From an uncultured Caldilineaceae bacterium (lineage in GTDB: Bacteria > Chloroflexota > Anaerolineae > Caldilineales > Caldilineaceae), in assembly GCA_951813625.1 (NCBI GenBank), contig CATOTS010000012.1, positions 1 to 64,000 on the forward strand: DNA of 64,000 nucleotides, in the 5' to 3' direction. Of this stretch, positions 1 to 64,000 are shown one piece after another. The number at the start of each line of letters is the position of its first letter. Within the stretch, counting starts at the first letter, position 1. The translations under genes and the position numbers were made by a program. Below the pieces are notes generated by a model. The model saw nothing but the letters and a program-made list of their open reading frames with translations, searched no databases and was not told the origin of the DNA.

Positions 1-225
1 AAGTTCGATGCGGTTCCACGCCGCCAGTGAGAGGCGCTTGTCGTGACTGCGGTCTACGGACCAGTCCTGCGGCCGCGGCGACAATTGCCAGTCGGTCAGA
101 AGGAGCGCACTGCTTGCGATAAGCCAGGCGAGCCCGATCCAGGCCAGCCACCCAGCCAGGGTGGCGGCGACGAGAAACAGGGCAGTAGCCGCCAGCAGAA
201 GCAGCCCGCGAACCGTTAGTTGCAT
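1..225 (-). CDS. DUF58-like membrane protein, N-terminal fragment
   Basis: The frame opens at an ATG on the minus strand and runs off the left edge, so only the first 75 residues are seen. Residues 5-45 are almost wholly hydrophobic and could form two close membrane spans. They are followed by the segment SVDRSHDKRLSLAAWNRI. A membrane pair followed by a polar 'HDxRLSL' stretch is the usual beginning of DUF58 proteins, which in many bacteria sit next to MoxR-type AAA ATPases and carry a von Willebrand A-like core. Neither the core nor the neighbour is visible here, so the family call rests on the N-terminus alone. The frame is too short to have been listed by a length-filtered ORF search. Confidence 0.6.
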   Translation of the reverse strand, partial: MQLTVRGLLLLAATALFLVAATLAGWLAWIGLAWLIASSALLLTDWQLSPRPQDWSVDRSHDKRLSLAAWNRIEL

Positions 226-693
226 GGATGTATGAACGGCAGCTGTTGGTGGTCAGCTCTTCTTCCTCAGCAACCGCGCCAAGTGGATTCGTAGGCTGCT
301 GCCAGGTACGGAGAACTGAGAGTAGGAACGCCGGGAGACAGCATCTGGGGCATGCGGCTGTTGCAGGCGTCTGAAAGTGGCCGGTACATCACCGGCGTCC
401 GCTAGCGGCACAACCTTGCAGAGGCCCGTCCTCCGATGCCAACTGCTTAGCCGTCAGCGGCCGGCTGTTCTGTGGCCTCCGCGCGCCCTCATGCCGGCAA
501 GTATAACACGAGTAGTTGGTCGTATGAATACCGGGCGAGGAAAAAGGGCGGCTGCAACAAGTGTGGAGGCGCGGACGAGGCGACCGTTGCAAAACGGTCC
601 GAAAGCGTTCCGAATGATGGCCGGAAAGATGCCTCCGGCGGCAGTAGAATCATGGCATCGACAGTTTGAAGTGCGTGTTTAGGAGGATTCGCC
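226..693. other. Divergent intergenic region, no gene recognised
   Basis: These 468 bases separate the leftward DUF58-like gene from the rightward secreted-protein gene, so they should hold two divergent promoters. Short open frames occur on both strands, but none has a ribosome binding site or a protein-like composition (they are Arg/Pro/Ala-rich shadow frames). I could not pick out a convincing -35/-10 pair. An AGGAGG-type ribosome binding site near 681-687 belongs to the downstream gene. Confidence 0.5.
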
Positions 694-1947
694 ATGATTA
701 TACGATTTCTGCTGACAGGTGCGACGCTGCTGCTGCTGACCCTGGTTGCTTCGGTAGGCGCAGCCGCCAGCGCCGAGCCGAACTGGGTCCCGCTCACCGC
801 GCTCGAGAACGTGCGCGCGTATGCGGCCGCCTCCCGCGTGGACGGGCGCAGTTACGCGGTCGACGGCGGCCGCCTCTATGGCGGCAGCGGCGGCGTCTGG
901 GAGCTGGCCGCCGCGCCGCCCGGCGTCGTGGTCAACGCCGTCACCGTGGACCGGGCCGACCCGGACACGGTTTTCATCGGCGCGGCCAACAAACTGAGCG
1001 TGTACGTCTCCCGCAACGCCGGCAAGCGCTGGGCCGAGGTCCCCATGGATACGGCGGCGATCGGCGGCGTGACCGCGTTGGCGTTCGACGCGGCCAACCG
1101 GCTGCTCTACGTCGGCACCGATAGCGATGGCGTCTACCGGCTGCGCGACCTGGGCGCCGGGGGCAAGGGTGGAATGATCGCCAGCGGTCATCTCCTCTTG
1201 GAAGAGCCGGTACAGGAGATCGCCGCCGACAGCACAGGCGCTGGGTTGGCGTTCGTGCGCACGCTGAAAAAACTGTACCGGTCCGAGGCGTTCGGGCTGC
1301 GCTGGGTCGCCGTCGACAGTCTACCGGCTCTGCCGACCGCGCTGGACATTGCCGACACAACGCCGCCGACGGTCTTTGTGGGCACGGCTGGCGCCGGCGT
1401 CGTTGTCAGCCGCGATGGCGTCACCTGGCGGTCGAGCGGTCAGGCGACGCAAGACAACATTGACGGCCGGTTTGCGATCAGCGACCTGGCAGTCGATGCC
1501 GCGCAGCCGGAGGTGGTCTACGCCGGCTCGGTACGAACGGATTCGGGCGATCTTCAACTGACGTCCAGCCGCGTGGCGATGAGTACGGACGGCGGCGCCC
1601 ACTGGTCAACTCTAGCCGAGTTGGATGATCTTCACACGGCCGAACTGCTGCCTGTCACCGGCAGTACCGGCGCGGTCTACGTTCTGACGACCGCCAGCCG
1701 CAGACCGCTGGCGGTCGGCGTCGAGACGCCGGCGAAGGTGCGGGAAAGCGCAGAGCGGTCGGCCTCCGGGCTGAGCGCCACGCAACTGCTGGCCTGGATT
1801 CTGGCGGGCAATGCCAGCGCCGCGTTCGCCATCTTCGTGTTCTCCGAATTCAGGGGCGGGAGGCGTAGAATCCACCCGGGCCTGCAAACTTCGCGGCGGC
1901 GAACCGCGGTTCCTCCGGTCGAGTTGGGCACACTGCAGCCCGGCTGA
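694..1947 (+). CDS. Secreted, C-terminally anchored beta-propeller-like protein
   Basis: The product is 417 residues. Residues 1-27 form a signal peptide (hydrophobic LLLLTLVASVGAAASA). The body contains repeated short motifs such as TVFIGAANKLSVYVSRNAGKR, VFVGTAGAGVVVSRDGVTW and RVAMSTDGGAHW. These are Asp-box/BNR-like turns typical of sialidase-type or Ycf48-like beta-propellers. Near residues 362-386 a hydrophobic segment precedes RGGRRR, which suggests a C-terminal membrane anchor with a basic cytosolic tail. A clear AGGAGG lies 8 bases before the ATG. The Asp boxes suggest a binding or scaffold role outside the membrane, but no catalytic residues are evident. The substrate is unknown. 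Confidence 0.65.
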   Translation: MIIRFLLTGATLLLLTLVASVGAAASAEPNWVPLTALENVRAYAAASRVDGRSYAVDGGRLYGGSGGVWELAAAPPGVVVNAVTVDRADPDTVFIGAANKLSVYVSRNAGKRWAEVPMDTAAIGGVTALAFDAANRLLYVGTDSDGVYRLRDLGAGGKGGMIASGHLLLEEPVQEIAADSTGAGLAFVRTLKKLYRSEAFGLRWVAVDSLPALPTALDIADTTPPTVFVGTAGAGVVVSRDGVTWRSSGQATQDNIDGRFAISDLAVDAAQPEVVYAGSVRTDSGDLQLTSSRVAMSTDGGAHWSTLAELDDLHTAELLPVTGSTGAVYVLTTASRRPLAVGVETPAKVRESAERSASGLSATQLLAWILAGNASAAFAIFVFSEFRGGRRRIHPGLQTSRRRTAVPPVELGTLQPG

Positions 1948-2053
1948 TGGGGCGCGGCCGTCGCGCGGATGCCAGTGGTCAATCAGGGATGGGTTATCTC
2001 TTTTGGCGAGGCGCCAGGCAAGGCGGCGGCCGGGGACCGACCTGTTGGAGGCT

Positions 2054-2815
2054 TTAGCGCAGCTGGGGAAAGGCCGATGCGATCACCAGGCCGGCGAAAA
2101 TGAGCATCGTCAGAAAACCTCGCCCGCCTGCGAAGAGGAAGAAGAGCGCCCACGGCGCCACGCCCAGGAGCGTGCCGGCAAGGGCATAGTGCGGCAGCTT
2201 GCGCCCGCGGCGGTTGCCCACCGCACGGCGAATGATACGGGCCAGGAGCGTCCCCGCGCCGGACCCGGCGATGAAGGCGATGAAGAAGCCGAAGAAGCCA
2301 ATGCTGCTGAGAAGAAAGCCGATTATCGGCGCGCCGATAATCGATACGATGAAGCCCACCGCCAGCGCGACGATGTTGTCGCGGCCGAGGGCATTGAAGT
2401 AGATATTCTGCTGTTCGCGTACGCAATTGTTGCAACGGTAGCCGACCGGCGTGCGCACGGCGCACTCCATGCAGATTGGGTTGCCGCACTTGTTGCAGCG
2501 CAGGAGCGTCTCCCGGTCCGGGTGGTTGGCGCAGGTCAGGCTTACCGGTTCGCCGTCGCTGCCAACTGCAAGCGGGGCCGGCTTGCCGTCGTAGATGGCG
2601 CGCCGCGCCGGATCGCCGAGGACAGCGTAGGCCTCTTCGACTGCCGCCAGCTTTTGCTCGGCATAGGCCCGGTCCTCGGCGGACTCGAGCAGTTCCGGCC
2701 GGTAGAGATTGAGCAGACGCTGATACTGCCGCGCAATCTCCTCCTGCGCGGCGTCTTCCGGCACGTCAAGCGTACGATAGTGCTCCTCTGCGGGTTGACG
2801 CGATTCGTCTGTCAT
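2054..2815 (-). CDS. J-domain-like / B-box zinc finger membrane protein
   Basis: The product is 253 residues from the ATG at 2813-2815, which has GAAGG about 9 bases upstream. A TTG at 2837-2839 would add 8 residues. The N-terminal 60 residues resemble a J domain (HYRTLDVP, YRPELLES, AYAVLGDPARRAIYDG), but the HPD tripeptide that stimulates Hsp70 is replaced by YRPE. Next comes a Cys/His-rich finger (CANH, CNKC, CMEC, CNNC), then three or four hydrophobic segments ending near the C-terminus. Proteins that combine a degenerate J domain, a zinc finger and membrane spans are known as uncharacterised families, and no activity can be assigned. It lies 67 bases downstream of nadK on the same strand and may be cotranscribed with it. 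Confidence 0.65.
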   Translation of the reverse strand: MTDESRQPAEEHYRTLDVPEDAAQEEIARQYQRLLNLYRPELLESAEDRAYAEQKLAAVEEAYAVLGDPARRAIYDGKPAPLAVGSDGEPVSLTCANHPDRETLLRCNKCGNPICMECAVRTPVGYRCNNCVREQQNIYFNALGRDNIVALAVGFIVSIIGAPIIGFLLSSIGFFGFFIAFIAGSGAGTLLARIIRRAVGNRRGRKLPHYALAGTLLGVAPWALFFLFAGGRGFLTMLIFAGLVIASAFPQLR

Positions 2816-2882
2816 CAGATTTCGCCTTCTACGACTCAATCACCGCGCCGGGGATGAACGCGGCCGCGGCACGGCGCCGCCT

Positions 2883-3749
2883 TCACTTCAGCTTGTCCAT
2901 CAGCGTCTGATAGAAGTAGCTGCGCGGCCGCAGGCGGACAAAGCGGGCCTGATACGGGCTGCTGTCTACGACGATTTCGTCCGAGTCATCGACTTCAACT
3001 TCAAACTGGCCGTCCACGGTCAGCATCGCCGAATGGTCGCTGTAGACGCGCAGGCGCACTTCGGTGCCCTCGGAAAGGACCACGGCCCGGTCCATGCTCA
3101 TGTGGGCAGCGACCGGGATCACGAGGATGTTGCGCAGCTCCGGCGGCAGGATCGGGCCGCCTGCGGCCAGGGCGTAGGCAGTGCTGCCGGTTGCGGTGCT
3201 GACGATCAGCCCGTCGCAGGTGTAGGTCGTCAGATAACCGCCGTCCAGGTTGGCGCTCACGCGCACGATGCGGGCGAGGCTGCCGCGGCTGAGGACGACG
3301 TCGTTGAGGGCGTCAAAAGCGCACCGCACCGCGCGCGCCCCGCCGTTGGCGGCCGCCTTTTCCACCAGTGCCCTCACCATGAGCCGCTCTTCGATCCAGT
3401 AGTCGCCGCGCAGTAGCTGCTCCAGGGGCGTGCGCCAGTCCTGGGGAAAGATTTCAGCCAGAAAACCGAGGCGCCCCATCTTCACGCCCAACATCGGTAC
3501 GTTGCAGGCCGCGCCGAGTCGCGCCGCGCGCAACATCGTGCCGTCCCCGCCGAGCGTGATCAGCAGGTCAACGTCGGGTAGCCTGGCCTCGATGGCGTCG
3601 GCGTCCCAGGCCGAGTGACGCCAGGTCCCATCCACGCCGGCGCGCTGCAGGAACTGCTCCATCTGGCCCGCGAGTTCGAGCGACTCCGGTTTGCGCGGGT
3701 GATGCAGAATGCCTATGCGTTGAAATCCGCTTCCGGCAGATTCGGTCAT
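2883..3749 (-). CDS. nadK: NAD kinase
   Basis: The enzyme phosphorylates NAD to NADP using ATP or polyphosphate. The 288-residue protein carries the defining GGDGTMLRAAR motif of the NAD kinase/diacylglycerol kinase fold, then GVKMGRLGFLAE, the NDVVLSRG substrate loop and the glycine-rich TGSTAYALAAGGPI segment. Its length is normal for the family. I chose the ATG at 3747-3749, which has GAGAG about 10 bases upstream. An in-frame ATG at 3812 would add 21 residues with no homology-like content. The gene is divergent from the metallophosphoesterase gene and is followed by the J-domain-like gene. Confidence 0.93.
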   Translation of the reverse strand: MTESAGSGFQRIGILHHPRKPESLELAGQMEQFLQRAGVDGTWRHSAWDADAIEARLPDVDLLITLGGDGTMLRAARLGAACNVPMLGVKMGRLGFLAEIFPQDWRTPLEQLLRGDYWIEERLMVRALVEKAAANGGARAVRCAFDALNDVVLSRGSLARIVRVSANLDGGYLTTYTCDGLIVSTATGSTAYALAAGGPILPPELRNILVIPVAAHMSMDRAVVLSEGTEVRLRVYSDHSAMLTVDGQFEVEVDDSDEIVVDSSPYQARFVRLRPRSYFYQTLMDKLK

Positions 3750-3870
3750 CGCAGATAATCTCTCAATATCAGTGCGCCGCAGGTTCTCCAGTTTACATCC
3801 ATAGAAGCACATTCAGACAAATATGTCTATACCTTTTGAGGTGAAATCCCGCCTGTGATAAGATGCGTGT

Positions 3871-4665
3871 ATGCGCGTACTGATAATCTCCGACATTCAC
3901 GCGAACTTTGTCGCTCTCGAAACGGTCATGTCCGATGCTGCCGGCCGTTACGATACGATCTGGTGTTTGGGCGACGTTGTCGGCTATGGCCCGGCGCCGA
4001 ATGAGTGCGTCGATCTTGTCGAGGCCGAGGCCGACCTGTGCGTCGTCGGCAACCACGATTGGGCTGTGTTGGGGCACCCCGATCTCGATATCGGGCATTT
4101 CAATCCCCTTGCGCGCGCGGCCGTTGAGTGGACCCAGGGCCAGCTGAGCGAGAAGAGTCACAACTACCTTGCCAGTCTGCCAGCGGTGCCGCTCGAGCCT
4201 GAAGGCGCAGACGGTATCCTGGTTACCCACGCCAGCCCGCGCGAACCGGTCTCGGAATACGTTCAGTCACCGGAAGTCGCGCTGGAAAATTTCTCCCACT
4301 TCGAGACCAAAATGTGCCTGGTGGGCCACACCCACAGGCCGGCCATCTTTCACTGGCAGCTGAGGAAAATATATTCCCGGCGCGGCCGGCGGAACGGCAT
4401 TCCGGTGACTGTTGACTATCTCCGCCCCTACGAGGGTCAATGCGTGCGGCTGGAGTTGACCGAACTGCAGCGGCTGATCCTCAACCCGGGCAGTGTCGGC
4501 CAGCCGCGCGATAATGATCCAAGGGCCGCTTACGCCCTGCTGGACCTGGAAGCCCTCACCTGGGAACAGTGCCGCGTGGCCTATCCGATCGATCTGACCC
4601 AAAGCCAGATGCGCGCCGCCGAACTGCCGCGCCGCCTGATTGACCGTCTGACGTTCGGCAGCTGA
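3871..4665 (+). CDS. Calcineurin-like metallophosphoesterase
   Basis: The 264-residue protein contains the metallophosphoesterase motifs in order: SDIHANFVAL (D-x-H), GDVVGYGP (GDxxG), GNHD (GNH[DE]), a His in VTHASPRE, and GHTHRP. These residues build a two-metal centre that hydrolyses phosphomono- or diesters. The subfamily resembles YfcE/Metallophos_2 proteins, for which the physiological substrate varies, so none is proposed. No Shine-Dalgarno sequence precedes the ATG. An extended -10-like TGTGATAAG lies only about 10 bases upstream, so the message may be nearly leaderless. The gene is divergent from nadK. Confidence 0.85.
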   Translation: MRVLIISDIHANFVALETVMSDAAGRYDTIWCLGDVVGYGPAPNECVDLVEAEADLCVVGNHDWAVLGHPDLDIGHFNPLARAAVEWTQGQLSEKSHNYLASLPAVPLEPEGADGILVTHASPREPVSEYVQSPEVALENFSHFETKMCLVGHTHRPAIFHWQLRKIYSRRGRRNGIPVTVDYLRPYEGQCVRLELTELQRLILNPGSVGQPRDNDPRAAYALLDLEALTWEQCRVAYPIDLTQSQMRAAELPRRLIDRLTFGS

Positions 4666-4705
4666 ACTGCGCTCGGCTTGAGAGCCGGGCCTGCCCTCCT
4701 TTCCT

Positions 4706-7249
4706 TCATTCTTCGTTCCTCGTCTGCCCCATCTCCAGCCGGTTGTACATCTCGAACCAGTCGGGCAGGTCCTTGCTGCGGTCGTGCGCCTTGCGCCGTT
4801 CATCCTCCCGCCGCCAGACGATCATCCGCCGCGTGATCTCCTCCTTGACGCTTCTGGGATTGGGCACGTGATCAAAAGTGAACGCGCCCTCACCGGCTGC
4901 GGTCTGCACGATGATATTGCCGAAGTTGAGCATCATTTTCAGCGGTGAGTCCATCTCCAGGCTGATGTCCTGAATGTCGCTGAGCTGCGCCTCGCGGCGT
5001 TGTTCGCTGAGAAAAAGCGGCAGCTTTTCGATGTCGATGATCCGGTCCGCCGTGACCGTGTAGGTGTCGTTCCACCAGTCGGTCACAGCCCAGGCGATCC
5101 AGCCCAGCGTCGCCAGCATCAGCCCGCCGCCTGAGAGCAGCAGCGTCGTCGCGCCCAGACTGGACTGGAGCCCCTCCAGCAGCCCAGCCGGCGCAAGCCC
5201 GCCCGACAGAACAAGGATTTCGACCAGTAGCAGCAGGCAGGGCAGCGCGACCTGGACAAAGAGCACCCACCAGTGCTTGTGCCACACGACTCGCTCCGTC
5301 GCTTCCCAATCGAGGGCGCCGTCTACTTTGGCCTTTTGCCGCACTCTTTCCCACACTCTTTCCCACACACTCTGTCCTGCCGTCGAACTGTCCGCAGCCG
5401 GCGGCGCTTCATCGGTCCGTACCCGGCTCGGCAGGTCAACGGTCAGGCCCAGCCGCTTCTCCAGCGCGTTCTGGATATCCAGCTTGTTTTCGGCGCTCGC
5501 CCGTTGCTGCCGAAGGCTGCGCTGATGGAAGATCGCGGCCCGCAAGTCGTCGGCCGCGCCTACGAAGTCGAAATCAATCGAGCCTGTCGTGCCGGCGGTA
5601 AAGACCGACAGGCTGCCGAAGTTGAGCAGATTACCCCAGAAGGACGTCGACACGTCCACGCGTTGGATCTGTTCCAAAAGTGCCTCGCGCCGCTGTTCGC
5701 TGAAAAAGATCACCTTCTCCTGCTGAATTACGCGCCGGTTGGTGACGATAAAAAAGTCATTAAGGTAGTTGAGGACGCCCCAGATCAGCCCCAGGCCGAC
5801 CAGCATCGCGCTGAAGCTCAGGGGGATCCACAGCGCGATGCCAAAGACAGTGAAAATCCACGTCAGACCAACGCCGGCGAGGAGGGCAACCAGGGTCACC
5901 TGCGATTTCCCCAGCAGCGCCAGCCAGTGCCGCAGATGCAGGCTGACCAGGAGCTCGCCCTTGCGCAGCCACCTGTAGTCCTGCCGCTGCTGCTGCTGCT
6001 CGGCATCGTCTGCCACTTCAGGCAGCCGCGCCACGACCTTTTCCAGCACCTCCGGGCCGCAGATCTGCCCGAATCGTCTGAAGTCCTGCCGGTGCAGGCG
6101 CAGCCAGAGGCTGCCCGGCTCCGATTCAACCGTCAGTTCAATATGATTGGGAGCCAGCAGCGCGGTCTCGTTAAAGGAGAAAATGCCGCGCACCGGCGCA
6201 CGCGGCAGGGCGCGATTCTCCTCGTCGAGCGCGCTCATCACGGCCCGGCTGTTTTCGAGCAGAACCCACATGCTGTCGCCGCTGTCTCCCTGCTGCATGA
6301 TCGGATGGAACTGCGGAATGCGGTGGAAGCTGCAAAAGCCGGCCAGCTGGATCTGTTCGTGGGGTGTCAGCCCGGCGAAAATGGAGATGGCGCTGATCGT
6401 CTTCGCCGGAAGCAGCTGGATCTCGCGGTCGATTGCCAGCGGAAAGCGGCGCCCGACCTGCCGCATCGTGCGCCAGGGCAGTTCGAAGACGGTCGTTTCG
6501 GTCTTGGCCTCGGCCCAGTGGCCGTATTTGTCCGCCGGCGCATTGTGGACCGAGCCCACGCTGCCGGGGAAGCCGAACGAGTTTCCCGTTCCCAGCCACA
6601 GCTTGTTGTCCGTTCGGCGCGGATGGTAGAGTTCGACCTGCCCCTCGGCGATCAGGAAAAGTGAATCGGGGGTCTCGTTCTGCGTGTAGAGAATAGTGCC
6701 TGCCGCCACCTTCCGGCTGCTGACCTCTTCGGCCAGGAACCCCAATATGACCATGTCGACATCGGTCAGCAGCGGCATCGTGCGCAGACGGTTGACGATC
6801 GCCTGATACGCGGTCTGCTGATGGGCCGAGGGATAGCGGTAGAGAAGCTGCTCCAGCGTCGAGCGATCGACGCAGAGCGCGGTCACGGCCTCTTCCGCCG
6901 TCGCCGTGCTGATATATTTGAGGCTAAACGTCAGTTCGTAGCGGCAGATGATGCCGCCGGCGCCGACAAGACGGGAGATTCTCTCCTCGTTGCCGGAGCC
7001 GTTGGCGTCGACGTCGCGTCTTAAGACGCGCACCGTCCCGCTGAGGACGAAAAAGAGGAACTCGGCGGCATCATCCTGCCGCGTCAGTTCGGCGCCGGCG
7101 GCAAAGTCGACGACCAGCGAGTTCGGCTGCAGGAGTCCGGCGACCTCTTCAATCGGAAGTCCCTCCAGGTAGGCGAGGGATTTCAGCAGCTCCGTCGAGG
7201 GCGGAGAGCCGGCAAACCGCGTCAGGTCGGCGGGTGTGACGCGCGTCAT
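4706..7249 (-). CDS. Triple cyclic-nucleotide-binding, double PH-domain membrane protein
   Basis: The protein is 847 residues. Roughly residues 35-155, 165-275 and 290-400 look like three successive cyclic-nucleotide-binding beta-barrels (for example LYTQNETPDSLFLIAEGQVEL and IMQQGDSGDSMWVLLE). The canonical phosphate-binding cassette (RxA) is not obvious in any of them. Two repeats follow, at about 440-590 and 660-830. Each has a pair of membrane spans and then a bacterial PH (bPH2/YdbS-like) domain. The repeats share NRRVIQQEKVIFFSEQRREALL versus ADRIIDIEKLPLFLSEQRREA, evidence of internal duplication. The start codon directly abuts the uvrC stop codon (TAG|ATG), so translation is probably coupled. 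A regulatory or stress-sensing role at the membrane is possible but unproven. Confidence 0.75.
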   Translation of the reverse strand: MTRVTPADLTRFAGSPPSTELLKSLAYLEGLPIEEVAGLLQPNSLVVDFAAGAELTRQDDAAEFLFFVLSGTVRVLRRDVDANGSGNEERISRLVGAGGIICRYELTFSLKYISTATAEEAVTALCVDRSTLEQLLYRYPSAHQQTAYQAIVNRLRTMPLLTDVDMVILGFLAEEVSSRKVAAGTILYTQNETPDSLFLIAEGQVELYHPRRTDNKLWLGTGNSFGFPGSVGSVHNAPADKYGHWAEAKTETTVFELPWRTMRQVGRRFPLAIDREIQLLPAKTISAISIFAGLTPHEQIQLAGFCSFHRIPQFHPIMQQGDSGDSMWVLLENSRAVMSALDEENRALPRAPVRGIFSFNETALLAPNHIELTVESEPGSLWLRLHRQDFRRFGQICGPEVLEKVVARLPEVADDAEQQQQRQDYRWLRKGELLVSLHLRHWLALLGKSQVTLVALLAGVGLTWIFTVFGIALWIPLSFSAMLVGLGLIWGVLNYLNDFFIVTNRRVIQQEKVIFFSEQRREALLEQIQRVDVSTSFWGNLLNFGSLSVFTAGTTGSIDFDFVGAADDLRAAIFHQRSLRQQRASAENKLDIQNALEKRLGLTVDLPSRVRTDEAPPAADSSTAGQSVWERVWERVRQKAKVDGALDWEATERVVWHKHWWVLFVQVALPCLLLLVEILVLSGGLAPAGLLEGLQSSLGATTLLLSGGGLMLATLGWIAWAVTDWWNDTYTVTADRIIDIEKLPLFLSEQRREAQLSDIQDISLEMDSPLKMMLNFGNIIVQTAAGEGAFTFDHVPNPRSVKEEITRRMIVWRREDERRKAHDRSKDLPDWFEMYNRLEMGQTRNEE

Positions 7250-9178
7250 CTACAGGTGCTCCTTGACCGCTTCGGCCGCTTTCCGGTTCATGCCCGGCAC
7301 GACCCGCAGCTCATCCAGCGTGGCCTGCCGGATTTTGTCGACGTCGCCGCTGAAGTATTGCAGCAGGGCTCGGCGCCGTTTAGGGCCGATGCCGGGCAGG
7401 CCGTCCAGCAGCGTCGTTGTCTGTCCTTTGCGGCGCAGGTTGCGATGATAGGTGACGGCGAAGCGGTGGGCCTCGTCGCGGATGCGTTGCACCAGGTAGA
7501 AAGCCTGGCTGCCGCGCCGCAGATGGACCGGGTTGCGGCGTTCGGGCAGGAAGATCTCCTCCTCCCGCTTTGCCAGGCCGGCCACCGGCACCCGGTCGCG
7601 CAGTCCGAACTCCACCAGCACCTCCAGCGCGACCCCGAGTTGACCCTTGCCGCCGTCAACGATCACCAGGTCCGGCAGCAGTTTCCAATGGTCGGCGCTC
7701 GACGCGCGGCGTCCGGGCCGGGCCGGCGTCTCCTCGACCGCACGGCGAAAACGGCGGCGCAGGACCTCGCGCATGCTGGCATAGTCGTCCGGCTCCCCCT
7801 GGCTGCCTTTGCCGCGTATCTTGAAGCGCTTGTACGCCGATTTGAGCGGCACGCCGCGCCCGAAAACGACCATCGAGCCGACCGTGTTCGTTCCCTGCAA
7901 CGTACTGACATCATAGCACTCGACCCGCGTCGGCGGCGTCTCCAGCTCGAGCGCCTCCTGCAGGTCGGCCAGCGCCTCGGTCTGGCGGTTGGAGTCCTCC
8001 GCCCATTGCGACTTCTGCACGCGCAGATATTCCTCGGCGTTGCTCTTAGCGAACTCCATCAATTTTCGCTTCCGGCCCCGCTGCGGCATCCGGATCTCGA
8101 CCTTTGTGCCGCGCACTTTGCTCAGCCAGCCAGCCAGCAGTTCTTGCGTGCGCGGCATGTATTGGACCAGCAGACGCGGCGGGACCTTGCTCAACGCGCC
8201 CCGGCTTGACGGCGCCTCGCCGGCCGCGTCGGCGTAAAAGCGCTGGATGAAGATGCCGATCAGATCGCCCAGGTTCTCGGCCGTGGTCTCCGACAGTTCA
8301 ACCCCTTGCAGCGCGAAGTTCTCGCGGCCGATCAGCCGGCCGCGGCGCACGAGCATGATCTGCACGACAGTGTCGCCGGACTTGGCGTCCTGCGCGATGG
8401 CGACGACATCCTCGTCATCGTGCTGCACGCCCACGACCTTCTGCTGGTGGACGATGCGCTGGGCGGACCTGATCCGATCGCGGTAGACCGCGGCCAGCTC
8501 GAAGTTGAAGCGCTCGGCGGCCTTGCCCATCCTGTTTTCCAGCTGGCCGAGCACGACATCGGTATCGCCCTCAAGAAAGTCGATCAGCTGCGTGATGCCT
8601 TCGCGGTATTCGGCCTGGCTCTGCACACCAATGCAGGGCCCGCCGCACAGTTTCAGATGATAGTAGAGGCAGGGGCTTTCGTCATTGCCGTCGATCGTGC
8701 GATCGCAGTCGAGGTAGGGCACGACCTTGCGCATCGACTCCAGCGTGCTGCTCACCGCCCAGCTGCTGGTAAAGGGACCGAAGTAGCGGGCGCCGTCATC
8801 GAGAATCTGCCGCACGCGCTCCACCTTGGGGAACTCATCCTGCCAGTTGACCTTGATGTACGGATAGCCCTTGTCATCCTTGAGCATGACATTGTAGTGG
8901 GGCTGGTACCGTTTGATCAGGTCGTTCTCAAGGATCAGCGCCTCCATCTCGGTCCGCGTGACCCACCAGGAGACGTTGCGCACCCTGGAGACCATCTCGT
9001 CGATCCGCTGGCCGTGCTTGGCCGAGGACTGGAAATAGCTGCGCACGCGGTGGCGCAGCACGAGCGCCTTGCCCACGTAGAGCACTTTGCCGTGCTCGTC
9101 CCACATCAGATAGCAGCCGGCCTTGCTGGGTAGCTCTGCGAGCTTGTGTTTCAGTTGTTGCGGAAGTCGCGCCTTCAT
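7250..9178 (-). CDS. uvrC: Excinuclease ABC subunit C
   Basis: UvrC makes the two incisions flanking a DNA lesion after handover by UvrA/UvrB. The 642-residue product has an N-terminal GIY-YIG domain (AGCYLMWDEHGKVLYVGKA), the Cys-containing middle region, a UvrB-binding UVR helix pair around residues 205-240, an RNase H-like nuclease domain (ECYDVSTLQGTNTVGSMVVF and VIVDGGKGQLG, supplying acidic residues) and a C-terminal helix-hairpin-helix (LPGIGPKRRRALL, VPGMNRKAAEAVKEHL). The ATG at 9176-9178 begins at the normal family N-terminus. Upstream in-frame codons lead into repeat sequence and are not protein-like. The next gene starts at the very next base after the stop. Confidence 0.95.
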   Translation of the reverse strand: MKARLPQQLKHKLAELPSKAGCYLMWDEHGKVLYVGKALVLRHRVRSYFQSSAKHGQRIDEMVSRVRNVSWWVTRTEMEALILENDLIKRYQPHYNVMLKDDKGYPYIKVNWQDEFPKVERVRQILDDGARYFGPFTSSWAVSSTLESMRKVVPYLDCDRTIDGNDESPCLYYHLKLCGGPCIGVQSQAEYREGITQLIDFLEGDTDVVLGQLENRMGKAAERFNFELAAVYRDRIRSAQRIVHQQKVVGVQHDDEDVVAIAQDAKSGDTVVQIMLVRRGRLIGRENFALQGVELSETTAENLGDLIGIFIQRFYADAAGEAPSSRGALSKVPPRLLVQYMPRTQELLAGWLSKVRGTKVEIRMPQRGRKRKLMEFAKSNAEEYLRVQKSQWAEDSNRQTEALADLQEALELETPPTRVECYDVSTLQGTNTVGSMVVFGRGVPLKSAYKRFKIRGKGSQGEPDDYASMREVLRRRFRRAVEETPARPGRRASSADHWKLLPDLVIVDGGKGQLGVALEVLVEFGLRDRVPVAGLAKREEEIFLPERRNPVHLRRGSQAFYLVQRIRDEAHRFAVTYHRNLRRKGQTTTLLDGLPGIGPKRRRALLQYFSGDVDKIRQATLDELRVVPGMNRKAAEAVKEHL

Positions 9179-9378
9179 GAATTCGATTGTATCACGTCTC
9201 TTTTGGCGGCTCAATTGATTGCCTTTGGCCGGGGCCTGCAGTCCAAAATCTGGGCACACATTCCTAGACCTCGGATAGCAACGGAGTCATGGCCGGTCCA
9301 CGCTCCATGCTCTGGCAGAGTGGAGGAATACGCTTTCCTTTATCCTTTTGGACGGTCGGGCCTGCGGCCCTCCCTTGT

Positions 9379-9397
9379 GCGGGGGGACTCCCCCCGC
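9379..9397. repeat. GC hairpin of repeat element (copy 1, unit a)
   Basis: The sequence GCGGGGGGACTCCCCCCGC is a perfect palindrome around one central base. It recurs exactly in every module of the three dispersed elements (also at 9571, 37587, 37873, 56934 and 57203). Perfect conservation of both arms in six places suggests that the structure, rather than chance GC content, is maintained or copied. Confidence 0.8.
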
Positions 9398-9570
9398 AAC
9401 GCCCCCCTGATGTTCACTCTCCGCCGGGTGTGGGGTCAATGCGGCCCTGTGCAACCTGCGGCCCTGTGCAACCTGCGGCCCAGCGCCCCGCCCCCCGCAG
9501 TTCCTGGCCACTGGTCACTGGCAACTGTCCACTGCAGTTCTGGACGGTCGGGCCTTCGGCCCTCCCTTGT

Positions 9571-9589
9571 GCGGGGGGACTCCCCCCGC
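9571..9589. repeat. GC hairpin of repeat element (copy 1, unit b)
   Basis: Second exact occurrence of the 19-base palindrome within copy 1. It sits in the same context, with TTGT before it and AACGCCCCCCTGA after it, as in the first unit. Confidence 0.8.
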
Positions 9590-9921
9590 AACGCCCCCCT
9601 GATGTTCACTCTCCGCCGGGTGTGGGGTCAATGCGGCCCTGTGCAACCTGCGGCCCAACGCGCCGCCCCCAAATCAGCGAACGCCACGGCCGCGGTAGGG
9701 ATAGGACTTGTGCCTGCCCTGTGCCCCCCAAAGCCGGTAGACAATTCCAGCCACCGCTGGCATGAATTCCACGCCAAACGATTTCCACCCCAAATGTGGG
9801 ATGCACCCCCGGTCTTCGGGCGCCCTGGGGCTAGAGGCAGGTCGAATTCTCCGCTGCACGCCGCGAACCAAATGGCAGTACTGAGCGTCATAAACCTTTA
9901 GGAAAATAGAAGGATCAGAAT

Positions 9922-9949
9922 TTGACCGACGTTTCAACTGTGCTATAAT
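9922..9949 (+). promoter_or_regulatory. Promoter of the tRNA-tuf-ribosomal cluster
   Basis: TTGACC, a 16-base spacer and a perfect TATAAT box, preceded by TGC (extended -10). Transcription would start near 9956, about 18 bases before the first tRNA. It is the best sigma-70-type promoter in the window and sits where strong stable-RNA expression is expected. Confidence 0.8.
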
Positions 9950-9973
9950 CACTCAGGTGTCGCCTGAGCACGC

Positions 9974-10046
9974 GCCGACGTAGCTCAATCGGCAGAGCAG
10001 CTGTTTTGTAAACAGCCGGTTATCGGTTCGAGTCCGATCGTCGGCT
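9974..10046 (+). tRNA. tRNA-Thr (TGT)
   Basis: The 7-bp acceptor stem GCCGACG/CGTCGGC, D arm (AGCTC...GAGC), anticodon stem GCTGT/ACAGC with loop TTTGTAA, and T arm with GGTTCGAGTCC are all present. The anticodon TGT reads threonine ACA codons. The discriminator is T, and CCA is not encoded. It is the first gene of the Thr-Tyr-Thr-tuf unit. Confidence 0.95.
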
Positions 10047-10146
10047 TTTTGATGTGTGCGATTTAACTGCAGCCGATTTGGGCAGCGAACTGCACTTGTC
10101 GGCAGCAAAGCGGGCGGAGCACTTTAATAGAAGGTAACGATTGGAT

Positions 10147-10231
<85 letters not shown>

Positions 10232-10267
10232 AAAAAATTCAGCGCGTAGCGAGCGGCACAGAGTCCT

Positions 10268-10341
<74 letters not shown>

Positions 10342-10566
10342 AAGTAAGATTGACCGCCGGCTCGGCGACGAAAGGCGCGCCGGAATGCCGGTTTCGGCGT
10401 TTGCATTGACAAACTATACAGGCCGCAGGATCGATGCCGCCCACCGAATGCTGGTGGGCGGTTTGCAGCAGTTATCAATGTACACCGTGACTACAGCTTT
10501 GGAATGTGCGCCCTGTGCGAATTGAGCGCATCTGACCATTCAACATAAGCAGGAGGCAGCAACAAA

Positions 10567-11766
<1,200 letters not shown>

Positions 11767-11839
11767 GGCAACCGGTTCGTGGCGAGCAATAGGCTCGCCA
11801 CTCTTACTTTCTGCGGACCGCGCCAAAAGGGAAGAGTAG

Positions 11840-12148
11840 ATGGCAAAGCAAAAGATTCGTATCAAGCTCAAGGCATACGATCACCGCGTACTCGATGCTT
11901 CGGCGAAGCAGATTGTCGGCGCCGCCGAGCAGACGGGCGCCCAGGTGGTCGGACCTGTGCCTCTGCCCACGCGAATCGAAAAGTTCACCGTGATGCGGTC
12001 GCCGTTTATCGACAAAGACAGCCGCGAGCAGTTTGAGATTCGCACGCACAAGCGTCTGATCGATGTGGTGGACCCGGGCAACAAGACGATTGAAAACCTT
12101 ACCCGTCTGAATCTGCCCGCCGGCGTCGATATCGAAATCAAGCTGTAA
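11840..12148 (+). CDS. rpsJ: 30S ribosomal protein S10
   Basis: 102 residues, the normal length. The typical start [19 protein letters not shown] is followed by the conserved loop [15 protein letters not shown] and [11 protein letters not shown]10 sits in the 30S head and doubles as NusE in antitermination. The ATG has an AAAGGGA-type ribosome binding site. It is 73 bases after tuf and opens the S10 operon order (S10-L3-L4-L23-L2-S19-L22-S3-L16-L29-S17), which is fully conserved here. Confidence 0.97.
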
Positions 12149-12242
12149 CGAAGCGGCGATTGAACTGTGGCGCGTGGACGCTGCCCATGTGGGAGCGCGG
12201 GCAATCTGCCTGTTTTCTGCCGGCCACTGACCGGAGGCGCAT

Positions 12243-12872
12243 GTGAAAGGGATACTAGGCCGCAAAGTCGGCATGACCCAACTATTTGATGACAGCGGCG
12301 CGGTTGTGCCCGTCACCGTCATCGAAGCCGGCCCCTGCTATGTTACGCAGGTCAAGGCCGAAGATACCGACGGCTACTATGCAATTCAGATTGGCTTTGA
12401 CGAGGCCCCCGAGCGTAAGTTGACCAAGGGCCAGCTCGGTCACCTGAAGAAGTCCAACACGCCGACGCTGCGCGCGCTGCGCGAGGTGCGGCTGGCCGGC
12501 AACGCTAAGAATGCGCCGGGTGATGTCATCAAGGCCGATGTGTTCGCCGAGGGCGAGCTTGTCGACGTAACCGGTACGTCCAAGGGGAAGGGCTTTGCCG
12601 GGGGTGTGAAGCGGCACGGCTTCGCCGGCGGGCCGAAGACGCATGGCCAGTCGGACCGCCATCGGGCGCCCGGTGCACGCGGCGCCGGTTCGACGCCGGG
12701 GCATACATTTCCCGGATCGAAAGGCCCCGGGCAGATGGGAAACAAGCGAGTAACGGTGCAGAACCTGAAGGTCGCTTTGGTAGACGCGGAACGCAACCTG
12801 ATTGCCGTTCAGGGCGCAGTGCCCGGCCCGCGGCAGGGCCTGGTGTTCGTTCAGACGGCGGCGAAGGGATAA
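12243..12872 (+). CDS. rplC: 50S ribosomal protein L3
   Basis: 209 residues. It begins KGILGRKVGMTQLF, a hallmark of L3, and carries the long loop VKRHGFAGGPKTHGQSDRHR that reaches the peptidyl transferase centre, followed by PGSKGPGQMGN. The start is GTG at 12243: GGAGGCGCAT precedes it, and an ATG two bases earlier is immediately followed by a stop. The 94-base spacer after rpsJ is one of the longer ones in the operon and shows no other coding sequence. Confidence 0.97.
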   Translation: MKGILGRKVGMTQLFDDSGAVVPVTVIEAGPCYVTQVKAEDTDGYYAIQIGFDEAPERKLTKGQLGHLKKSNTPTLRALREVRLAGNAKNAPGDVIKADVFAEGELVDVTGTSKGKGFAGGVKRHGFAGGPKTHGQSDRHRAPGARGAGSTPGHTFPGSKGPGQMGNKRVTVQNLKVALVDAERNLIAVQGAVPGPRQGLVFVQTAAKG

Positions 12873-12953
12873 ATTAACGATCAGTGGCTGATGCGCGCCG
12901 GCTCCGGTAGCGGCAAAGCGCGAACGTCCGGCCACCGATACGGAGGCGAAACG

Positions 12954-13586
12954 GTGGAACTGCCAATCAGAAATATGTCCGGTGAAGAGACCGGCCAGAT
13001 AGAGTTGGAAGATATGGTATTTGCCGCTCCCATCAATCGCGGGCTGATGCACCAGGCACTGGTGAGGCAGTTGGCGAACGCCCGCGCGGGAACGCACAAG
13101 ACCAAATCGCGCAGCGAAGTGCGCGGCGGCGGCCGCAAACCCTGGCGTCAGAAGGGCACCGGCCGCGCACGGCACGGTTCGATCCGCTCGCCAATCTGGG
13201 TCGGCGGCGGCCGCGCCTTCGGCCCCACACCGCGCAAGTACACGCAGAAGATGCCGAAGAAGATGCGGCGCGCGGCCCTGCGCAGCGCCTTGAGCGTCAA
13301 GGCCGGGTCGGGCCAGATCGTCGTGCTCGAACAGTTGACGATGGAGGCGCCGAAGACGAAGGCCATTGTGCAGACCCTGGCAGACCTGGGCTTGGACGAC
13401 GGCAGTGTGCTCGTCATCATGCCGGATCGGGACATGGCGGTTGAGAAGTCAATCAGCAACCTGCCGCAGGCCAAAACACTGCTGAGCAGCAATCTCAACA
13501 TTCAGGATCTTCTCGGCCACGATATGCTTCTTCTGCCGCAGGCCTCGGTCGAATTCATCCACAGTTGGCTCGGCGCGTCGAGTTAG
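12954..13586 (+). CDS. rplD: 50S ribosomal protein L4
   Basis: 211 residues from a GTG at 12954, which follows GGAGGCGAAAC. The frame is open further upstream to 12891, but those 21 residues are unlike L4. The central loop is typical: GTHKTKSRSEVRGGGRKPW, QKGTGRARHGS and GGGRAFGP. This loop lines the exit tunnel, and in some bacteria L4 also represses its own operon by binding the leader RNA. The gene ends 24 bases before rplW starts. Confidence 0.96.
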   Translation: MELPIRNMSGEETGQIELEDMVFAAPINRGLMHQALVRQLANARAGTHKTKSRSEVRGGGRKPWRQKGTGRARHGSIRSPIWVGGGRAFGPTPRKYTQKMPKKMRRAALRSALSVKAGSGQIVVLEQLTMEAPKTKAIVQTLADLGLDDGSVLVIMPDRDMAVEKSISNLPQAKTLLSSNLNIQDLLGHDMLLLPQASVEFIHSWLGASS

Positions 13587-13609
13587 CGCCCGAATACGAG
13601 GAGAGCCTG

Positions 13610-13900
13610 ATGCACGTTTATGAGGTCATAAAGCGCCCGGTCATCACCGAAAAGTCCTATGACGCCGCCGATTTCGGCAATCACTACACATTTGAAGTCG
13701 ACACTCGCGCCAACAAGCACCAGATTCGGGACGCGGTCGAGACCGCATTCAGGGTGAGCGTTGTCAGAGTGCGCGTGATGATGATGCCGGCCAAGACCGG
13801 AATGCGCGGGCGGCGCAAAGTGGTGCGCAAGTCGCCGTGGAAGAAGGCCGTGGTCACTTTGGCCGAAGGCGATAGCATCCAGTTCTTCGAGGGTGTGTAA
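13610..13900 (+). CDS. rplW: 50S ribosomal protein L23
   Basis: 96 residues from the ATG at 13610, preceded by GAGGAGAG. The frame is open for 15 codons upstream, overlapping rplD, but that part is not L23-like. Diagnostic features are VIKRPVITEKSYD near the N-terminus and VETAFRVSVVRVR before a basic loop (KTGMRGRRKVVRKSPWKKA). L23 sits at the tunnel exit and docks trigger factor and SRP. It lies in its canonical position between L4 and L2. Confidence 0.96.
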   Translation: MHVYEVIKRPVITEKSYDAADFGNHYTFEVDTRANKHQIRDAVETAFRVSVVRVRVMMMPAKTGMRGRRKVVRKSPWKKAVVTLAEGDSIQFFEGV

Positions 13901-13970
13901 CAGTCAGGAGCAGGTGGCGGCCGCAGTCTTCAGGATTCCGCCTTCTCACTCCGAACGGAGATAGATTTTT

Positions 13971-14807
13971 ATGCCTGTCAAAATATACCGCCCCACGTCG
14001 CCGGGGCGCCGCGACATGAGCGTTACGACCTTCGAGACGGTCACCCGCACCCAGCCGGAGCGCACGCTGACCATGGCGCTGCCCCGGAAGGGAGGGCGCA
14101 ATAACCAGGGTCGTATCACTGTGCGTCACCGCGGCGGCGGCCACAAACGCCGCTATCGCATCATCGATTTCAAGCGCGAAAGGTGGGGCGCGCCGGCGCG
14201 CGTTGCCTCGATCGAGTACGACCCCAACCGCAGCGCGCGCATCGCCCTGCTCGCCTACGAGGATGGCGAAAAGCGCTACATCATCGCGCCTCTGGGCGTC
14301 CAGGTGGGCGATATGCTCGAATCCGGTCCCGGCGCCGACATCCGGCCCGGAAACGCGCTGCCAATCCGCAACATCCCGCTTGGCACGCAGATTCACAATA
14401 TCGAGTTGTACCCCGGCCGCGGGGCGCAGTTGGCGCGCAGCGCCGGCGTCTCCGCGCAGCTCGTCGCCAAGGAGGGCCCGCGCGCGCAGGTCCGCCTTCC
14501 CAGCAGCGAAGTCCGATATATAGACATGGACTGTCTCGCCACGATTGGCCAGGTGTCGAATCCCGATCACAGCAACATTTCGCTCGGCAAGGCCGGCCGC
14601 CGCCGCTGGATGGGCGTTCGGCCGTCGGTACGCGGCGTTGCCATGGACCCGTCGTCCCACCCGCACGGCGGCGGCGAGGGCCGTTCGCCGATCGGCATGC
14701 CCGGCCCCAAGACACCGTGGGGGCAGCCCGCTCTTGGCAAGCGCACCCGCCGCAACAAGCGGACGGGCAAGTATATCATCCGGCGCAGCAGCAAACGCCG
14801 CAACTAA
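13971..14807 (+). CDS. rplB: 50S ribosomal protein L2
   Basis: 278 residues, the standard length. It contains [19 protein letters not shown], the RNA-binding core [19 protein letters not shown], and the C-terminal [18 protein letters not shown] with the functionally critical His ([16 protein letters not shown]). It ends in the basic tail RRSSKRRN. L2 is needed for subunit joining and peptidyl transfer. The ATG lies behind GGAGATAG. Very long antisense frames over this gene are codon-bias shadows. Confidence 0.97.
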
Positions 14808-14873
14808 CCGAGATTCGCACGCTTTTGCGCCACGGTTGGGATGTGGGCGGAGCGTAGCACTGGAGGAGATTCG

Positions 14874-15155
14874 ATGGGACGTAGCTTGAAGAAGGGACCG
14901 TATGTCGAGCCGCGCCTGCTGAAGAAGATCGAAGACATGAACCGGGCCGGCGAACGCCGCGTGCTCAAGACGTGGTCGCGTGCATCGACGATATTTCCGC
15001 AGTTTGTAGGCCATACGCTGGCGATTCACGACGGCCGGCGGCATGTGCCGATCTACATTACGGAAAACATGGTCGGCCACAAACTGGGTGAATTCGCGCC
15101 GACGCGTTTCTTTCGCGGCCACGTCAGGTCGGAGCGCAGCACACGCAGGCAATAG
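14874..15155 (+). CDS. rpsS: 30S ribosomal protein S19
   Basis: 93 residues from the ATG at 14874, preceded by GGAGGAGATTCG. Eleven upstream open codons are excluded. It begins [20 protein letters not shown], a hallmark of S19, with [42 protein letters not shown] and RFFRGH. S19 forms a pair with S13 in the 30S head and contacts the A-site finger. Confidence 0.97.
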
Positions 15156-15218
15156 GATTTCGGCCACCAACCGGTCTTTGATTTCTTCCTCCGTCCTGGA
15201 GATAGGGGAGCGCGTACG

Positions 15219-15563
15219 ATGGAAGTTCGAGCAGTTACCAAATTTACGGGAATCAGCCCGCAGAAGACGCGCCTGGTGCTGAACGAGGTGCGCGGGCGTC
15301 CGGCGGAGGAGGCATTGACGCTGTTGCAGTTCATGCCGCAGCAGGCCGCTCGCTTGGTGGCGAAGACGCTCAAGAGCGCCATCGCCAACGGCGTCGAGAA
15401 TTTCGGTCTCGAGGCCGATGAGCTCTATATCAGCAGGATTTACGCCGACCAGGCGCCCAACCGGCGCTGGCGCCGTTTTGGCGCACGCGGTCGCTTCAAG
15501 CCGTGGATTCGACGTTCCTCGCACATCACTGTGGTGCTGGACGAACGTTCGGACGACGAGTAG
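15219..15563 (+). CDS. rplV: 50S ribosomal protein L22
   Basis: 114 residues. The conserved parts are VTKFTGISPQKTRLVLNEVRG, the helix ANGVENFGLEADELYI, and the tunnel-lining hairpin RRWRRFGARGRFKPWIRRSSH followed by ITVVLDE. That hairpin narrows the exit tunnel next to L4 and is a known site of macrolide-resistance changes in other bacteria. It lies in its canonical place between S19 and S3, 63 bases after rpsS. Confidence 0.97.
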   Translation: MEVRAVTKFTGISPQKTRLVLNEVRGRPAEEALTLLQFMPQQAARLVAKTLKSAIANGVENFGLEADELYISRIYADQAPNRRWRRFGARGRFKPWIRRSSHITVVLDERSDDE

Positions 15564-15584
15564 CAGACCAGAAAAGGGGGACCT

Positions 15585-16259
15585 ATGGGACGCAAAGTAC
15601 ATCCGATCGGCTTTCGCTTGGGCATCATTAAGGAGCACAAAAGCCGTTGGTTTGCTACGGGGTATGACTACGTCAATCAGCTGGGCGAGGACCGGGATAT
15701 TCGCGCCATGGTTCGCCGCGATGCGCCGCGGGCAGGCATCAGTTTCATCGAGATCGAGCGCCAGCCCAACCAGGTCCACATTATCATCAACACGGCCAAG
15801 CCCGGGATCATCATCGGGCGCAAGGGCGCGAACGTCAACGTGCTGCGTGTGAACTTGCAGGAGCTGACGAACAAAAAGGTCAAGATTGACGTGCGCGAGA
15901 TCGACAAGCCGGAGACAGACGCGCAGCTTGTGGCCGAGAACGTGGCCGAGCAGCTGGAGCGCCGCATCAGCTGGAAGCGGGCGATGAAACAGGCGGCCGG
16001 GCGCGCCATGCGTACAGGCGCCGAGGGTGTCATGATTCAGGTCGCCGGCCGCTTGGGCGGCAGCGAAATGGGCCGGGTCGACACCATCCGCGATGGGCAG
16101 GTGCCGCGCCATACACTGCGCGCCGAGATCGATTACGGCACCGCCGAGGCCAGCACGACATACGGCGTGATCGGTGTCAAGACATGGGTCTATCATGGCG
16201 AAGTGATGCCCGGTGAAGAGTACCACGCCCGCTATGCTGAGATGGCGCTGACCGAGTAG
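15585..16259 (+). CDS. rpsC: 30S ribosomal protein S3
   Basis: 224 residues. It opens [14 protein letters not shown], has the KH domain signature [14 protein letters not shown], and then the C-terminal domain with [20 protein letters not shown] and [18 protein letters not shown]3 forms part of the mRNA entry tunnel. An AAAGGGGG ribosome binding site precedes the ATG, only 21 bases after rplV. Confidence 0.97.
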
Positions 16260-16314
16260 AGGCTCCTGCTTGGGGGCGGTGGCTGGATTCAAGACAGAGG
16301 ATGGAGAGCAGACT

Positions 16315-16728
16315 ATGCTGATGCCAAAACGTGTTAAGTATCGAAAGATGCACCGCGGCCGGATGCGCGGCACCGCCAGTCGCGGCAATCGGATCGATTT
16401 TGGCACTTTCGGATTGCAGGCAACCGAGCCGTCCTGGGTGTCGAGCCGCCAGATCGAATCGGCGCGCCGCGCGATTGTGCGCTACGTGCGCCGCGGCGGC
16501 AAGCTGTGGATTCGCATCTTCCCGGACAAGCCGGTTACGATGCGGGCCGCGGAGACGCGCATGGGTTCGGGCAAGGGCAACGTCGAACACTGGGTGGCGG
16601 TCGTAAAGCCCGGCCGTGTCATGTTTGAGATCGCCGGCGTGAATGAAGAACACGCGCGCGAGGCATTCCGCTTGGCCGCGCACAAACTGCCGATGGGCAC
16701 GCAGTTCGTCGCCCGCGAGGACTTCTAA
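16315..16728 (+). CDS. rplP: 50S ribosomal protein L16
   Basis: 137 residues from the ATG at 16315. The frame is open upstream to 16270, but those residues are not L16. It begins [19 protein letters not shown], with [50 protein letters not shown] and [10 protein letters not shown]. These features define L16, which helps position tRNA in the A and P sites. It is followed 33 bases later by rpmC. Confidence 0.97.
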
Positions 16729-16761
16729 CGCCAGGAAGTTCAGGCTTGGAGAAAAGTAACG

Positions 16762-16971
16762 ATGAAGGCACATGAACTACGCCCGCTGACGGCAAGCGAA
16801 CTGTACACTCGCTTGGACGAGGGGTATCAGGAGCTGTTCAACCTCCGCTTTCAAAAAGCGACCGGACAGTTGACAAATACGGCGCGCAAGGGTCAGGTTC
16901 GTCGTGAAATCGCGCGCATCAAAACGATCCTGCGCGAGCGGGAGTTGATGGCCGAGGAGCAAGAGGAGTAA
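16762..16971 (+). CDS. rpmC: 50S ribosomal protein L29
   Basis: 69 residues. It starts [20 protein letters not shown], has the helical core [21 protein letters not shown] and ends in [15 protein letters not shown], typical of L29, which contacts L23 at the tunnel exit. Six residues of acidic tail (EEQEE) follow. The gene is separated from rpsQ by only five bases. Confidence 0.95.
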
Positions 16972-16976
16972 GCCAA

Positions 16977-17234
16977 ATGCGCGAGCGAAGGCGGGAACTG
17001 GTTGGCTTCGTCACCAGTGACAAGATGGACAAGACGGTCGTAGTCGAAGTGGAGCGGGTCGCGCGCCACGCCCTGTATGGCAAGGTCGTGAAGTCGCACA
17101 AAAAGTACAAGGTCCACGATGCCGACAATGCCTGCCGTCTCGGAGATAAGGTCCAGATACGCGAGTGTCGGCCGATCAGCAAGCACAAGAAGTTTTTTGT
17201 CACGGAAATACTTGACCGCGCGGTCGTTGTCTGA
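16977..17234 (+). CDS. rpsQ: 30S ribosomal protein S17
   Basis: 85 residues. Conserved OB-fold motifs are GFVTSDKMDKTVVVEVERV, HALYGKVVKSHKKYKVHD and GDKVQIRECRPISKHKKF. S17 is an early-assembling protein of the 30S body. The ATG is preceded by GAGGAG, which lies in the last codons of rpmC, so the two genes are closely coupled. Confidence 0.96.
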   Translation: MRERRRELVGFVTSDKMDKTVVVEVERVARHALYGKVVKSHKKYKVHDADNACRLGDKVQIRECRPISKHKKFFVTEILDRAVVV

Positions 17235-17270
17235 TTTCAGACGCGCCGGCACGAGAAGAGGTATGGAGCT

Positions 17271-17639
17271 ATGATTCAGCAAGAGAGCCGCCTGCGGGTT
17301 GCCGACAACACGGGCGCAAAAGAGTTGTTGACGATTCGAGTTCGCGGGGGAGGCTCGCGCCGGTATGGTGGAATTGGCGACGTGATTGTGGCGACAGTCA
17401 AGTCATCCAGCCCAACAGCGTCGGTCAAGAAGGGCGAGATCGTCCGCGCGGTAATCGTACGCACGCGGCGACCGGTGCGGCGTAAGGACGGAAGCTACAT
17501 CCGTTTCGATGAGAATGCCGCCGTCCTGATCGATGACAATCGCAATCCGCGCGGCACCCGCATTTTCGGCCCGGTCGCGCGCGAGTTGCGCGACCACGGC
17601 TATATGAAGATCGTATCGCTGGCGCCCGAGGTGCTTTGA
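17271..17639 (+). CDS. rplN: 50S ribosomal protein L14
   Basis: 122 residues, exactly the usual size. It begins [20 protein letters not shown], with [34 protein letters not shown] and [20 protein letters not shown], and ends [12 protein letters not shown]14 forms an intersubunit bridge with 16S rRNA. The spacer after rpsQ is 36 bases, with GAAGAGGT as the ribosome binding site. Confidence 0.97.
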
Positions 17640-17739
17640 CGGGGCGTCGTGCAGAGGTGTCAGCCGATGCGCCAGCAGATGCGCCGGCGAATGAATGAAC
17701 GGGCGGACGGCATCGTCCACGATGTCAGGAGATGAAGCA

Positions 17740-18099
17740 ATGAGTGTAAAGATCAGGCAAGGCGATCTTGTCGAGGTGATCGCCGGCAATGATAAAGGCC
17801 ACCAGGGTGCAGTCCAGAGCGTGATACGCAAGCGGGACAAGAAGGGCCGTTTCGACCCCAACAAGGTCTACGTCGTCGTTGCCGGCGCCAATTTCGTGAC
17901 CAAGCACCAGCGCCGCAGCCCCACGGTGCGCACCCAGACCGGGCGCATCGAGCTGGAGGCGCCGATTCACATCAGCAATGTTGCGCTGGTGGGTACGAAC
18001 AACGAAGCGACCCGCGCCGGCTTCCGTTTTGAAGGCGATGACAAGATCCGCTTCGACCGGCGCACCAATGAGCCGCTGCCGACACCGAGCGAGAGTTAG
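17740..18099 (+). CDS. rplX: 50S ribosomal protein L24
   Basis: 119 residues from the ATG at 17740, preceded by CAGGAG. Fifteen upstream open codons are excluded. The KOW motif QGDLVEVIAGNDKGHQGAVQ is followed by NFVTKHQRR and EAPIHISNVAL, the L24 pattern. It nucleates early 50S assembly near the tunnel exit. The 100-base spacer after rplN is longer than most in the cluster, but I saw no structure in it that I would name. Confidence 0.95.
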   Translation: MSVKIRQGDLVEVIAGNDKGHQGAVQSVIRKRDKKGRFDPNKVYVVVAGANFVTKHQRRSPTVRTQTGRIELEAPIHISNVALVGTNNEATRAGFRFEGDDKIRFDRRTNEPLPTPSES

Positions 18100-18165
18100 T
18101 TCAACCGAGAGACCGACGGCCCGAGGTCGCCCGCTGCGACAGGGATGGGCGAGGAGTGAAGATCT

Positions 18166-18732
18166 ATGAGCGAACTGAACGGAACGCCAAAGCCGCGGCT
18201 GAAAGAACGCTTTGACAGCGAGATTGCCCCGGTGTTGATGTCGGAGTTCGGTTATACCAACATCATGCAGGTGCCCCGCGTCGAAAAGATCAGTGTGAAC
18301 ATCGGCATGGGCGAGGCGATTGACGACGGCAAGACGATTGAACGCGCCAGCCAGGATCTGACGACGATCACGGGTCAGAGGCCGATTGTGACAAAGGCGC
18401 GCAAGTCGATTGCCACCTTCAAGTTGCGGGAAGGGATGCCAATTGGCTTAAAAGTAACACTTCGGGGCCGGCGGATGTGGGATTTTCTGGACCGTCTGAT
18501 CAGCATTGCGCTGCCCGCGCAACGCGATTTCCGCGGCATCTCACCGGACTCTTTCGACGGGCGCGGCAACTACAGCCTCGGCCTGCGCGAGCAGCTTGTC
18601 TTCCCCGAAATCGACTATGATGAGATCGATAAGGTGCGCGGCATGGAGGTAACGATTGTTACGTCCGCGGGTACCGATGAAGAGGGACGGCGCCTGCTGG
18701 CGATGATGGATATGCCGTTTCAGCGGCGTTAG
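18166..18732 (+). CDS. rplE: 50S ribosomal protein L5
   Basis: 188 residues. Typical features are [41 protein letters not shown], the loop [26 protein letters not shown], and [21 protein letters not shown]5 binds 5S rRNA and touches the P-site tRNA. A short N-terminal extension (about 10 residues) precedes the conserved region. Confidence 0.97.
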
Positions 18733-18769
18733 AGCGTTGGGCTAACAGTGATCAAGGAAAGGACGGTCT

Positions 18770-18952
18770 GTGGCTAAGAAAAGCATTGTCTCGCGCGAGT
18801 CCAAGCGGAAATATGATGTGCGGGTTCGCAACCGCTGTACCCAGTGTGGCCGTCCCAGGGCCTTTATGCGCCGATTCGGCATGTGCCGCATCTGTTTTCG
18901 CCGTGAAGCCCTGCTGGGCCATCTGCCTGGCGTTGTGAAGTCAAGCTGGTAA
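18770..18952 (+). CDS. rpsN: 30S ribosomal protein S14, zinc type
   Basis: 60 residues with a GTG start. The short form carries four zinc-binding cysteines (CTQCGRP and CRICFRREA), unlike the roughly 100-residue zinc-free S14. The sequence [21 protein letters not shown] and the C-terminal KSSW are diagnostic. AAGGAAAGG precedes the GTG. S14 joins the 30S head late in assembly. The zinc form links it to zinc availability in other bacteria, but no Zur-like alternative copy is visible here. Confidence 0.96.
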
Positions 18953-19031
18953 GGCTACCGACGGCCGCGGGGGTTGCTGCCGCGCAAGGCTGCAGAAGAC
19001 GCGCCGCAAGAATCAAGAGGAATATACGGTT

Positions 19032-19427
19032 ATGATGACAGATCCAATTGCGGATTTTCTTACGCGGGTCCGCAACTCTTCAAACTCGAGGAACCGGCGT
19101 GCTGTGATGCCCAGTTCAAAGACGAAAGTCGCGCTCGCCAAAGTTTTGGCCGAGGAGGGCTTCATCAGCGGTTATTCGGTGACAGCAGACAAAGCCAAGC
19201 CCAATCTGATCATCGGCATGAAGTATACCGACAAAGGACAGCCGGTGATCACCGGAATCCAGCGGGTGAGCAGGCCGGGGCGGCGCACCTACACCGGCTT
19301 TCGCAACATTCCACTCGTTCGCAGCGGACTGGGCATCAACATAGTCTCCACGCCCAAGGGCGTCATGAGCGGAAGCCAGGCGCGGCGCGAGCAGGTTGGC
19401 GGCGAGATTATGTGTAACGTTTGGTAG
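19032..19427 (+). CDS. rpsH: 30S ribosomal protein S8
   Basis: 131 residues. It begins MMTDPIADFLTRVRNSSNSR and contains SSKTKVALAKVLAEEGFI, KPGRRTYTG-like RPGRRTYTGFRNIPLV, GLGINIVSTPKGVMS and GGEIMCNVW, the near-invariant S8 tail. Either of two successive ATGs could be used. S8 is a central-domain assembly protein and in enterobacteria represses the spc operon. Confidence 0.97.
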   Translation: MMTDPIADFLTRVRNSSNSRNRRAVMPSSKTKVALAKVLAEEGFISGYSVTADKAKPNLIIGMKYTDKGQPVITGIQRVSRPGRRTYTGFRNIPLVRSGLGINIVSTPKGVMSGSQARREQVGGEIMCNVW

Positions 19428-19442
19428 TGTTGGGAGGATAAG

Positions 19443-20006
19443 ATGTCTCGAATCGGGAAAATGCCGATTTCTGTGCCTGCCGGTGTGACGGTTGATGTTG
19501 TGCCGGTGAATCTCGTAACGGTCAAGGGCCCGAAAGGGCAGCTCAGCCAGAGACTCAGCCGCGAGATGACGATTTCCAGGGAGAATGGAGAGATCGTCGT
19601 GACCCGGCCCACCGAACAGCGGCATCACCGCGCACTGCACGGCCTGACCAGGTCCTTGCTCAACAATATGGTGCTGGGTGTCACCGACGGGTTCCAGAGG
19701 GTTCTGGAGATTCATGGAGTCGGCTACCGCGCCCAGTTGGATGGCCAGAACCTGATCCTGCAGATCGGAAAGAGCCATCCCGTGCAGTACCCGCCGCCCA
19801 ACTCGGACGTGACGTTCGAGGTGTCGCGCGACGGCCGGACGGTTACAATTTCCGGGATCGACAAGCAACAGATCGGTGAGCTGGCTGCAAAAATACGCAA
19901 GGAGCGCCCGCCGGAGCCGTACAAGGGCAAGGGCATCCGCTATCAGGGCGAGTATGTACGTTCGAAGGCCGGCAAGGCCGGCGCAGGCGCGCTCGGCGTC
20001 GCTTAG
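19443..20006 (+). CDS. rplF: 50S ribosomal protein L6
   Basis: 187 residues. It starts MSRIGKMPISVPAGVTVDV, then VKGPKGQLSQRLSREM, HHRALHGLTRSLLNNMVLGV, and the second repeat with GVGYRAQLDGQNL and RKERPPEPYKGKGIRY. L6 supports the sarcin-ricin loop region. It is 15 bases after rpsH, with GGGAGGATAAG as the ribosome binding site. Confidence 0.97.
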   Translation: MSRIGKMPISVPAGVTVDVVPVNLVTVKGPKGQLSQRLSREMTISRENGEIVVTRPTEQRHHRALHGLTRSLLNNMVLGVTDGFQRVLEIHGVGYRAQLDGQNLILQIGKSHPVQYPPPNSDVTFEVSRDGRTVTISGIDKQQIGELAAKIRKERPPEPYKGKGIRYQGEYVRSKAGKAGAGALGVA

Positions 20007-20027
20007 CTGCGCGAGGGACAGGGAATA

Positions 20028-20393
20028 ATGGCGAAAGAAACACGAATAAAGATGCGCAAGCGCCGGCACAAGCGGGTGCGGCGCAAAGTTTTCGGGACCG
20101 CGGCACGGCCGCGGCTGAACGTATTCCGCAGCCTGAAACACATGAACGTTCAGGTGATCGACGACCAATCCGGACATACGCTTGTGTCCGCTTCGACGCT
20201 TGAGGCCGGGCTGCAGGAGGATCTGGCCGACAAGCTGAGGGTGGATCAGGCGAAGGAAATCGGCAAGGTCATTGCCGCGCGGGCCAAGGATGCCGGCATC
20301 GAGCAGGTGGTCTTCGATCGCGGTGGATACCGCTATCATGGTCGCGTGAAGGCAGTGGCCGATGGCAGTCGAGAGGGCGGTCTCGTCTTTTAA
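20028..20393 (+). CDS. rplR: 50S ribosomal protein L18
   Basis: 121 residues. Conserved segments are [61 protein letters not shown] and [18 protein letters not shown]18 binds 5S rRNA with L5. It is 21 bases after rplF, and the GGGACAGGGAATA leader precedes the ATG. Confidence 0.97.
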
Positions 20394-20414
20394 TCAGAGC
20401 AAGGAGAATTCGAT

Positions 20415-20969
20415 ATGGGGCGTCGAGATCGTCGACGGGACCGCGAGCGGGAAGAGGAAAAGGACGAATTTGACGAAAAAGTCGTCCATATCGCGCGCAC
20501 GGCCAAGGTGGTGAAAGGCGGACGCCGTTTCGCGTTTCGCGCCGTGGTCGTCGTCGGAGACAACAACGGGCGTGTCGGTGTGGGCGTCGGCAAGGCGCGT
20601 GAAGTGCCGGATGCCATCCGCAAGGCGAGTGAGACCGCGCGCAAGACGATGGTCGCAGTGAACCTGCTGGGGACGACGATTCCCCACGCGAGCCAGGCCC
20701 GGTTTGGCGCGGGCGAGGTGCTGTTGAAACCGGCCAGCCCCGGCACCGGTGTGATTGCGGGCGGCGGCGTACGCGCGGTGGTCGAGGCCGCGGGCGTCAA
20801 GGACATCCTGTCCAAGTCGCTCGGGAGCGACAATATCTTGAACGTCGTGCAGGCGACTTTTGCCTCGCTGAGACAGTTGCAGGACTACAGAGTCGAGGCG
20901 CAACGGCGCGGCGTCGATCCCGAAAAGCTGCGTCCTTTCTGGTATCAGGAAGATGAGTCCCATGGATAA
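20415..20969 (+). CDS. rpsE: 30S ribosomal protein S5
   Basis: 184 residues. A highly charged Arg/Glu-rich N-terminus (residues 1-22) precedes the dsRBD-like core [20 protein letters not shown], then [20 protein letters not shown] and [21 protein letters not shown]5 shapes the mRNA entry pore and decoding fidelity. Its last codons overlap the start of rpmD by 17 bases, indicating translational coupling. Confidence 0.97.
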
Positions 20970-21153
20970 GACGATCACCGTGAAGTTAACCAAGAGCCCG
21001 ATCGGTTACAACAAACGCCAGAAGGCGACGGTGCAGGCGTTGGGTCTGCGTAAGCTGCACCAGACGGTCGAGAAGGCCGACAGTCCGACGGTCCGGGGCA
21101 TGATCGCGAAGGTCTCCCACCTTGTGGAGGTGGTGGAAGAGACCGAGGCGTGA
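20953..21153 (+). CDS. rpmD: 50S ribosomal protein L30
   Basis: 66 residues. The core [42 protein letters not shown] and [10 protein letters not shown] is typical of L30. Two starts are possible, the ATG at 20953 or the ATG at 20962. The first has GGAAG just upstream inside rpsE. Both overlap the end of rpsE. Confidence 0.95.
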
Positions 21154-21226
21154 GCGCGTCGACGCGACGGTGCGGAATCCGGGCGGGCAGTCGCTGCCTT
21201 TTCAAATTGGCTGGAGTATACGGAAA

Positions 21227-21706
21227 ATGAAGCTACACGATCTGCGCCCCGTCGAGGGCGCGATACGAAAACGCAAACGAGTGGGACGCGGCACCGGCTC
21301 CGGGCGCGGCAAGACGGCCGGGCGCGGTACCAAGGGGCAGAACGCACGCTCGGGCGGCGGTGTTCGCCGCGGCTTTGAAGGCGGCCAGCTGGCCCTGATC
21401 AGGCGACTGCCGAAGATGCGCGGGTTCGTCAACCGCTTTAAGGTGACCTATACACCTGTGAACCTCGACAACATGAGTGACCTGTTCGAGGCCGATGCGC
21501 AGGTATCGCCGACGACACTATTCGAGACCGGGCTGTTGGGCAGCAGAAAGCAGCCTGTGGTCGTGCTGGCGCGGGGCGAGATCGATAAGCCGCTCCACCT
21601 GCAAGTTCATCGCATCAGCAAGACCGCCAGGGAGAAGGTCGAAGCTGCCGGCGGTTCCATCGAGATCCTGCCCTTCACGGTCAACAAGAATCTGCCGCGA
21701 TCTTAA
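21227..21706 (+). CDS. rplO: 50S ribosomal protein L15
   Basis: 159 residues from the ATG at 21227, where MKLHDLRPVEGAIRKRKRV begins the canonical L15 N-terminus. The frame is open back to 21122, but that part overlaps rpmD and is not L15-like. Gly/Arg-rich GRGTGSGRGKTAGRGTKGQ is diagnostic, followed by RRGFEGGQLALIRRLPKMRGF. GGAGTATACGGA precedes the start. It is followed 69 bases later by secY, as in most bacteria. Confidence 0.96.
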   Translation: MKLHDLRPVEGAIRKRKRVGRGTGSGRGKTAGRGTKGQNARSGGGVRRGFEGGQLALIRRLPKMRGFVNRFKVTYTPVNLDNMSDLFEADAQVSPTTLFETGLLGSRKQPVVVLARGEIDKPLHLQVHRISKTAREKVEAAGGSIEILPFTVNKNLPRS

Positions 21707-21775
21707 CTGTGGAGAGGCCGGCTTGGCCGTAGCACACGCGCCAACCGCAGCCAGATCTCCAGCGGAGAACTCTCT

Positions 21776-23113
21776 ATGCTCGAAGCTGTACGCAATGCCT
21801 TCCGCCTGCCGGACCTGCGTCAGAAACTGCTCTACACCTTTCTGATTCTGGTCGCCTACCGGCTGGCCGCGCATATCCCTCTCCCCGGCGTCAATCGAGA
21901 GGTCCTGGACCAGATATTTCGTTCAACCGACCAGAATATCCTTCTGAGTCTGTTGAACTTTTTCAGCGGCGGCGCGCTGGCGCAGTTCAGCGTGATGGCG
22001 ATGGGCGTCTACCCCTACATCACGGCCACGATTATCATGCAGCTTCTGACGCCGATCGTGCCCCAACTCGAAGAGTTGAGTCGCGAAGGAGAGCAGGGCC
22101 GGCAACAACTGAACCGTTACACGCACTATATGACCGTGCCGCTGGCGATATTGCAGGCGTTTGGCCAGGCAACGCTGCTCAGCCGGCCGCTGGGCGGCGG
22201 GGCGACCGGCGCGGTGCTTGAACAATGGGGCTTCACCGGTGAAGCGCTGCTGCCCTCGCTCACAATCCTGATCAGCCTGACCGCTGGCACAATGCTGGCG
22301 ATGTGGATGGGCGAGCTGTTGACCGAACAGGGCATCGGCAACGGCGTATCGCTGATTATCTTCGCCGGCATCGTCGCTTCAGCGCCCAATCAGGTGCGGC
22401 TACTGACCCAACAGGGCATCACCCAGCTGATGATTTTCACCGTGATAACGGTGTTGACGGTAGCGCTGATCGTCTGGGTGCAGGAAGGGCAGCGGCGGAT
22501 CCCCGTGCAGTACGGGAAGCGCGTGCGCACGATGCGCGGCAACCGCCTTATGATGGTTGGCGGGCAGAGTACTTACGTGCCGATGCGCGTCAACACCGCC
22601 GGCATGATTCCGCTGATTTTCGCCCAGAGCCTGCTCATTCTGCCCAACACGATGGCCTCCTACTTCATTCTCCGAACGGATTGGATCGGCTCGGTGGCCA
22701 ACTTCTTCTATACTTCGTTCAGTCCGCAGAATTTCCTGTACTGGATGATCTACTTCATGCTGACGGTCGCGTTCACCTATTTCTATACCGATATCATGTT
22801 CCGGCAACAGAATCTGCCGGACACGTTGCAAAAGCAGGGGGGATTCATCCCCGGCATCCGGCCAGGTCCGCGCACCGAGCAGTATCTGAACAGTGTGCTG
22901 GGGCGGATTACCCTGGTCGGGGCGCTCTTTCTCGGGCTGGTCGCGGTCCTGCCCTTTCTGGCGGGCGTTGTTTTCGGCGGCGGCGTTGGCAGCTTCAACA
23001 CGCTGATCATCAGCAGCACCGGTCTGTTGATTGTTGTCGGCGTCGTGCTGGACACGATGAAACAGATCGAAGCGCAGTTGATGATGCGCAACTACGAGGG
23101 TTTTATCCGTTAG
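21776..23113 (+). CDS. secY: Protein translocase subunit SecY
   Basis: 445 residues with about ten membrane spans. It forms the SecYEG channel for export and membrane insertion. The N-terminus LRQKLLYTFLILVAYRLAAHI is typical, as are FSVMAMGVYPYITATIIMQLL, GNGVSLIIFAGIVAS, YGKRVRTMRGNRLMMVGGQST (a cytosolic loop that binds the ribosome or SecA), VNTAGMIPLIFAQSLL and GGFIPGIRPGPRT. The gene sits inside the ribosomal cluster between rplO and adk, the usual bacterial position. secE was not found in the window. Confidence 0.97.
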   Translation: MLEAVRNAFRLPDLRQKLLYTFLILVAYRLAAHIPLPGVNREVLDQIFRSTDQNILLSLLNFFSGGALAQFSVMAMGVYPYITATIIMQLLTPIVPQLEELSREGEQGRQQLNRYTHYMTVPLAILQAFGQATLLSRPLGGGATGAVLEQWGFTGEALLPSLTILISLTAGTMLAMWMGELLTEQGIGNGVSLIIFAGIVASAPNQVRLLTQQGITQLMIFTVITVLTVALIVWVQEGQRRIPVQYGKRVRTMRGNRLMMVGGQSTYVPMRVNTAGMIPLIFAQSLLILPNTMASYFILRTDWIGSVANFFYTSFSPQNFLYWMIYFMLTVAFTYFYTDIMFRQQNLPDTLQKQGGFIPGIRPGPRTEQYLNSVLGRITLVGALFLGLVAVLPFLAGVVFGGGVGSFNTLIISSTGLLIVVGVVLDTMKQIEAQLMMRNYEGFIR

Positions 23114-23149
23114 CCACAGTTCATTTCGCAGTGCGAGGAAGTGGTGCCG

Positions 23150-23836
23150 ATGAGCGACCGCATTTATCTGGTCTTACTGGGAGCGCCAGGGTCAGGCAAG
23201 GGTACGCAGTCGCAGCTTTTGCAGGAACAGCTGGGGATTCCCCAGGTTTCGACGGGAGAGATTTTCCGCTATAACCTGAAAAACGAGACCAAGCTCGGAC
23301 AGCTTGCCAAGAGTTACTATGACAGGGGAGAACTGGTTCCCGACGAAGTAACCATACGGATGGTGGAGGCGCGTTTGGCCGAGCCGGATGCCGCTCAGGG
23401 GGCAATTCTGGATGGTTTTCCCCGCAATCTGATCCAGGCGCGCGCGCTGGACGGCATCACCGAGGCGCACGGGGGCATCGCCCTGGTGCCGCTCATTCAG
23501 CTGGAAGATGATGTCGTCACAATGCGGATCACCGGGCGGCGGCTGTGCCGAGACTGCGACCGGGTCTATCACGTGACATTCAACCCGCCTCGCGGCGAGA
23601 AGTGTGACAGCTGCGGAGGCGAGCTGTACCAGCGAGATGATGACAAGCCGGAGACAGTCCAGAATCGACTGTATGTTTACTATAAGCAGACCTCGCCGCT
23701 GATCGGCTACTATTTCGCCCACGGCTTGCTGGTGGAAGTTGACGGCGAGAAGTCGATCGAGGCAACGCAGGAGCATCTGCTCGCGCTGCTGGCCGCAAAG
23801 AATATCGGGGTGGAGGGCAGGGCAGTGTCCGCCTGA
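23150..23836 (+). CDS. adk: Adenylate kinase
   Basis: 228 residues from the ATG at 23150, behind GAGGAAG. A GTG three codons upstream is less likely. The P-loop is GAPGSGKGTQ, followed by STGEIFRYNL, the AMP-binding DGFPRNLIQA, and a LID domain with four cysteines (CRDCDRVYHV and CDSCGG), the zinc-stabilised form common in Gram-positives and Chloroflexi. DDDKPETVQNRL follows. It interconverts ATP, ADP and AMP. The gene lies 36 bases after secY and 21 before map. Confidence 0.96.
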   Translation: MSDRIYLVLLGAPGSGKGTQSQLLQEQLGIPQVSTGEIFRYNLKNETKLGQLAKSYYDRGELVPDEVTIRMVEARLAEPDAAQGAILDGFPRNLIQARALDGITEAHGGIALVPLIQLEDDVVTMRITGRRLCRDCDRVYHVTFNPPRGEKCDSCGGELYQRDDDKPETVQNRLYVYYKQTSPLIGYYFAHGLLVEVDGEKSIEATQEHLLALLAAKNIGVEGRAVSA

Positions 23837-23857
23837 GGCGCATGTGGACGATAGAAA

Positions 23858-24712
23858 ATGCAGATGGCCGACGAAAGCATGATGATGAAATTCAGGCGGC
23901 AGCTGCGTCGGAATGGGCGGAGGCGGCTCAGAGCAAGGCAGGAACGGGAACGCCCGGCGCCGGTCTTCAAGAACCCGCGCGAGATTCAGATTATGCGGGA
24001 AGCGGGCCGAATCGTCGCCAGGGTCCATCAGGCGTTTCGCGAGGCAATCGAACCCGGCGTCAGTACATGGGACCTGGACCAGCTGGCCGTGGAGATTATC
24101 CACAGCCACAACGCAAAGTCCAGCTTTCTCGGCTATCGCGGCTTTCCCGCCAACATCTGTACGAGCATCAACCAAGAGCTCGTGCATGGGATCCCCAACC
24201 GGGGGCGCGTGTTGCTCGACGGCGATATTATCAGCATTGACGTCGGCGTGTTTCATCGCGGTTTTGTCGGCGACAGCGGCTGGACATACGCTGTCGGCGC
24301 CATCGATCCCGAGGCTGAACGGCTGCTGCGGGTGACGGAGGAGAGCCTCGCTGCGGGCATTGAAGCGACTCGCTCCGGCAATCGTGTGCTGGACATCAGC
24401 GCGGCGGTGCAGAAGAGAGTGGAGCCGAGCGGCTTTCACGTGGTGCGCGAATACACCGGGCACGGCGTGGGTCGGGCGATGCACGAAGGGCCGCAGGTTC
24501 TCAACTATGTGTCGGACGATGTCGACGGAAAGGTCGAACTGAGGTCCGGCCTGGTGCTGGCGATTGAACCGATGGTGCAGATTGGAACCTGGCGCACTGA
24601 GACGCTGAAGGACAAGTGGACCGTCATCAGCAAGGACCACAGTCTCAGCGCCCATTTCGAGCATACGGTAGCCGTCACGAACAGAGGGCCGGAGATATTG
24701 ACGCGGCTCTAG
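23858..24712 (+). CDS. map: Methionine aminopeptidase, type I
   Basis: 284 residues. It removes the initiator Met from new proteins. The five metal ligands can be placed: two Asp in ISIDVGVFHRGFVGDSGW, His in GHGVGRAMHEGP, Glu in LAIEPMVQIG, and Glu in SAHFEHTVAVT. A basic N-terminal extension of about 35 residues (Arg/Met-rich) precedes the catalytic domain, which starts near NPREIQIMREAGRIVA. The true start may be one of several early ATGs (M1, M3, M8-10). The gene is 54 bases ahead of rpmJ, and infA is not between them. Confidence 0.95.
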   Translation: MQMADESMMMKFRRQLRRNGRRRLRARQERERPAPVFKNPREIQIMREAGRIVARVHQAFREAIEPGVSTWDLDQLAVEIIHSHNAKSSFLGYRGFPANICTSINQELVHGIPNRGRVLLDGDIISIDVGVFHRGFVGDSGWTYAVGAIDPEAERLLRVTEESLAAGIEATRSGNRVLDISAAVQKRVEPSGFHVVREYTGHGVGRAMHEGPQVLNYVSDDVDGKVELRSGLVLAIEPMVQIGTWRTETLKDKWTVISKDHSLSAHFEHTVAVTNRGPEILTRL

Positions 24713-24766
24713 CTTTGTGCTAAACTTGTAGAGTTACCCTGAGTTTCAGAACGAGGAGCGTTGGGG

Positions 24767-24880
24767 ATGAAAGTGCGTCCATCCGTAAAAAAGAGATGCG
24801 AAAAGTGTACGATTGTGCGCCGGCGGGGGCTGGTCTATGTGATCTGCCAGAACCCGAAACACAAGCAGAGGCAGGGTTAG
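24767..24880 (+). CDS. rpmJ: 50S ribosomal protein L36
   Basis: A 37-residue gene, too short for a typical ORF list. It begins [17 protein letters not shown] and continues [20 protein letters not shown]. The zinc ligands Cys-x2-Cys, Cys and His are all present, so this is the zinc-binding (C+) form. GAGGAGCG lies upstream of the ATG. L36 stabilises 23S rRNA near the L7/L12 base. It stands between map and rpsM as usual, but without the infA gene that commonly precedes it. Confidence 0.96.
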
Positions 24881-24901
24881 GCCAACCAGGAGGGAGCAAC
24901 A

Positions 24902-25279
24902 ATGGCACGTATCGCAGGCGTCGACATACCTCGGGATAAGCGGGTCGTTATCGCCCTTACCTACATTTACGGCATTGGCCGCACGATCAGCCAGGAGATC
25001 CTGGAAGCGACCGGTATTGACGAGGACAAGCGCGTCAAAGATCTGGACAACAACGAGCTGGTCGCCTTGCGCGATTATATTGAGCGCCACTGTCGCGTCG
25101 AAGGTGACCTGCGGCGCGAAGTGAACATGAACATCAAGCGTCTCATGGAGATTGGCAGCTATCGCGGCCTGCGTCATCGCCGCAATCTTCCGAGCCGCGG
25201 CCAGCGCACACGCACCAATGCCCGCACGCGACGCGGCGTCAAGAAGACCGTCGCCGGCAAAAAGCGAGCGCGTAAATAG
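24902..25279 (+). CDS. rpsM: 30S ribosomal protein S13
   Basis: 125 residues. It begins [20 protein letters not shown], with [17 protein letters not shown] (helix-two-turn-helix), [20 protein letters not shown] and a C-terminal basic tail [12 protein letters not shown] that reaches the P-site tRNA. GGAGGG lies before the ATG. It opens the alpha-operon order S13-S11-S4-RpoA-L17. Confidence 0.97.
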
Positions 25280-25336
25280 CGACATCTGCTCGCAATTTTC
25301 AGACTTTTCACCAGATGTAGCGGCTAAGGAGAGAAC

Positions 25337-25741
25337 ATGGCTCGTACACAGCGTCGCCGGGGTGGTCGGTCAACCCGACGCGAGCGGAAGAATGTGCCGA
25401 GCGGGCAGGTGCATGTCCGTGCCACGTTTAACAACACGATTATAACGATTACCGATCCCCAGGGCGCTACCCTTTGTTGGGCCAGTTCGGGCACCGCCGG
25501 TTTCAAAGGAAGCCGCAAAAGTACGCCGTTTGCGGCGCAGCTCGCCGCGTCGGCCGCGGCGCGCCAGGCCGTTAGTGACTTCAATATGCGTGAGGTAGAG
25601 GTGTTCATTAAGGGGCCGGGACCGGGCCGCGAAAGCGCGCTGCGGGCCTTGAACCCGGCCGGTCTGACCGTTACGTCGATAGCCGACATAACGCCGATTC
25701 CACACAACGGGGTTCGCCCCCCGAGTAAACGAAGGGTCTAG
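25337..25741 (+). CDS. rpsK: 30S ribosomal protein S11
   Basis: 134 residues. Characteristic blocks are [57 protein letters not shown] and [18 protein letters not shown]11 forms the 30S platform near the E site. It starts 57 bases after rpsM with AAGGAGAG as the ribosome binding site. An unusually long spacer (265 bases) follows before rpsD. Confidence 0.97.
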
Positions 25742-26006
25742 CAGAGGCGGCGCCGCGTTGCCAATGGCGGCCCGGCCCGCAAGGTTGCGCGATAACGGGA
25801 TTCACCTGCCGGCGGGGGAAAGGCATCGTGTTTCGGCGCGATGCCGCTTGCTTTGCCCAGCGGGTTCGCCATGTACCGAAATGGGAAAATGCGAGGCGAG
25901 GCCGCGGGCAGTTGAACCATGATAGGGCAGCTGGACCGAGGCAGCGGGCCGGAGCGAGGCCTGAATTGCGCAGTTGCTTGCGAACCATAGTCGACTTGGA
26001 GGAAAG
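25742..26006 (+). promoter_or_regulatory. Long rpsK-rpsD spacer with hairpin
   Basis: 265 bases without a credible gene, by far the longest spacer in the ribosomal cluster after the tuf leader. It contains a stem GGCATCG/CGATGCC (25822-25845) with a loop of about 10 bases. S4 represses its own synthesis through structured leader RNA in other bacteria, so an autoregulatory leader or an internal promoter is possible. I see no terminator-like T run. This is an inference from size and position. Confidence 0.35.
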
Positions 26007-26642
26007 ATGGCACGATACACAGATGCGGTCTGTAAACTCTGCCGACGTGAAGGACAGAAGCTGTTCCTGAAAGGTGAACGCTGCGTCAGCCCCAAATGTG
26101 CGGTCGACCGGCGTCCTTTTCCGCCGGGTGAAGCCGGCCGCCGCAATGTGATGCGGCGCAAAGTCTCGGACTACGGCGTCCAGCTGCGCGAGAAGCAGAA
26201 GGCGCGCCGCATGTACGGTGTGATGGAGCGGCAATTCCGCCGCTATTTCAAAGAGGCGTCCAGGCGCAAGGGCTTGACTGGCGGGACCCTTCTCGCGCTT
26301 TTGGAAAGCCGCCTCGACAATGTAGTCTACCGGCTCGGGTTTGCCGATAGCCGTCCACAGGCGCGCCAGCTCGTTCGCCACGGTCACTTTGCGGTTAACG
26401 GACGCAAAACCAATATTCCATCCTTCCAGGTGTCACCGAATGATCTGATTTCGGTACGGGAGGGGAGCCGGACCAAAACCTATTTCCGTGAACGCGCCCA
26501 GATTCTCGGAAGTGCCTCGCCCCCTTCGTGGCTCAATCTGGATGCAGTAAATCTCAGCGGTACGGTGGCTTCGGAGCCGCAGCGGGACGAGATCGGCGTA
26601 CTCCTGAACGAACAGCTGATCGTTGAGTACTACAGTCGATAG
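26007..26642 (+). CDS. rpsD: 30S ribosomal protein S4, zinc form
   Basis: 211 residues from the ATG at 26007, preceded by TTGGAGGAAAG. The frame is open 11 codons further upstream without S4 character. The N-terminus [19 protein letters not shown] followed by [19 protein letters not shown] carries four cysteines spaced to bind zinc. The S4 RNA-binding domain reads [40 protein letters not shown]4 initiates 30S assembly and guards decoding accuracy. Confidence 0.97.
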
Positions 26643-26766
26643 CTGATACTGTAGCGCTTCGTCGTCCGTTCGTGCCGGCTGTCCAGGCAGCCGGCAGGGC
26701 CGCGACGAACGCCTGTCACCGCAAATGGCTTGGATGAGACTGCTATATAGCCGGGAGGGGTAGCCG

Positions 26767-27921
26767 TTGCTTAATAATCTAGTGTTACCGAAAATAGAAG
26801 TAGAGGCCAGTTCTCGCAACTATGGCCATTTTGTTGTCAGCCCGCTCGAGAGCGGTTATGGGATTACGCTTGGAAACTCCTTGCGCCGGGTCCTGCTGTC
26901 CAGTCTGCCGGGTGCTGCCGTAACCTCCATATCGGTCAGTGGAGTGCATCATGAGTTCTCAACGATCGATCATGTGCTGGAGGATGCAACCCGCCTGATT
27001 CTGAATGTGAAACAGATCCGTTTCAAAAGCGAGAGCCCCGAACCAGTGCGCGTTACGGTGGAGGTCTACCACGAAGGGCCCGTAACCGCCGGCGACTTGA
27101 CCTGCCCGCCGGAAGTCGAGATTGTCAACCCGGACCAGTACCTGCTCTTTGCCGACTCGAACGAAGTAGACTTGGACATCGAAATGGTCGTCGAGCAAGG
27201 CCGCGGCTACAGTCCGGGTGAAGAGAGAGTCCAACTGCCGCTGGGCGAAATCCCCGTTGACGCGATATTCAGCCCGGTGACAAAGGCGTCCTACCGCGTC
27301 GAACGCACCCGCATCGGGCAACAGACCGACTACGACAAGCTCAATCTGGAAGTCTGGACCGATGGCTCGATTTCGCCCGAAGATTCGATGCACCAGGCCG
27401 CTGACATTCTCGTTCAGCATCTGAGCCTCTTCGTCGGTGAACGCACGACCATAATCGAGCTGCCGGAGGAGGAGGAAGAAACGATTCCCAGTCGCGTGGC
27501 CGAAGCCCCGATTGAGGAGTTGGAGCTGACCGTGCGGGCCTATAACTGTCTGAAACGGGCCGGTATCACCAAGATCGGCGAGATCCTTAAGCGGATGGAA
27601 AAGGGCGAAGACGAGATGCTCGCCATCCGCAACTTCGGCAAGAAGTCGCTCGATGAGCTGGTAGAGAAGCTGAGCGAAAAGGGCTACATGCATGTGGTAG
27701 GCGTAGACCTCAGCGCCTATCTGGGCGGTGGCAATGGCGCCGAAGTTGACAGTGTAGACAGCCTGACCGAGACCGCCGAAGCGGCCGACCCTACCTCAGC
27801 GACCGAGACGACCGAAGCGGCTGACCCTACCGCAGCGACCGAGGCGACCGAAACGACCGAGGCGACCGAAACAGCCGAGGCCGTCGAGGAGACGGACGCG
27901 GCGCTGTTACCGGAGGAATAG
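26767..27921 (+). CDS. rpoA: RNA polymerase alpha subunit with acidic tail
   Basis: 384 residues, started by TTG at 26767 (GGGAGGGG upstream), where LNNLVLPKIEVEASS matches the alpha N-terminus. The dimerisation domain shows YGITLGNSLRRVLLSSLPGAA and AVTSISVSGVHHEF. The C-terminal domain that binds UP elements and activators reads LELTVRAYNCLKRAGITKIGE, LAIRNFGKKSLDEL. Residues 320-384 form an extra tail of Ala, Thr, Glu, Asp and Pro with no Lys or Arg, built from repeats such as EAADPTSATETT and EAADPTAATEAT. The tail is unusual, and its function is unknown. It is followed four bases later by rplQ. Confidence 0.96.
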   Translation: MLNNLVLPKIEVEASSRNYGHFVVSPLESGYGITLGNSLRRVLLSSLPGAAVTSISVSGVHHEFSTIDHVLEDATRLILNVKQIRFKSESPEPVRVTVEVYHEGPVTAGDLTCPPEVEIVNPDQYLLFADSNEVDLDIEMVVEQGRGYSPGEERVQLPLGEIPVDAIFSPVTKASYRVERTRIGQQTDYDKLNLEVWTDGSISPEDSMHQAADILVQHLSLFVGERTTIIELPEEEEETIPSRVAEAPIEELELTVRAYNCLKRAGITKIGEILKRMEKGEDEMLAIRNFGKKSLDELVEKLSEKGYMHVVGVDLSAYLGGGNGAEVDSVDSLTETAEAADPTSATETTEAADPTAATEATETTEATETAEAVEETDAALLPEE

Positions 27922-27925
27922 GACA

Positions 27926-28312
27926 ATGCGACACCAGATCGCGGGACAGAAGTTGAGCCGCTCGCCGGCGCACCGCAAAGCCCTGTTCCGTAACCTGATT
28001 CGGGAACTCTATATCCATGAGCGGATAACCACGACGCATGCCAAGGCGCGTGCTGTCCGCAGCGATGCCGAAAAGCTGATCACCAAAGCCAAGCACGGCC
28101 TTTCCGGTAAAATCGACCGCGTGCACGCCCAGCGGCAGGTGGTTGCATATATCAATGACAAGGGCGTCGCCAAGAAGGTCTTTGACGAGTTGGCCCCCCG
28201 GTATCAGCATCGAAACGGCGGGTATACGCGTATTATCAAGTTGGGCAAGCGTTTCGGTGATGCTGCCGACATGGCGGTCATCGAGCTGGTGTCCGACGAC
28301 GGTGACCAATAA
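27926..28312 (+). CDS. rplQ: 50S ribosomal protein L17
   Basis: 128 residues. It begins MRHQIAGQKLSRSPAHRKAL, continues FRNLIRELYIHERITTTHAKA and ends GGYTRIIKLGKRFGDAADMAV followed by IELV. L17 closes the classical alpha operon. The ribosome binding site (CCGGAGGAATAG) lies in the last codons of rpoA, so the two are coupled. Confidence 0.97.
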   Translation: MRHQIAGQKLSRSPAHRKALFRNLIRELYIHERITTTHAKARAVRSDAEKLITKAKHGLSGKIDRVHAQRQVVAYINDKGVAKKVFDELAPRYQHRNGGYTRIIKLGKRFGDAADMAVIELVSDDGDQ

Positions 28313-28363
28313 GCGGACAGGTTGTCCGTCTGTGGCTGCGTGCGCCGCGCCGGTGAGGAGCGA

Positions 28364-29179
28364 ATGCGCCGGGTCGCCGCTCTGATCGCCTACGACGGCA
28401 CAGATTACCGCGGCTTCCAGGTGCAGCGGCAGGCGCCGACAGTCCAGGGCGCGTTGGAAGAGGCCCTGGCCGATCTGAACGGCACATCTTGCCGGGTGAG
28501 CGCGGCGGGCAGAACCGATACGGGCGTACATGCACGTGGGCAGGTTGTCGCGGTCGAGTTGGTGTGGAGACATTCGCTTTCTGCCCTGCGCGCAGCCTGG
28601 AACCAACGACTGCCCGCTTCGATTCTCATCCGCCGGCTAACCGAGGCGCCGCCGGGATTTCATCCGCGTTTCAGCGCCGCGGAACGCACATACCGCTACA
28701 CGATGTGGACGCCCGCCGCCGGGTGCGATGGCGGGAGACGATTCCCCCTGCTGGACCGCTTCGCGCTGGTCTTGCCCAGGCGCCCGGATCTTGAGGCGAT
28801 GAACAAGGCCGCCGCCTCGCTGGTCGGGACGCACGATTTCGCCACCTTCGGGCAGGCGCCTCAAGGAGAAAACACGGTCCGCCGGATCGCGTCGCTCCAC
28901 GGGGAATGGGTCAAGGAGTCGCTGCCGGTGCTTGAACCATTTGCGCTCGAGCGGCTGGTTCTGACGATTACGGCCAACGCCTTTTTGCGGCGGATGGTAC
29001 GCAACTTGGCTGGCTCGCTGCTGGCGGTCGGCCTGGGAGAGTGGCAGGCTGCAGACCTGGCCGCGGCCCTGCGAGCGAAGGACCGCAGCCGCTCAGCGCC
29101 GCCGCTACCCCCCAATGGGCTGGTTTTGGAGCGGGTGCAATATATGGAGTTTAGCGATCTGTTCGCTGCCCAACCGTAG
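28364..29179 (+). CDS. truA: tRNA pseudouridine(38-40) synthase
   Basis: 271 residues from the ATG at 28364, preceded by GTGAGGAGCG. An upstream GTG at 28322 would add 14 non-conserved residues. The catalytic Asp lies in SAAGRTDTGVHARGQVVA. Other family blocks are LIAYDGTDYRGFQVQ, NQRLPASILIRRL, RTYRYTMW, GTHDFATF and ITANAFLRRMVRNLAGSLLAV. TruA modifies positions 38-40 in the anticodon stem of many tRNAs. Its position between rplQ and rplM is common in Firmicutes and Chloroflexi. Confidence 0.95.
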   Translation: MRRVAALIAYDGTDYRGFQVQRQAPTVQGALEEALADLNGTSCRVSAAGRTDTGVHARGQVVAVELVWRHSLSALRAAWNQRLPASILIRRLTEAPPGFHPRFSAAERTYRYTMWTPAAGCDGGRRFPLLDRFALVLPRRPDLEAMNKAAASLVGTHDFATFGQAPQGENTVRRIASLHGEWVKESLPVLEPFALERLVLTITANAFLRRMVRNLAGSLLAVGLGEWQAADLAAALRAKDRSRSAPPLPPNGLVLERVQYMEFSDLFAAQP

Positions 29180-29230
29180 CGCCGCCGCACAGAGGATGGG
29201 CTGCCTGCAGGTGAACGAGGAGATTTCAGG

Positions 29231-29665
29231 GTGAAGACACTGAGCCTGAGTTATGAAGAGGCCAAAAGCGGGCGTGAATGGTGGGTTGTCGATGCGACCG
29301 ACAAGACACTCGGCCGGCTCGCGTCGGAGATTGCGCACATCCTGCGCGGCAAGCACAAGCCGACTTTCACGCCCAATGTCGATTGCGGTGACTTCGTCAT
29401 CGTTGTCAACTGCGAGAAGTTCCATGTTACCGGCAACCGCCTGGATGAGAAGCGCTATTACAGGCATTCGCGCTATCCCGGCGGCCTGAAGAGCCGCACG
29501 ATGCGCGAGCAACGCGAACGACAACCGCAGAAGATCATCTTTGAGGCGGTCAAGGGCATGATTCCCAAGACGCGGCTCGGTCGTGCACAGATGAAAAAAT
29601 TGAAGGTCTACGCCGGTTCCGAGCACCCCCACAAAGCGCAAAAGCCCAAAGCGATGGAGCTGTAG
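29231..29665 (+). CDS. rplM: 50S ribosomal protein L13
   Basis: 144 residues, with a GTG start behind GAGGAGATTT. It begins [20 protein letters not shown] and shows [19 protein letters not shown], the [16 protein letters not shown] block, and [20 protein letters not shown] followed by [11 protein letters not shown]13 is an early 50S assembly protein. Here rplM-rpsI are joined to the alpha operon as its last two genes. Confidence 0.97.
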
Positions 29666-29675
29666 GAGAGCAGAA

Positions 29676-30065
29676 ATGAGCGAGTACATCGAAGCGATTG
29701 GGCGCCGCAAGAGCGCCACGGCACGCGTACGGCTGTACGAAGGCGATGGCGAAATTGTCGTCAACAGCCTGCCGATGAACGGCTACTTCGGGCGAGCGCT
29801 GGACCAGATGGTGATCCGTCAGCCACTGGCCCTGACCGGCACCGAGCATAGCTTTAACATCAGCATCAAGGTGAATGGCGGTGGAGAGGGCGGACAGGCT
29901 CACGCCGTGCGTCACGGGCTGTCGCGCGCGCTCGTGGCGGCCGACCCAAACCTGCGTCCTACCTTGAAGGCGGCCGGTTTTCTTACACGCGATGCCCGCG
30001 TGAAGGAGCGCATGAAGCCCGGGTTGAAGCGGGCGCGCAAGGCTCCTCAGTACACCAAGCGCTAA
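29676..30065 (+). CDS. rpsI: 30S ribosomal protein S9
   Basis: 129 residues. It opens EYIEAIGRRKSATARVRLYE and shows GGGEGGQAHAVRHGLSRAL, the DAR segment, and the C-terminal tail LKRARKAPQYTKR, whose last residues contact the P-site tRNA. It lies 10 bases after rplM. It is the last gene of the 19.5-kb ribosomal cluster and is followed by a triplicated 17-mer and a terminator. Confidence 0.97.
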   Translation: MSEYIEAIGRRKSATARVRLYEGDGEIVVNSLPMNGYFGRALDQMVIRQPLALTGTEHSFNISIKVNGGGEGGQAHAVRHGLSRALVAADPNLRPTLKAAGFLTRDARVKERMKPGLKRARKAPQYTKR

Positions 30066-30070
30066 GGGTG

Positions 30071-30121
30071 CTGGTTGCGAAATGATACTGGTTGCGAAAT
30101 GATACTGGTTGCGAAATGATA
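30071..30121. repeat. Three tandem 17-bp repeats
   Basis: The unit CTGGTTGCGAAATGATA occurs three times in perfect tandem, between the rpsI stop codon and the terminator hairpin. No copy was noticed elsewhere in the window. The exact identity of the copies points to recent slippage or to a protein or RNA binding array. Confidence 0.95.
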
Positions 30122-30128
30122 TCTGTGG

Positions 30129-30157
30129 AAAGCGATGGCCCCGGCCATCGCTTTTTG
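30129..30157 (+). terminator. Rho-independent terminator of the ribosomal cluster
   Basis: An 11-bp perfect stem (AAAGCGATGGC pairing with GCCATCGCTTT) with a short CCCG loop runs into TTTTTG. It is placed 64 bases after the rpsI stop codon and closes the superoperon. Confidence 0.9.
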
Positions 30158-30267
30158 TTCGGCAGTCTGCTCGGGGCATCGGACGCTTGACTGCGCAAAT
30201 GTCCACCCGCCTGCCTGCAACGACAGTTGCTCCGGGCACGAAGTCGATCAGGGAGAATCCGGCGATT

Positions 30268-30882
30268 ATGCTGATCCGATGCGGATTGCTTCTTGTCACC
30301 GAGAAATCCGACCCCGCACGCGACGATGCCGCGTTGACCGCGCTGCAGAGCCTGCTGACCGCGGGATTGGATGGTGCGCTGCCCCTCGCCAGCCGCATCT
30401 ATGCCGCGCCGCCTCGCTACCAGGTGGAGGAGACCCTGCGCGAGTGGTGCGATGAGGAAGAACTTGACCTGATCGTTACCGTGGGCGGTACCTTCCCGGC
30501 GCCGGGACCCTCCGAACAGCAGATCGTGCCCGAAGCGACGGCTGCCGTGCTGGAGCGGACCATGCCTTCGCTGCCGCAGACGATGCGTGCGCGCGCTGCC
30601 GAAAAGCACCCCTACGCGCTGCTGGATCGGAGCGTGGCCGGCATCCGCGGGCGCACGTTGATCGTCAACCTGCCGGGGGGACAGGAACTGCCCGCGGCCT
30701 TTCTGGAGGGCATCCTCGACCTGCTTCCGGTGATCGCGGCTCGGCTAGGGTCTGAAGGTGAACCGCCCGCGCTCGATGCCGTGCAGGTTCCTCCCGCGCA
30801 CGAGTTCACCCAGCCAAAATCCCCCGCGCTGGACCAGGAAGAGTTCGCCGCGTTTCTGCAGCGTCGCAACAGAGGGGAATGA
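30268..30882 (+). CDS. MoaB/MogA-like molybdopterin-binding protein (atypical)
   Basis: 204 residues from the ATG at 30268, behind GGGAG. Earlier in-frame codons overlap the terminator and are excluded. The sequence follows the MoaB/MogA fold: DLIVTVGGTF, IVPEATAAVLERTMPSLPQT, YALLDRSVAGIRGRTLIVNLP and FLEGILDLLPVIAARLG. These proteins adenylylate or bind molybdopterin in cofactor synthesis. The usual [ST]GGTG...RDxTPE motif is altered to VGGTFPAPGPSEQQIVPE, lacking the RD. The protein may therefore bind another ligand or be impaired. No other molybdenum-cofactor gene is adjacent, although the MsrP homologue encoded about 16 kb away needs molybdopterin. Confidence 0.7.
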   Translation: MLIRCGLLLVTEKSDPARDDAALTALQSLLTAGLDGALPLASRIYAAPPRYQVEETLREWCDEEELDLIVTVGGTFPAPGPSEQQIVPEATAAVLERTMPSLPQTMRARAAEKHPYALLDRSVAGIRGRTLIVNLPGGQELPAAFLEGILDLLPVIAARLGSEGEPPALDAVQVPPAHEFTQPKSPALDQEEFAAFLQRRNRGE

Positions 30883-30933
30883 GAAATCGTCGCGCGGCAG
30901 CTTCAAGCGGGGTGCGACGGAGACAGAGATTTC

Positions 30934-30963
30934 TTGACTTTTGTCCTCAATTAAGGGTACGAT
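30934..30963 (+). promoter_or_regulatory. Promoter of trxA
   Basis: TTGACT, 18 bases, then TACGAT. The predicted start would be near 30970, leaving a leader of about 125 bases before the trxA start codon. It is supported by the 212-base gap between the MoaB-like gene and trxA. Confidence 0.55.
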
Positions 30964-31094
30964 ATTTTCTGTAGCGGACTTTACAGCCGCTGCCGCCGTT
31001 TCCTGGTAGAATCGGTGTTGCCTGGGAGGGAGAAGGCAGTTCCGGCCAAAAAGCAGCATTTGTACGGTCGCATACAGGAGTAGGAGACGAAAAG

Positions 31095-31424
31095 ATGGGC
31101 GAGAACACAGTCGTTGTCACAGATGCAAATTTTGAGGATGAGGTCATCCAGGCGGAGGTTCCGGTGCTGGTTGACTTTTGGGCGGAGTGGTGCGGTCCTT
31201 GCAAGATGATTGCCCCGGTCCTGGATGAGATTGCATCCGAATTGGATGGCAAACTGACCATCGGCAAGCTCGACGTGGACGAGAATCAGAGCACTGCCAT
31301 GGCATTTGGCGTGATGAGCATTCCCACGCTCATGTTGTTCAAAGACGGCCAGCAGGTGGAGACCATCGTCGGTTTCCAGCAGAAGGCTCAGTTGCTGGGC
31401 AAAATTCAGGCACACCTGAACTGA
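31095..31424 (+). CDS. trxA: Thioredoxin
   Basis: 109 residues. The redox site WCGPCK is in the standard context [20 protein letters not shown], with the cis-proline loop MSIPTLMLF and [12 protein letters not shown] at the end. It reduces protein disulfides and feeds reductases such as ribonucleotide reductase. It has its own promoter upstream and a terminator downstream, so it is probably monocistronic. A TAGGAG ribosome binding site precedes the ATG. Confidence 0.97.
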
Positions 31425-31451
31425 CGTCCGTTTCGATCAGACTTCTGCAAG

Positions 31452-31481
31452 GACCTGCCGCGACCGCGGCGGGTCTTTTTG
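31452..31481 (+). terminator. Rho-independent terminator after trxA
   Basis: A 10-bp stem (GACCTGCCGC pairing with GCGGCGGGTC, one G-T) with the loop GACC, followed by TTTTTG, 28 bases after the trxA stop. Confidence 0.9.
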
Positions 31482-31576
31482 TTCCCCAAAACGGGTGCTA
31501 CAATTGTCGGCATCTGGCTTACGGGACCCAAACTTCAACCAACAAACACTAATTTCATTGTCAGCGGAGGGGAGAA

Positions 31577-32947
31577 ATGAGCGAACAAAAGAAGGTGATC
31601 CTCAGCGAGGCGGAGATGCCGACTCACTGGTATAACATCAACGCCGACCTGCCCGCCGCCGGGGTTGAACTGCCGCCGCCCTTGCATCCTGGCACGGGTC
31701 AGCCGATCGGGCCTGACGATCTGGCGCCCCTGTTTCCGATGTCGCTGATTTTGCAGGAGGTCAGCGCCGAGCGTTATATCGAGATCCCGCAGCCGGTGCA
31801 GGAGGTGTACAGGATGTGGCGGCCTACGCCCCTGGTCCGAGCACATGAATGGGAGAGGGCGCTGGATACGCCGGCCCGCATCTACTACAAGTACGAGGGC
31901 GTCAGCCCGTCCGGCAGCCACAAACCGAATACCGCGGTGGCCCAGGCCTACTACAATAAAGAGGAGGGCGTCACCCGTCTCGCGACCGAGACGGGCGCCG
32001 GGCAGTGGGGCAGCGCGCTCAGCTTCGCCTGTCAGGTTTTCGGGTTGGAGTGCAAAGTCTATATGGTGCGGGTAAGCTACGAGCAGAAGCCCTATCGCAA
32101 GGTCATGATGCAGACATGGGGGGCGGAGGTCGTACCCAGCCCCAGCCAGGACACGAACGCCGGCCGCCAGATCCTGACCGAAAGCCCGGACAGCACGGGC
32201 AGTCTCGGCATCGCCATATCGGAGGCGGTGGAAGACGCCGCCACGCGCGACGATACGAAATATTCACTCGGCTCCGTCCTGAACCACGTGCTTATGCATC
32301 AGACGGTCATCGGCCAGGAGACAGTTTCCGGGCTGGAGGCTTTCGGTGAAGACTGGCCGGACGTGCTGATCGGTTGCACCGGCGGCGGCAGCAACTTTGC
32401 CGGATTTGCCTTCCCGTTCCTCAAGGAGAATATCAGCGGCGGCAGGAGCGCCCGCATTGTGGCGGTCGAGCCGGCAGCGGCGCCCAGCTTGACGCGCGGC
32501 GTCTACACCTACGATTTCGGCGACACCGCCCAGATGACGCCGCTGATCAAGATGCACACGCTCGGCCACGACTTTGTGCCCGCGCCGATTCACGCCGGCG
32601 GGTTGCGCTATCACGGCATGAGCGCGCAGGTCAGCGCGCTGCACGCGGCCGGACTGATCGAGGCGGTCAGTGTTCAGCAGCGAGCCATTTTCGACGCCGC
32701 GCTCTCGTTCGCAAGCTCGGAGGGCATCCTGCCTGCGCCCGAGCCCGCCCACGCCATCTGGGGTGCCATGCAGGAGGCGCTGGCCTGCAAAGAGAGCGGC
32801 GAGAGCAAAGTGATCGTCTTTAACATGTGCGGCCACGGCCACTTCGATCTGGCCGCGTACGAGCAGCACCTGGCCGATAATCTGGAAGATTTCGACTATC
32901 CTGAAGAGGCGATCCGGGCGAGCCTGCAGAAGGTGCCGTCGGTCTGA
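31577..32947 (+). CDS. TrpB2-type tryptophan synthase beta-like PLP enzyme
   Basis: 456 residues, longer than classical TrpB (about 400). The PLP lysine is in [15 protein letters not shown], the phosphate-binding loop is [13 protein letters not shown], and the N-terminal [13 protein letters not shown] with [11 protein letters not shown] is characteristic of the TrpB2 branch. TrpB2 enzymes make tryptophan from indole and serine but do not respond to TrpA as TrpB1 does, and they often act in indole salvage. No other trp gene is nearby. An extended -10 (TGCTACAAT, about 31496-31504) lies upstream, and a GGAGGGG ribosome binding site precedes the ATG. Confidence 0.9.
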
Positions 32948-32993
32948 GGGCTGGTTTCCGAAGATTCCCTGACTACGAAGGGGCGCGTTCGGT

Positions 32994-33758
32994 TCAGCGG
33001 GCGGTCCGCGTTGTCAGCACTGACAAGACCAGCTGCAGCGCAAACAGAAGCAGAAAAATCGCCAAGTCGATGACGGCGACCAGGATGAAGGCGCCGGTCA
33101 GAAGCTGTATCGGGCCGAGGAGAAAGTTGAGCAGCAGTACCACATTGCGGCCCGACTGATCGATCAGCACAAACAGTCCGCCGATGATGAGGAGATAGAT
33201 GCCCAGTGACTTGAGCGGCGCGCGGTCGCTGGCGCTGGGCATCATCGCGTTGGCGATGGCGAAGAGCAGATAGCTCCACCACAGGCTGTCCGGCTTGTGA
33301 GCCAGGCCGTCGACGACAAAAGCCAGCCCATCAAGCAGCCTGCCCGTGCGCCAGGCGAAGGCGATCGTCTCGGTGTCGAAGACCTGCTCGCCGATGAGAA
33401 CGATCAGCGCCGACCCGATCAGCAGCGGCGCCAACCCCACCAGGCTGTCCTTCAACGTGCCGCCGGACGCAACCGTCACACTGCCCAGCCCAATCGTGTT
33501 GCGTGTGAATTTCGGCCACACGCGAAACTTGCTCGTCCTCAAGCCGAGGAGCCTGGCGATCAGCCAGTGCGAGGCCTCGTGAATCAGGATGCCCGGCAGG
33601 TAGACCAGGAACAGGACCACCATCGCCAGGTTATCCGAACCGCTGATCCGGTAGACGATCTCCTGGATCAGCAGACCGATTCGCCAGCTAAGCCACCATA
33701 GCGCGGCGAGCAGGATGAAAAAGAGGAAGAAGAAAGAGTATGGGGACAACACAGCCAT
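32994..33758 (-). CDS. Membrane metalloprotease-like protein (M50-type HExxH)
   Basis: 254 residues with about six hydrophobic segments. The HEASH motif (HExxH) lies at the end of the second transmembrane region (FLVYLPGILIHEASHWLIARL), the layout of site-2 proteases, which cut proteins within the membrane. The second acidic ligand expected in the later NxxPxxxLDG motif is not evident, so activity is uncertain. It is the last gene of the gap-pgk-tpiA operon, 42 bases after tpiA. A set of three 15-bp repeats separates the two. Confidence 0.65.
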   Translation of the reverse strand: MAVLSPYSFFFLFFILLAALWWLSWRIGLLIQEIVYRISGSDNLAMVVLFLVYLPGILIHEASHWLIARLLGLRTSKFRVWPKFTRNTIGLGSVTVASGGTLKDSLVGLAPLLIGSALIVLIGEQVFDTETIAFAWRTGRLLDGLAFVVDGLAHKPDSLWWSYLLFAIANAMMPSASDRAPLKSLGIYLLIIGGLFVLIDQSGRNVVLLLNFLLGPIQLLTGAFILVAVIDLAIFLLLFALQLVLSVLTTRTAR

Positions 33759-33765
33759 CGGGAAG

Positions 33766-33810
33766 GCGGTCTATGCGGGCGCGGTCTACGTGGGCGCGGT
33801 CTACGCGCCG
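33766..33810. repeat. Three tandem 15-bp repeats at the tpiA stop
   Basis: Units GCGGTCTATGCGGGC, GCGGTCTACGTGGGC and GCGGTCTACGCGCCG follow each other directly. On the coding (minus) strand each unit carries TAG in the tpiA frame, so the stop codon of tpiA is repeated three times at five-codon spacing. Confidence 0.9.
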
Positions 33811-34568
33811 TACATTTCACCGGTGATTCGCACCATCTCGGCGTAACTCGCGGCCTCCAGCGCCGCGCCGCCAATCAGCGCGCCGTCAATGTGCGCTTCT
33901 CGCATGATGGCGCCGATATTGTCCGGCTTTGTGCTGCCGCCGTAGAGGATGCGGACAGTGTCGGCGACGGTCTCCCCGTGCATTTCGCCCAGAATGGCGC
34001 GTACCTGCCCGCAGATGTCGCCGGCCGTCCCGGCGGTCGCGGCCCGGCCCGTGCCGATGGCCCAGATTGGCTCGTATGCGATTATCGAAGATTGCACCTG
34101 CGCGCCGCTCAAACCGTCCAACGCAGCGCGAACCTGTCGGTTGATGGTCTCGCCCGTCTGGCCGCGTTCGTTCTGCTCAAGCATTTCGCCGACGCAGACA
34201 ACCGGCGTGATTCCATGCGCCAGCGCCGCGCGAGTCTTCTGGTTTACGGTCTCGTCGCTCTCCCCGAAGAGCTGCCGGCGCTCACTGTGCCCGATAATCA
34301 CGTAGTCGACGAGGCCGCGCAGCATCGCCGGGCTGATCTCTCCGGTGTAGGCGCCGCTCTCTTCCCAGTGGCAGTTCTGCGCGCCGAGCGAAAAAGGCAT
34401 CTCCTCCGCCAGCATTTTGAGCGCGTGCAAACAGATGGAAGGCGGGCACAGCAGCTGCTCTACGACTGCCGAACCGCCCACGAGCGCGTGGATCTGGCGC
34501 GCCAGTGCAAGCGCCTCCGGCACGGTCTTGTTCATTTTCCAGTTGCCAGCCATCATCGGCTTGCGCAT
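33801..34568 (-). CDS. tpiA: Triosephosphate isomerase
   Basis: 255 residues. The catalytic residues are visible: Lys in AGNWKMNK, His in [13 protein letters not shown] and Glu in [12 protein letters not shown]. The C-terminal phosphate-binding [10 protein letters not shown] and [10 protein letters not shown] are intact. It interconverts DHAP and glyceraldehyde-3-phosphate. It belongs to the minus-strand order gap-pgk-small protein-tpiA. Its stop codon lies inside the first of three 15-bp tandem repeats. Confidence 0.97.
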
Positions 34569-34652
34569 CGCGGGTCAACTCCGTGGGCGGCAGGGCCGCT
34601 GGCCTGAATCTCGAATGCACGGGCAACGAGCTGACCGCGCTTCATTGCCCGC

Positions 34653-35054
34653 CTATAATTCTCCGGCCTGCTCATCCCCGTCCGGCTGCGAACCCCCATC
34701 ACCCGGACTTTCCTCCTCCGGCGGCGCGTTGAAGCGGACCAGCTCCTCTTCATACTCCTCCGCGGTCAGCCAGCGACCGCCGTTGACTTCGTGCCGCGAG
34801 ACATTCTTGTTTCGGTCGAACCAGATTTCGACCTCCACCTGTGTAAAGCAGCGGTTCTTGCCGCTTCCCTGCAGCACTTTGCGCGTGTAGTACAGGTTGT
34901 CGTTCTCATCGTCGCGGCTGAGGCTGTTGACCAGATCGATTTCAGCCGCGATCGGTTCGCGACAGCGGTTGCTGAAGACATAGATAGGGAGGGCGCGACT
35001 ACCTCCGCCGCTGCCGCCGGCAAAGAACGATGCCAGTTTTTTGAGGAAGCTCAT
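34653..35054 (-). CDS. Conserved small protein of the glycolytic operon, function unknown
   Basis: 133 residues. A short amphipathic start ([11 protein letters not shown]) and a Gly/Ser linker lead into a compact domain ([54 protein letters not shown]) with two cysteines, and then an acidic, Pro-rich tail. No membrane span is present. Its ATG overlaps the pgk stop in an ATGA, so translation is coupled to pgk. Sitting between pgk and tpiA suggests a link to glycolysis, but no function can be assigned from sequence. Confidence 0.7.
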
Positions 35055-36241
35055 AGGTTACCATCCTTATCGTCCAGGGCCGCCACGCCGGGCAGCACTC
35101 TTCCTTCCAGGAATTCAAGGCTCGCGCCGCCGCCGGTGCTCACGTGGGTCATGCGCTCGACCAGTCCGGCCTGCCGCACCGCGGCTGCAGAGTCGCCGCC
35201 GCCGACAATCGTGGTGGCATGGGTTAGCGTTGCCAGCATCTCGGCGATGGCGTTCGTGCCCTGGGCGAAGGCCGGCAACTCGAAGACGCCCATCGGTCCG
35301 TTCCACAGCACCGTGCCGGCCCCGGCCAGCCGGTTGGCGAAGTGGGCCACCGTGGCCGCGCCGATGTCGAGAGCCATCCAGCCCGCCGGCACCTCCTCCA
35401 CGCTGACGGTGCAGCGCGCGGCGTCAGCGGCAAAAGAGTCGGCAGCCACCAGGTCGACCGGAAGCTGGATGATGCCGTCGCCGGCGCGGAGCAGGGCCCG
35501 CGCCGTATCCAGCGCGCCCGTCTCCACCAGGCTGGCCTCCATTCCATGGCCGCAGGCGGCCAGAAAGGTGTTGGCCATCCCGCCGCCGACCAGGACTGCA
35601 TCCACCCTTTGCAGCAGATTATCGATGACCGCGATCTTGTCGCTGACCTTTGCGCCGCCCAGGATGGCGACGAAAGGGCATGCCGGCGTTTCCAGCGCGT
35701 CACCCAGGTAGGCCAGCTCCTTCTCCATCAGCAGGCCGGCCACAGAAGGCAGATGGGCCGCCGCGCCGGTTGTGCTGGCGTGCGCCCTGTGCGCGCTGCC
35801 GAATGCGTCGTTGACAAACAGATCGCCCAGGCGTGCCAGCGCCGCGCTCAGCGTCGAATCATTGCTGGTTTCGCCGGTCTCGAAGCGCGTGTTCTCCAGC
35901 AGCATGAGATCGCCAGGACCGAGGCCGGCTGCGGCCTCTTCCACCACCTGCCCGGTCACGGCGCCGGGGAAGCGGACGTCTGCCTTGAGTAACTGTTCCA
36001 ACCGTCGCGCGACCGGCAGTAGGCTGTAACGGGGATCGGGCGCGCCTTTGGGCCGGCCCAGGTGACTCATCAGAACCAGCGACGCCCCCTGCGCTCGCAG
36101 GAACTCAACCGTCGGCAAGGAGGCGCGGATACGGGCATCATCGGTGATGCGGCCGCCGTCGTCAATGGGCACGTTGAAATCGACGCGCACAAGCGCGCGC
36201 TTACCCTGCCAGTCGATATTCCGCACCGTCCGCTTGCGCAT
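35051..36241 (-). CDS. pgk: Phosphoglycerate kinase
   Basis: 396 residues from the ATG at 36239-36241. An in-frame extension to 36328 would overlap gap and is excluded. Key motifs are [64 protein letters not shown] and [12 protein letters not shown] near the hinge, then [15 protein letters not shown]. It transfers phosphate from 1,3-bisphosphoglycerate to ADP. It follows gap by 37 bases and overlaps the next gene by four. Confidence 0.97.
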
Positions 36242-36278
36242 GGAGCTCCGCCCGCCACCCGGAGGTTCCGCCTCCGGG

Positions 36279-37289
36279 CTATATGCCCTTGTCGGCGATG
36301 AAGGCCGCCAGATCGGAAACGCGGACACTGTAGGCCCACTCGTTGTCGTACCAGGTAACGACCTTGACCAAGTCGCCGTAGCAGGCGGTGAACTCGGCGT
36401 CGATTACGCTGCTGTGGGAATTGCCCTGGAAGTCCGAGCTGACGAGAGGCTCGTAGCTGACATCGAGGATGCCATTCATCGGCCCGGCCGCGGCCGCGGA
36501 AAAGGCCTCCAGCAACTCGTCGGTGCTGCCCGGATCGCTCACCTTGGCGACAAAGTCGACAACACTGACGGTGGATGTCGGGACGCGCATGGCCATGCCG
36601 TCGAACTTGCCGTCCAGCTCCGGTACCACCAACGACACCGCCTTGGCCGCGCCGGTCGAGGTTGGGATGATATTCATGCCCGCAGCCCTGGCGCGGCGCA
36701 GATCTTTGTGGACAAGATCGAGAATGCGCTGGTCGGTCGTGTAGGCGTGCACAGTTGTCATCAGACCCTGTTCGATGCCGACCGTGTCGTTGACGACTTT
36801 GGCCGCCGGCGCCAGGCAGTTGGTCGTACAGCTGGCGTTGCTGATGACGTGATGGCTGTCGGGGTTGTACTTCTCGTCGTTGACGCCCATGCAGATGGTG
36901 ATGTCCTCCCCCTTGGCCGGCGCGCTGATGATCACCTTTTTGGCGCCGGCGGCGATGTGCAGGGCGGCCATTTCGCGATCGCTGAAGATGCCGGTGCTTT
37001 CAACGACTATGTCAACGCCCATCTCCGCCCAGGGCAGCTGGCTGGGATCGCGCTCGCTGAGAACCTTGAGCCGGTCCCCGTTGATCGACAGGTCTCCATC
37101 GACAATCTCAACTTCGCCGTCGAAAAGACCGTAGTTGGTATCATACTTGAACAGGTGGGCCATGGTCTGCACGTCACCCAGATCGTTGACGGCGACAAGG
37201 TCAAAGCTATCTTTATGGTACTCAAACAGCGATTTTGTTACCTGGCGGCCGATGCGGCCAAAGCCATTGATGGCAATCCGTGTGGTCAT
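36279..37289 (-). CDS. gap: Glyceraldehyde-3-phosphate dehydrogenase, type I
   Basis: 336 residues from the ATG at 37287-37289, with GAGGAAAGG upstream. A longer frame to 37364 is excluded. The Rossmann start [14 protein letters not shown], catalytic [12 protein letters not shown] and NAD-pocket VNDLG are present. The substrate-pocket [11 protein letters not shown] and [11 protein letters not shown] complete the family pattern. It is the first gene of the operon. A TAGAAT-like -10 lies upstream at about 37335, in the spacer next to repeat copy 2. Confidence 0.97.
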
Positions 37290-37432
37290 ATGGGCCTTTC
37301 CTCCACAGTGGTAGACGGTGACTGATGACCGCATTCTACCATATCCGGCCGTTAACGTTGACAATCGCGGCGTCAGCGATAGCCCTGCCGAGAGCGATCC
37401 CCGCGGGCGTCGATGGACGGTAATTTAACCGA

Positions 37433-37441
37433 AGCAATACG
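37433..37441. repeat. Left target-site duplication of repeat copy 2
   Basis: AGCAATACG directly adjoins the GGGTGCAG terminus and is matched by an identical 9-mer at the other end. A 9-bp duplication is typical of several DDE transposase families. Confidence 0.85.
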
Positions 37442-37586
37442 GGGTGCAGTCCAAAATTGGGGAGCAGATTCCCATGCCCCGCGTTGCGATGGAGCCTCGG
37501 CCGTTCCACGCTCCATTTTCTGGCAGACTGCAGGAATACGCTTTCCTGTATCCTTTTGGACGGTCGGGCCTGCGGCCCTCCCTTGT

Positions 37587-37605
37587 GCGGGGGGACTCCC
37601 CCCGC
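37587..37605. repeat. GC hairpin of repeat element (copy 2, unit a)
   Basis: Exact 19-base palindrome GCGGGGGGACTCCCCCCGC, as in the other copies. Confidence 0.8.
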
Positions 37606-37872
37606 AACGCCCCCCTGACACCCCTCCACCCGCCGCCGGGTGTGGCTTCTAATGTAGCCCTGCGCAACCGGCAGCCCAGCCCCCCGCCACCGTGCGTGCG
37701 CGTTTCCAGCGTATCGCCAACACCAGCGTGCCTACACGGCCGGGCGTGCGCGTCGCCAGCCGTTCGCGCGCTCGACCGTCAGCCGCCGCCCCCTGCAGTT
37801 CCTGCTCACTAATCCCTGCCCCCTGCCCCCTACCCCCTGCAGTTAGACGTTCGGGCCTGCGGCCCTCCCTTG

Positions 37873-37891
37873 TGCGGGGGGACTCCCCCCG
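37873..37891. repeat. GC hairpin of repeat element (copy 2, unit b)
   Basis: Exact 19-base palindrome, 286 bases after the first in this copy. The spacing equals the length of the internal tandem module. Confidence 0.8.
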
Positions 37892-38224
37892 CAACGCCCC
37901 CCTGACACCCCTCCACCCGCCGCCGGGTGTGGCTTCTAATGTAGCCCTGCGCAACCGGCAGCCCAGCCCCCCGCCACCGTGCGTGCGCGTTTCCAGCGTA
38001 TCGCCAACACCAGCGTGCCTACACGGCCGGGTGTGCGCGGCGCCAGCCGTTCGCGCGTTCGACCGCATAGGCCCCGCCTTCTGCAGTTCCTGACCCCTAA
38101 GCCCTAACCCCTGCCGTTCCGGACGTTCGCCCCTGCGCCTCTCCCAAAAATCGGCAACAATTTCAGCCGCCGCTGGCATGAATTCCACGCCAAACGAATC
38201 CCGTCCCAAGAGTGGGCTGCACCC

Positions 38225-38233
38225 AGCAATACG
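38225..38233. repeat. Right target-site duplication of repeat copy 2
   Basis: AGCAATACG immediately after the CTGCACCC terminus, identical to the left flank. Because GGG follows in both flanks, the match can be read as 12 bases. Confidence 0.85.
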
Positions 38234-38240
38234 GGGTTGT

Positions 38241-38269
38241 TTGCACGCTCTCAGTACAAAGTTTACAAT
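38241..38269 (+). promoter_or_regulatory. Promoter of folC
   Basis: TTGCAC, exactly 17 bases, then TACAAT. Transcription would start near 38276, giving a leader of about 33 bases. The -35 box begins only 7 bases after the target duplication of repeat copy 2, so the element inserted just upstream of, but not into, this promoter. Confidence 0.75.
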
Positions 38270-38308
38270 CAATTTGTAACCGTGCGACTGTCAGATGAAG
38301 GAGTGTCC

Positions 38309-39697
38309 GTGTCGTTCCGTCCGGCGCCAGAACTCGCCCCAACCAAGCCGCTTACATACGAACAGGCAATCGGCATTCTCTTTCACGATGCCAGATTCGA
38401 CGGGCGCGCCCCCCGGTCCAGCGACCCGGAAGGCCGCCTGGAACGCATGCGTACGGTGCTGGCCGCGTTGGGCAACCCGCAGGAGCGCTTTCGCACGGTC
38501 CATGTAACCGGCACCAAGGGCAAGGGCAGCACCAGCGCCTACACCGAGTCGATTCTACGTCACCTGGGTTACCGCACCGGGCTCTTCACCAGTCCCCATC
38601 TGCACAGCTTCCGCGAACGCATCCGCGTTAACGGTAAGTTGATCGGCCAGGAGGCGTGCGCCGCGCTGATCGAGCGCGCCCTGCCCCACCTCGAAGCGAT
38701 TCCTGATCTGACCGTTTTTGGCCGCATCACGGTCATCGCCTTTCTCTGTTTTGCCGAAGCCGAGATCGATTGGGCCGTGGTCGAAGTGGGCGTCGGCGGG
38801 CGTTTGGACAGCACCAACGTCGTGCAGCCGGCGGTCTGCGGCATCACACATGTAAGTATGGACCACATGCACATGCTCGGCGATACGCTGGAGCAGATCG
38901 CAGCGGAGAAGGCCGGCATCATCAAGAAAAACAGGCCTGTGTTCAGCGCGCCCCAGAAAGTGAGGGCAGGAGACGTGTTGCGGCGGGTTGCCGACGAGAA
39001 GGACGCGCCTCTGACCGAGGTGCAAAACTACCGGCGGGCAGCCCTGCCCCTGGTAGGCGATCACCAGCAGATCAACGCCGGGATCGCCTTCGCCATGGTC
39101 CAGGAGCTCCACCGGCAAGGCCTGACACGCTGGGATGACCGGCTCGTCGATCGCGGGCTGTCCAATACCAGGTGGCCTTGCCGCATTGAATGGCTGCCGC
39201 GGCCGGAGAACGAGGGCCTGCCGCTGGTGGTTGACTGTGCGCACAACGCAGACAGCCTCGAAATCCTGCTCTCGACGCTGGCCGCAATGCAGCCTGGGCG
39301 ACCCTTTACCTTTATCTTCGGGGTCAACCGCGACAAGGACATCGCGCCCATGCTGAAGCGGGCGGCCGCCGGGTCGCCGCGTATCGTCCTCGTACAGAGC
39401 AGGCATCCCAAGGCGTTGCCGGTACCCGATCTGCGCGCAGCGATTGACGCGCTCCCCACCAAAGGTGACCAGGCGGTGATCGCGGCGCCCTCGATGAAAG
39501 CAGGACTCGAAGCGGCGACACGCATCACCCCGCCCGACGGCTACCTGGTTGGTACGGGTTCGGTCTTTGTCGCCGCCGAACTGCGCGAGGAATGGAACGA
39601 ACTGAATCCAGGCCTTTTTGCGGCAGATGATTGGATTCACGAAGCGAACACGGAACCCCAGCTCGCGCCCCTGCCCCCCGCCTACGGCATGATCTGA
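38309..39697 (+). CDS. folC: Folylpolyglutamate synthase / dihydrofolate synthase
   Basis: 462 residues from a GTG at 38309 that has AAGGAG five bases upstream. Open codons reach back to 38237 but lie across the promoter. The Mur-ligase-type P-loop is VTGTKGKGSTSAY, followed by GLFTSPHLHSFRERIRVNG, the metal-binding EVGVGGRLDSTNVV and the C-terminal domain DCAHNADSLEILL with FIFGVNRDKDI. It adds glutamate to folates and may also make dihydrofolate. It is followed three bases later by the frame of a lipoprotein gene. Confidence 0.94.
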   Translation: MSFRPAPELAPTKPLTYEQAIGILFHDARFDGRAPRSSDPEGRLERMRTVLAALGNPQERFRTVHVTGTKGKGSTSAYTESILRHLGYRTGLFTSPHLHSFRERIRVNGKLIGQEACAALIERALPHLEAIPDLTVFGRITVIAFLCFAEAEIDWAVVEVGVGGRLDSTNVVQPAVCGITHVSMDHMHMLGDTLEQIAAEKAGIIKKNRPVFSAPQKVRAGDVLRRVADEKDAPLTEVQNYRRAALPLVGDHQQINAGIAFAMVQELHRQGLTRWDDRLVDRGLSNTRWPCRIEWLPRPENEGLPLVVDCAHNADSLEILLSTLAAMQPGRPFTFIFGVNRDKDIAPMLKRAAAGSPRIVLVQSRHPKALPVPDLRAAIDALPTKGDQAVIAAPSMKAGLEAATRITPPDGYLVGTGSVFVAAELREEWNELNPGLFAADDWIHEANTEPQLAPLPPAYGMI

Positions 39698-39700
39698 CCA

Positions 39701-41035
39701 ATGAAAAGTCAACACGAGAACCGCGCCGGCGAAAGGCGGATTCAGTCGTCCCGGCCATCCTTCAACAGACCGTTTATGGCGGGCAGTGCTCTGCACTGCC
39801 CGCATGGTGATAAACTGCCCGGCCATGGCGTCCGGGTATCCTCGTACCCTGCGTGGGCGGTCTGCCTGCTCGTCGCGATGATTCTGCTCGGCGCCTGTCA
39901 GCCGGTCGAGCCTACCGAAGAGTTGATCATCGATCTGCGCAGGATTCTGCCCGAAGAGTGGCAGGCCGTCTCCAACTGGGAGTCGATCAACATCGACGCC
40001 GACGCCGAGGAAGAGTACCTTCTCTTCTATCGCTACGACGCCAGCACGACCGCGGATGGCGAGAGTATCGGCGGGCCGATTGGCGCAGTGATCTACGATC
40101 CGCAGACGCCGATCGGTATGCCGGAAGACTCTGAAGACAGCACAAGGCCGCCGGCCCCCTGGCTTCAGCCCTACGCCCTTTTGCCCAACTACTGGCAGGG
40201 GGCCGGCTATGGCTTCGTCGCGCCGCCGCGCCAGAGCGGCCGCCCCGATTGGATCGTCGTACAGCGCGAGGAGGACAGCGAGACCGAGAACCGCTATTTC
40301 GAAATCCTTGCCGAGCAGATGCCGACATTGTCAGGCGACCCGCCCAGTGATCTGCCCCCGCACGACGAGCTTATCGTTTTCGGCGGCAACAGTCCGATCG
40401 GCGGCCCGACATACATCAGCGTCTTCTGGTGGAGCACGCTCAGCGAAGGCTACGGCAGCACGCAGATCTCCGCGCCCGGCGGCCTGCACATAGAAGAGTG
40501 GGACGGAGCGGCAGACAGATCGCCGATTCGGACGGTCCGCGCCCGCTATCCCCAGTATGACCGCAGCGTGCTGTGCAAGGAGTCCCGCTTCTATCGCCGG
40601 CTGGACCCGGATTTCACCAGCGCCGGCGCCTATCGCACGGCCGTCTACTATCAGGAGGGCGCGCGCAAGCTGGTATTCTGCTACGGCATTCCCCAGGCGC
40701 CCTTTTACCCGGAGGGCGTCGTGCTCTCCTATCTCCTGCTGCCCGAGCACGACTCGCCGCTCCTGACCGAAGAGGCGCGCCAAACGGTTCCCCAAACGCT
40801 GGGAGAGTTCGCCTGGGTCGATTCGTTGCAGTACATGGCCTCTATCAATACATTCGCCGGTCAGGCCGACACCTCGCGCCTGATCACCACAACCGTCTGG
40901 GCGTCGATCGTCTACCAGACAGGCAGCCAGTTGGAGAGCCGGCTTTACGCGTTCACACTGGAGCATGTACCCTCCGACCTGAGCAACCGCACCACGGACC
41001 AGTGGCGGATAATCAGCGTCCAGCTTGACGGCTGA
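39701..41035 (+). CDS. Lipoprotein of unknown function
   Basis: Up to 444 residues. A hydrophobic segment ending in a lipobox (CLLVAMILLGACQ) marks a signal peptide for lipid attachment, with the mature protein starting at about Cys-66 if the first ATG is used. That ATG (39701) lacks a ribosome binding site. The next in-frame ATG is at 39776, next to a strong hairpin. The mature part is acidic and aromatic-rich (for example NYWQGAGYGFVAPP and ISVFWWSTLSEGYG), with no catalytic motif that I recognise. It looks like an exported solute- or polymer-binding or structural protein. Confidence 0.6.
   Translation: MKSQHENRAGERRIQSSRPSFNRPFMAGSALHCPHGDKLPGHGVRVSSYPAWAVCLLVAMILLGACQPVEPTEELIIDLRRILPEEWQAVSNWESINIDADAEEEYLLFYRYDASTTADGESIGGPIGAVIYDPQTPIGMPEDSEDSTRPPAPWLQPYALLPNYWQGAGYGFVAPPRQSGRPDWIVVQREEDSETENRYFEILAEQMPTLSGDPPSDLPPHDELIVFGGNSPIGGPTYISVFWWSTLSEGYGSTQISAPGGLHIEEWDGAADRSPIRTVRARYPQYDRSVLCKESRFYRRLDPDFTSAGAYRTAVYYQEGARKLVFCYGIPQAPFYPEGVVLSYLLLPEHDSPLLTEEARQTVPQTLGEFAWVDSLQYMASINTFAGQADTSRLITTTVWASIVYQTGSQLESRLYAFTLEHVPSDLSNRTTDQWRIISVQLDG
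39779..39803 (+). terminator. Hairpin after folC, possible terminator or translational switch
   Basis: An 11-bp perfect stem GCGGGCAGTGC/GCACTGCCCGC with a 3-base loop, 82 bases after folC. No T run follows, so it is not a classical terminator. It begins at the third base of a possible start codon of the lipoprotein gene (ATG at 39776) and could hide it. Confidence 0.4.
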
Positions 41036-41296
41036 ACTTGGCCGGTCAACTCCCTGTTGACCGATTTGGCGCATGATCGGTCCCACCGACAGCCAGCCGA
41101 CCCATTCACCCCATTTCAGCGACACCTCAGGCGAATCCAACGTAGTGCATAGCGCCTGCGGCGTAATTCGCGTGCGCGCGATAGGTTTTGACAGGATAGG
41201 GGCGCGGGCCGGTAGCAAATGGCGCACAGTTTCGGCGATGATACAGGCAGTCGCAGGGCTTTCGGCAGGACGAACCGCTCCAACGGGAAACAGTTT

Positions 41297-42460
41297 ATGC
41301 GTAATGTATCAATTATCGGTATCGGGCAAATGCCTGTCGGCGAACATTGGGACCTGTCGGTGCGGCACATCGCCCATCACGCGATCGCAGCCGCGCTGGA
41401 TGAGGCCGGAAGCGAGCAGGTTGACGCCCTCTTCGTCGGCAATATGCTGAGCGGTTCGCTGCTGAGCCAGGAGCACCTGGCCACCCTGATTGCCGACTTC
41501 AGCGGGCTGCGCAATGTCGAAGCCGCCAAGATCGAGTCGGCCTGCGCCAGCGGCGCCTCCGCGCTGCGCGTCGGCCATATGGCGGTGGCCAGCGGTATGC
41601 ACGATCGCGTGGTCGTTTGCGGCGTGGAGAAGATGACCGACTCGACCGGCGGCAGCACCACCGCCGGCCTCGCCACTGCTGCAGACGCCGAATACGAAGC
41701 CGCCCACGGCGTCACCTTTGTCGGCCTCAACGCGCTGATCATGCGCCGCTACATGTACGAATTTGACGTGCCGATGGACGCCTTTGCCGGTTTCAGCATC
41801 AATGCCCATCGCAACGGCGTCCACAACGCCAATGCGATGTTCCAAAAACCGATCTCGCTGGAAACTTATCTGAACGCGCCCATGATTGCGTCACCTATCA
41901 ATATCATGGACAGCAGCCCCGTCTGTGACGGCGCGGCCGCAGTCGTGCTGGCGCCGACCGAGCAGGCGCAGCAGCACACGACCGGCCACCATCCGGGCGG
42001 GGTAGAGATCCTGGCCAGCGCCAGCGCCAACGATACGATTGCCCTGCACGACCGCAAAGACCCGCTCTTTCTCGAAGCCGCCTACGTCAGCAGCCAGCAG
42101 GCCTACGTGCAAAGCGGGGTGACGCCCGCCGATGTCGACTTCTTTGAGCTTCACGATGCTTTCACCATTATGAGCGCGCTCAGCCTCGAAGCGACCGGCT
42201 ACGCGCGGCGCGGCGAGGGCTGGCATCTCGCCGCGGACGAGGCGGTCGGCCCGGACGGACGCATTCCCGTCAGCACACTGGGCGGGCTCAAAAGCCGGGG
42301 CCATCCGGTCGGCGCCACCGGCGTATATCAGGTCGTTGAGGCGGTCCAACAGCTGCGCGGCGAGGCCGGGTCGGGTCAGATCCCGAACGCGACGATCGGC
42401 ATGACGCAGAACATCGGCGGCAGCGGCGCGACGATCGTCACGCACATTCTGGGCAGCTGA
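41297..42460 (+). CDS. Thiolase-family acyltransferase
   Basis: 387 residues from the ATG at 41297, where RNVSIIGIGQMPVGEH matches thiolase N-termini. An open extension to 41219 is ignored. The nucleophilic Cys is in IESACASGASALRVG, and the second active-site region has GLKSRGHPVGATGVYQ and MTQNIGGSGATIVT. The subgroup resembles the SCP-x/archaeal-type thiolases that work with a DUF35 partner. The likely reaction is a CoA-thioester condensation or cleavage. The partner gene follows 150 bases downstream on the same strand. No HMG-CoA synthase or acyl-CoA dehydrogenase is adjacent. Confidence 0.88.
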   Translation: MRNVSIIGIGQMPVGEHWDLSVRHIAHHAIAAALDEAGSEQVDALFVGNMLSGSLLSQEHLATLIADFSGLRNVEAAKIESACASGASALRVGHMAVASGMHDRVVVCGVEKMTDSTGGSTTAGLATAADAEYEAAHGVTFVGLNALIMRRYMYEFDVPMDAFAGFSINAHRNGVHNANAMFQKPISLETYLNAPMIASPINIMDSSPVCDGAAAVVLAPTEQAQQHTTGHHPGGVEILASASANDTIALHDRKDPLFLEAAYVSSQQAYVQSGVTPADVDFFELHDAFTIMSALSLEATGYARRGEGWHLAADEAVGPDGRIPVSTLGGLKSRGHPVGATGVYQVVEAVQQLRGEAGSGQIPNATIGMTQNIGGSGATIVTHILGS

Positions 42461-42610
42461 GTGGGCAGTTTGCGGGAGAACGGGCGGAAATCGTCTGTCA
42501 AAAGCTATCAGCGCCGCGTTACGCCCTCCGATAGGTAGAGTTTGATAGGTCAATATGCGTACGATTGGGCAGTACAGCACACATGACAAATCTCAGTCAG
42601 TGAGGAATTC

Positions 42611-43015
42611 ATGAGCATTGCCAGCCTTTGGCGCACGCGACAGCAACGATACAGTCTGCAGGGCGAGATCTGCCCGGACTGCCATCAGGCCATCTTTCCC
42701 CCGCGCGATGTCTGCCCCCATTGCAGCGAAGCAGCCGGACCGCTTCACACGATGAGCGGACGCGGCGAAGTCTACAGCTTTACCAGGATGTTCAACGTGC
42801 CGGAGGGCTTCCAGCCGCAGCGGCCCTACACCGTGGCTCTCGTCAGGTTGGAGGAAGGGCCGATGGTGACCGCGCAATTGACCGATATCTCTGAAGATGA
42901 TGTCGAGATCGGGATGCCTGTCGAGATGGTGACGCGCAAACTGCGCGAAGAGGGCGACAGCGGCGAAATCGTCTACGGTTACAAGTTTCGCCCCGCCTAC
43001 GCAGCCGCCGACTGA
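42611..43015 (+). CDS. Zn-ribbon / OB-fold protein (DUF35), thiolase partner
   Basis: 134 residues. A rubredoxin-like zinc ribbon (CPDCHQAIFPPRDVCPHC) is followed by an OB-fold with GRGEVYSFTRMFNVPEGFQ and YTVALVRLEEGPMVTAQLTD. In archaea such proteins form a complex with thiolase and HMG-CoA synthase and bridge substrate between them. Here the gene is paired with the thiolase just upstream. A terminator follows. GAGGAA precedes the ATG. Confidence 0.88.
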   Translation: MSIASLWRTRQQRYSLQGEICPDCHQAIFPPRDVCPHCSEAAGPLHTMSGRGEVYSFTRMFNVPEGFQPQRPYTVALVRLEEGPMVTAQLTDISEDDVEIGMPVEMVTRKLREEGDSGEIVYGYKFRPAYAAAD

Positions 43016-43040
43016 ACCGCACTGAGCTCGTCTGATCGAT

Positions 43041-43070
43041 AGGGATGCACGCCGCGGTGTGCATCCCTTT
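43041..43070 (+). terminator. Terminator after the thiolase/DUF35 pair
   Basis: Perfect 10-bp stem AGGGATGCAC/GTGCATCCCT with an 8-base loop, 26 bases after the DUF35 stop codon. Only TTTG follows, so the T tract is short. Confidence 0.65.
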
Positions 43071-43423
43071 GCTTGGTGAACTGCCCTACCCAACCGCATG
43101 TCCAGCCCGCCGACCCCCCTCCCGCAGACGGCCAAACGATGTACGACCGGCCACAATCCTAACCCGCAGCCCCATCGTGTCCCGTCTCTTTCCATCCAGT
43201 TGACGTCAGCTCCAGCATCTCCGAAGGCAACAGCTTGATCGACCTGGATCGACCTGGGCGCCCCGTCACGGTATCGCTGCAATATCAAAATATATGATAT
43301 ATTCTACACCATGTTGAATGTGCTCTGGCCGGTGAGTCGGCTACACCGGATGACGCAGCAAATTCGCGAGCCAAACACTGTGGCGACATCCGCTTTCTGA
43401 GTCGATCCCGAAAAAACATAGGG
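43071..43423. other. Intergenic region with AT-rich dyad
   Basis: No gene is supported here. A marked AT-rich island with the dyad ATATC/GATAT lies at 43282-43300, unusual against the surrounding GC-rich sequence and possibly a promoter or protein-binding site. A 29-codon frame starts at 43311 after it, but has no ribosome binding site and is not called. Confidence 0.4.
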
Positions 43424-43483
43424 TAAACGCTCGCAAACGCTCGTAAACGCTCGCAAACGCTCGTAAACGCTCGTAAACACTCG
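43424..43483. repeat. Six tandem 10-bp repeats
   Basis: Six consecutive decamers of the form (T/C)AAACGCTCG: T, C, T, C, T, T at the first base, with one A for G change in the last unit (TAAACACTCG). Spacing of one helical turn puts every unit on the same face of the DNA. The array lies about 140 bases before the promoter of the winged-helix-like gene. Confidence 0.95.
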
Positions 43484-43619
43484 TACGACCGCACATGACC
43501 CTGGCCCGACAGGAGCGGACGAGCGCTCTGTGCTACAAACCGTCGTCAAACGCTTACGCTTCCCCGCCGTATCCGGGTATGCGCCACCATTCCGGACTGC
43601 TCGCCCGAAGTGGATTTGG

Positions 43620-43648
43620 TAGACAAAGCGAACTTCTTATGGGATAAT
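43620..43648 (+). promoter_or_regulatory. Promoter of the winged-helix-like gene
   Basis: TAGACA, 17 bases, GATAAT, with a predicted start near 43655 and an AGGAGG at 43656-43661. It lies inside the frame's GTG-initiated extension, which decides for the ATG at 43670 as the real start. Confidence 0.7.
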
Positions 43649-43669
43649 ATCTCTCAGGAGGCATATGGA

Positions 43670-44917
43670 ATGGCGCAAGATAGACATTATCCCAGCTATT
43701 TGACCTGTGTTGCCGAGATTCTGAGCAACGCCAGGACACCCCTCAGCGTCGATGCCCTCGTTTCCCGCATTGCGAATCGACGACCCGTTAGCAACGGCGC
43801 GCGCAGCGCCGTCTATCAGGCGATTAACCGCTTGTATCAGGCCATTCCCGTTGGGCATGGACGCTTCGGATGGCTCTCCTGCCTGCTGCGGGACCAGCGG
43901 TTCCGGCATCCCCTCAACCGCTACGAAATCAAAAAGGGAAATCTGCTCCTGGACGAACTGGAACATGCCGTCTTCTTTCCCCAGTTCTTTCAGGCCCATC
44001 AGCCCGATACGCGACTGATATCGGTTGAGTTGATGGGGGGACCTGCGCTGCAGGCGCACGCCGACATCGAACAGGGCACCTGGGCCTTGCGTCTTGGGCG
44101 GGCATTTGTGCAGTGGGTTGACCAGATCGGCGGAACGACACAGGACGACCTTCTGATTCACGTGCAGGACGCGGTCAACGGAGAGTACGGGATTCGGTTG
44201 CAGCCCAAAGAGTCCCGCCAGGAAGATCAGATCCGGAACCGCAACGTCGCTTTAGCGCGGGCAGCCGAGTCGATCGTCAGGGGAGACCGAAAATCGCGTA
44301 AGGCGATGCCGGCCTGGGAACTGGCCGCGGCGCTTGTTGGCCAGAACGTGTACAGCGAAGACATCCCGCCGGACGATATGCACTTCGTGTTGCACGAATA
44401 CAGCAGCCTGCATCTGCTCGACGACACCGGTTACACGACCGAGCGCCAGGATAAGAGCGCGGACGACTCGGCCGCCCCGCAGCGCGACTCGCCCCCCCGT
44501 GAAGAAAAATCTCTCAGGTACCCCTACCAGTTTCTGGCTGAAAACTGGGATGTCGACCGTTTGGAGCAGTTTTTCCAGGGCAGCGGGCCTGCCGGTGTTT
44601 CTTCGTCCGAATGGGGACGCTCCGATTTGTCTCAGATTGACGCCGAGGGAGAGAGTTGTGAAGCCTACCAGGCATACCTGAGCGACCTCGAGGAGTTTGG
44701 ACCGGGTTCGTCTCCGCTTGACCACATGGAGTTTCACCTGCTGGAAGCCGAATTGGAAATGCTGGTAAGCCTTGAGCAGGAGTTCGGGTTTCTGATGCCG
44801 GAGCAGGAACGGCGCAAAAACGAGCTGGCCGAACGTCTCTTCATCGATCCTGATTTTCTCTTGGGCGGCGATTGGGACCAGGACGACCTCGGCGACGTCC
44901 CATTCTGGAACAACTAG
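43670..44917 (+). CDS. Protein with N-terminal winged-helix-like domain, function unknown
   Basis: 415 residues from the ATG at 43670 (AGGAGG eight bases upstream, promoter just before it). Residues 5-70 (YPSYLTCVAEILSNARTPLSV, RIANRRPVSNGARSAVYQAI, VGHGRFGWLSCLL) resemble a HARE-HTH-type winged helix, as in the RNA polymerase delta subunit. The remainder is not recognised: a central domain without known motifs, a polar acidic linker (residues about 265-285), and an acidic C-terminal part ending DQDDLGDVPFWNN. A DNA-binding or transcription-related role is plausible. The decamer array upstream could be its operator. Confidence 0.6.
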   Translation: MAQDRHYPSYLTCVAEILSNARTPLSVDALVSRIANRRPVSNGARSAVYQAINRLYQAIPVGHGRFGWLSCLLRDQRFRHPLNRYEIKKGNLLLDELEHAVFFPQFFQAHQPDTRLISVELMGGPALQAHADIEQGTWALRLGRAFVQWVDQIGGTTQDDLLIHVQDAVNGEYGIRLQPKESRQEDQIRNRNVALARAAESIVRGDRKSRKAMPAWELAAALVGQNVYSEDIPPDDMHFVLHEYSSLHLLDDTGYTTERQDKSADDSAAPQRDSPPREEKSLRYPYQFLAENWDVDRLEQFFQGSGPAGVSSSEWGRSDLSQIDAEGESCEAYQAYLSDLEEFGPGSSPLDHMEFHLLEAELEMLVSLEQEFGFLMPEQERRKNELAERLFIDPDFLLGGDWDQDDLGDVPFWNN

Positions 44918-44953
44918 GCGTTTGCGCATTCTGAGCGGACAATCGGGTCAGGG

Positions 44954-44989
44954 GGCCGCCGATCGAGTGGTGTCGGCGGTCTTGTTTTT
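44954..44989 (+). terminator. Terminator after the winged-helix-like gene
   Basis: A 9-bp stem (GGCCGCCGA pairing with TCGGCGGTC, one G-T) followed by TTGTTTTT, 36 bases after the stop codon. Confidence 0.85.
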
Positions 44990-45093
44990 CCGCCCCTCGC
45001 GCCCGTTTCAAGCGCGGCAGCGCCCGAAGATTGCCCATGGTCGTGGAGCCATCCGCGACTGTGCTGACGGAGCTGCTTCGCCCGTGAAATCCG

Positions 45094-45402
45094 ATGCCAC
45101 AACCAGTTAACTGCCGTTACTTCTACGGGGACTATCACCGCGGCAATGAGCGGGAGACCTGTCGGCTGCTCGAGTCGAGCCCCGGCAATCAACGCCCCTG
45201 GCGGCGCAAGCATTGCAACAGCTGCCCCGTGCCTGCCCTGCTGCTGACGAGCAGCTGCCAATCCCTTCTGCTCGAAGTTGAGGTAAAGAAGCGCTTCCTC
45301 TCCGAACGCGTGGAAGTCACCTTCTCCGTTTGCAGCAATCATCTTATCGAACTGGAGGACCCGCTGCACTGTCCCCAGTGCGATCTGGAAAGCCAGGAAT
45401 GA
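45094..45402 (+). CDS. Small Cys-rich protein, function unknown
   Basis: 102 residues with nine cysteines: one in NCRYFYGDYHRGNERETC (first of two), CNSC in the middle, isolated ones at SSC and VC, and a final CPQC. The pairing of CNSC with other Cys/His suggests one or two structural zinc sites. A central segment VEVKKRFLSERVEVTFSVC looks like a beta-hairpin. There is no signal peptide or membrane span. The pattern looks like a conserved hypothetical rather than a spurious frame, but I cannot name a function. It is convergent with msrQ across a long hairpin. Confidence 0.6.
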   Translation: MPQPVNCRYFYGDYHRGNERETCRLLESSPGNQRPWRRKHCNSCPVPALLLTSSCQSLLLEVEVKKRFLSERVEVTFSVCSNHLIELEDPLHCPQCDLESQE

Positions 45403-45404
45403 AA

Positions 45405-45445
45405 GGGCCACATTTCGCCTGAACAAGCACGGCGAAATATGGCCC
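45405..45445. terminator. Bidirectional terminator hairpin between convergent genes
   Basis: A 15-bp stem (GGGCCACATTTCGCC pairing with GGCGAAATATGGCCC, one non-Watson-Crick pair) and an 11-base loop, placed two bases after the Cys-rich gene and 56 bases from the msrQ stop. It is well suited to stop both convergent transcripts. Confidence 0.75.
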
Positions 45446-45501
45446 CCTGTTGATTTTCTGTAAAGCTCATCGGCCCGGCGGCAAACGGCTCCCCGCCGCG
45501 A

Positions 45502-46158
45502 CTACGCCGCTGAACGCCTCGTTCTCGGCCCGGAAGGGCTGCGCGGCTTGGACCGCAATCTGGCAATTCGTTTGCGGACCACAGGAATGCGCACAAGCAG
45601 GAAGAAACCGAGCAGCGTACCCCAGGCCGCCGGCTCCCGGTAATCCGCCTTGACAACCCAAACATAGTGGAAGACCGCGAGGACGCCGGCAACGTAGACC
45701 CACTGGTGCAGTTTCTTCCACGCCCTTTTGAGCCGGCGCTGCCACGCCGTCGATGAGGTTAAGGCGAGGGGCAGCAGAATCAGCAGCGCAGAGAAGCCAA
45801 CGATGACATACAGCTTGGTGCCGACATCCTGCCAAATGTAGATCCAGCCAAAGCCGTAGTCTACGCCAATAAAAATGTAGAAGTGGATGGCCGCGTAGCT
45901 GAATGCATAGAGCCCGAGCCATTTGCGCGCCGCAATGATGTTTCGCCAGCCGAGAACGATGTTGCAAGGCGTGCACGCGAGCGAGAGAACGAGCAGGACG
46001 AGTGCAGCCTTGCCGGTGCGCAGCGTCCAGTCCTGAATTGGATTGACGCTCAGTCCGTTTGTGTTGTCATCGAACACCAGCCATGCAAACGGAATCAAGG
46101 CGCCTATATGCGTCAGCCATAGGATGTAAGTCTTTGTAAGCAGCTTGTCGATATTCAT
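45502..46158 (-). CDS. msrQ: MsrQ-like heme-binding membrane subunit
   Basis: 218 residues from the ATG at 46156-46158, behind GGAGGTGAAGG. A GTG five codons earlier is less likely. It has about six membrane spans and conserved His residues (IHFYIFIG, LHQWVYVAGVLAVFHYVWV), typical of the ferric reductase-like YedZ/MsrQ family. It passes electrons from quinones through heme to the periplasmic MsrP. It is directly downstream of msrP on the same strand (153 bases). A basic C-terminal tail (RSKPRSPSGPRTRR) is cytosolic. Confidence 0.9.
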   Translation of the reverse strand: MNIDKLLTKTYILWLTHIGALIPFAWLVFDDNTNGLSVNPIQDWTLRTGKAALVLLVLSLACTPCNIVLGWRNIIAARKWLGLYAFSYAAIHFYIFIGVDYGFGWIYIWQDVGTKLYVIVGFSALLILLPLALTSSTAWQRRLKRAWKKLHQWVYVAGVLAVFHYVWVVKADYREPAAWGTLLGFFLLVRIPVVRKRIARLRSKPRSPSGPRTRRSAA

Positions 46159-46311
46159 ACCTTCACCTCCCACGCCCCGTCACACCGCTCCCCGCCGCCT
46201 GCGAACCCCTGCCGAACCGGCTCCCGTTCGCAACCGGGATCTTCCTTCTGTACACCCGCACTCCGAGGCGTATGACAGACAAGAGTGCGGGCGCACAGCG
46301 CTACCGTCTTG

Positions 46312-47295
46312 CTAGTAATTCACCACCAGGTCCATGCCTTCATAGAGGTACGCGACCTGCTCCTCGTACCCGTTGAACATCAGGGTCTCGCGCCGGCCCC
46401 TTTCGCCGATGCGCCGCTCGGTCGCTTGCGACCAGCGCGGATGATTGACGGTCGGGTTTACGTTGGCATAGAAGCCGTACTCATGGCCGGCCGCCTCCAT
46501 CCACAGCGAAGTCGGCTGCTCGGTGACGAGCTCGATCTTGACGATCGACTTGATGCTCTTGAAACCGTACTTCCAGGGCGCGACCAGGCGAATCGGCGCG
46601 CCGTTTTGGGGGAGCAGGTCCTTGCCGTAAAGGCCCGTGCCGAGAATCGCCAGCGGATTCATGGCCTCGTCGACGCGCAGGCCTTCGACATAGGGCCAGC
46701 TGTAGAAGCTGCTGTTCCTCTGTCCCGGCATCCCTTCCGGGTCGAGCACGGTCTCGAAGCGGAGATACTTCGCCTCCGATTTCGGCTCGACGACGGCAAG
46801 CAGGTCAGAGATCGGGAAGCCCATCCACGGAATCACCATCGACCAGGCCTCCACGCAGCGCAGCCGGTAGATGCGTTCTTCAATGTCGAACATCTTGCGC
46901 AGGTCGTCGACATCGTAAGTGCCCGGGTTGTTGACCAGCCCACCGACCTCGAGCGTCCACGGGGAGGTCTGATAGCCTTCGGCCAGGCGCGCTACCGCCT
47001 GCTTGTCAGTGGAGAACTCATAGTAGTTGTTGTAGTTGGTGATCTGATCGAATGTGTTGAGCGGGTCACCCAGTTCGTCGGTGGCGCCGGCGACGGCCTG
47101 TGCCGTTTCCGGCTGCGCCCCGCTCTCCGTTTCGCCGCTGCCGGCCACCTCCTCCATCTCGGGCATGTTGCATGCGGCCAGCACCGCCGCGCCGAGCGCA
47201 ACGCCGGCGCCCTTCATCAGGCTGCGCCGGTTGAGGTAGACATGCTCCGGCGTAATCTCACTCGAGGGAATTTTGGGAATCTGAATGCGTGCCAT
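46312..47295 (-). CDS. msrP: MsrP-like molybdopterin methionine sulfoxide reductase
   Basis: 327 residues. The N-terminus carries a twin-arginine signal ([21 protein letters not shown]). A Cys at the end makes lipidation possible. The mature protein has the sulfite-oxidase-like fold with the molybdenum-ligand Cys in [15 protein letters not shown], and [19 protein letters not shown]. It repairs oxidised methionine in exported proteins with MsrQ. A Ser/Glu/Gly-rich linker (residues 50-75) follows the signal. GAAAGGAAGAG precedes the ATG. A TATACT-like -10 lies at about 47367-47372. Confidence 0.92.
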
Positions 47296-47622
47296 GGTTC
47301 TCTTCCTTTCTCCATACGCCTAAAGTTAAGAATCGTTGCGGTTCTCCGACTCCGTATTCAATCCTGAGTATAGCCAACAATTATTACGGAACTATTGCCG
47401 ACAATCTTATCAGACAATTATCGATATCTGAAATGATATGGGCTGGATCGGCCCTCATCAGTGATGCGCAATACATACTGAAGCCGAGTTGCGGAGGCAT
47501 CGTGATGCCAAGTAAAGTATTGCTTGCGGTGCCTTGTATTCGATATAAGGTTCTGAAGAACTGCCGCAGTAAACCTGTTGCGCATGATCGTACGAAAGCG
47601 CGACGTATCGAAGCCAGTTGCG
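47296..47622. other. Divergent intergenic region
   Basis: 327 relatively AT-rich bases between msrP (minus) and the DUF2231 gene (plus). It should contain both promoters. A TATACT box on the minus strand (47367-47372) is the best -10 for msrP, but it lacks a good -35. A partial dyad (TCAGA...TCTGA near 47411-47432) may be an operator. No gene is seen. Confidence 0.4.
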
Positions 47623-48099
47623 ATGAAGCCGTCTCTGATTCATGCCGCTGTCGTTCATTTTCCGATCGCCCTGCTGATCTGCGGAAGTCTCGCCATGCTT
47701 GGATACATCCATCGCTGGCCGCGCGCCGAACTGCGCATCATTGGCTGGGGCCTTCTCCTTCCCGGCTGGCTGACCGTGCTGGCGGCCATTTTTAGCGGCC
47801 TCGTCGCCCAGGGCGGCCTGTCGCCGGACGCGCCGTTTCGCCCAATTCTCAACTGGCATACCGGCAGCGGCCTGGCTCTGGCCGTTCTCTACGCCGATCT
47901 GCTCTACCGCGGCTGGCTGCATTGGATGCGAACGAAGAGGGCGAAAATGGGCGACTCCGCTGCGCCGGGAAACATTTTAGACGAAGGCAGTGGGAAGTGG
48001 CGGCTGACCGTGCAGCTCTTACTGGGCATCGGGCTGGTGATCCTCAGCGGCTGGCTCGGAGGACATCTCGTCTATTTTTACGGTGTAGGGGTGCACTGA
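47623..48099 (+). CDS. DUF2231-like membrane protein
   Basis: 158 residues from the ATG at 47623. Open codons reach to a TTG at 47578. It starts MKPSLIHAAVVHFPIALLICG, the His-Pro pattern of DUF2231, and has four hydrophobic segments ending WLGGHLVYFYGVGVH. Members are small heme- or redox-associated membrane proteins of uncertain role. Conserved His residues in spans 1, 3 and 4 could bind heme (inference). It is 52 bases upstream of a response-regulator gene and divergent from msrP. Confidence 0.8.
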   Translation: MKPSLIHAAVVHFPIALLICGSLAMLGYIHRWPRAELRIIGWGLLLPGWLTVLAAIFSGLVAQGGLSPDAPFRPILNWHTGSGLALAVLYADLLYRGWLHWMRTKRAKMGDSAAPGNILDEGSGKWRLTVQLLLGIGLVILSGWLGGHLVYFYGVGVH

Positions 48100-48151
48100 A
48101 AGGGCAATGCGTACTACATATTTTGTGCCGCGCCGGATGTAAGATCCCCTT

Positions 48152-48868
48152 ATGACGATGATTCTTGTGGTGGATGACGACCAGCTGATGCGGCGCAGCC
48201 TCTCGATCGGTCTGCAGAACGCCGGTTACCGCACGGAGACCGCCGGCAGCGGTGAAGAGGCGCTGGCAAAAGCCCGCCTGATCCGCCCCCAGCTCGTACT
48301 GCTCGACATCGGCCTGCCCGGAATCGATGGGCTGGAGACGCTGCGGGCGATGCAGCAGTCTCTCGATGCGCCTGTCATCTTTGTGACCGCCCGCCGTCGC
48401 GAGCTGGATGAAATCGTCGGCCTGGAGTTGGGCGCCGACGACTACGTGACCAAGCCGTTCGACATTGATGTGCTCCTGGCCAGGGTAAAGGCCGTACTGC
48501 GCCGCGCCGCGGCAGATGAAGAACGCGGCGGCGCAGAAACTGGATTGCTTGTCGTCGGCGACCTGGAGTTGGACCGCGCCGCGCATCGGGTCACGGTTGG
48601 CGGGCGCGCCGTCACGCTTACGCCGAAAGAGTTTCAGCTGCTCGCCTTTCTCGCAAGCCGCGCTGATGAAGTCGTCCCCGTCGCCGACATTCTGAGTAAC
48701 GTGTGGGGGCCGGACTGGGTCGGCGAAATGCAGACCGTCTATGTCCATATCCGCTGGCTGCGCACTAAGATAGAGGAAGATGCGACGCGTCCCCGCCGTA
48801 TTCACACGGTGCGCGGCGTGGGCTATCGATTGACCCCCGCGGGCAAGGATGACCCCAATGTGGCGTAA
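48152..48868 (+). CDS. OmpR/PhoB-family response regulator
   Basis: 238 residues. The receiver domain has the acidic pocket VVDDD, phospho-acceptor Asp in LVLLDIGLPGIDG, Thr in VIFVTARR and Lys in DDYVTKPFD. The C-terminal winged helix shows RAVTLTPKEFQLLAFLASR and VYVHIRWLRTKIEED followed by RRIHTVRGVGYRL. It is expected to bind direct repeats upstream of its targets when phosphorylated by the kinase encoded next. The two genes overlap by 20 bases (or 11 from the alternative start). Confidence 0.95.
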   Translation: MTMILVVDDDQLMRRSLSIGLQNAGYRTETAGSGEEALAKARLIRPQLVLLDIGLPGIDGLETLRAMQQSLDAPVIFVTARRRELDEIVGLELGADDYVTKPFDIDVLLARVKAVLRRAAADEERGGAETGLLVVGDLELDRAAHRVTVGGRAVTLTPKEFQLLAFLASRADEVVPVADILSNVWGPDWVGEMQTVYVHIRWLRTKIEEDATRPRRIHTVRGVGYRLTPAGKDDPNVA

Positions 48869-50282
48869 TCTGCGCAGCCGGCTGGCTATCAGCCATCTGC
48901 TTCCCCTGCTGGTGATCGTTCCCCTGCTCAGCCTCCTGCTCTACTATCTGCTCGAAGCCCGTTACGTCCTGGAGGAGGCGACCGCGCAGCTGGCCGGACA
49001 GGGCGAGCTGATTTCCCGGCTCTATCAGGCCGAACTGTCCGCGCTGGAGGATGAAGAGCAGGCGCGCTCCCTGTTCGCCCGGCTGCAAGTGCAGGTCCCA
49101 GTCCTATTCCATGTTGTCGATGAAGAGGGCAACATCGTGGTCAGGCCGGGCATTGCCACCGCCTCGACCAAGGTTCCCCTGCGCCCACCCGACCCGGAGC
49201 TACTGCGAAAGGCCCTGGCCGGCGAGATCGCGCGGCAGGTGCACCAAGGCAGCGCGTCGGTGGCGGTTCCCTTGCATAACGAGGACCGCGAGGTGGTCGG
49301 CGCCGTGCATCTGTCGATGCAACTGACCCAGGTGTCCAACCGGCTGGCGATTCTGCGCTGGACAGTTTGGGGGACAGTGGGCGCCGGGCTGCTGGTCGCC
49401 GTTCTACTGAGTTTCGCGCTCAGTCGCTCGTTGAATCAGCCCCTGGAGCGATTGACGAGGGCCTCGCGTGTCGTAAACTTTGACAGCTCGCCAAACCCGG
49501 TGAAGGAGGAAGGGCCGACCGAAGTGCGCACGCTGGCGCGTACCTTCAACGAGATGTCGGAGCGGTTGTATGAGTTGGAGCAGGGAAGAAGGCGACTGCT
49601 GAGCGCGGTCGTGCACGAGCTTGGCCGCCCACTGGGCGCGATAAAGGCGGCGGCGCAGGTTATGGGCCAGCATGAAACGGAATCGGAGACGGTCGTTGAA
49701 CTCTCTTCCGGCATTGACGACCAGGTCGATCAGCTGCGGCGTCTGCTCGACGACCTGGCCCTGCTGGCCCGCAATGATATGCGTAACCTGGCGCTTGACC
49801 TCGTCCCCACCGACGTTGGCGCGCTCGTCCGCGAAGAGTGCCGCCGCTATGACCCGCGCATTATGCAAAAGGAAATCGAGCTGCTCACGAGCATCGCCCC
49901 GGATACAACGCTTCCAGCGGCAGACCCGATGCGGCTCGGCCAGATTGTCGGCAATCTGCTGGATAACGCCATCAAGTACACGCCGCACGGCGGCCAAATT
50001 CGGGTTGACGTACGTTCCGAGCCGGACGCGGTCGAACTGACGATCGAGGACTCCGGGCCGGGCATCGACCCGTCCGAACAAGAGCGCATCTTTGACTTTC
50101 TTTACCGCTCCCCGCGGCAGGAACGGGTGCGCGAAGGGATGGGTATCGGGCTGGCGCTCTCGCGCCGGCTGGCAGAGGCACAGGGCGGCACACTGACCGC
50201 CCACAACCGGGCAGCAGGCACGGGCGCCCGTTTCCTGCTTTCTCTCACCAGAAAACTGGCCGAGCCCGGCAAAGGTTCCTGA
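48849..50282 (+). CDS. Sensor histidine kinase
   Basis: 477 residues (474 from a second ATG at 48858). Two membrane spans (about residues 12-38 and 172-195) flank an extracytoplasmic sensor of about 130 residues. A HAMP linker (SLNQPLERLTRASRVV) follows, then the phospho-accepting His in SAVVHELGRPLGAIKAAAQ and the ATPase boxes GNLLDNAIKYTPHGG, DSGPGI and GMGIGLALSRRL. The sensor has no domain that I recognise. The gene overlaps the response regulator, and the HtrA protease gene follows, a grouping that suggests envelope stress sensing. Confidence 0.94.
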   Translation: MTPMWRNLRSRLAISHLLPLLVIVPLLSLLLYYLLEARYVLEEATAQLAGQGELISRLYQAELSALEDEEQARSLFARLQVQVPVLFHVVDEEGNIVVRPGIATASTKVPLRPPDPELLRKALAGEIARQVHQGSASVAVPLHNEDREVVGAVHLSMQLTQVSNRLAILRWTVWGTVGAGLLVAVLLSFALSRSLNQPLERLTRASRVVNFDSSPNPVKEEGPTEVRTLARTFNEMSERLYELEQGRRRLLSAVVHELGRPLGAIKAAAQVMGQHETESETVVELSSGIDDQVDQLRRLLDDLALLARNDMRNLALDLVPTDVGALVREECRRYDPRIMQKEIELLTSIAPDTTLPAADPMRLGQIVGNLLDNAIKYTPHGGQIRVDVRSEPDAVELTIEDSGPGIDPSEQERIFDFLYRSPRQERVREGMGIGLALSRRLAEAQGGTLTAHNRAAGTGARFLLSLTRKLAEPGKGS

Positions 50283-50445
50283 TGACGCCGCAGCGACGCT
50301 AAGAATTCCTTAAAGTTTCCATAGGGATCTGATAAGGACGGGGCCCGCAAAACCTGCTATGCTTGGGGCCATTGGAGGAGTTGAAGCCGACCACTCTCTC
50401 CGAATTCGGAGACGAGATGGCTTATAGATCAAGGAAGACGTAACA

Positions 50446-51852
50446 GTGCAACCAAAATCAGTTAGTCTGCGGACGTTTCTGGTTGTGGTCGGCGTTCTGG
50501 CTATCGCGTTCGTCATCGGACTGGCCGGAATCGGAAAAATAGAGATCACACCCGCTTCGGTGGAAGCCACCACGGACCAGTCACCACCGCAAGAGATCAC
50601 ATACATTACGCAAGAGGGAAGCCCCGATCATCCAGACCAGGAACTGCTTTCCCGCATCTACGAAGGGGCGACGCAGTCCGTCGTCAGCATCCTGGCGCGG
50701 CTTCCGGAGTCCCGGTCGGGGAGTCCTTCCCGACCGCAGGGGGGGCAGGGCAGCGGCTGGGTCTGGGACGAAGATGGGCACATTGTCACCAACAACCATG
50801 TCGTCGAGAACGCGACCGAGATCATCGTCAACTTCGCCAATGGCATGTGGGCGGAGGCCGAATTGGTCGCCCGCGATCCCCAGTCGGACCTGGCCGTACT
50901 CCGCGTTGAAGCGCCTGACGGCATGTCGCTGCGGCCGCTGGCGCGCGCGGGAACACTGCCCAAGGTCGGCCACTATACGATCGCTCTGGGCAGCCCCTTC
51001 GGGCTTGAAAACTCGATGTCTCTGGGCATTGTCAGCGCCCTGGGCCGCAGCTTTCCCATGGGAGATCCCGGGCGTGTCGGCCGCTATTCGCTGCCGGACG
51101 TAATCCAGACCGACGCGGCCATAAATCCCGGCAATTCGGGCGGGCCGCTGCTGGACCTGAGCGGACGGGTCGTGGGTGTCAACTTCGCGATTCGCACCGA
51201 AGAACGTTCGATAACCGGCGCCGGCGTCAATTCAGGCGTAGGCTTCGCCATCCCGATTACGGTGGTCGAGCGGATCGTGCCCGCTTTGATCGACGATGGA
51301 GAGTATCGTTATCCCTTCCTGGGCGTCTCCGGGATGACGGTCTCGGCGCCGGTGGCGGCACAGATGAATCTGAAGGCCAACGTCCTCGGAGTATATGTGA
51401 GCCGGCCGCTGGAGGGCGGCCCGTCCGCCGATGCCGGTATGCGCAGAGGCGACATTATCGTCAGCATCGATGGAATGGAAGTCCGCAACTTCGAGGATGT
51501 GATAAGCTACCTGATTCTGCAGAAGTCGCCCGGCGAGACCGTGGAGCTTGGCATTCTGCGCAACGGCAGGAGCCGCACGATTGATGTTGAGCTGGTTACC
51601 CGCCCGGCAACAGAGGGCGAGGACCCGGATCTGCAGTGGGTCAGTCTCAGGGAAGCGATCGAAATCGCCGCCGATGCCGTCGCCGAGGCTGACGACATTG
51701 GAACTGTCGTGAACAGCTCTGCCCGCGGCGCCGTTCGCGGCGGTGTCAGGGTTTGGATCGTCACATTGGAGGGCGAGAACGGGACCGCGACCGTCGTGGT
51801 TGACGCTGAGGAAGGAGAAGTTCTGGGCCTGGAAGTAGATGACGGCAATTGA
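50446..51852 (+). CDS. HtrA/DegP-like serine protease with PDZ and PepSY-like tail
   Basis: 468 residues, GTG start. A single N-terminal membrane anchor (residues 8-30) places the protease outside the membrane. The catalytic triad is His in VTNNHVVENA, Asp in DPQSDLAVLRV and Ser in NPGNSGGPLLDLSG. One PDZ domain follows (residues about 285-385, with AGMRRGDIIVSIDGMEVRNF). The last 70 residues (WVSLREAIEIAADAVAE, RVWIVTLEGENGTATVVVDA) look like a PepSY-type domain, an unusual addition that may modulate activity. The gene follows the two-component pair by 163 bases and is probably a regulatory target or partner. Confidence 0.9.
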   Translation: MQPKSVSLRTFLVVVGVLAIAFVIGLAGIGKIEITPASVEATTDQSPPQEITYITQEGSPDHPDQELLSRIYEGATQSVVSILARLPESRSGSPSRPQGGQGSGWVWDEDGHIVTNNHVVENATEIIVNFANGMWAEAELVARDPQSDLAVLRVEAPDGMSLRPLARAGTLPKVGHYTIALGSPFGLENSMSLGIVSALGRSFPMGDPGRVGRYSLPDVIQTDAAINPGNSGGPLLDLSGRVVGVNFAIRTEERSITGAGVNSGVGFAIPITVVERIVPALIDDGEYRYPFLGVSGMTVSAPVAAQMNLKANVLGVYVSRPLEGGPSADAGMRRGDIIVSIDGMEVRNFEDVISYLILQKSPGETVELGILRNGRSRTIDVELVTRPATEGEDPDLQWVSLREAIEIAADAVAEADDIGTVVNSSARGAVRGGVRVWIVTLEGENGTATVVVDAEEGEVLGLEVDDGN

Positions 51853-51937
51853 GTGGGGTTCAGTGCGCTCCCTTGCGAGAGGGGGCGCACCCAGCTCCAC
51901 CTTTCAACTGACAATTACCTCCTCCAATACAGTAGTA

Positions 51938-51972
51938 AGGGAGCCGGGTCAATGACGCCCGGCTCCTTGCTG
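51938..51972 (+). terminator. Terminator-like hairpin after the HtrA gene
   Basis: Stem GGAGCCGGG/CCCGGCTCC (9 bp, perfect) with a 9-base loop, 87 bases after the stop codon. The following TTGCTGTTT is only a poor T tract. Confidence 0.6.
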
Positions 51973-52125
51973 TTTCAGAGAAATCCACCTGATTCTCAGG
52001 CACGCAATCATTTGTCTGAACTGTGATCTATGTGGTTATGTGAACGAAGCAGTTGACGTCGTCGGAGGGTATTCCGGCGCTTGGCAATCGACAATCACGG
52101 GTTTCACAGTCCGGAAGGACGACCG

Positions 52126-52776
52126 ATGTCCGAGGTCATTGGCGCCGCGCATCAGTTCCACGAGATCGAATACGCCGAGGACTGGGCGCGGCGCTTCAAG
52201 CCGACGCCGGAGCGGCTGCATCTGTTCGAAACGATGCTTCAGCAACTGCAAAGCGCAGTCCCCGCCGATGGCTATGTTGTCGAACTGGGAATCGGGCCAG
52301 CCTATCTGGCCGAATTTCTGCTGGAGCGCATGCCGCACATCTCGTATGCAGGGGTCGACTTCTCTCAGCCAATGCTGACGCAGGCGGCTACCCGTCTGGC
52401 GCGGTACGGCGATCGCGTACAGTTTCAGCAAGCTGACCTGCTGAACGACAGCTGGAGCGCCGGCCTGGGGGGCCCGCCCGCGGCGATCGTTTCCACATGG
52501 GCTCTACACGACCTGGGCGGACAGGCGCAGACGGCCCAGGTCTATCGAGCCTGCGCACGCGCCTTGCCGCAGGGCGGGCTGCTGCTGAACGGAGATTTCG
52601 TCAAGCCGGACGGTACCCTCCACCCCTTCGAACCTGGTCGGTTCTCCGTCAGCCGCCATCTGGAACTTCTGCAGGAGGCCGGCTTTTCACAAGCAAGTAA
52701 CTTGGGACTGTGGGAAGAAGAGATCGAAGCGCCGACAGCCTCACACAACTACGCCTGCCTGCTCGCCCTTGTCTGA
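52126..52776 (+). CDS. Class I SAM-dependent methyltransferase
   Basis: 216 residues from the ATG at 52126 (GGAAGGACGACCG upstream). The frame is open to 52081. Motif I, VVELGIGPAYLAEFLLE, and the acidic end of strand beta2, YAGVDFSQPML, define the SAM site. QFQQADLLND and IVSTWALHDLGG correspond to motifs II and III. The C-terminal part could fit a small-molecule substrate. No substrate can be assigned, and the neighbours give no clue. Confidence 0.85.
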   Translation: MSEVIGAAHQFHEIEYAEDWARRFKPTPERLHLFETMLQQLQSAVPADGYVVELGIGPAYLAEFLLERMPHISYAGVDFSQPMLTQAATRLARYGDRVQFQQADLLNDSWSAGLGGPPAAIVSTWALHDLGGQAQTAQVYRACARALPQGGLLLNGDFVKPDGTLHPFEPGRFSVSRHLELLQEAGFSQASNLGLWEEEIEAPTASHNYACLLALV

Positions 52777-52948
52777 CCGTGGAGTCGTCAAACGGCGAAA
52801 CAGGGGCAGCACGGCTTGACTTCTGCAAAGGTGGTGCTACGCTGGACGCGAATTGCTGCGCCATCCCGCCGGGAACAAATTAAGGCCGGACTTTCCCCGA
52901 TTTGACGGCTGTTCAGGCCGCCCCAATTTCAGATTGGAAATATCTACC

Positions 52949-53437
52949 ATGGCTGAAGCGCCCTTTGAAGTCCCCAAAGCCCACCGCTGGTTCGGCATCC
53001 AGCTCAACAACAGCACGATGGACGCCCTCGACGCCGGGTTGGTGACAGCAGAGACGGCCGAGCCGTACATTCACGCCGCGCACGCAAGCTGCCACCATTG
53101 GATGCAGGTCGGCACGGTCGCCAATCACGGTCGGGGTGAGTTTGCGGTTGCGAGTGTCTATGCGGCTGCCGGGTTAGGCGAGGCTGCGCTGCGTCACGCC
53201 CGTCGTTATCTGGAGTTGATTAGAGCCAACCCCGGTCAGATGGAAGATTGGGACAAGGCTTTTGCCTATGACGCCCTCGCCCGCGCCCATGCCGCTGCCG
53301 GGGAGATGGACGCGGCGCGCCAAGCCAGAGCGCAGGCGCAGGCAGCCAGCGATGCCATCGCCGAAGAGGAAGAACGAAACGTATTCTTGAAGTGGTTTGA
53401 GGGAGGCCAGTGGCATGGCTTTGCCAAAGAGCCGTAG
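52949..53437 (+). CDS. Conserved TPR-like hypothetical protein
   Basis: 162 residues from the ATG at 52949. The frame is open to 52853, but conservation-like sequence starts here. It is Ala-rich and helical: YIHAAHASCHHWMQVGTVAN, GRGEFAVASVYAAAGLGEAAL, RHARRYLELI and FAYDALARAHAAAGEMDAARQ read as consecutive TPR-type helix pairs. The HAAHAS.HHW..VGT segment recurs in a family of uncharacterised bacterial proteins (recalled, not searched). It is soluble, with no catalytic motif. It is convergent with the sulfatase remnant. Confidence 0.65.
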   Translation: MAEAPFEVPKAHRWFGIQLNNSTMDALDAGLVTAETAEPYIHAAHASCHHWMQVGTVANHGRGEFAVASVYAAAGLGEAALRHARRYLELIRANPGQMEDWDKAFAYDALARAHAAAGEMDAARQARAQAQAASDAIAEEEERNVFLKWFEGGQWHGFAKEP

Positions 53438-53478
53438 CCGCTCCGCTCTCGCTCAGGACCGAGGATTGAACTGTCCGG

Positions 53479-54917
53479 TCAACCCGCCTGCCACTTGTCG
53501 TACACCTGCAACCCGCGGCTCTCGCGCACGCCGTCCCGCCAGGCCTCCTTGTGGTTGTGCGTGCGCTGAAACTTGATTTGCAGGCCGGAAAAAACCGGCT
53601 CCTCATGCCGCCCGTACCACCCCTCCAGTTCCTGTTCCAGTCTGTCCTGAATCCCTGTAAACTCATCCCGGCCGGCGCGGTTGTAGCGCTCACCCGGGTC
53701 GCTTTCCAACTCGAACAGGTCGTGGGGGCCGTCCGGGTAACGCTTGACCAGTTTGTGGCTCGGCGTTCGCACCATGCGCAGGTCGCCGTACTCTCCGTAG
53801 CGGGTATCGTCCCATGCGTCCTGGCCGCTGCCGTCCAGCAGATGCCCATAGCTGGCGCCGGCATAGTTGCGGCTTTCGTCCAATCCGATCCCAGCCCAGT
53901 CGCAAATGGCGCGAAACGTGTCGTAATGGTCCACGCAGCGCTCGTTGACCTGTCCGGCGGCGACCAGGCCCGGCGCGCGAATCATCAGTGGCACGCGGGT
54001 AGAAATCTCGTACATATTCAGCGGACGCGTGCTGTTGCCTTTGCCCCAAAAGCCGTTCTGGCCAACCGAGCAGCCATGGTCCGAAGTATAGATCACGACC
54101 GTATTGTCCAACCGCCCGTCGTCCTCCAGCCTGTCCAGCAGCCGTCCAACCTCGCGATCGATTTCGCTGACCGCGGCATAGTAGCCGATGTAGCGGCTGC
54201 GAATCTGCTCCTCGGTCGGTTGGTCTCCGTCGGCCAGGCCCTCATTGCGTTGCCATGTGTGGGGGCGGTAAGGAGGTATATCCCTGAATTCGGCGTCGGC
54301 GAAACGGGCGGTCAGCTGTGGGTCATGGGTTTCGGCCTGGTAGGGCGAATGGGTGGCGATGTAGCCCACATTGAGGAAAAACGGCTGCTCCCGCGGCGCG
54401 CTATCCAGAAACTGTAACGCGTAATCGGTGATGAACGTGCTCTTGTTTCCGTCAGTTCAGGGGTTCACCGTTGAGGTGATAGGTGTAAGCGCCGTTGTGT
54501 TCAAGCTGCCAGCGGGGCAGGCCGAAAGCCCAGTCGAAACCGGGCGGCGTCCGGTGCGAGCGCCCATGTGCCACTTCCCGGACAGGCCGCAGCGATAGCC
54601 GGCGGCGGAAAGAAGCTGCGGCAAGGTCACCTCGCCGGCCAGCCAGTCAAAGTCGCCGATGACCGGTTCCGCCTCCTGGAGCAGTCGTGGATGCCAACCT
54701 GCGAGGGTGTGCGTCCGGTCATCAGGCAGGCACGCGCCGGTGAGCAGACCGGGCAGGGCGTGAACGCGTTGGCAAAGCGGGCGCCTGCCGCAGCCAGCCG
54801 GTCCAGATTTGGCGTCTGCAATTCGCTGTTGCCATAGCAGCCGTTCGCCCACTGGCCGTGGTCGTCGGTGAGGAAAAGGAGGACATTGGGACGGTCCATT
54901 TGGCAAATGCCTGTCAT
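53479..54917 (-). pseudogene. Sulfatase gene, broken by four single-base losses
   Basis: Reading across three frames reconstructs a formylglycine-dependent sulfatase of roughly 480 residues. It has RPNVLLFLTDDHGQW with metal ligands, the CSPAR modification site in PVCSPARACLMTGRTPSQ, DFDWLAGEVTLPQLL, CGLSGKWHMG, FDWAFGLPRWQLEHNGAYTY, FITDYALQFLD, then VIYTSDHGCSVGQNGFWGKG and a sulfatase C-terminus. The frame is lost where a G is missing from a GG near 54681, a C near 54562, and two G near 54458 and 54450. Each loss removes one base of a run, so sequencing error is as likely as true decay. If intact, it would cleave a sulfate ester. It is the last gene of a minus-strand set with FAH and RraA genes. 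Confidence 0.8.
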
Positions 54918-54952
54918 GTCTGGTGAGAGATTCGAGAACTCAATCGTGCCAT

Positions 54953-55767
54953 TCAGGTCACCGGGTTTTCCAGCGTCATGCCGCCGATCGTTATCCTGAC
55001 CAGGTCGCCTCTGTGAAGGGTGAACTCGTCGGGCGGGATGATGCCGGTGCCCGTCATCAGCAGCGCGCCGTGGGGAAAGGCCAACTCCTGCATCAGATAG
55101 GCGGCGAGGTCCGAGAATGTGCGTTTCATCTCGCTGGTCGCCGTGCTGCCGGCGAAAGCGACGGCGCCGTCCCGCTCGATTTCCAGGCTGATGGCCAGGT
55201 CGGTCAACGCGCCGGCGCCGGCCAGGCGGATCCCCGGGCCGACCGCGGCCGAGCCGTCATAGGTCTTGGCCTGGGCCAGGTAAAGTGGGTTCTCGCCCTC
55301 AATGTCGCGGCTGGACATATCGTTGCCGACGGTATAGCCGACGATCTGGCAGGCAGCGTTGATCATGAGGCACAACTCCGGCTCGGGCACATTCCAGGTG
55401 GTGTCAACGCGTATCCGCACCGGCTGACCGTGGCCGACAGTGCGCCAGCCCAACTGTTTGAAGAAGATCTCCGGGCGCTCGGCGTCGTAGACCTTCTCAT
55501 ATACGTCGGCCGCGGTCTCAGATTCGGCCTTGCGCGCGTCGCGGCTGCGCAGATAGGTGACGCCGCTGCCCAGACCTCCTGCTGCGCGTCGAGCGGCGCC
55601 AGCAGCTCCCCGCTCGCCTCTTTTTCTGTCGCCAATTCCGCCAGCAGCGAGGGCAAACTCTCATCCGGCAGAGTCAAAAGGGTGCTGAGCGTTACCCCGG
55701 CGGGCAGCAGCTTGCCGTCAACCGCCCAGCGCGGTCCGGTGGATGCATTGTGGCGGGTGAGATACAT
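54953..55767 (-). pseudogene. FAH-family hydratase/hydrolase gene, frameshifted
   Basis: The N-terminal part (MYLTRHNASTGPRWAVDG, then LDAQQEVWAA) and the C-terminal part (LGWRTVGHGQPVRIRVDTTW, GYTVGNDMSSRDIEGENPLY, LAQAKTYDGSAAVGPGIRLA) lie in different frames. Adding one G near 55561-55566 joins them through VTYLRSRDARKAESETAADV. The domain is the fumarylacetoacetate hydrolase fold. The GNDMSSRDIEGENPLYL block is close to that of 2-dehydro-3-deoxy-D-pentonate dehydratases, so sugar-acid breakdown is a reasonable guess. The gene lies between the RraA-like and sulfatase genes, 35 bases before the latter. Confidence 0.78.
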
Positions 55768-55842
55768 CGGCGCTTGCTCCTTGTTGGTTGTGCGGGTCTC
55801 GATGGTCGAACTGACTGCGGCGGCACGACTCTCCGTCGCCGC

Positions 55843-56639
55843 TCATCCGTTGCGTTTTTTCCATTCTTCGTACTCCGCCCAACCCTCGTCGTTGAGCGGG
55901 TAATATTTGCTCAGCGCGCCGCCCTCTTCCAGTTTGATGCGGCTGAAGACCTCCCACTCCTCGTGGGCCAGGGTGTGTTCGAGCACGAGAGGGATCATCT
56001 GACGGGGTACGACCACCGCGCCGTCGTCGTCGGCGATGATCGCGTCGCCGGGCAGAACGAGTACATTGCTGATTGTCACCGGAACATTCAGCCCCCACGG
56101 AACAGCTCGGCCTGGGAAGCGTAGTTGGGCGTGAAGCCGACCGTCCACAGAGGCACGCCGATCGTCTGAATATTGGGCCAGTCGCGCACGCAGCCGTCGA
56201 CGACGATTCCGGCCCCGCCCCGGCCTTTGAAATAGGTGGTCAGCATTTCGCCGACACAGCCGGTGTAGCGGCTGGCGAAGGCCTGGATGACCAGCACATC
56301 GCCGGTTTCGACCGTCTCGAAAACAGCCCACAGTGCGCCGCGCTTCTCCGCGCCCTCCTGGGCCGCGCCGGAAAAGACATCCTCGCGCTGGGGCATGAAT
56401 GCCAGCGTTACGGCCGGGCCGACGATCTTGGCGCCGGGCGTGCGCGGCAACGGCCCCTGAATGAAGGTCTGGCGGATGCCGAGTTTGTGCATCGTGGCGC
56501 TGGCCGTGGCCGTGCTCACCTGCCGCAGCTGCTCAATCAGATCGATGTCGGGACGGGCGAAGGGGCCGCCGTCTACAGGCAGAGATACGCCCGCAGAGGG
56601 GACCTCGGTGGCCGCGTAGTCGATGCTGGGTCTGCTCAT
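55843..56639 (-). pseudogene. RraA/HMG-aldolase-family gene, frameshifted
   Basis: The first frame runs from the ATG at 56639 (IDLIEQLRQVSTATASATMH, GPAVTLAFMPQRED, FKGRGGAGIVVDGCVRDWPN) to a stop just after AELFRGG. One missing C near 56097-56101 separates it from NVPVTISNVLVLPGDAIIAD and the rest. The DGCVRD motif and PGDAIIADDDGAVVVP are typical of RraA-like proteins, most of which are class II aldolases or decarboxylases for 4-carboxy-4-hydroxy-2-oxoacids rather than RNase E regulators. It is upstream of the FAH gene (75 bases) and probably in the same operon. Confidence 0.78.
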
Positions 56640-56850
56640 ATGGCCTGTTCCTCAAATGGGCAAATTGGGATGGGATGACTGCGAACGCCTGCGCCGTAAA
56701 TGGCTGTGACGGTCATCTGATGGTATGCGAAGAGTGCGTATCCCGCAAGCATTGACGGGTGCAGTCCAAAATAGAGGCACAAATTCCCACACATCGGGTA
56801 GCAATGGGTTCACGGCCATTCCACTGTCCATCGCCCCCGGCAGTTCCTGG

Positions 56851-56899
56851 CAACTGGCAACTGGCAACTGGAAACTGGCAACTGGCAACTGGCAACTGC
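56851..56899. repeat. Heptanucleotide tandem repeat (CAACTGG)n
   Basis: Seven consecutive 7-base units, mostly CAACTGG, one AAACTGG and a last CAACTGC. Degenerate relatives are in copy 1 (about 9499-9545). They resemble the short tandemly repeated heptamers known from cyanobacterial genomes. Confidence 0.9.
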
Positions 56900-56933
56900 A
56901 GTTCTGGGCGGTCGGGCCTGCGGCCCTCCCTTG

Positions 56934-56952
56934 TGCGGGGGGACTCCCCCCG
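56934..56952. repeat. GC hairpin of repeat element (copy 3, unit a)
   Basis: Exact 19-base palindrome GCGGGGGGACTCCCCCCGC in the first module of copy 3. Confidence 0.8.
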
Positions 56953-57202
56953 CAACGCCCCCCTGACACCCCTCCACCCGCCGGGTGTGGGTCCTAATGT
57001 AGCCCTGCGCAACCGGCGGCCCGTCGCCCCGCCACCGTACCTGCGCGATTCCATCGTGTCCCCAACGCGCCGCGTCCCCATGCCGTCGTGTGTGCGTCCC
57101 CCGCCAATCGCGCACTCAACCGTCAGACACCGCCCCCCGCAGTTTCCTGCCCCCTGCCCCTGCCCCCTGCCCCCTAACCCCTGCAGTTCCGGCCCTCCCT
57201 TG

Positions 57203-57221
57203 TGCGGGGGGACTCCCCCCG
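57203..57221. repeat. GC hairpin of repeat element (copy 3, unit b)
   Basis: Exact 19-base palindrome in the second module of copy 3. The module here has lost the CGGTCGGGCC lead-in seen in most others. Confidence 0.8.
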
Positions 57222-57458
57222 CAACGCCCCCCAGATGTACACCCCGCGCCGGGTGTGGCGTCAATGCAGCCCTGTGCTACCTGCGGCCCAACGCGCCGCC
57301 CCAAATCAGTGAATGCCGCGGCCACCGCAGGGGCAGGCCCTGCGCCTACCCTGTGCCCCCCAAGCTGGTAGACGATTCCAGCCGCCGCCGGCATGAGTTC
57401 CGCGCCAGATGATTCCCACCGCAAGATCGGGCTACACCCGCATCCCGCATCAGACCTG

Positions 57459-57487
57459 TTGAAGCGCGCGAACTTGCGTGCTACAAT
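57459..57487 (+). promoter_or_regulatory. Promoter of the RecB-like nuclease gene
   Basis: TTGAAG, 17 bases, TACAAT, with TGC in front of the -10 (extended). Its -35 begins 20 bases after the right end of repeat copy 3. The predicted start near 57494 leaves a very short leader if the GTG at 57503 is used. Confidence 0.7.
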
Positions 57488-57502
57488 GACTGTCAATGTA
57501 CC

Positions 57503-58423
57503 GTGATTTCGGGACGATCGGACAAGCGGAAAGAACAATACGACGTGCCACTGGAACTCCCCTCTACTTTTTCCTTCAGCCAGTCGAGTCTGCAATCCTA
57601 TGTAAACTGCCCGCGCCGTTTCTGGCTTGCCTACGTGGAGCAGTTGACCTGGCCGGCTCTCGAAGTGGCGCCCTATGATGAGCACGAGCAACAGCTGCGG
57701 CGCGGCGCCCAGTTCCATCAGTTGGTTGAGCGCGCCGAGGCTGGGCTGCCGAGAGAGCTGTTGCGCCAAGGTCTGGACTATCCGCTGGATGAGTGGTTCG
57801 AGAGCTATCTCCGCCACCGGCCAGCCGATCTGCCGTCGGAGAACGTTGAGGTCGAACGCGTGCTGAGCGTTCCCCTGGCGGTCGATGCAGGACGGTCGAG
57901 GCTGGCGGCGCGGTACGACCTGATCGCCTTCGGCGGCGATGACGAGAACCGCCGCGTCGTCATCCTCGACTGGAAGACCAATCAACGCGCGACCCGCCGC
58001 TCGTTTTTGCAGCAGCGCATGCAAACGCTCGTCTATCCATTCGTCCTGGTGGAGGCGAGCGCCGGTCTGCCCTGGGGCCCGGTGTCGCCCGAGCAGGTCG
58101 AGATGCGCTACTGGTTCACCGTCGCGCCGACCGAACCGGTCACCTTTCATTACAGCAGCGATCTGCACGCGGCCAACCGCGCCAAGCTTGAGAAAATACT
58201 GAATGAAATTCTGCGCGGCGAGAGACAGGCCGATTTCCCCAAAGTGGCCGATACCGAAGAGAACCGGCGCCGCTTTTGCAGCTACTGCGTGTACCGTTCC
58301 CGCTGCGATCGCGGTATCGGCGCTGGCAGTTTGGAAGAGTTCGACGAAGCCGAATTCCCCGATTCAGGCCTGGAGGACGCGCTCGATTTTACGCTGGAAG
58401 AGATCCAGGAGCTGGTATTCTAG
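57503..58423 (+). CDS. RecB-family PD-(D/E)XK nuclease with Fe-S-type Cys cluster
   Basis: 306 residues from GTG at 57503. A GTG at 57545 with GGAAAG upstream is a good alternative. It begins FSFSQSSLQSYVNCPRRFWL (first Cys), has the nuclease core with Glu in ENVEVERVLSVPL, Asp in LAARYDLIAFGG and the motif VVILDWKTN, then QMQTL-like QQRMQTLVYPFVL. A C-terminal group, FCSYCVYRSRCDRG, supplies three more Cys. This arrangement (one Cys, nuclease, three Cys) is that of AddB/Cas4-type 4Fe-4S nucleases. No Cas genes or CRISPR are near. A role in DNA repair or defence is likely, but the partner is unknown. Confidence 0.82.
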   Translation: MISGRSDKRKEQYDVPLELPSTFSFSQSSLQSYVNCPRRFWLAYVEQLTWPALEVAPYDEHEQQLRRGAQFHQLVERAEAGLPRELLRQGLDYPLDEWFESYLRHRPADLPSENVEVERVLSVPLAVDAGRSRLAARYDLIAFGGDDENRRVVILDWKTNQRATRRSFLQQRMQTLVYPFVLVEASAGLPWGPVSPEQVEMRYWFTVAPTEPVTFHYSSDLHAANRAKLEKILNEILRGERQADFPKVADTEENRRRFCSYCVYRSRCDRGIGAGSLEEFDEAEFPDSGLEDALDFTLEEIQELVF

Positions 58424-58575
58424 GCAGGGAATGCTTGTTCCTTTAATTTACGCTACACACAAGGATTGTCAGCGAGCGATCGGGCAAGTCAGAGGATATA
58501 TCAGCGTTTCAAGCCCGTCTTTTGCAGTGATCCCTGCGAGACGGGTAGAGTTGGTATTTGACGAACGGAGGCCCA

Positions 58576-60018
58576 ATGTTAACCAGGCTTCAAGTATCAG
58601 GCTTCAAGAATCTTGTTGATGTCGATGTTCGCTTCGGCCCCTTCACCTGTATCGCCGGCGCGAACGGAACGGGAAAGTCGAACCTGTTTGACGCGATTCA
58701 GTTTCTGAGCAGGCTTGCCAGCGACACATTTGTCGATGCCGCGGCGTCGATTCGCGCCGAAGACGATAAAGCATCCTCTGTTCAGAGCCTGTTCCATCGA
58801 TTGGGCAACGAATACGCCGACAAGATTTCATTTGCAGCCGAAATGATCGTCCCGGATGAAGGGGTAGATGATTTGGGTCAGACAGCCAAGGCCACCTTTA
58901 CGTTTCTGCGCTACTCCTTGGAACTGGTCTATCGTGTTGATGAAAGACGCCCCATATCCGGTTCCCTTGAGCTTGTCAAGGAGAGACTGGAACACATCAC
59001 CCTCGGTGAAGCCTGGAAACACCTCCGATTTCATCACAGCGCCAAGAATTGGCGGAATTCGGTTGTCAAGGGGCGCAGGGCTGCACCATACATTTCAACC
59101 GATTCGACAGAAGGTCAGCGTGTGATCCGCCTGCATCAGGATGGTGGTAGCAGTGGACGCCCCCAATCAATTCTGGCGAGCAATCTTCCCCGCACCGTGC
59201 TGTCAACAGTCAACGCGACCGAGAGCCCTACCGCGCTGCTGGCCCGTCGGGAGATGCAATCCTGGCGTTTGCTGCAATTGGAACCCTCGTCGCTGCGCAG
59301 ACCGGACGAGTTCATGACGCCGCCAGGATTGCGGCCCGACGGTTCCCATCTGCCCGCCACGCTCTATTCGCTCGCGCACTCTGATGGTCAGTCCGAGTCC
59401 GACGGCATTGACACGTGGGTCTATGAACAAATCGCCTTGAGGTTGTCAGATCTGATCGACGACGTGTATGAAGTCAGCATCGACAGAGATGAGAAGAGGC
59501 AACTGCTTACACTGCAAGTGCAGGACAGGAATGGCACGACCTACCCCGCCCGTTCATTGTCGGACGGCACGTTACGATTCCTGGCGTTGGCAGTTCTTGC
59601 CCTGGATCCCTCGTCTCAAGGCGTCATCTGCCTGGAGGAACCGGAAAACGGGATTCATCCTGGCCGGATATCGGCAATGTTGGAGTTGCTCCAGGAAATA
59701 GCCGTAGACGTTACTAGACCGGTCGCGAGAGATAACCCATTGCGTCAAGTGATAGTCAACACACACTCGCCGGCAGTCGTGCGTCAGGTAAAGCCCGAAA
59801 GTCTGCTCATCGCGGAGACGGAACAGGCCATCCGCGCTGGCAAGCGGTTTCAGAAGGCCGTTTTCAGGTGGCAACCGGATACGTGGCGCAGCGCAGCATC
59901 ACCTGAAGAGAAGCCCGTTATTCTGGGGCATCTCCTTGCCTATCTGAATCCTATCCCTCAAGACGGTGACCAGCTCAGTCTGCAGATGGAAGATGTGGAT
60001 GCGTACCGAATTGAATGA
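58576..60018 (+). CDS. ABC/SMC-like AAA ATPase (putative defence ATPase)
   Basis: 480 residues from the ATG at 58576 (GGAGG six bases upstream). The Walker A is CIAGANGTGKSNLFDAIQF, the ABC-type signature SLSDGTLRFLALAVLAL, Walker B GVICLEEPENGIHPGR, and a switch His VNTHSPAVVRQV. A coiled or inserted region separates the two halves, as in AAA_21/AAA_15 (OLD-, RecF- and AriA-like) ATPases. It overlaps the next gene by 20 bases. In other bacteria, such ATPases followed by a TOPRIM or DUF4276 partner act as anti-phage or abortive-infection systems. Confidence 0.82.
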   Translation: MLTRLQVSGFKNLVDVDVRFGPFTCIAGANGTGKSNLFDAIQFLSRLASDTFVDAAASIRAEDDKASSVQSLFHRLGNEYADKISFAAEMIVPDEGVDDLGQTAKATFTFLRYSLELVYRVDERRPISGSLELVKERLEHITLGEAWKHLRFHHSAKNWRNSVVKGRRAAPYISTDSTEGQRVIRLHQDGGSSGRPQSILASNLPRTVLSTVNATESPTALLARREMQSWRLLQLEPSSLRRPDEFMTPPGLRPDGSHLPATLYSLAHSDGQSESDGIDTWVYEQIALRLSDLIDDVYEVSIDRDEKRQLLTLQVQDRNGTTYPARSLSDGTLRFLALAVLALDPSSQGVICLEEPENGIHPGRISAMLELLQEIAVDVTRPVARDNPLRQVIVNTHSPAVVRQVKPESLLIAETEQAIRAGKRFQKAVFRWQPDTWRSAASPEEKPVILGHLLAYLNPIPQDGDQLSLQMEDVDAYRIE

Positions 60019-60655
60019 ACTTCGTTACACGCTGGTTACCGATGGCAGCAGCGATTCGTCCCTGATTCCTATTCTAAACTGGTTGCTGATTCAAAATGGA
60101 GTGCGATATCCCATTCAGCCGGCATGGGCGGATCTGAGTACGTTGCCTCTTTCAAAAGGGTCAGGTCTGCCTGACAGAATCAGAAACGGCCTATCTTACT
60201 ATCCCTGCGACCTACTCTTTGTCCACCGCGATGCTGAAAGGGAAACACGAGAAAAGCGAGTGCAGGAGATTCATGCGGCAGTGGCTGACTTGCCGGCGGG
60301 GCTTTCACCGACGTTTGTCTGCGTTATCCCGATTCGGATGCAGGAGGCTTGGCTGCTGATTGAAGAAGCTGCGATCAAGAGTGCGGCAGGAAACAGACGC
60401 TATGCCGGTTCTTTGGAACTCCCCTCAGTAACCGACCTGGAGCGGATACCTGATCCGAAAGAACTCCTGTACCGACTGCTTAGACAGGCAAGCGACCTCA
60501 ACAGACGCCGGCAGAGAAGCTTTCCTGTACGAAGACGCGCGCGGCTCGTTACGGAATTCATTGAAGATTTCACACCGTTGAAACAGCTAAGCGCATTTGT
60601 CGCTCTTGCAGAAGAGGTCAGCAGTGCTATCAAAGCCAATGACTGGCGCCCCTGA
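59999..60655 (+). CDS. TOPRIM/DUF4276-like partner of the ATPase
   Basis: 218 residues from the ATG at 59999, within the ATPase gene's end. GTG/ATG codons at 59966 and 59993 are alternatives. The start RYTLVTDGSSDSSLIPILNW has the form of the first TOPRIM motif (acidic, then G and SD), with Asp where Glu is usual. CDLLFVHRDAERETREK gives the second acidic motif. VCVIPIRMQEAWLLIEEAAI is like the conserved region of DUF4276 proteins. The partner ATPase overlaps it, so the two probably form one complex. A nuclease or nucleotide-degrading effector role is an inference. Confidence 0.65.
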   Translation: MRTELNELRYTLVTDGSSDSSLIPILNWLLIQNGVRYPIQPAWADLSTLPLSKGSGLPDRIRNGLSYYPCDLLFVHRDAERETREKRVQEIHAAVADLPAGLSPTFVCVIPIRMQEAWLLIEEAAIKSAAGNRRYAGSLELPSVTDLERIPDPKELLYRLLRQASDLNRRRQRSFPVRRRARLVTEFIEDFTPLKQLSAFVALAEEVSSAIKANDWRP

Positions 60656-60692
60656 CTTCAATAACTGAAACCAACCACGCACATAACCAATT

Positions 60693-63188
60693 ATGCCCCC
60701 CCAACCCTGGATTCTGATGCCCCAAGGCGAGCCTTCGCAAGCGTTGCGCGACGCTGTCGGCGGGCATCCCCTGGTCGCGCAACTGCTGGCCCAGCGGCAG
60801 TTCGACACTCCGGAGAAGGCTCTTCCCTTTCTCGACATTGCCGCATACACGCCAGCGCCGCCGACCGCCCTGGCCGGCCTGGAGCTCGCCGCGCACACGC
60901 TCTTCGACGCCATACGCCAGGGCAGGAATATCTTCGTCTGGGGCGATTTCGATGTGGACGGCCAGACCAGCACAACGCTGCTGGTGGCCGCGCTGCACGA
61001 GTTGGCCGCACCCGGAAATGTCCGCTATCACGTGCCCAACCGTTTTAGGGAAGGCCATGGCATCAACCCCGCGAAGCTGAACGAGATTTTGGCCGATTCC
61101 AGCTTCCCGCCGAACCTGCTGCTGACCTGCGACACCGGCATCGCCGAGGGTGAGGCAATCGGTATTGCCAAGGAGGCTGGTCTGACCGTAGTCGTCACCG
61201 ACCACCATGACCTGCCCGCTGAGTTCGCCGACATCGAGCCGGGCGCGGCGCCGCCTTGCGCCGAGTCGGCTGAGCGCGCCGGCGTCCATAGCGTGCGCCG
61301 CGCCGACGCCATCGTCAACCCCAAGTTTCTGCGCCGGGACGATCCGCTGCGGACGTTGCCCGGCGTCGGTGTCGCCTACAAGCTGGTGCAACAGCTATAC
61401 ATATTGGCGGGGGATCCCGACGGCGCGGCGCAGTTTCTCGACCTGGTGGCCCTGGGCATCGTCGCAGACGTGGCCGAGCAGTTGCACGACACCCGCTACC
61501 TGTTGCAGTTGGGGCTGAACAAGCTGCGCATCACCGAACGCATCGGCCTGAAGGCGCTGATGAACAGTGCCCGCATCGCCCCGGATCGCGTTGATGCCCA
61601 GTCGATTGGCTTTCAGATCGGACCGCGCATGAATGCGCTGGGGCGGCTGGATGACGCAACGGTCGCGGTCGAGCTGCTCACCACCGACGACGCCATCCGC
61701 GCCGGTCAGCTGGCCGCACGCATGGAGCGGTTGAACAATGAGAGGCGGCTACTGACAAGCCAAATTACCCAGACGGCGTTCGACATGCTGGAGCGGGACT
61801 CAGCTCTCCTCGACTTCAACGCCATCGTTCTCGCCAATCCCAGCTGGCACGCGGGGATCATAGGCATCGTCGCCTCGCGCCTGGTCGAGGAATTCCACTT
61901 GCCGACCCTTCTGCTGTGCAATCCGCCGGGAGAACCGGCGCGCGGCAGCGCCCGCAGCATACCCGGTGTCGACATCGGCGCGGCTATCGCCGCGTGTTCC
62001 GACCTGCTGCTCCAGCACGGTGGGCACGCCGGCGCGGCCGGTCTGCGGTTGGATGCAGCCCAAATCGACCGCTTTCGCCGTGAACTGAGCCGCCAGATCG
62101 AGCGGCACCGCATCGACACCGGGCCGGAAGGATTACACATTGACGCCGAACTGTCTTTTGGTGAACTGGACCTTGGGCTCGTCGAGCAGGTCGGACGGCT
62201 GGCGCCCTTCGGCCAGGGCAACCCGGCGCCCAGATTTGTGAGTCGCGCTCTGACAGTCGTCCACGACCGCCGGATCGGCCGCGACGGCGCCCATCGCCGG
62301 CTGCTGTTGCAGGATGGGAAGGAGAGGGGACAGGAGGTGCTGTGGTGGCGCAGCGCCGAAGCGGAACTGCCCAGCGGCCCCATGGACATCGCCTACACGC
62401 TTGGCATTAACGAGTACCGCGGCGAACGCAAGTTGCAGCTCACCCTCGAAGCGCTGCGGCAGGCCGAAGATTCTGCCGCCGCGCCCGCAGCAATCGCAGG
62501 TCGTCCCAACTCTGCGCGCACGCGCGACGGCATCCACGATCTGCGCCAGAAGAGTGTGGCAGTTTCGGACCTGCCCGCCTTCGACAGCGCTTTCTGGTAT
62601 GCCGAAGGGAGTCGCTTGGGCGACGTTCCCTTCAGTTCGCGGCTGGAAGCCGTGTCCGCTGCGGCCGGCCGCCCTCTGGTGCTGTGGAGCAGTCCGCCTT
62701 CGCCGGAGCTGCTGCGCTGGCTGCTTGAGACGCTCGACCCGTCTGAGCTCTACCTGATCGGACGCGACACCGCCGCGGGTCAACTCGACACCGTGCTGAA
62801 GGAGGTGGCCGGCATGGCGAAGTGGTCGATCGGCCCCGGTTCCAGCGATGAGCGGCCGGGCGCAGCGCAGGATGGCCGGCTGCCAGTCGCCCGGCTGGCG
62901 GCTCGCGTCGGGGCAACCGAGGAGATCATTCGACATGCCCTGCTCTGGCTGGAACAAAAGGGGATTCTGCAGCTCCGGGCATGGGAAGGCCGCGATGTTG
63001 CCCGCGTCAAACCGGGGGACGGGCGAGCGCGTCGCGATACGGAGCGGACCCTGACCCAGACCACATTAGAGGAACTCCTTGCGGAAATGCGGGCCTACAG
63101 GCGCTTCTTTCAGCGTTCGCAACTGAAGGCGCTCGGGATTGACGCGCCTGCGCCCGGCGCGAGCGGAGGAACATCTGGCGTTCGTTGA
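60693..63188 (+). CDS. recJ: Single-stranded-DNA-specific exonuclease RecJ
   Basis: 831 residues, longer than RecJ of E. coli (577). The DHH domain has FVWGDFDVDGQTSTTLLVAA, CDTGIAEGEA, VVTDHHDLPAE and FLDLVALGIVADVAEQ. DHHA1 shows HAGIIGIVASRLVEE and HGGHAGAAGLRLD, and the OB domain holds FGQGNPAPRF. The last 230 residues are an extra domain with a helicase-like fold remnant (PLVLWSSPPSPELLRWLLE) and a winged-helix-like end (RLAARVGATEEIIRHALLWLE), as in some Firmicutes and Chloroflexi RecJ proteins. It degrades 5' ssDNA ends in recombination and mismatch repair. Confidence 0.95.
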   Translation: MPPQPWILMPQGEPSQALRDAVGGHPLVAQLLAQRQFDTPEKALPFLDIAAYTPAPPTALAGLELAAHTLFDAIRQGRNIFVWGDFDVDGQTSTTLLVAALHELAAPGNVRYHVPNRFREGHGINPAKLNEILADSSFPPNLLLTCDTGIAEGEAIGIAKEAGLTVVVTDHHDLPAEFADIEPGAAPPCAESAERAGVHSVRRADAIVNPKFLRRDDPLRTLPGVGVAYKLVQQLYILAGDPDGAAQFLDLVALGIVADVAEQLHDTRYLLQLGLNKLRITERIGLKALMNSARIAPDRVDAQSIGFQIGPRMNALGRLDDATVAVELLTTDDAIRAGQLAARMERLNNERRLLTSQITQTAFDMLERDSALLDFNAIVLANPSWHAGIIGIVASRLVEEFHLPTLLLCNPPGEPARGSARSIPGVDIGAAIAACSDLLLQHGGHAGAAGLRLDAAQIDRFRRELSRQIERHRIDTGPEGLHIDAELSFGELDLGLVEQVGRLAPFGQGNPAPRFVSRALTVVHDRRIGRDGAHRRLLLQDGKERGQEVLWWRSAEAELPSGPMDIAYTLGINEYRGERKLQLTLEALRQAEDSAAAPAAIAGRPNSARTRDGIHDLRQKSVAVSDLPAFDSAFWYAEGSRLGDVPFSSRLEAVSAAAGRPLVLWSSPPSPELLRWLLETLDPSELYLIGRDTAAGQLDTVLKEVAGMAKWSIGPGSSDERPGAAQDGRLPVARLAARVGATEEIIRHALLWLEQKGILQLRAWEGRDVARVKPGDGRARRDTERTLTQTTLEELLAEMRAYRRFFQRSQLKALGIDAPAPGASGGTSGVR

Positions 63189-63218
63189 ACGCGCCTCAGT
63201 TGGCGCAGCGCAGACCTC

Positions 63219-64000
63219 TCACTCAATTTGGGCCCTGCCGCAGGGCACCCCGATCTCGCCAGCCGCCTCGACCTTCACATTGTAGGAGTCGCGACGCGCC
63301 AGGGGGTTGAGGTTTACATCCAATTCGACGCGCACCAACTCGCCCGGCTGCCACGCGGCCGGCGGATAGACGGCCAGAACGTCCCCGGCGCGTTCCAGCG
63401 AGCGGCCCCAGATATTGCCGTCATCTGACTGAATCAGCGCGTAAATCGTCGGCTCTTCCACCACGGCCTCGATGGCCCGCAGCCAGAGTCGAAGGTGGAC
63501 CCAGCCGCTTGGCGGGTGATAGATGACATCGCGCGCCGCGACAACCGGTGTCACAATCTCGCAGGCAGCCAACTCGATCCCGGGGAAGACTTGCGCGTTC
63601 GGCAAGATGGCCGTATCCGAAAGCTCAGGCAACTCCTGATAGCGGTGGCGGACGGCATAGCCGCGCAGGTGAATGCCGGTCGGGTACTGTTCGGTGATAA
63701 GCGGGAAGTTGGCATCCATCCAGGCCTGTACGAGCCGCTGGTCATCGACGCCGGTGAGATGCCTTTGGACCAGCCAGACGGTATCGGCGCCCAGGTCTTC
63801 AACGATCTCTTGCAGATGCGGGGCGATGATCGAGTCCGATTTCTCTGGCGTCAGGGTATCGCCGAAATTGCCGAAAATCGGCAATTCGTCCGCTGTAGAT
63901 TCCCGGCGTAGGTACCATTCCAGCGCCGGGAGCACAAAGTAGGGATGGATGACCGCGGCTGCGACCGAGCCTGGGCTGTGCTCCCGGTATGCGTTGATAT
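63219..64000 (-). CDS. Probable membrane glycosyltransferase, C-terminal part
   Basis: The frame is open from the right edge and stops with TGA at 63219, giving the last 260 residues. There is no membrane span in this part. It begins INAYREHSPGSVAAAVIHPY and FVLPALEWYLRREST, then a beta-rich extracytoplasmic-looking domain (DTVWLVQRHLTGVDDQRL, HLRLWLRAIE, ELVRVELDVNLNPLARRDSY). The first segment resembles the periplasmic parts of ArnT/PMT-type (GT39/GT83) mannosyltransferase-like proteins. The transmembrane half would be outside the window, so the call is tentative. The gene is convergent with recJ. Confidence 0.45.
   Translation of the reverse strand, partial: INAYREHSPGSVAAAVIHPYFVLPALEWYLRRESTADELPIFGNFGDTLTPEKSDSIIAPHLQEIVEDLGADTVWLVQRHLTGVDDQRLVQAWMDANFPLITEQYPTGIHLRGYAVRHRYQELPELSDTAILPNAQVFPGIELAACEIVTPVVAARDVIYHPPSGWVHLRLWLRAIEAVVEEPTIYALIQSDDGNIWGRSLERAGDVLAVYPPAAWQPGELVRVELDVNLNPLARRDSYNVKVEAAGEIGVPCGRAQIE

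Follow-up and report, generated by a model that had tools for sequence, protein, structure and literature searches.

Six single-base losses in runs of G or C break the reading frames of three neighbouring genes of an uncultured Caldilineaceae bacterium. All six lie inside 1.65 kb. They are very probably errors of the assembled consensus, which would be locally poor, and not genuine mutations. In the living cell, the RraA-like, FAH-family (fumarylacetoacetate-hydrolase) and sulfatase genes are most likely intact, as they are in its relatives. The analysed stretch, called the window below, comprises bases 1-64000 of contig C12 (159 kb). The assembly of 5.4 Mb in 59 contigs is probably a metagenome bin (3% contamination), and the same-genus relatives of the window are uncultured Caldilineaceae. 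The closest species compared, G011 (JAJDTL010000029.1), shows contiguous synteny across 11.6-64 kb of the window.

The three genes occupy 53.48-56.64 kb on the minus strand and are transcribed in the order RraA-like, FAH-family, sulfatase. None of them has a full-length open frame in the window. The RraA-like gene (55843-56639; PF03737), whose match to the PRK08245 subfamily exceeds the curated cut-off, corresponds to an orthologue of about 268 aa and carries one break in its last third. The FAH-family gene (54953-55767; PF01557; orthologue 271 aa) also carries one break. The sulfatase-family gene (53479-54899; PF00884, SGSH_C; orthologue 474 aa) carries four. A second intact copy elsewhere in the genome was considered and rejected, the next-best sulfatase match having 38% identity.

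The spacer between the FAH and sulfatase genes (54900-54952, minus strand) is about 55 bp long. Most relatives have 470-800 bp at this place, with DUF433 or a DUF433 and DUF5615 pair. The toxin-antitoxin-like pair is present in G011 and several relatives, some others retain the DUF433 part alone, and the window, L025 and L034 lack both. The loci concerned include 54900-54952 of the window, 4789-5386 of L021, and L022, L030 and L031. The spacer is thus a hotspot of gain and loss within a conserved operon.

All six breaks are read on the minus strand, and each consists of one missing base. In the sulfatase gene, the first falls in a two-base G run of the coding strand (54678-54683) and the second in a G/C run (54558-54565). 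The third (54455-54459) and the fourth (54448-54453) both fall in G runs and are fused by aligners into a two-base gap. The FAH break (55567-55572) falls in a G run for which nearly all relatives have four bases, and the RraA break (56097-56101) in a C run of the coding strand. In the alignment with G011, one base is missing after each of 54681, 54562, 55571 and 56100, and two bases at 54453. The double gap is more convincing as two separate losses, near 54457 and 54450, because the flanking bases then match other relatives exactly, which a single gap does not achieve. All the losses fall in short runs, of 2-4 bases. Single-base losses are the only lesions inside the three genes in the alignment with relatives, which contains no stops, larger deletions or insertions. 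The comparison with G011 likewise revealed no premature stop arisen by substitution in any of the three.

None of the gaps is shared by any of the 14 aligned relatives. Orthologues of the sulfatase and FAH genes are open in all 14-15 relatives, with the same gene order. The RraA-like orthologue gives one continuous match in all relatives except L033, where a stretch of N disturbs it. A preliminary description of this DNA had reported six single bases missing from the three genes, and the comparison with 14-15 relatives bears this out. Its coordinates were right within a few bases, except that the FAH break lies at 55568-55571 and not at 55561. It had also proposed looking for intact copies in related genomes, and these were found in the same 14-15 relatives. 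A misjoin at the patch was rejected, as the synteny with G011 runs uninterrupted through it. Another reading holds that the cell reads through the breaks by programmed frameshifting or other recoding. Apart from the breaks themselves, nothing speaks for it. The six sites all differ and have no slippery heptamer in common, and in relatives each of the proteins is encoded by a single frame. This reading is scarcely credible.

The clustering of the breaks is extreme. A gene-by-gene comparison with G011 (257 genes, 288 kb) found an internal break with good flanking identity in these three genes only, and none in the remaining 285 kb or so. The other places that it flagged were start over-extensions, antisense shadow ORFs or fast-evolving spacers. 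Under random placement, the probability that six events share a single 1.65-kb stretch of the 288 kb is ~4e-11. The earlier observation that no such break occurs elsewhere in the 64 kb therefore holds, with positions 1-11.6 kb covered by the codon-usage scan alone. It applies to the window only, as the genome has more breaks on contigs C20, C10 and C5.

Local sequence was rejected as the cause of the cluster. The GC content of the patch (0.64 vs 0.62), its density of G/C runs and its inverted repeats are all ordinary. The stretch has 143 G/C runs of two or more bases per kb, against a window mean of 128, and run content therefore does not account for the cluster. Proximity to a dispersed GC-rich palindromic repeat, whose copy nearest the patch is at 56933, was also rejected, as the remaining verified breaks are 4.5-15 kb away from the closest copy. 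The repeat has the palindromic core TGCGGGGGGACTCCCCCCGCA and occurs in the window at 56870-57400, 9346-9769 and 37554-38115. It is a high-copy element: the 1.26 Mb sampled contain about 7 copies in every 100 kb, and the 187 matches count each palindrome twice. Related copies are also dispersed in G011.

The main alternative to consensus error is a real and very recent decay of the catabolic operon. One inactivation would have relaxed selection, and slippage deletions in the three genes would have followed. The three genes are adjacent and probably function together, the affected bases sit in G/C runs, which are sites of slippage, and no relative has so short a spacer between FAH and sulfatase. 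As slippage sites, however, runs of 2-4 bases are poor, and all relatives have intact copies. Relaxed selection should also be visible in the substitutions. The dN/dS values against G011 are 0.146 for the RraA-like gene, 0.166 for the FAH gene and 0.099 for the sulfatase gene, all of which fall among the values of other genes on the contig. With G012 as the outgroup, the three genes have a ratio of nonsynonymous to synonymous changes (N:S) of 9:60 on the branch leading to the window. Control genes of the contig give 261:1046, and the sister branch gives 12:70. Had as little as 5% of the window branch been neutral, nine or fewer nonsynonymous changes would occur with a probability of 0.0007-0.01, depending on the baseline. 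An early count at sites invariant in other relatives, which gave 14 second-position changes in the window and 2 in G011, was discarded, as the outgroup and control-gene test did not support it.

The three genes are under normal purifying selection, and any real decay is confined to a few percent of the branch at most. Since the nonsynonymous count on the window branch is low, the six indels did not come from ordinary neutral decay. Neither a raised nonsynonymous rate nor a mixture of lesions, as expected of a decaying pseudogene, is found in these genes; six frameshifts that come with no nonsynonymous excess, nonsense mutations or larger indels are unlike neutral decay. Operon decay, which the preliminary description had offered as its alternative, is disfavoured by the branch ratio and by similar islands in unrelated genes, and we consider it improbable. 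Real indels at all six places must have arisen very recently and be of a single kind. An event in which several single-base losses inactivated the operon at once, as might follow a brief local burst of mutation, would fit this description, and it is somewhat less probable still.

In a further reading, the population is mixed. A minority strain with pseudogenes may have been assembled here, or two strains may have been fused into a chimeric consensus. Mixing is possible in an assembly that is probably a metagenome bin. However, it would give substitutions and in-frame differences rather than six single-base losses, and the dS of the patch is ordinary. We regard strain mixture as very improbable, well below operon decay.

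Similar breaks occur elsewhere in the assembly. Frame jumps were searched for with a codon-usage scan of 1.26 Mb of the 5.4 Mb, which was read by eye and tested against relatives. The scan overlooked the RraA break and is thus not exhaustive. Near the start of contig C20, at 1019-2062 (L062), about ten single-base gains and losses fall within 1.05 kb when compared with nine of nine relatives, and this island affects two genes, a DegT-like aminotransferase gene and the one next to it. The alaS gene has one extra base at position 427 of contig C10 (L052), 427 bases from the contig end, again against nine of nine relatives. It is a normally essential gene, and a search for a second catalytic alaS found none. 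On contig C5, one base is gained in a C run at 83947, and one base is lost at 196597 with more indels downstream (to 197184); both are absent from every aligned relative. These two sites (L070, L075) are in solute-binding-protein-like and TrkA/ion-channel-like genes in the interior of a long contig. Other candidates of the scan (C5 at 226419, 294907, 297338, 305186 and 308114; C13; C18; C16 at 4547) were rejected as natural gene boundaries or Thr-Pro repeat proteins. At about 305186 and 308114 of C5 and about 4547 of C16, long Thr-Pro-rich repeats (TPTDTPTAT...) join domains and mimic frame jumps in codon-usage scans.

The same type of break in unrelated genes, one of them normally essential, fits islands of poor consensus and not the loss of one pathway. 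The breaks of the patch are missing from orthologues, they have left no trace of a loss of function, and similar errors are found in unrelated conserved genes. The proposal of a locally poor consensus, which the preliminary description had preferred, is thus supported by unrelaxed selection, by intact syntenic orthologues and by similar islands elsewhere in the assembly. The idea of pure homopolymer deletions is right for this patch, but both gains and losses occur elsewhere in the assembly. Some points count against consensus error. The alaS and C20 faults sit close to contig ends, but the patch is 54 kb into its contig. All six changes of the patch are losses, whereas the other islands mix gains with losses. 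A break in alaS beyond the catalytic core need not be lethal.

Under the consensus-error reading, the consensus of the patch would have been drawn from too few or too error-prone reads, and single bases would have been dropped in short G/C runs. Low-coverage nanopore consensus is well known for indels in homopolymers; such errors depend on coverage and have been described for MAGs (PMC9262707). From the type of error and this known behaviour, we infer that thin coverage, together with a homopolymer-prone platform, was probably the cause.

The finding is almost certainly an ordinary one, an artefact rather than a true gene loss. Taken at face value, the annotation would report the loss of a sulfatase/FAH/RraA set that nearly every sampled relative in the genus retains. 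The genome has poor-consensus islands, which can give even an essential gene like alaS the look of a broken one. Any pseudogene count or claim of gene loss from this genome needs checking against relatives or reads. For annotation, we recommend treating the three genes as probably intact in the organism and flagging the patch.

The breaks resemble recent bacterial pseudogenes in that frameshifts are found in genes that are still recognisable. In contrast to such pseudogenes, the genes described here show no relaxed selection, nonsense mutations or larger lesions, and the same type of break recurs in unrelated genes of the assembly. The second comparison is with the homopolymer errors of long-read (nanopore) sequencing in low-coverage bins. 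Unlike in that system, the runs here are mostly 2-4 bases long and the errors form islands in an otherwise clean assembly, and the match of platform is one that we infer. In both cases, single-base errors split genes whose orthologues are intact (PMC9262707).
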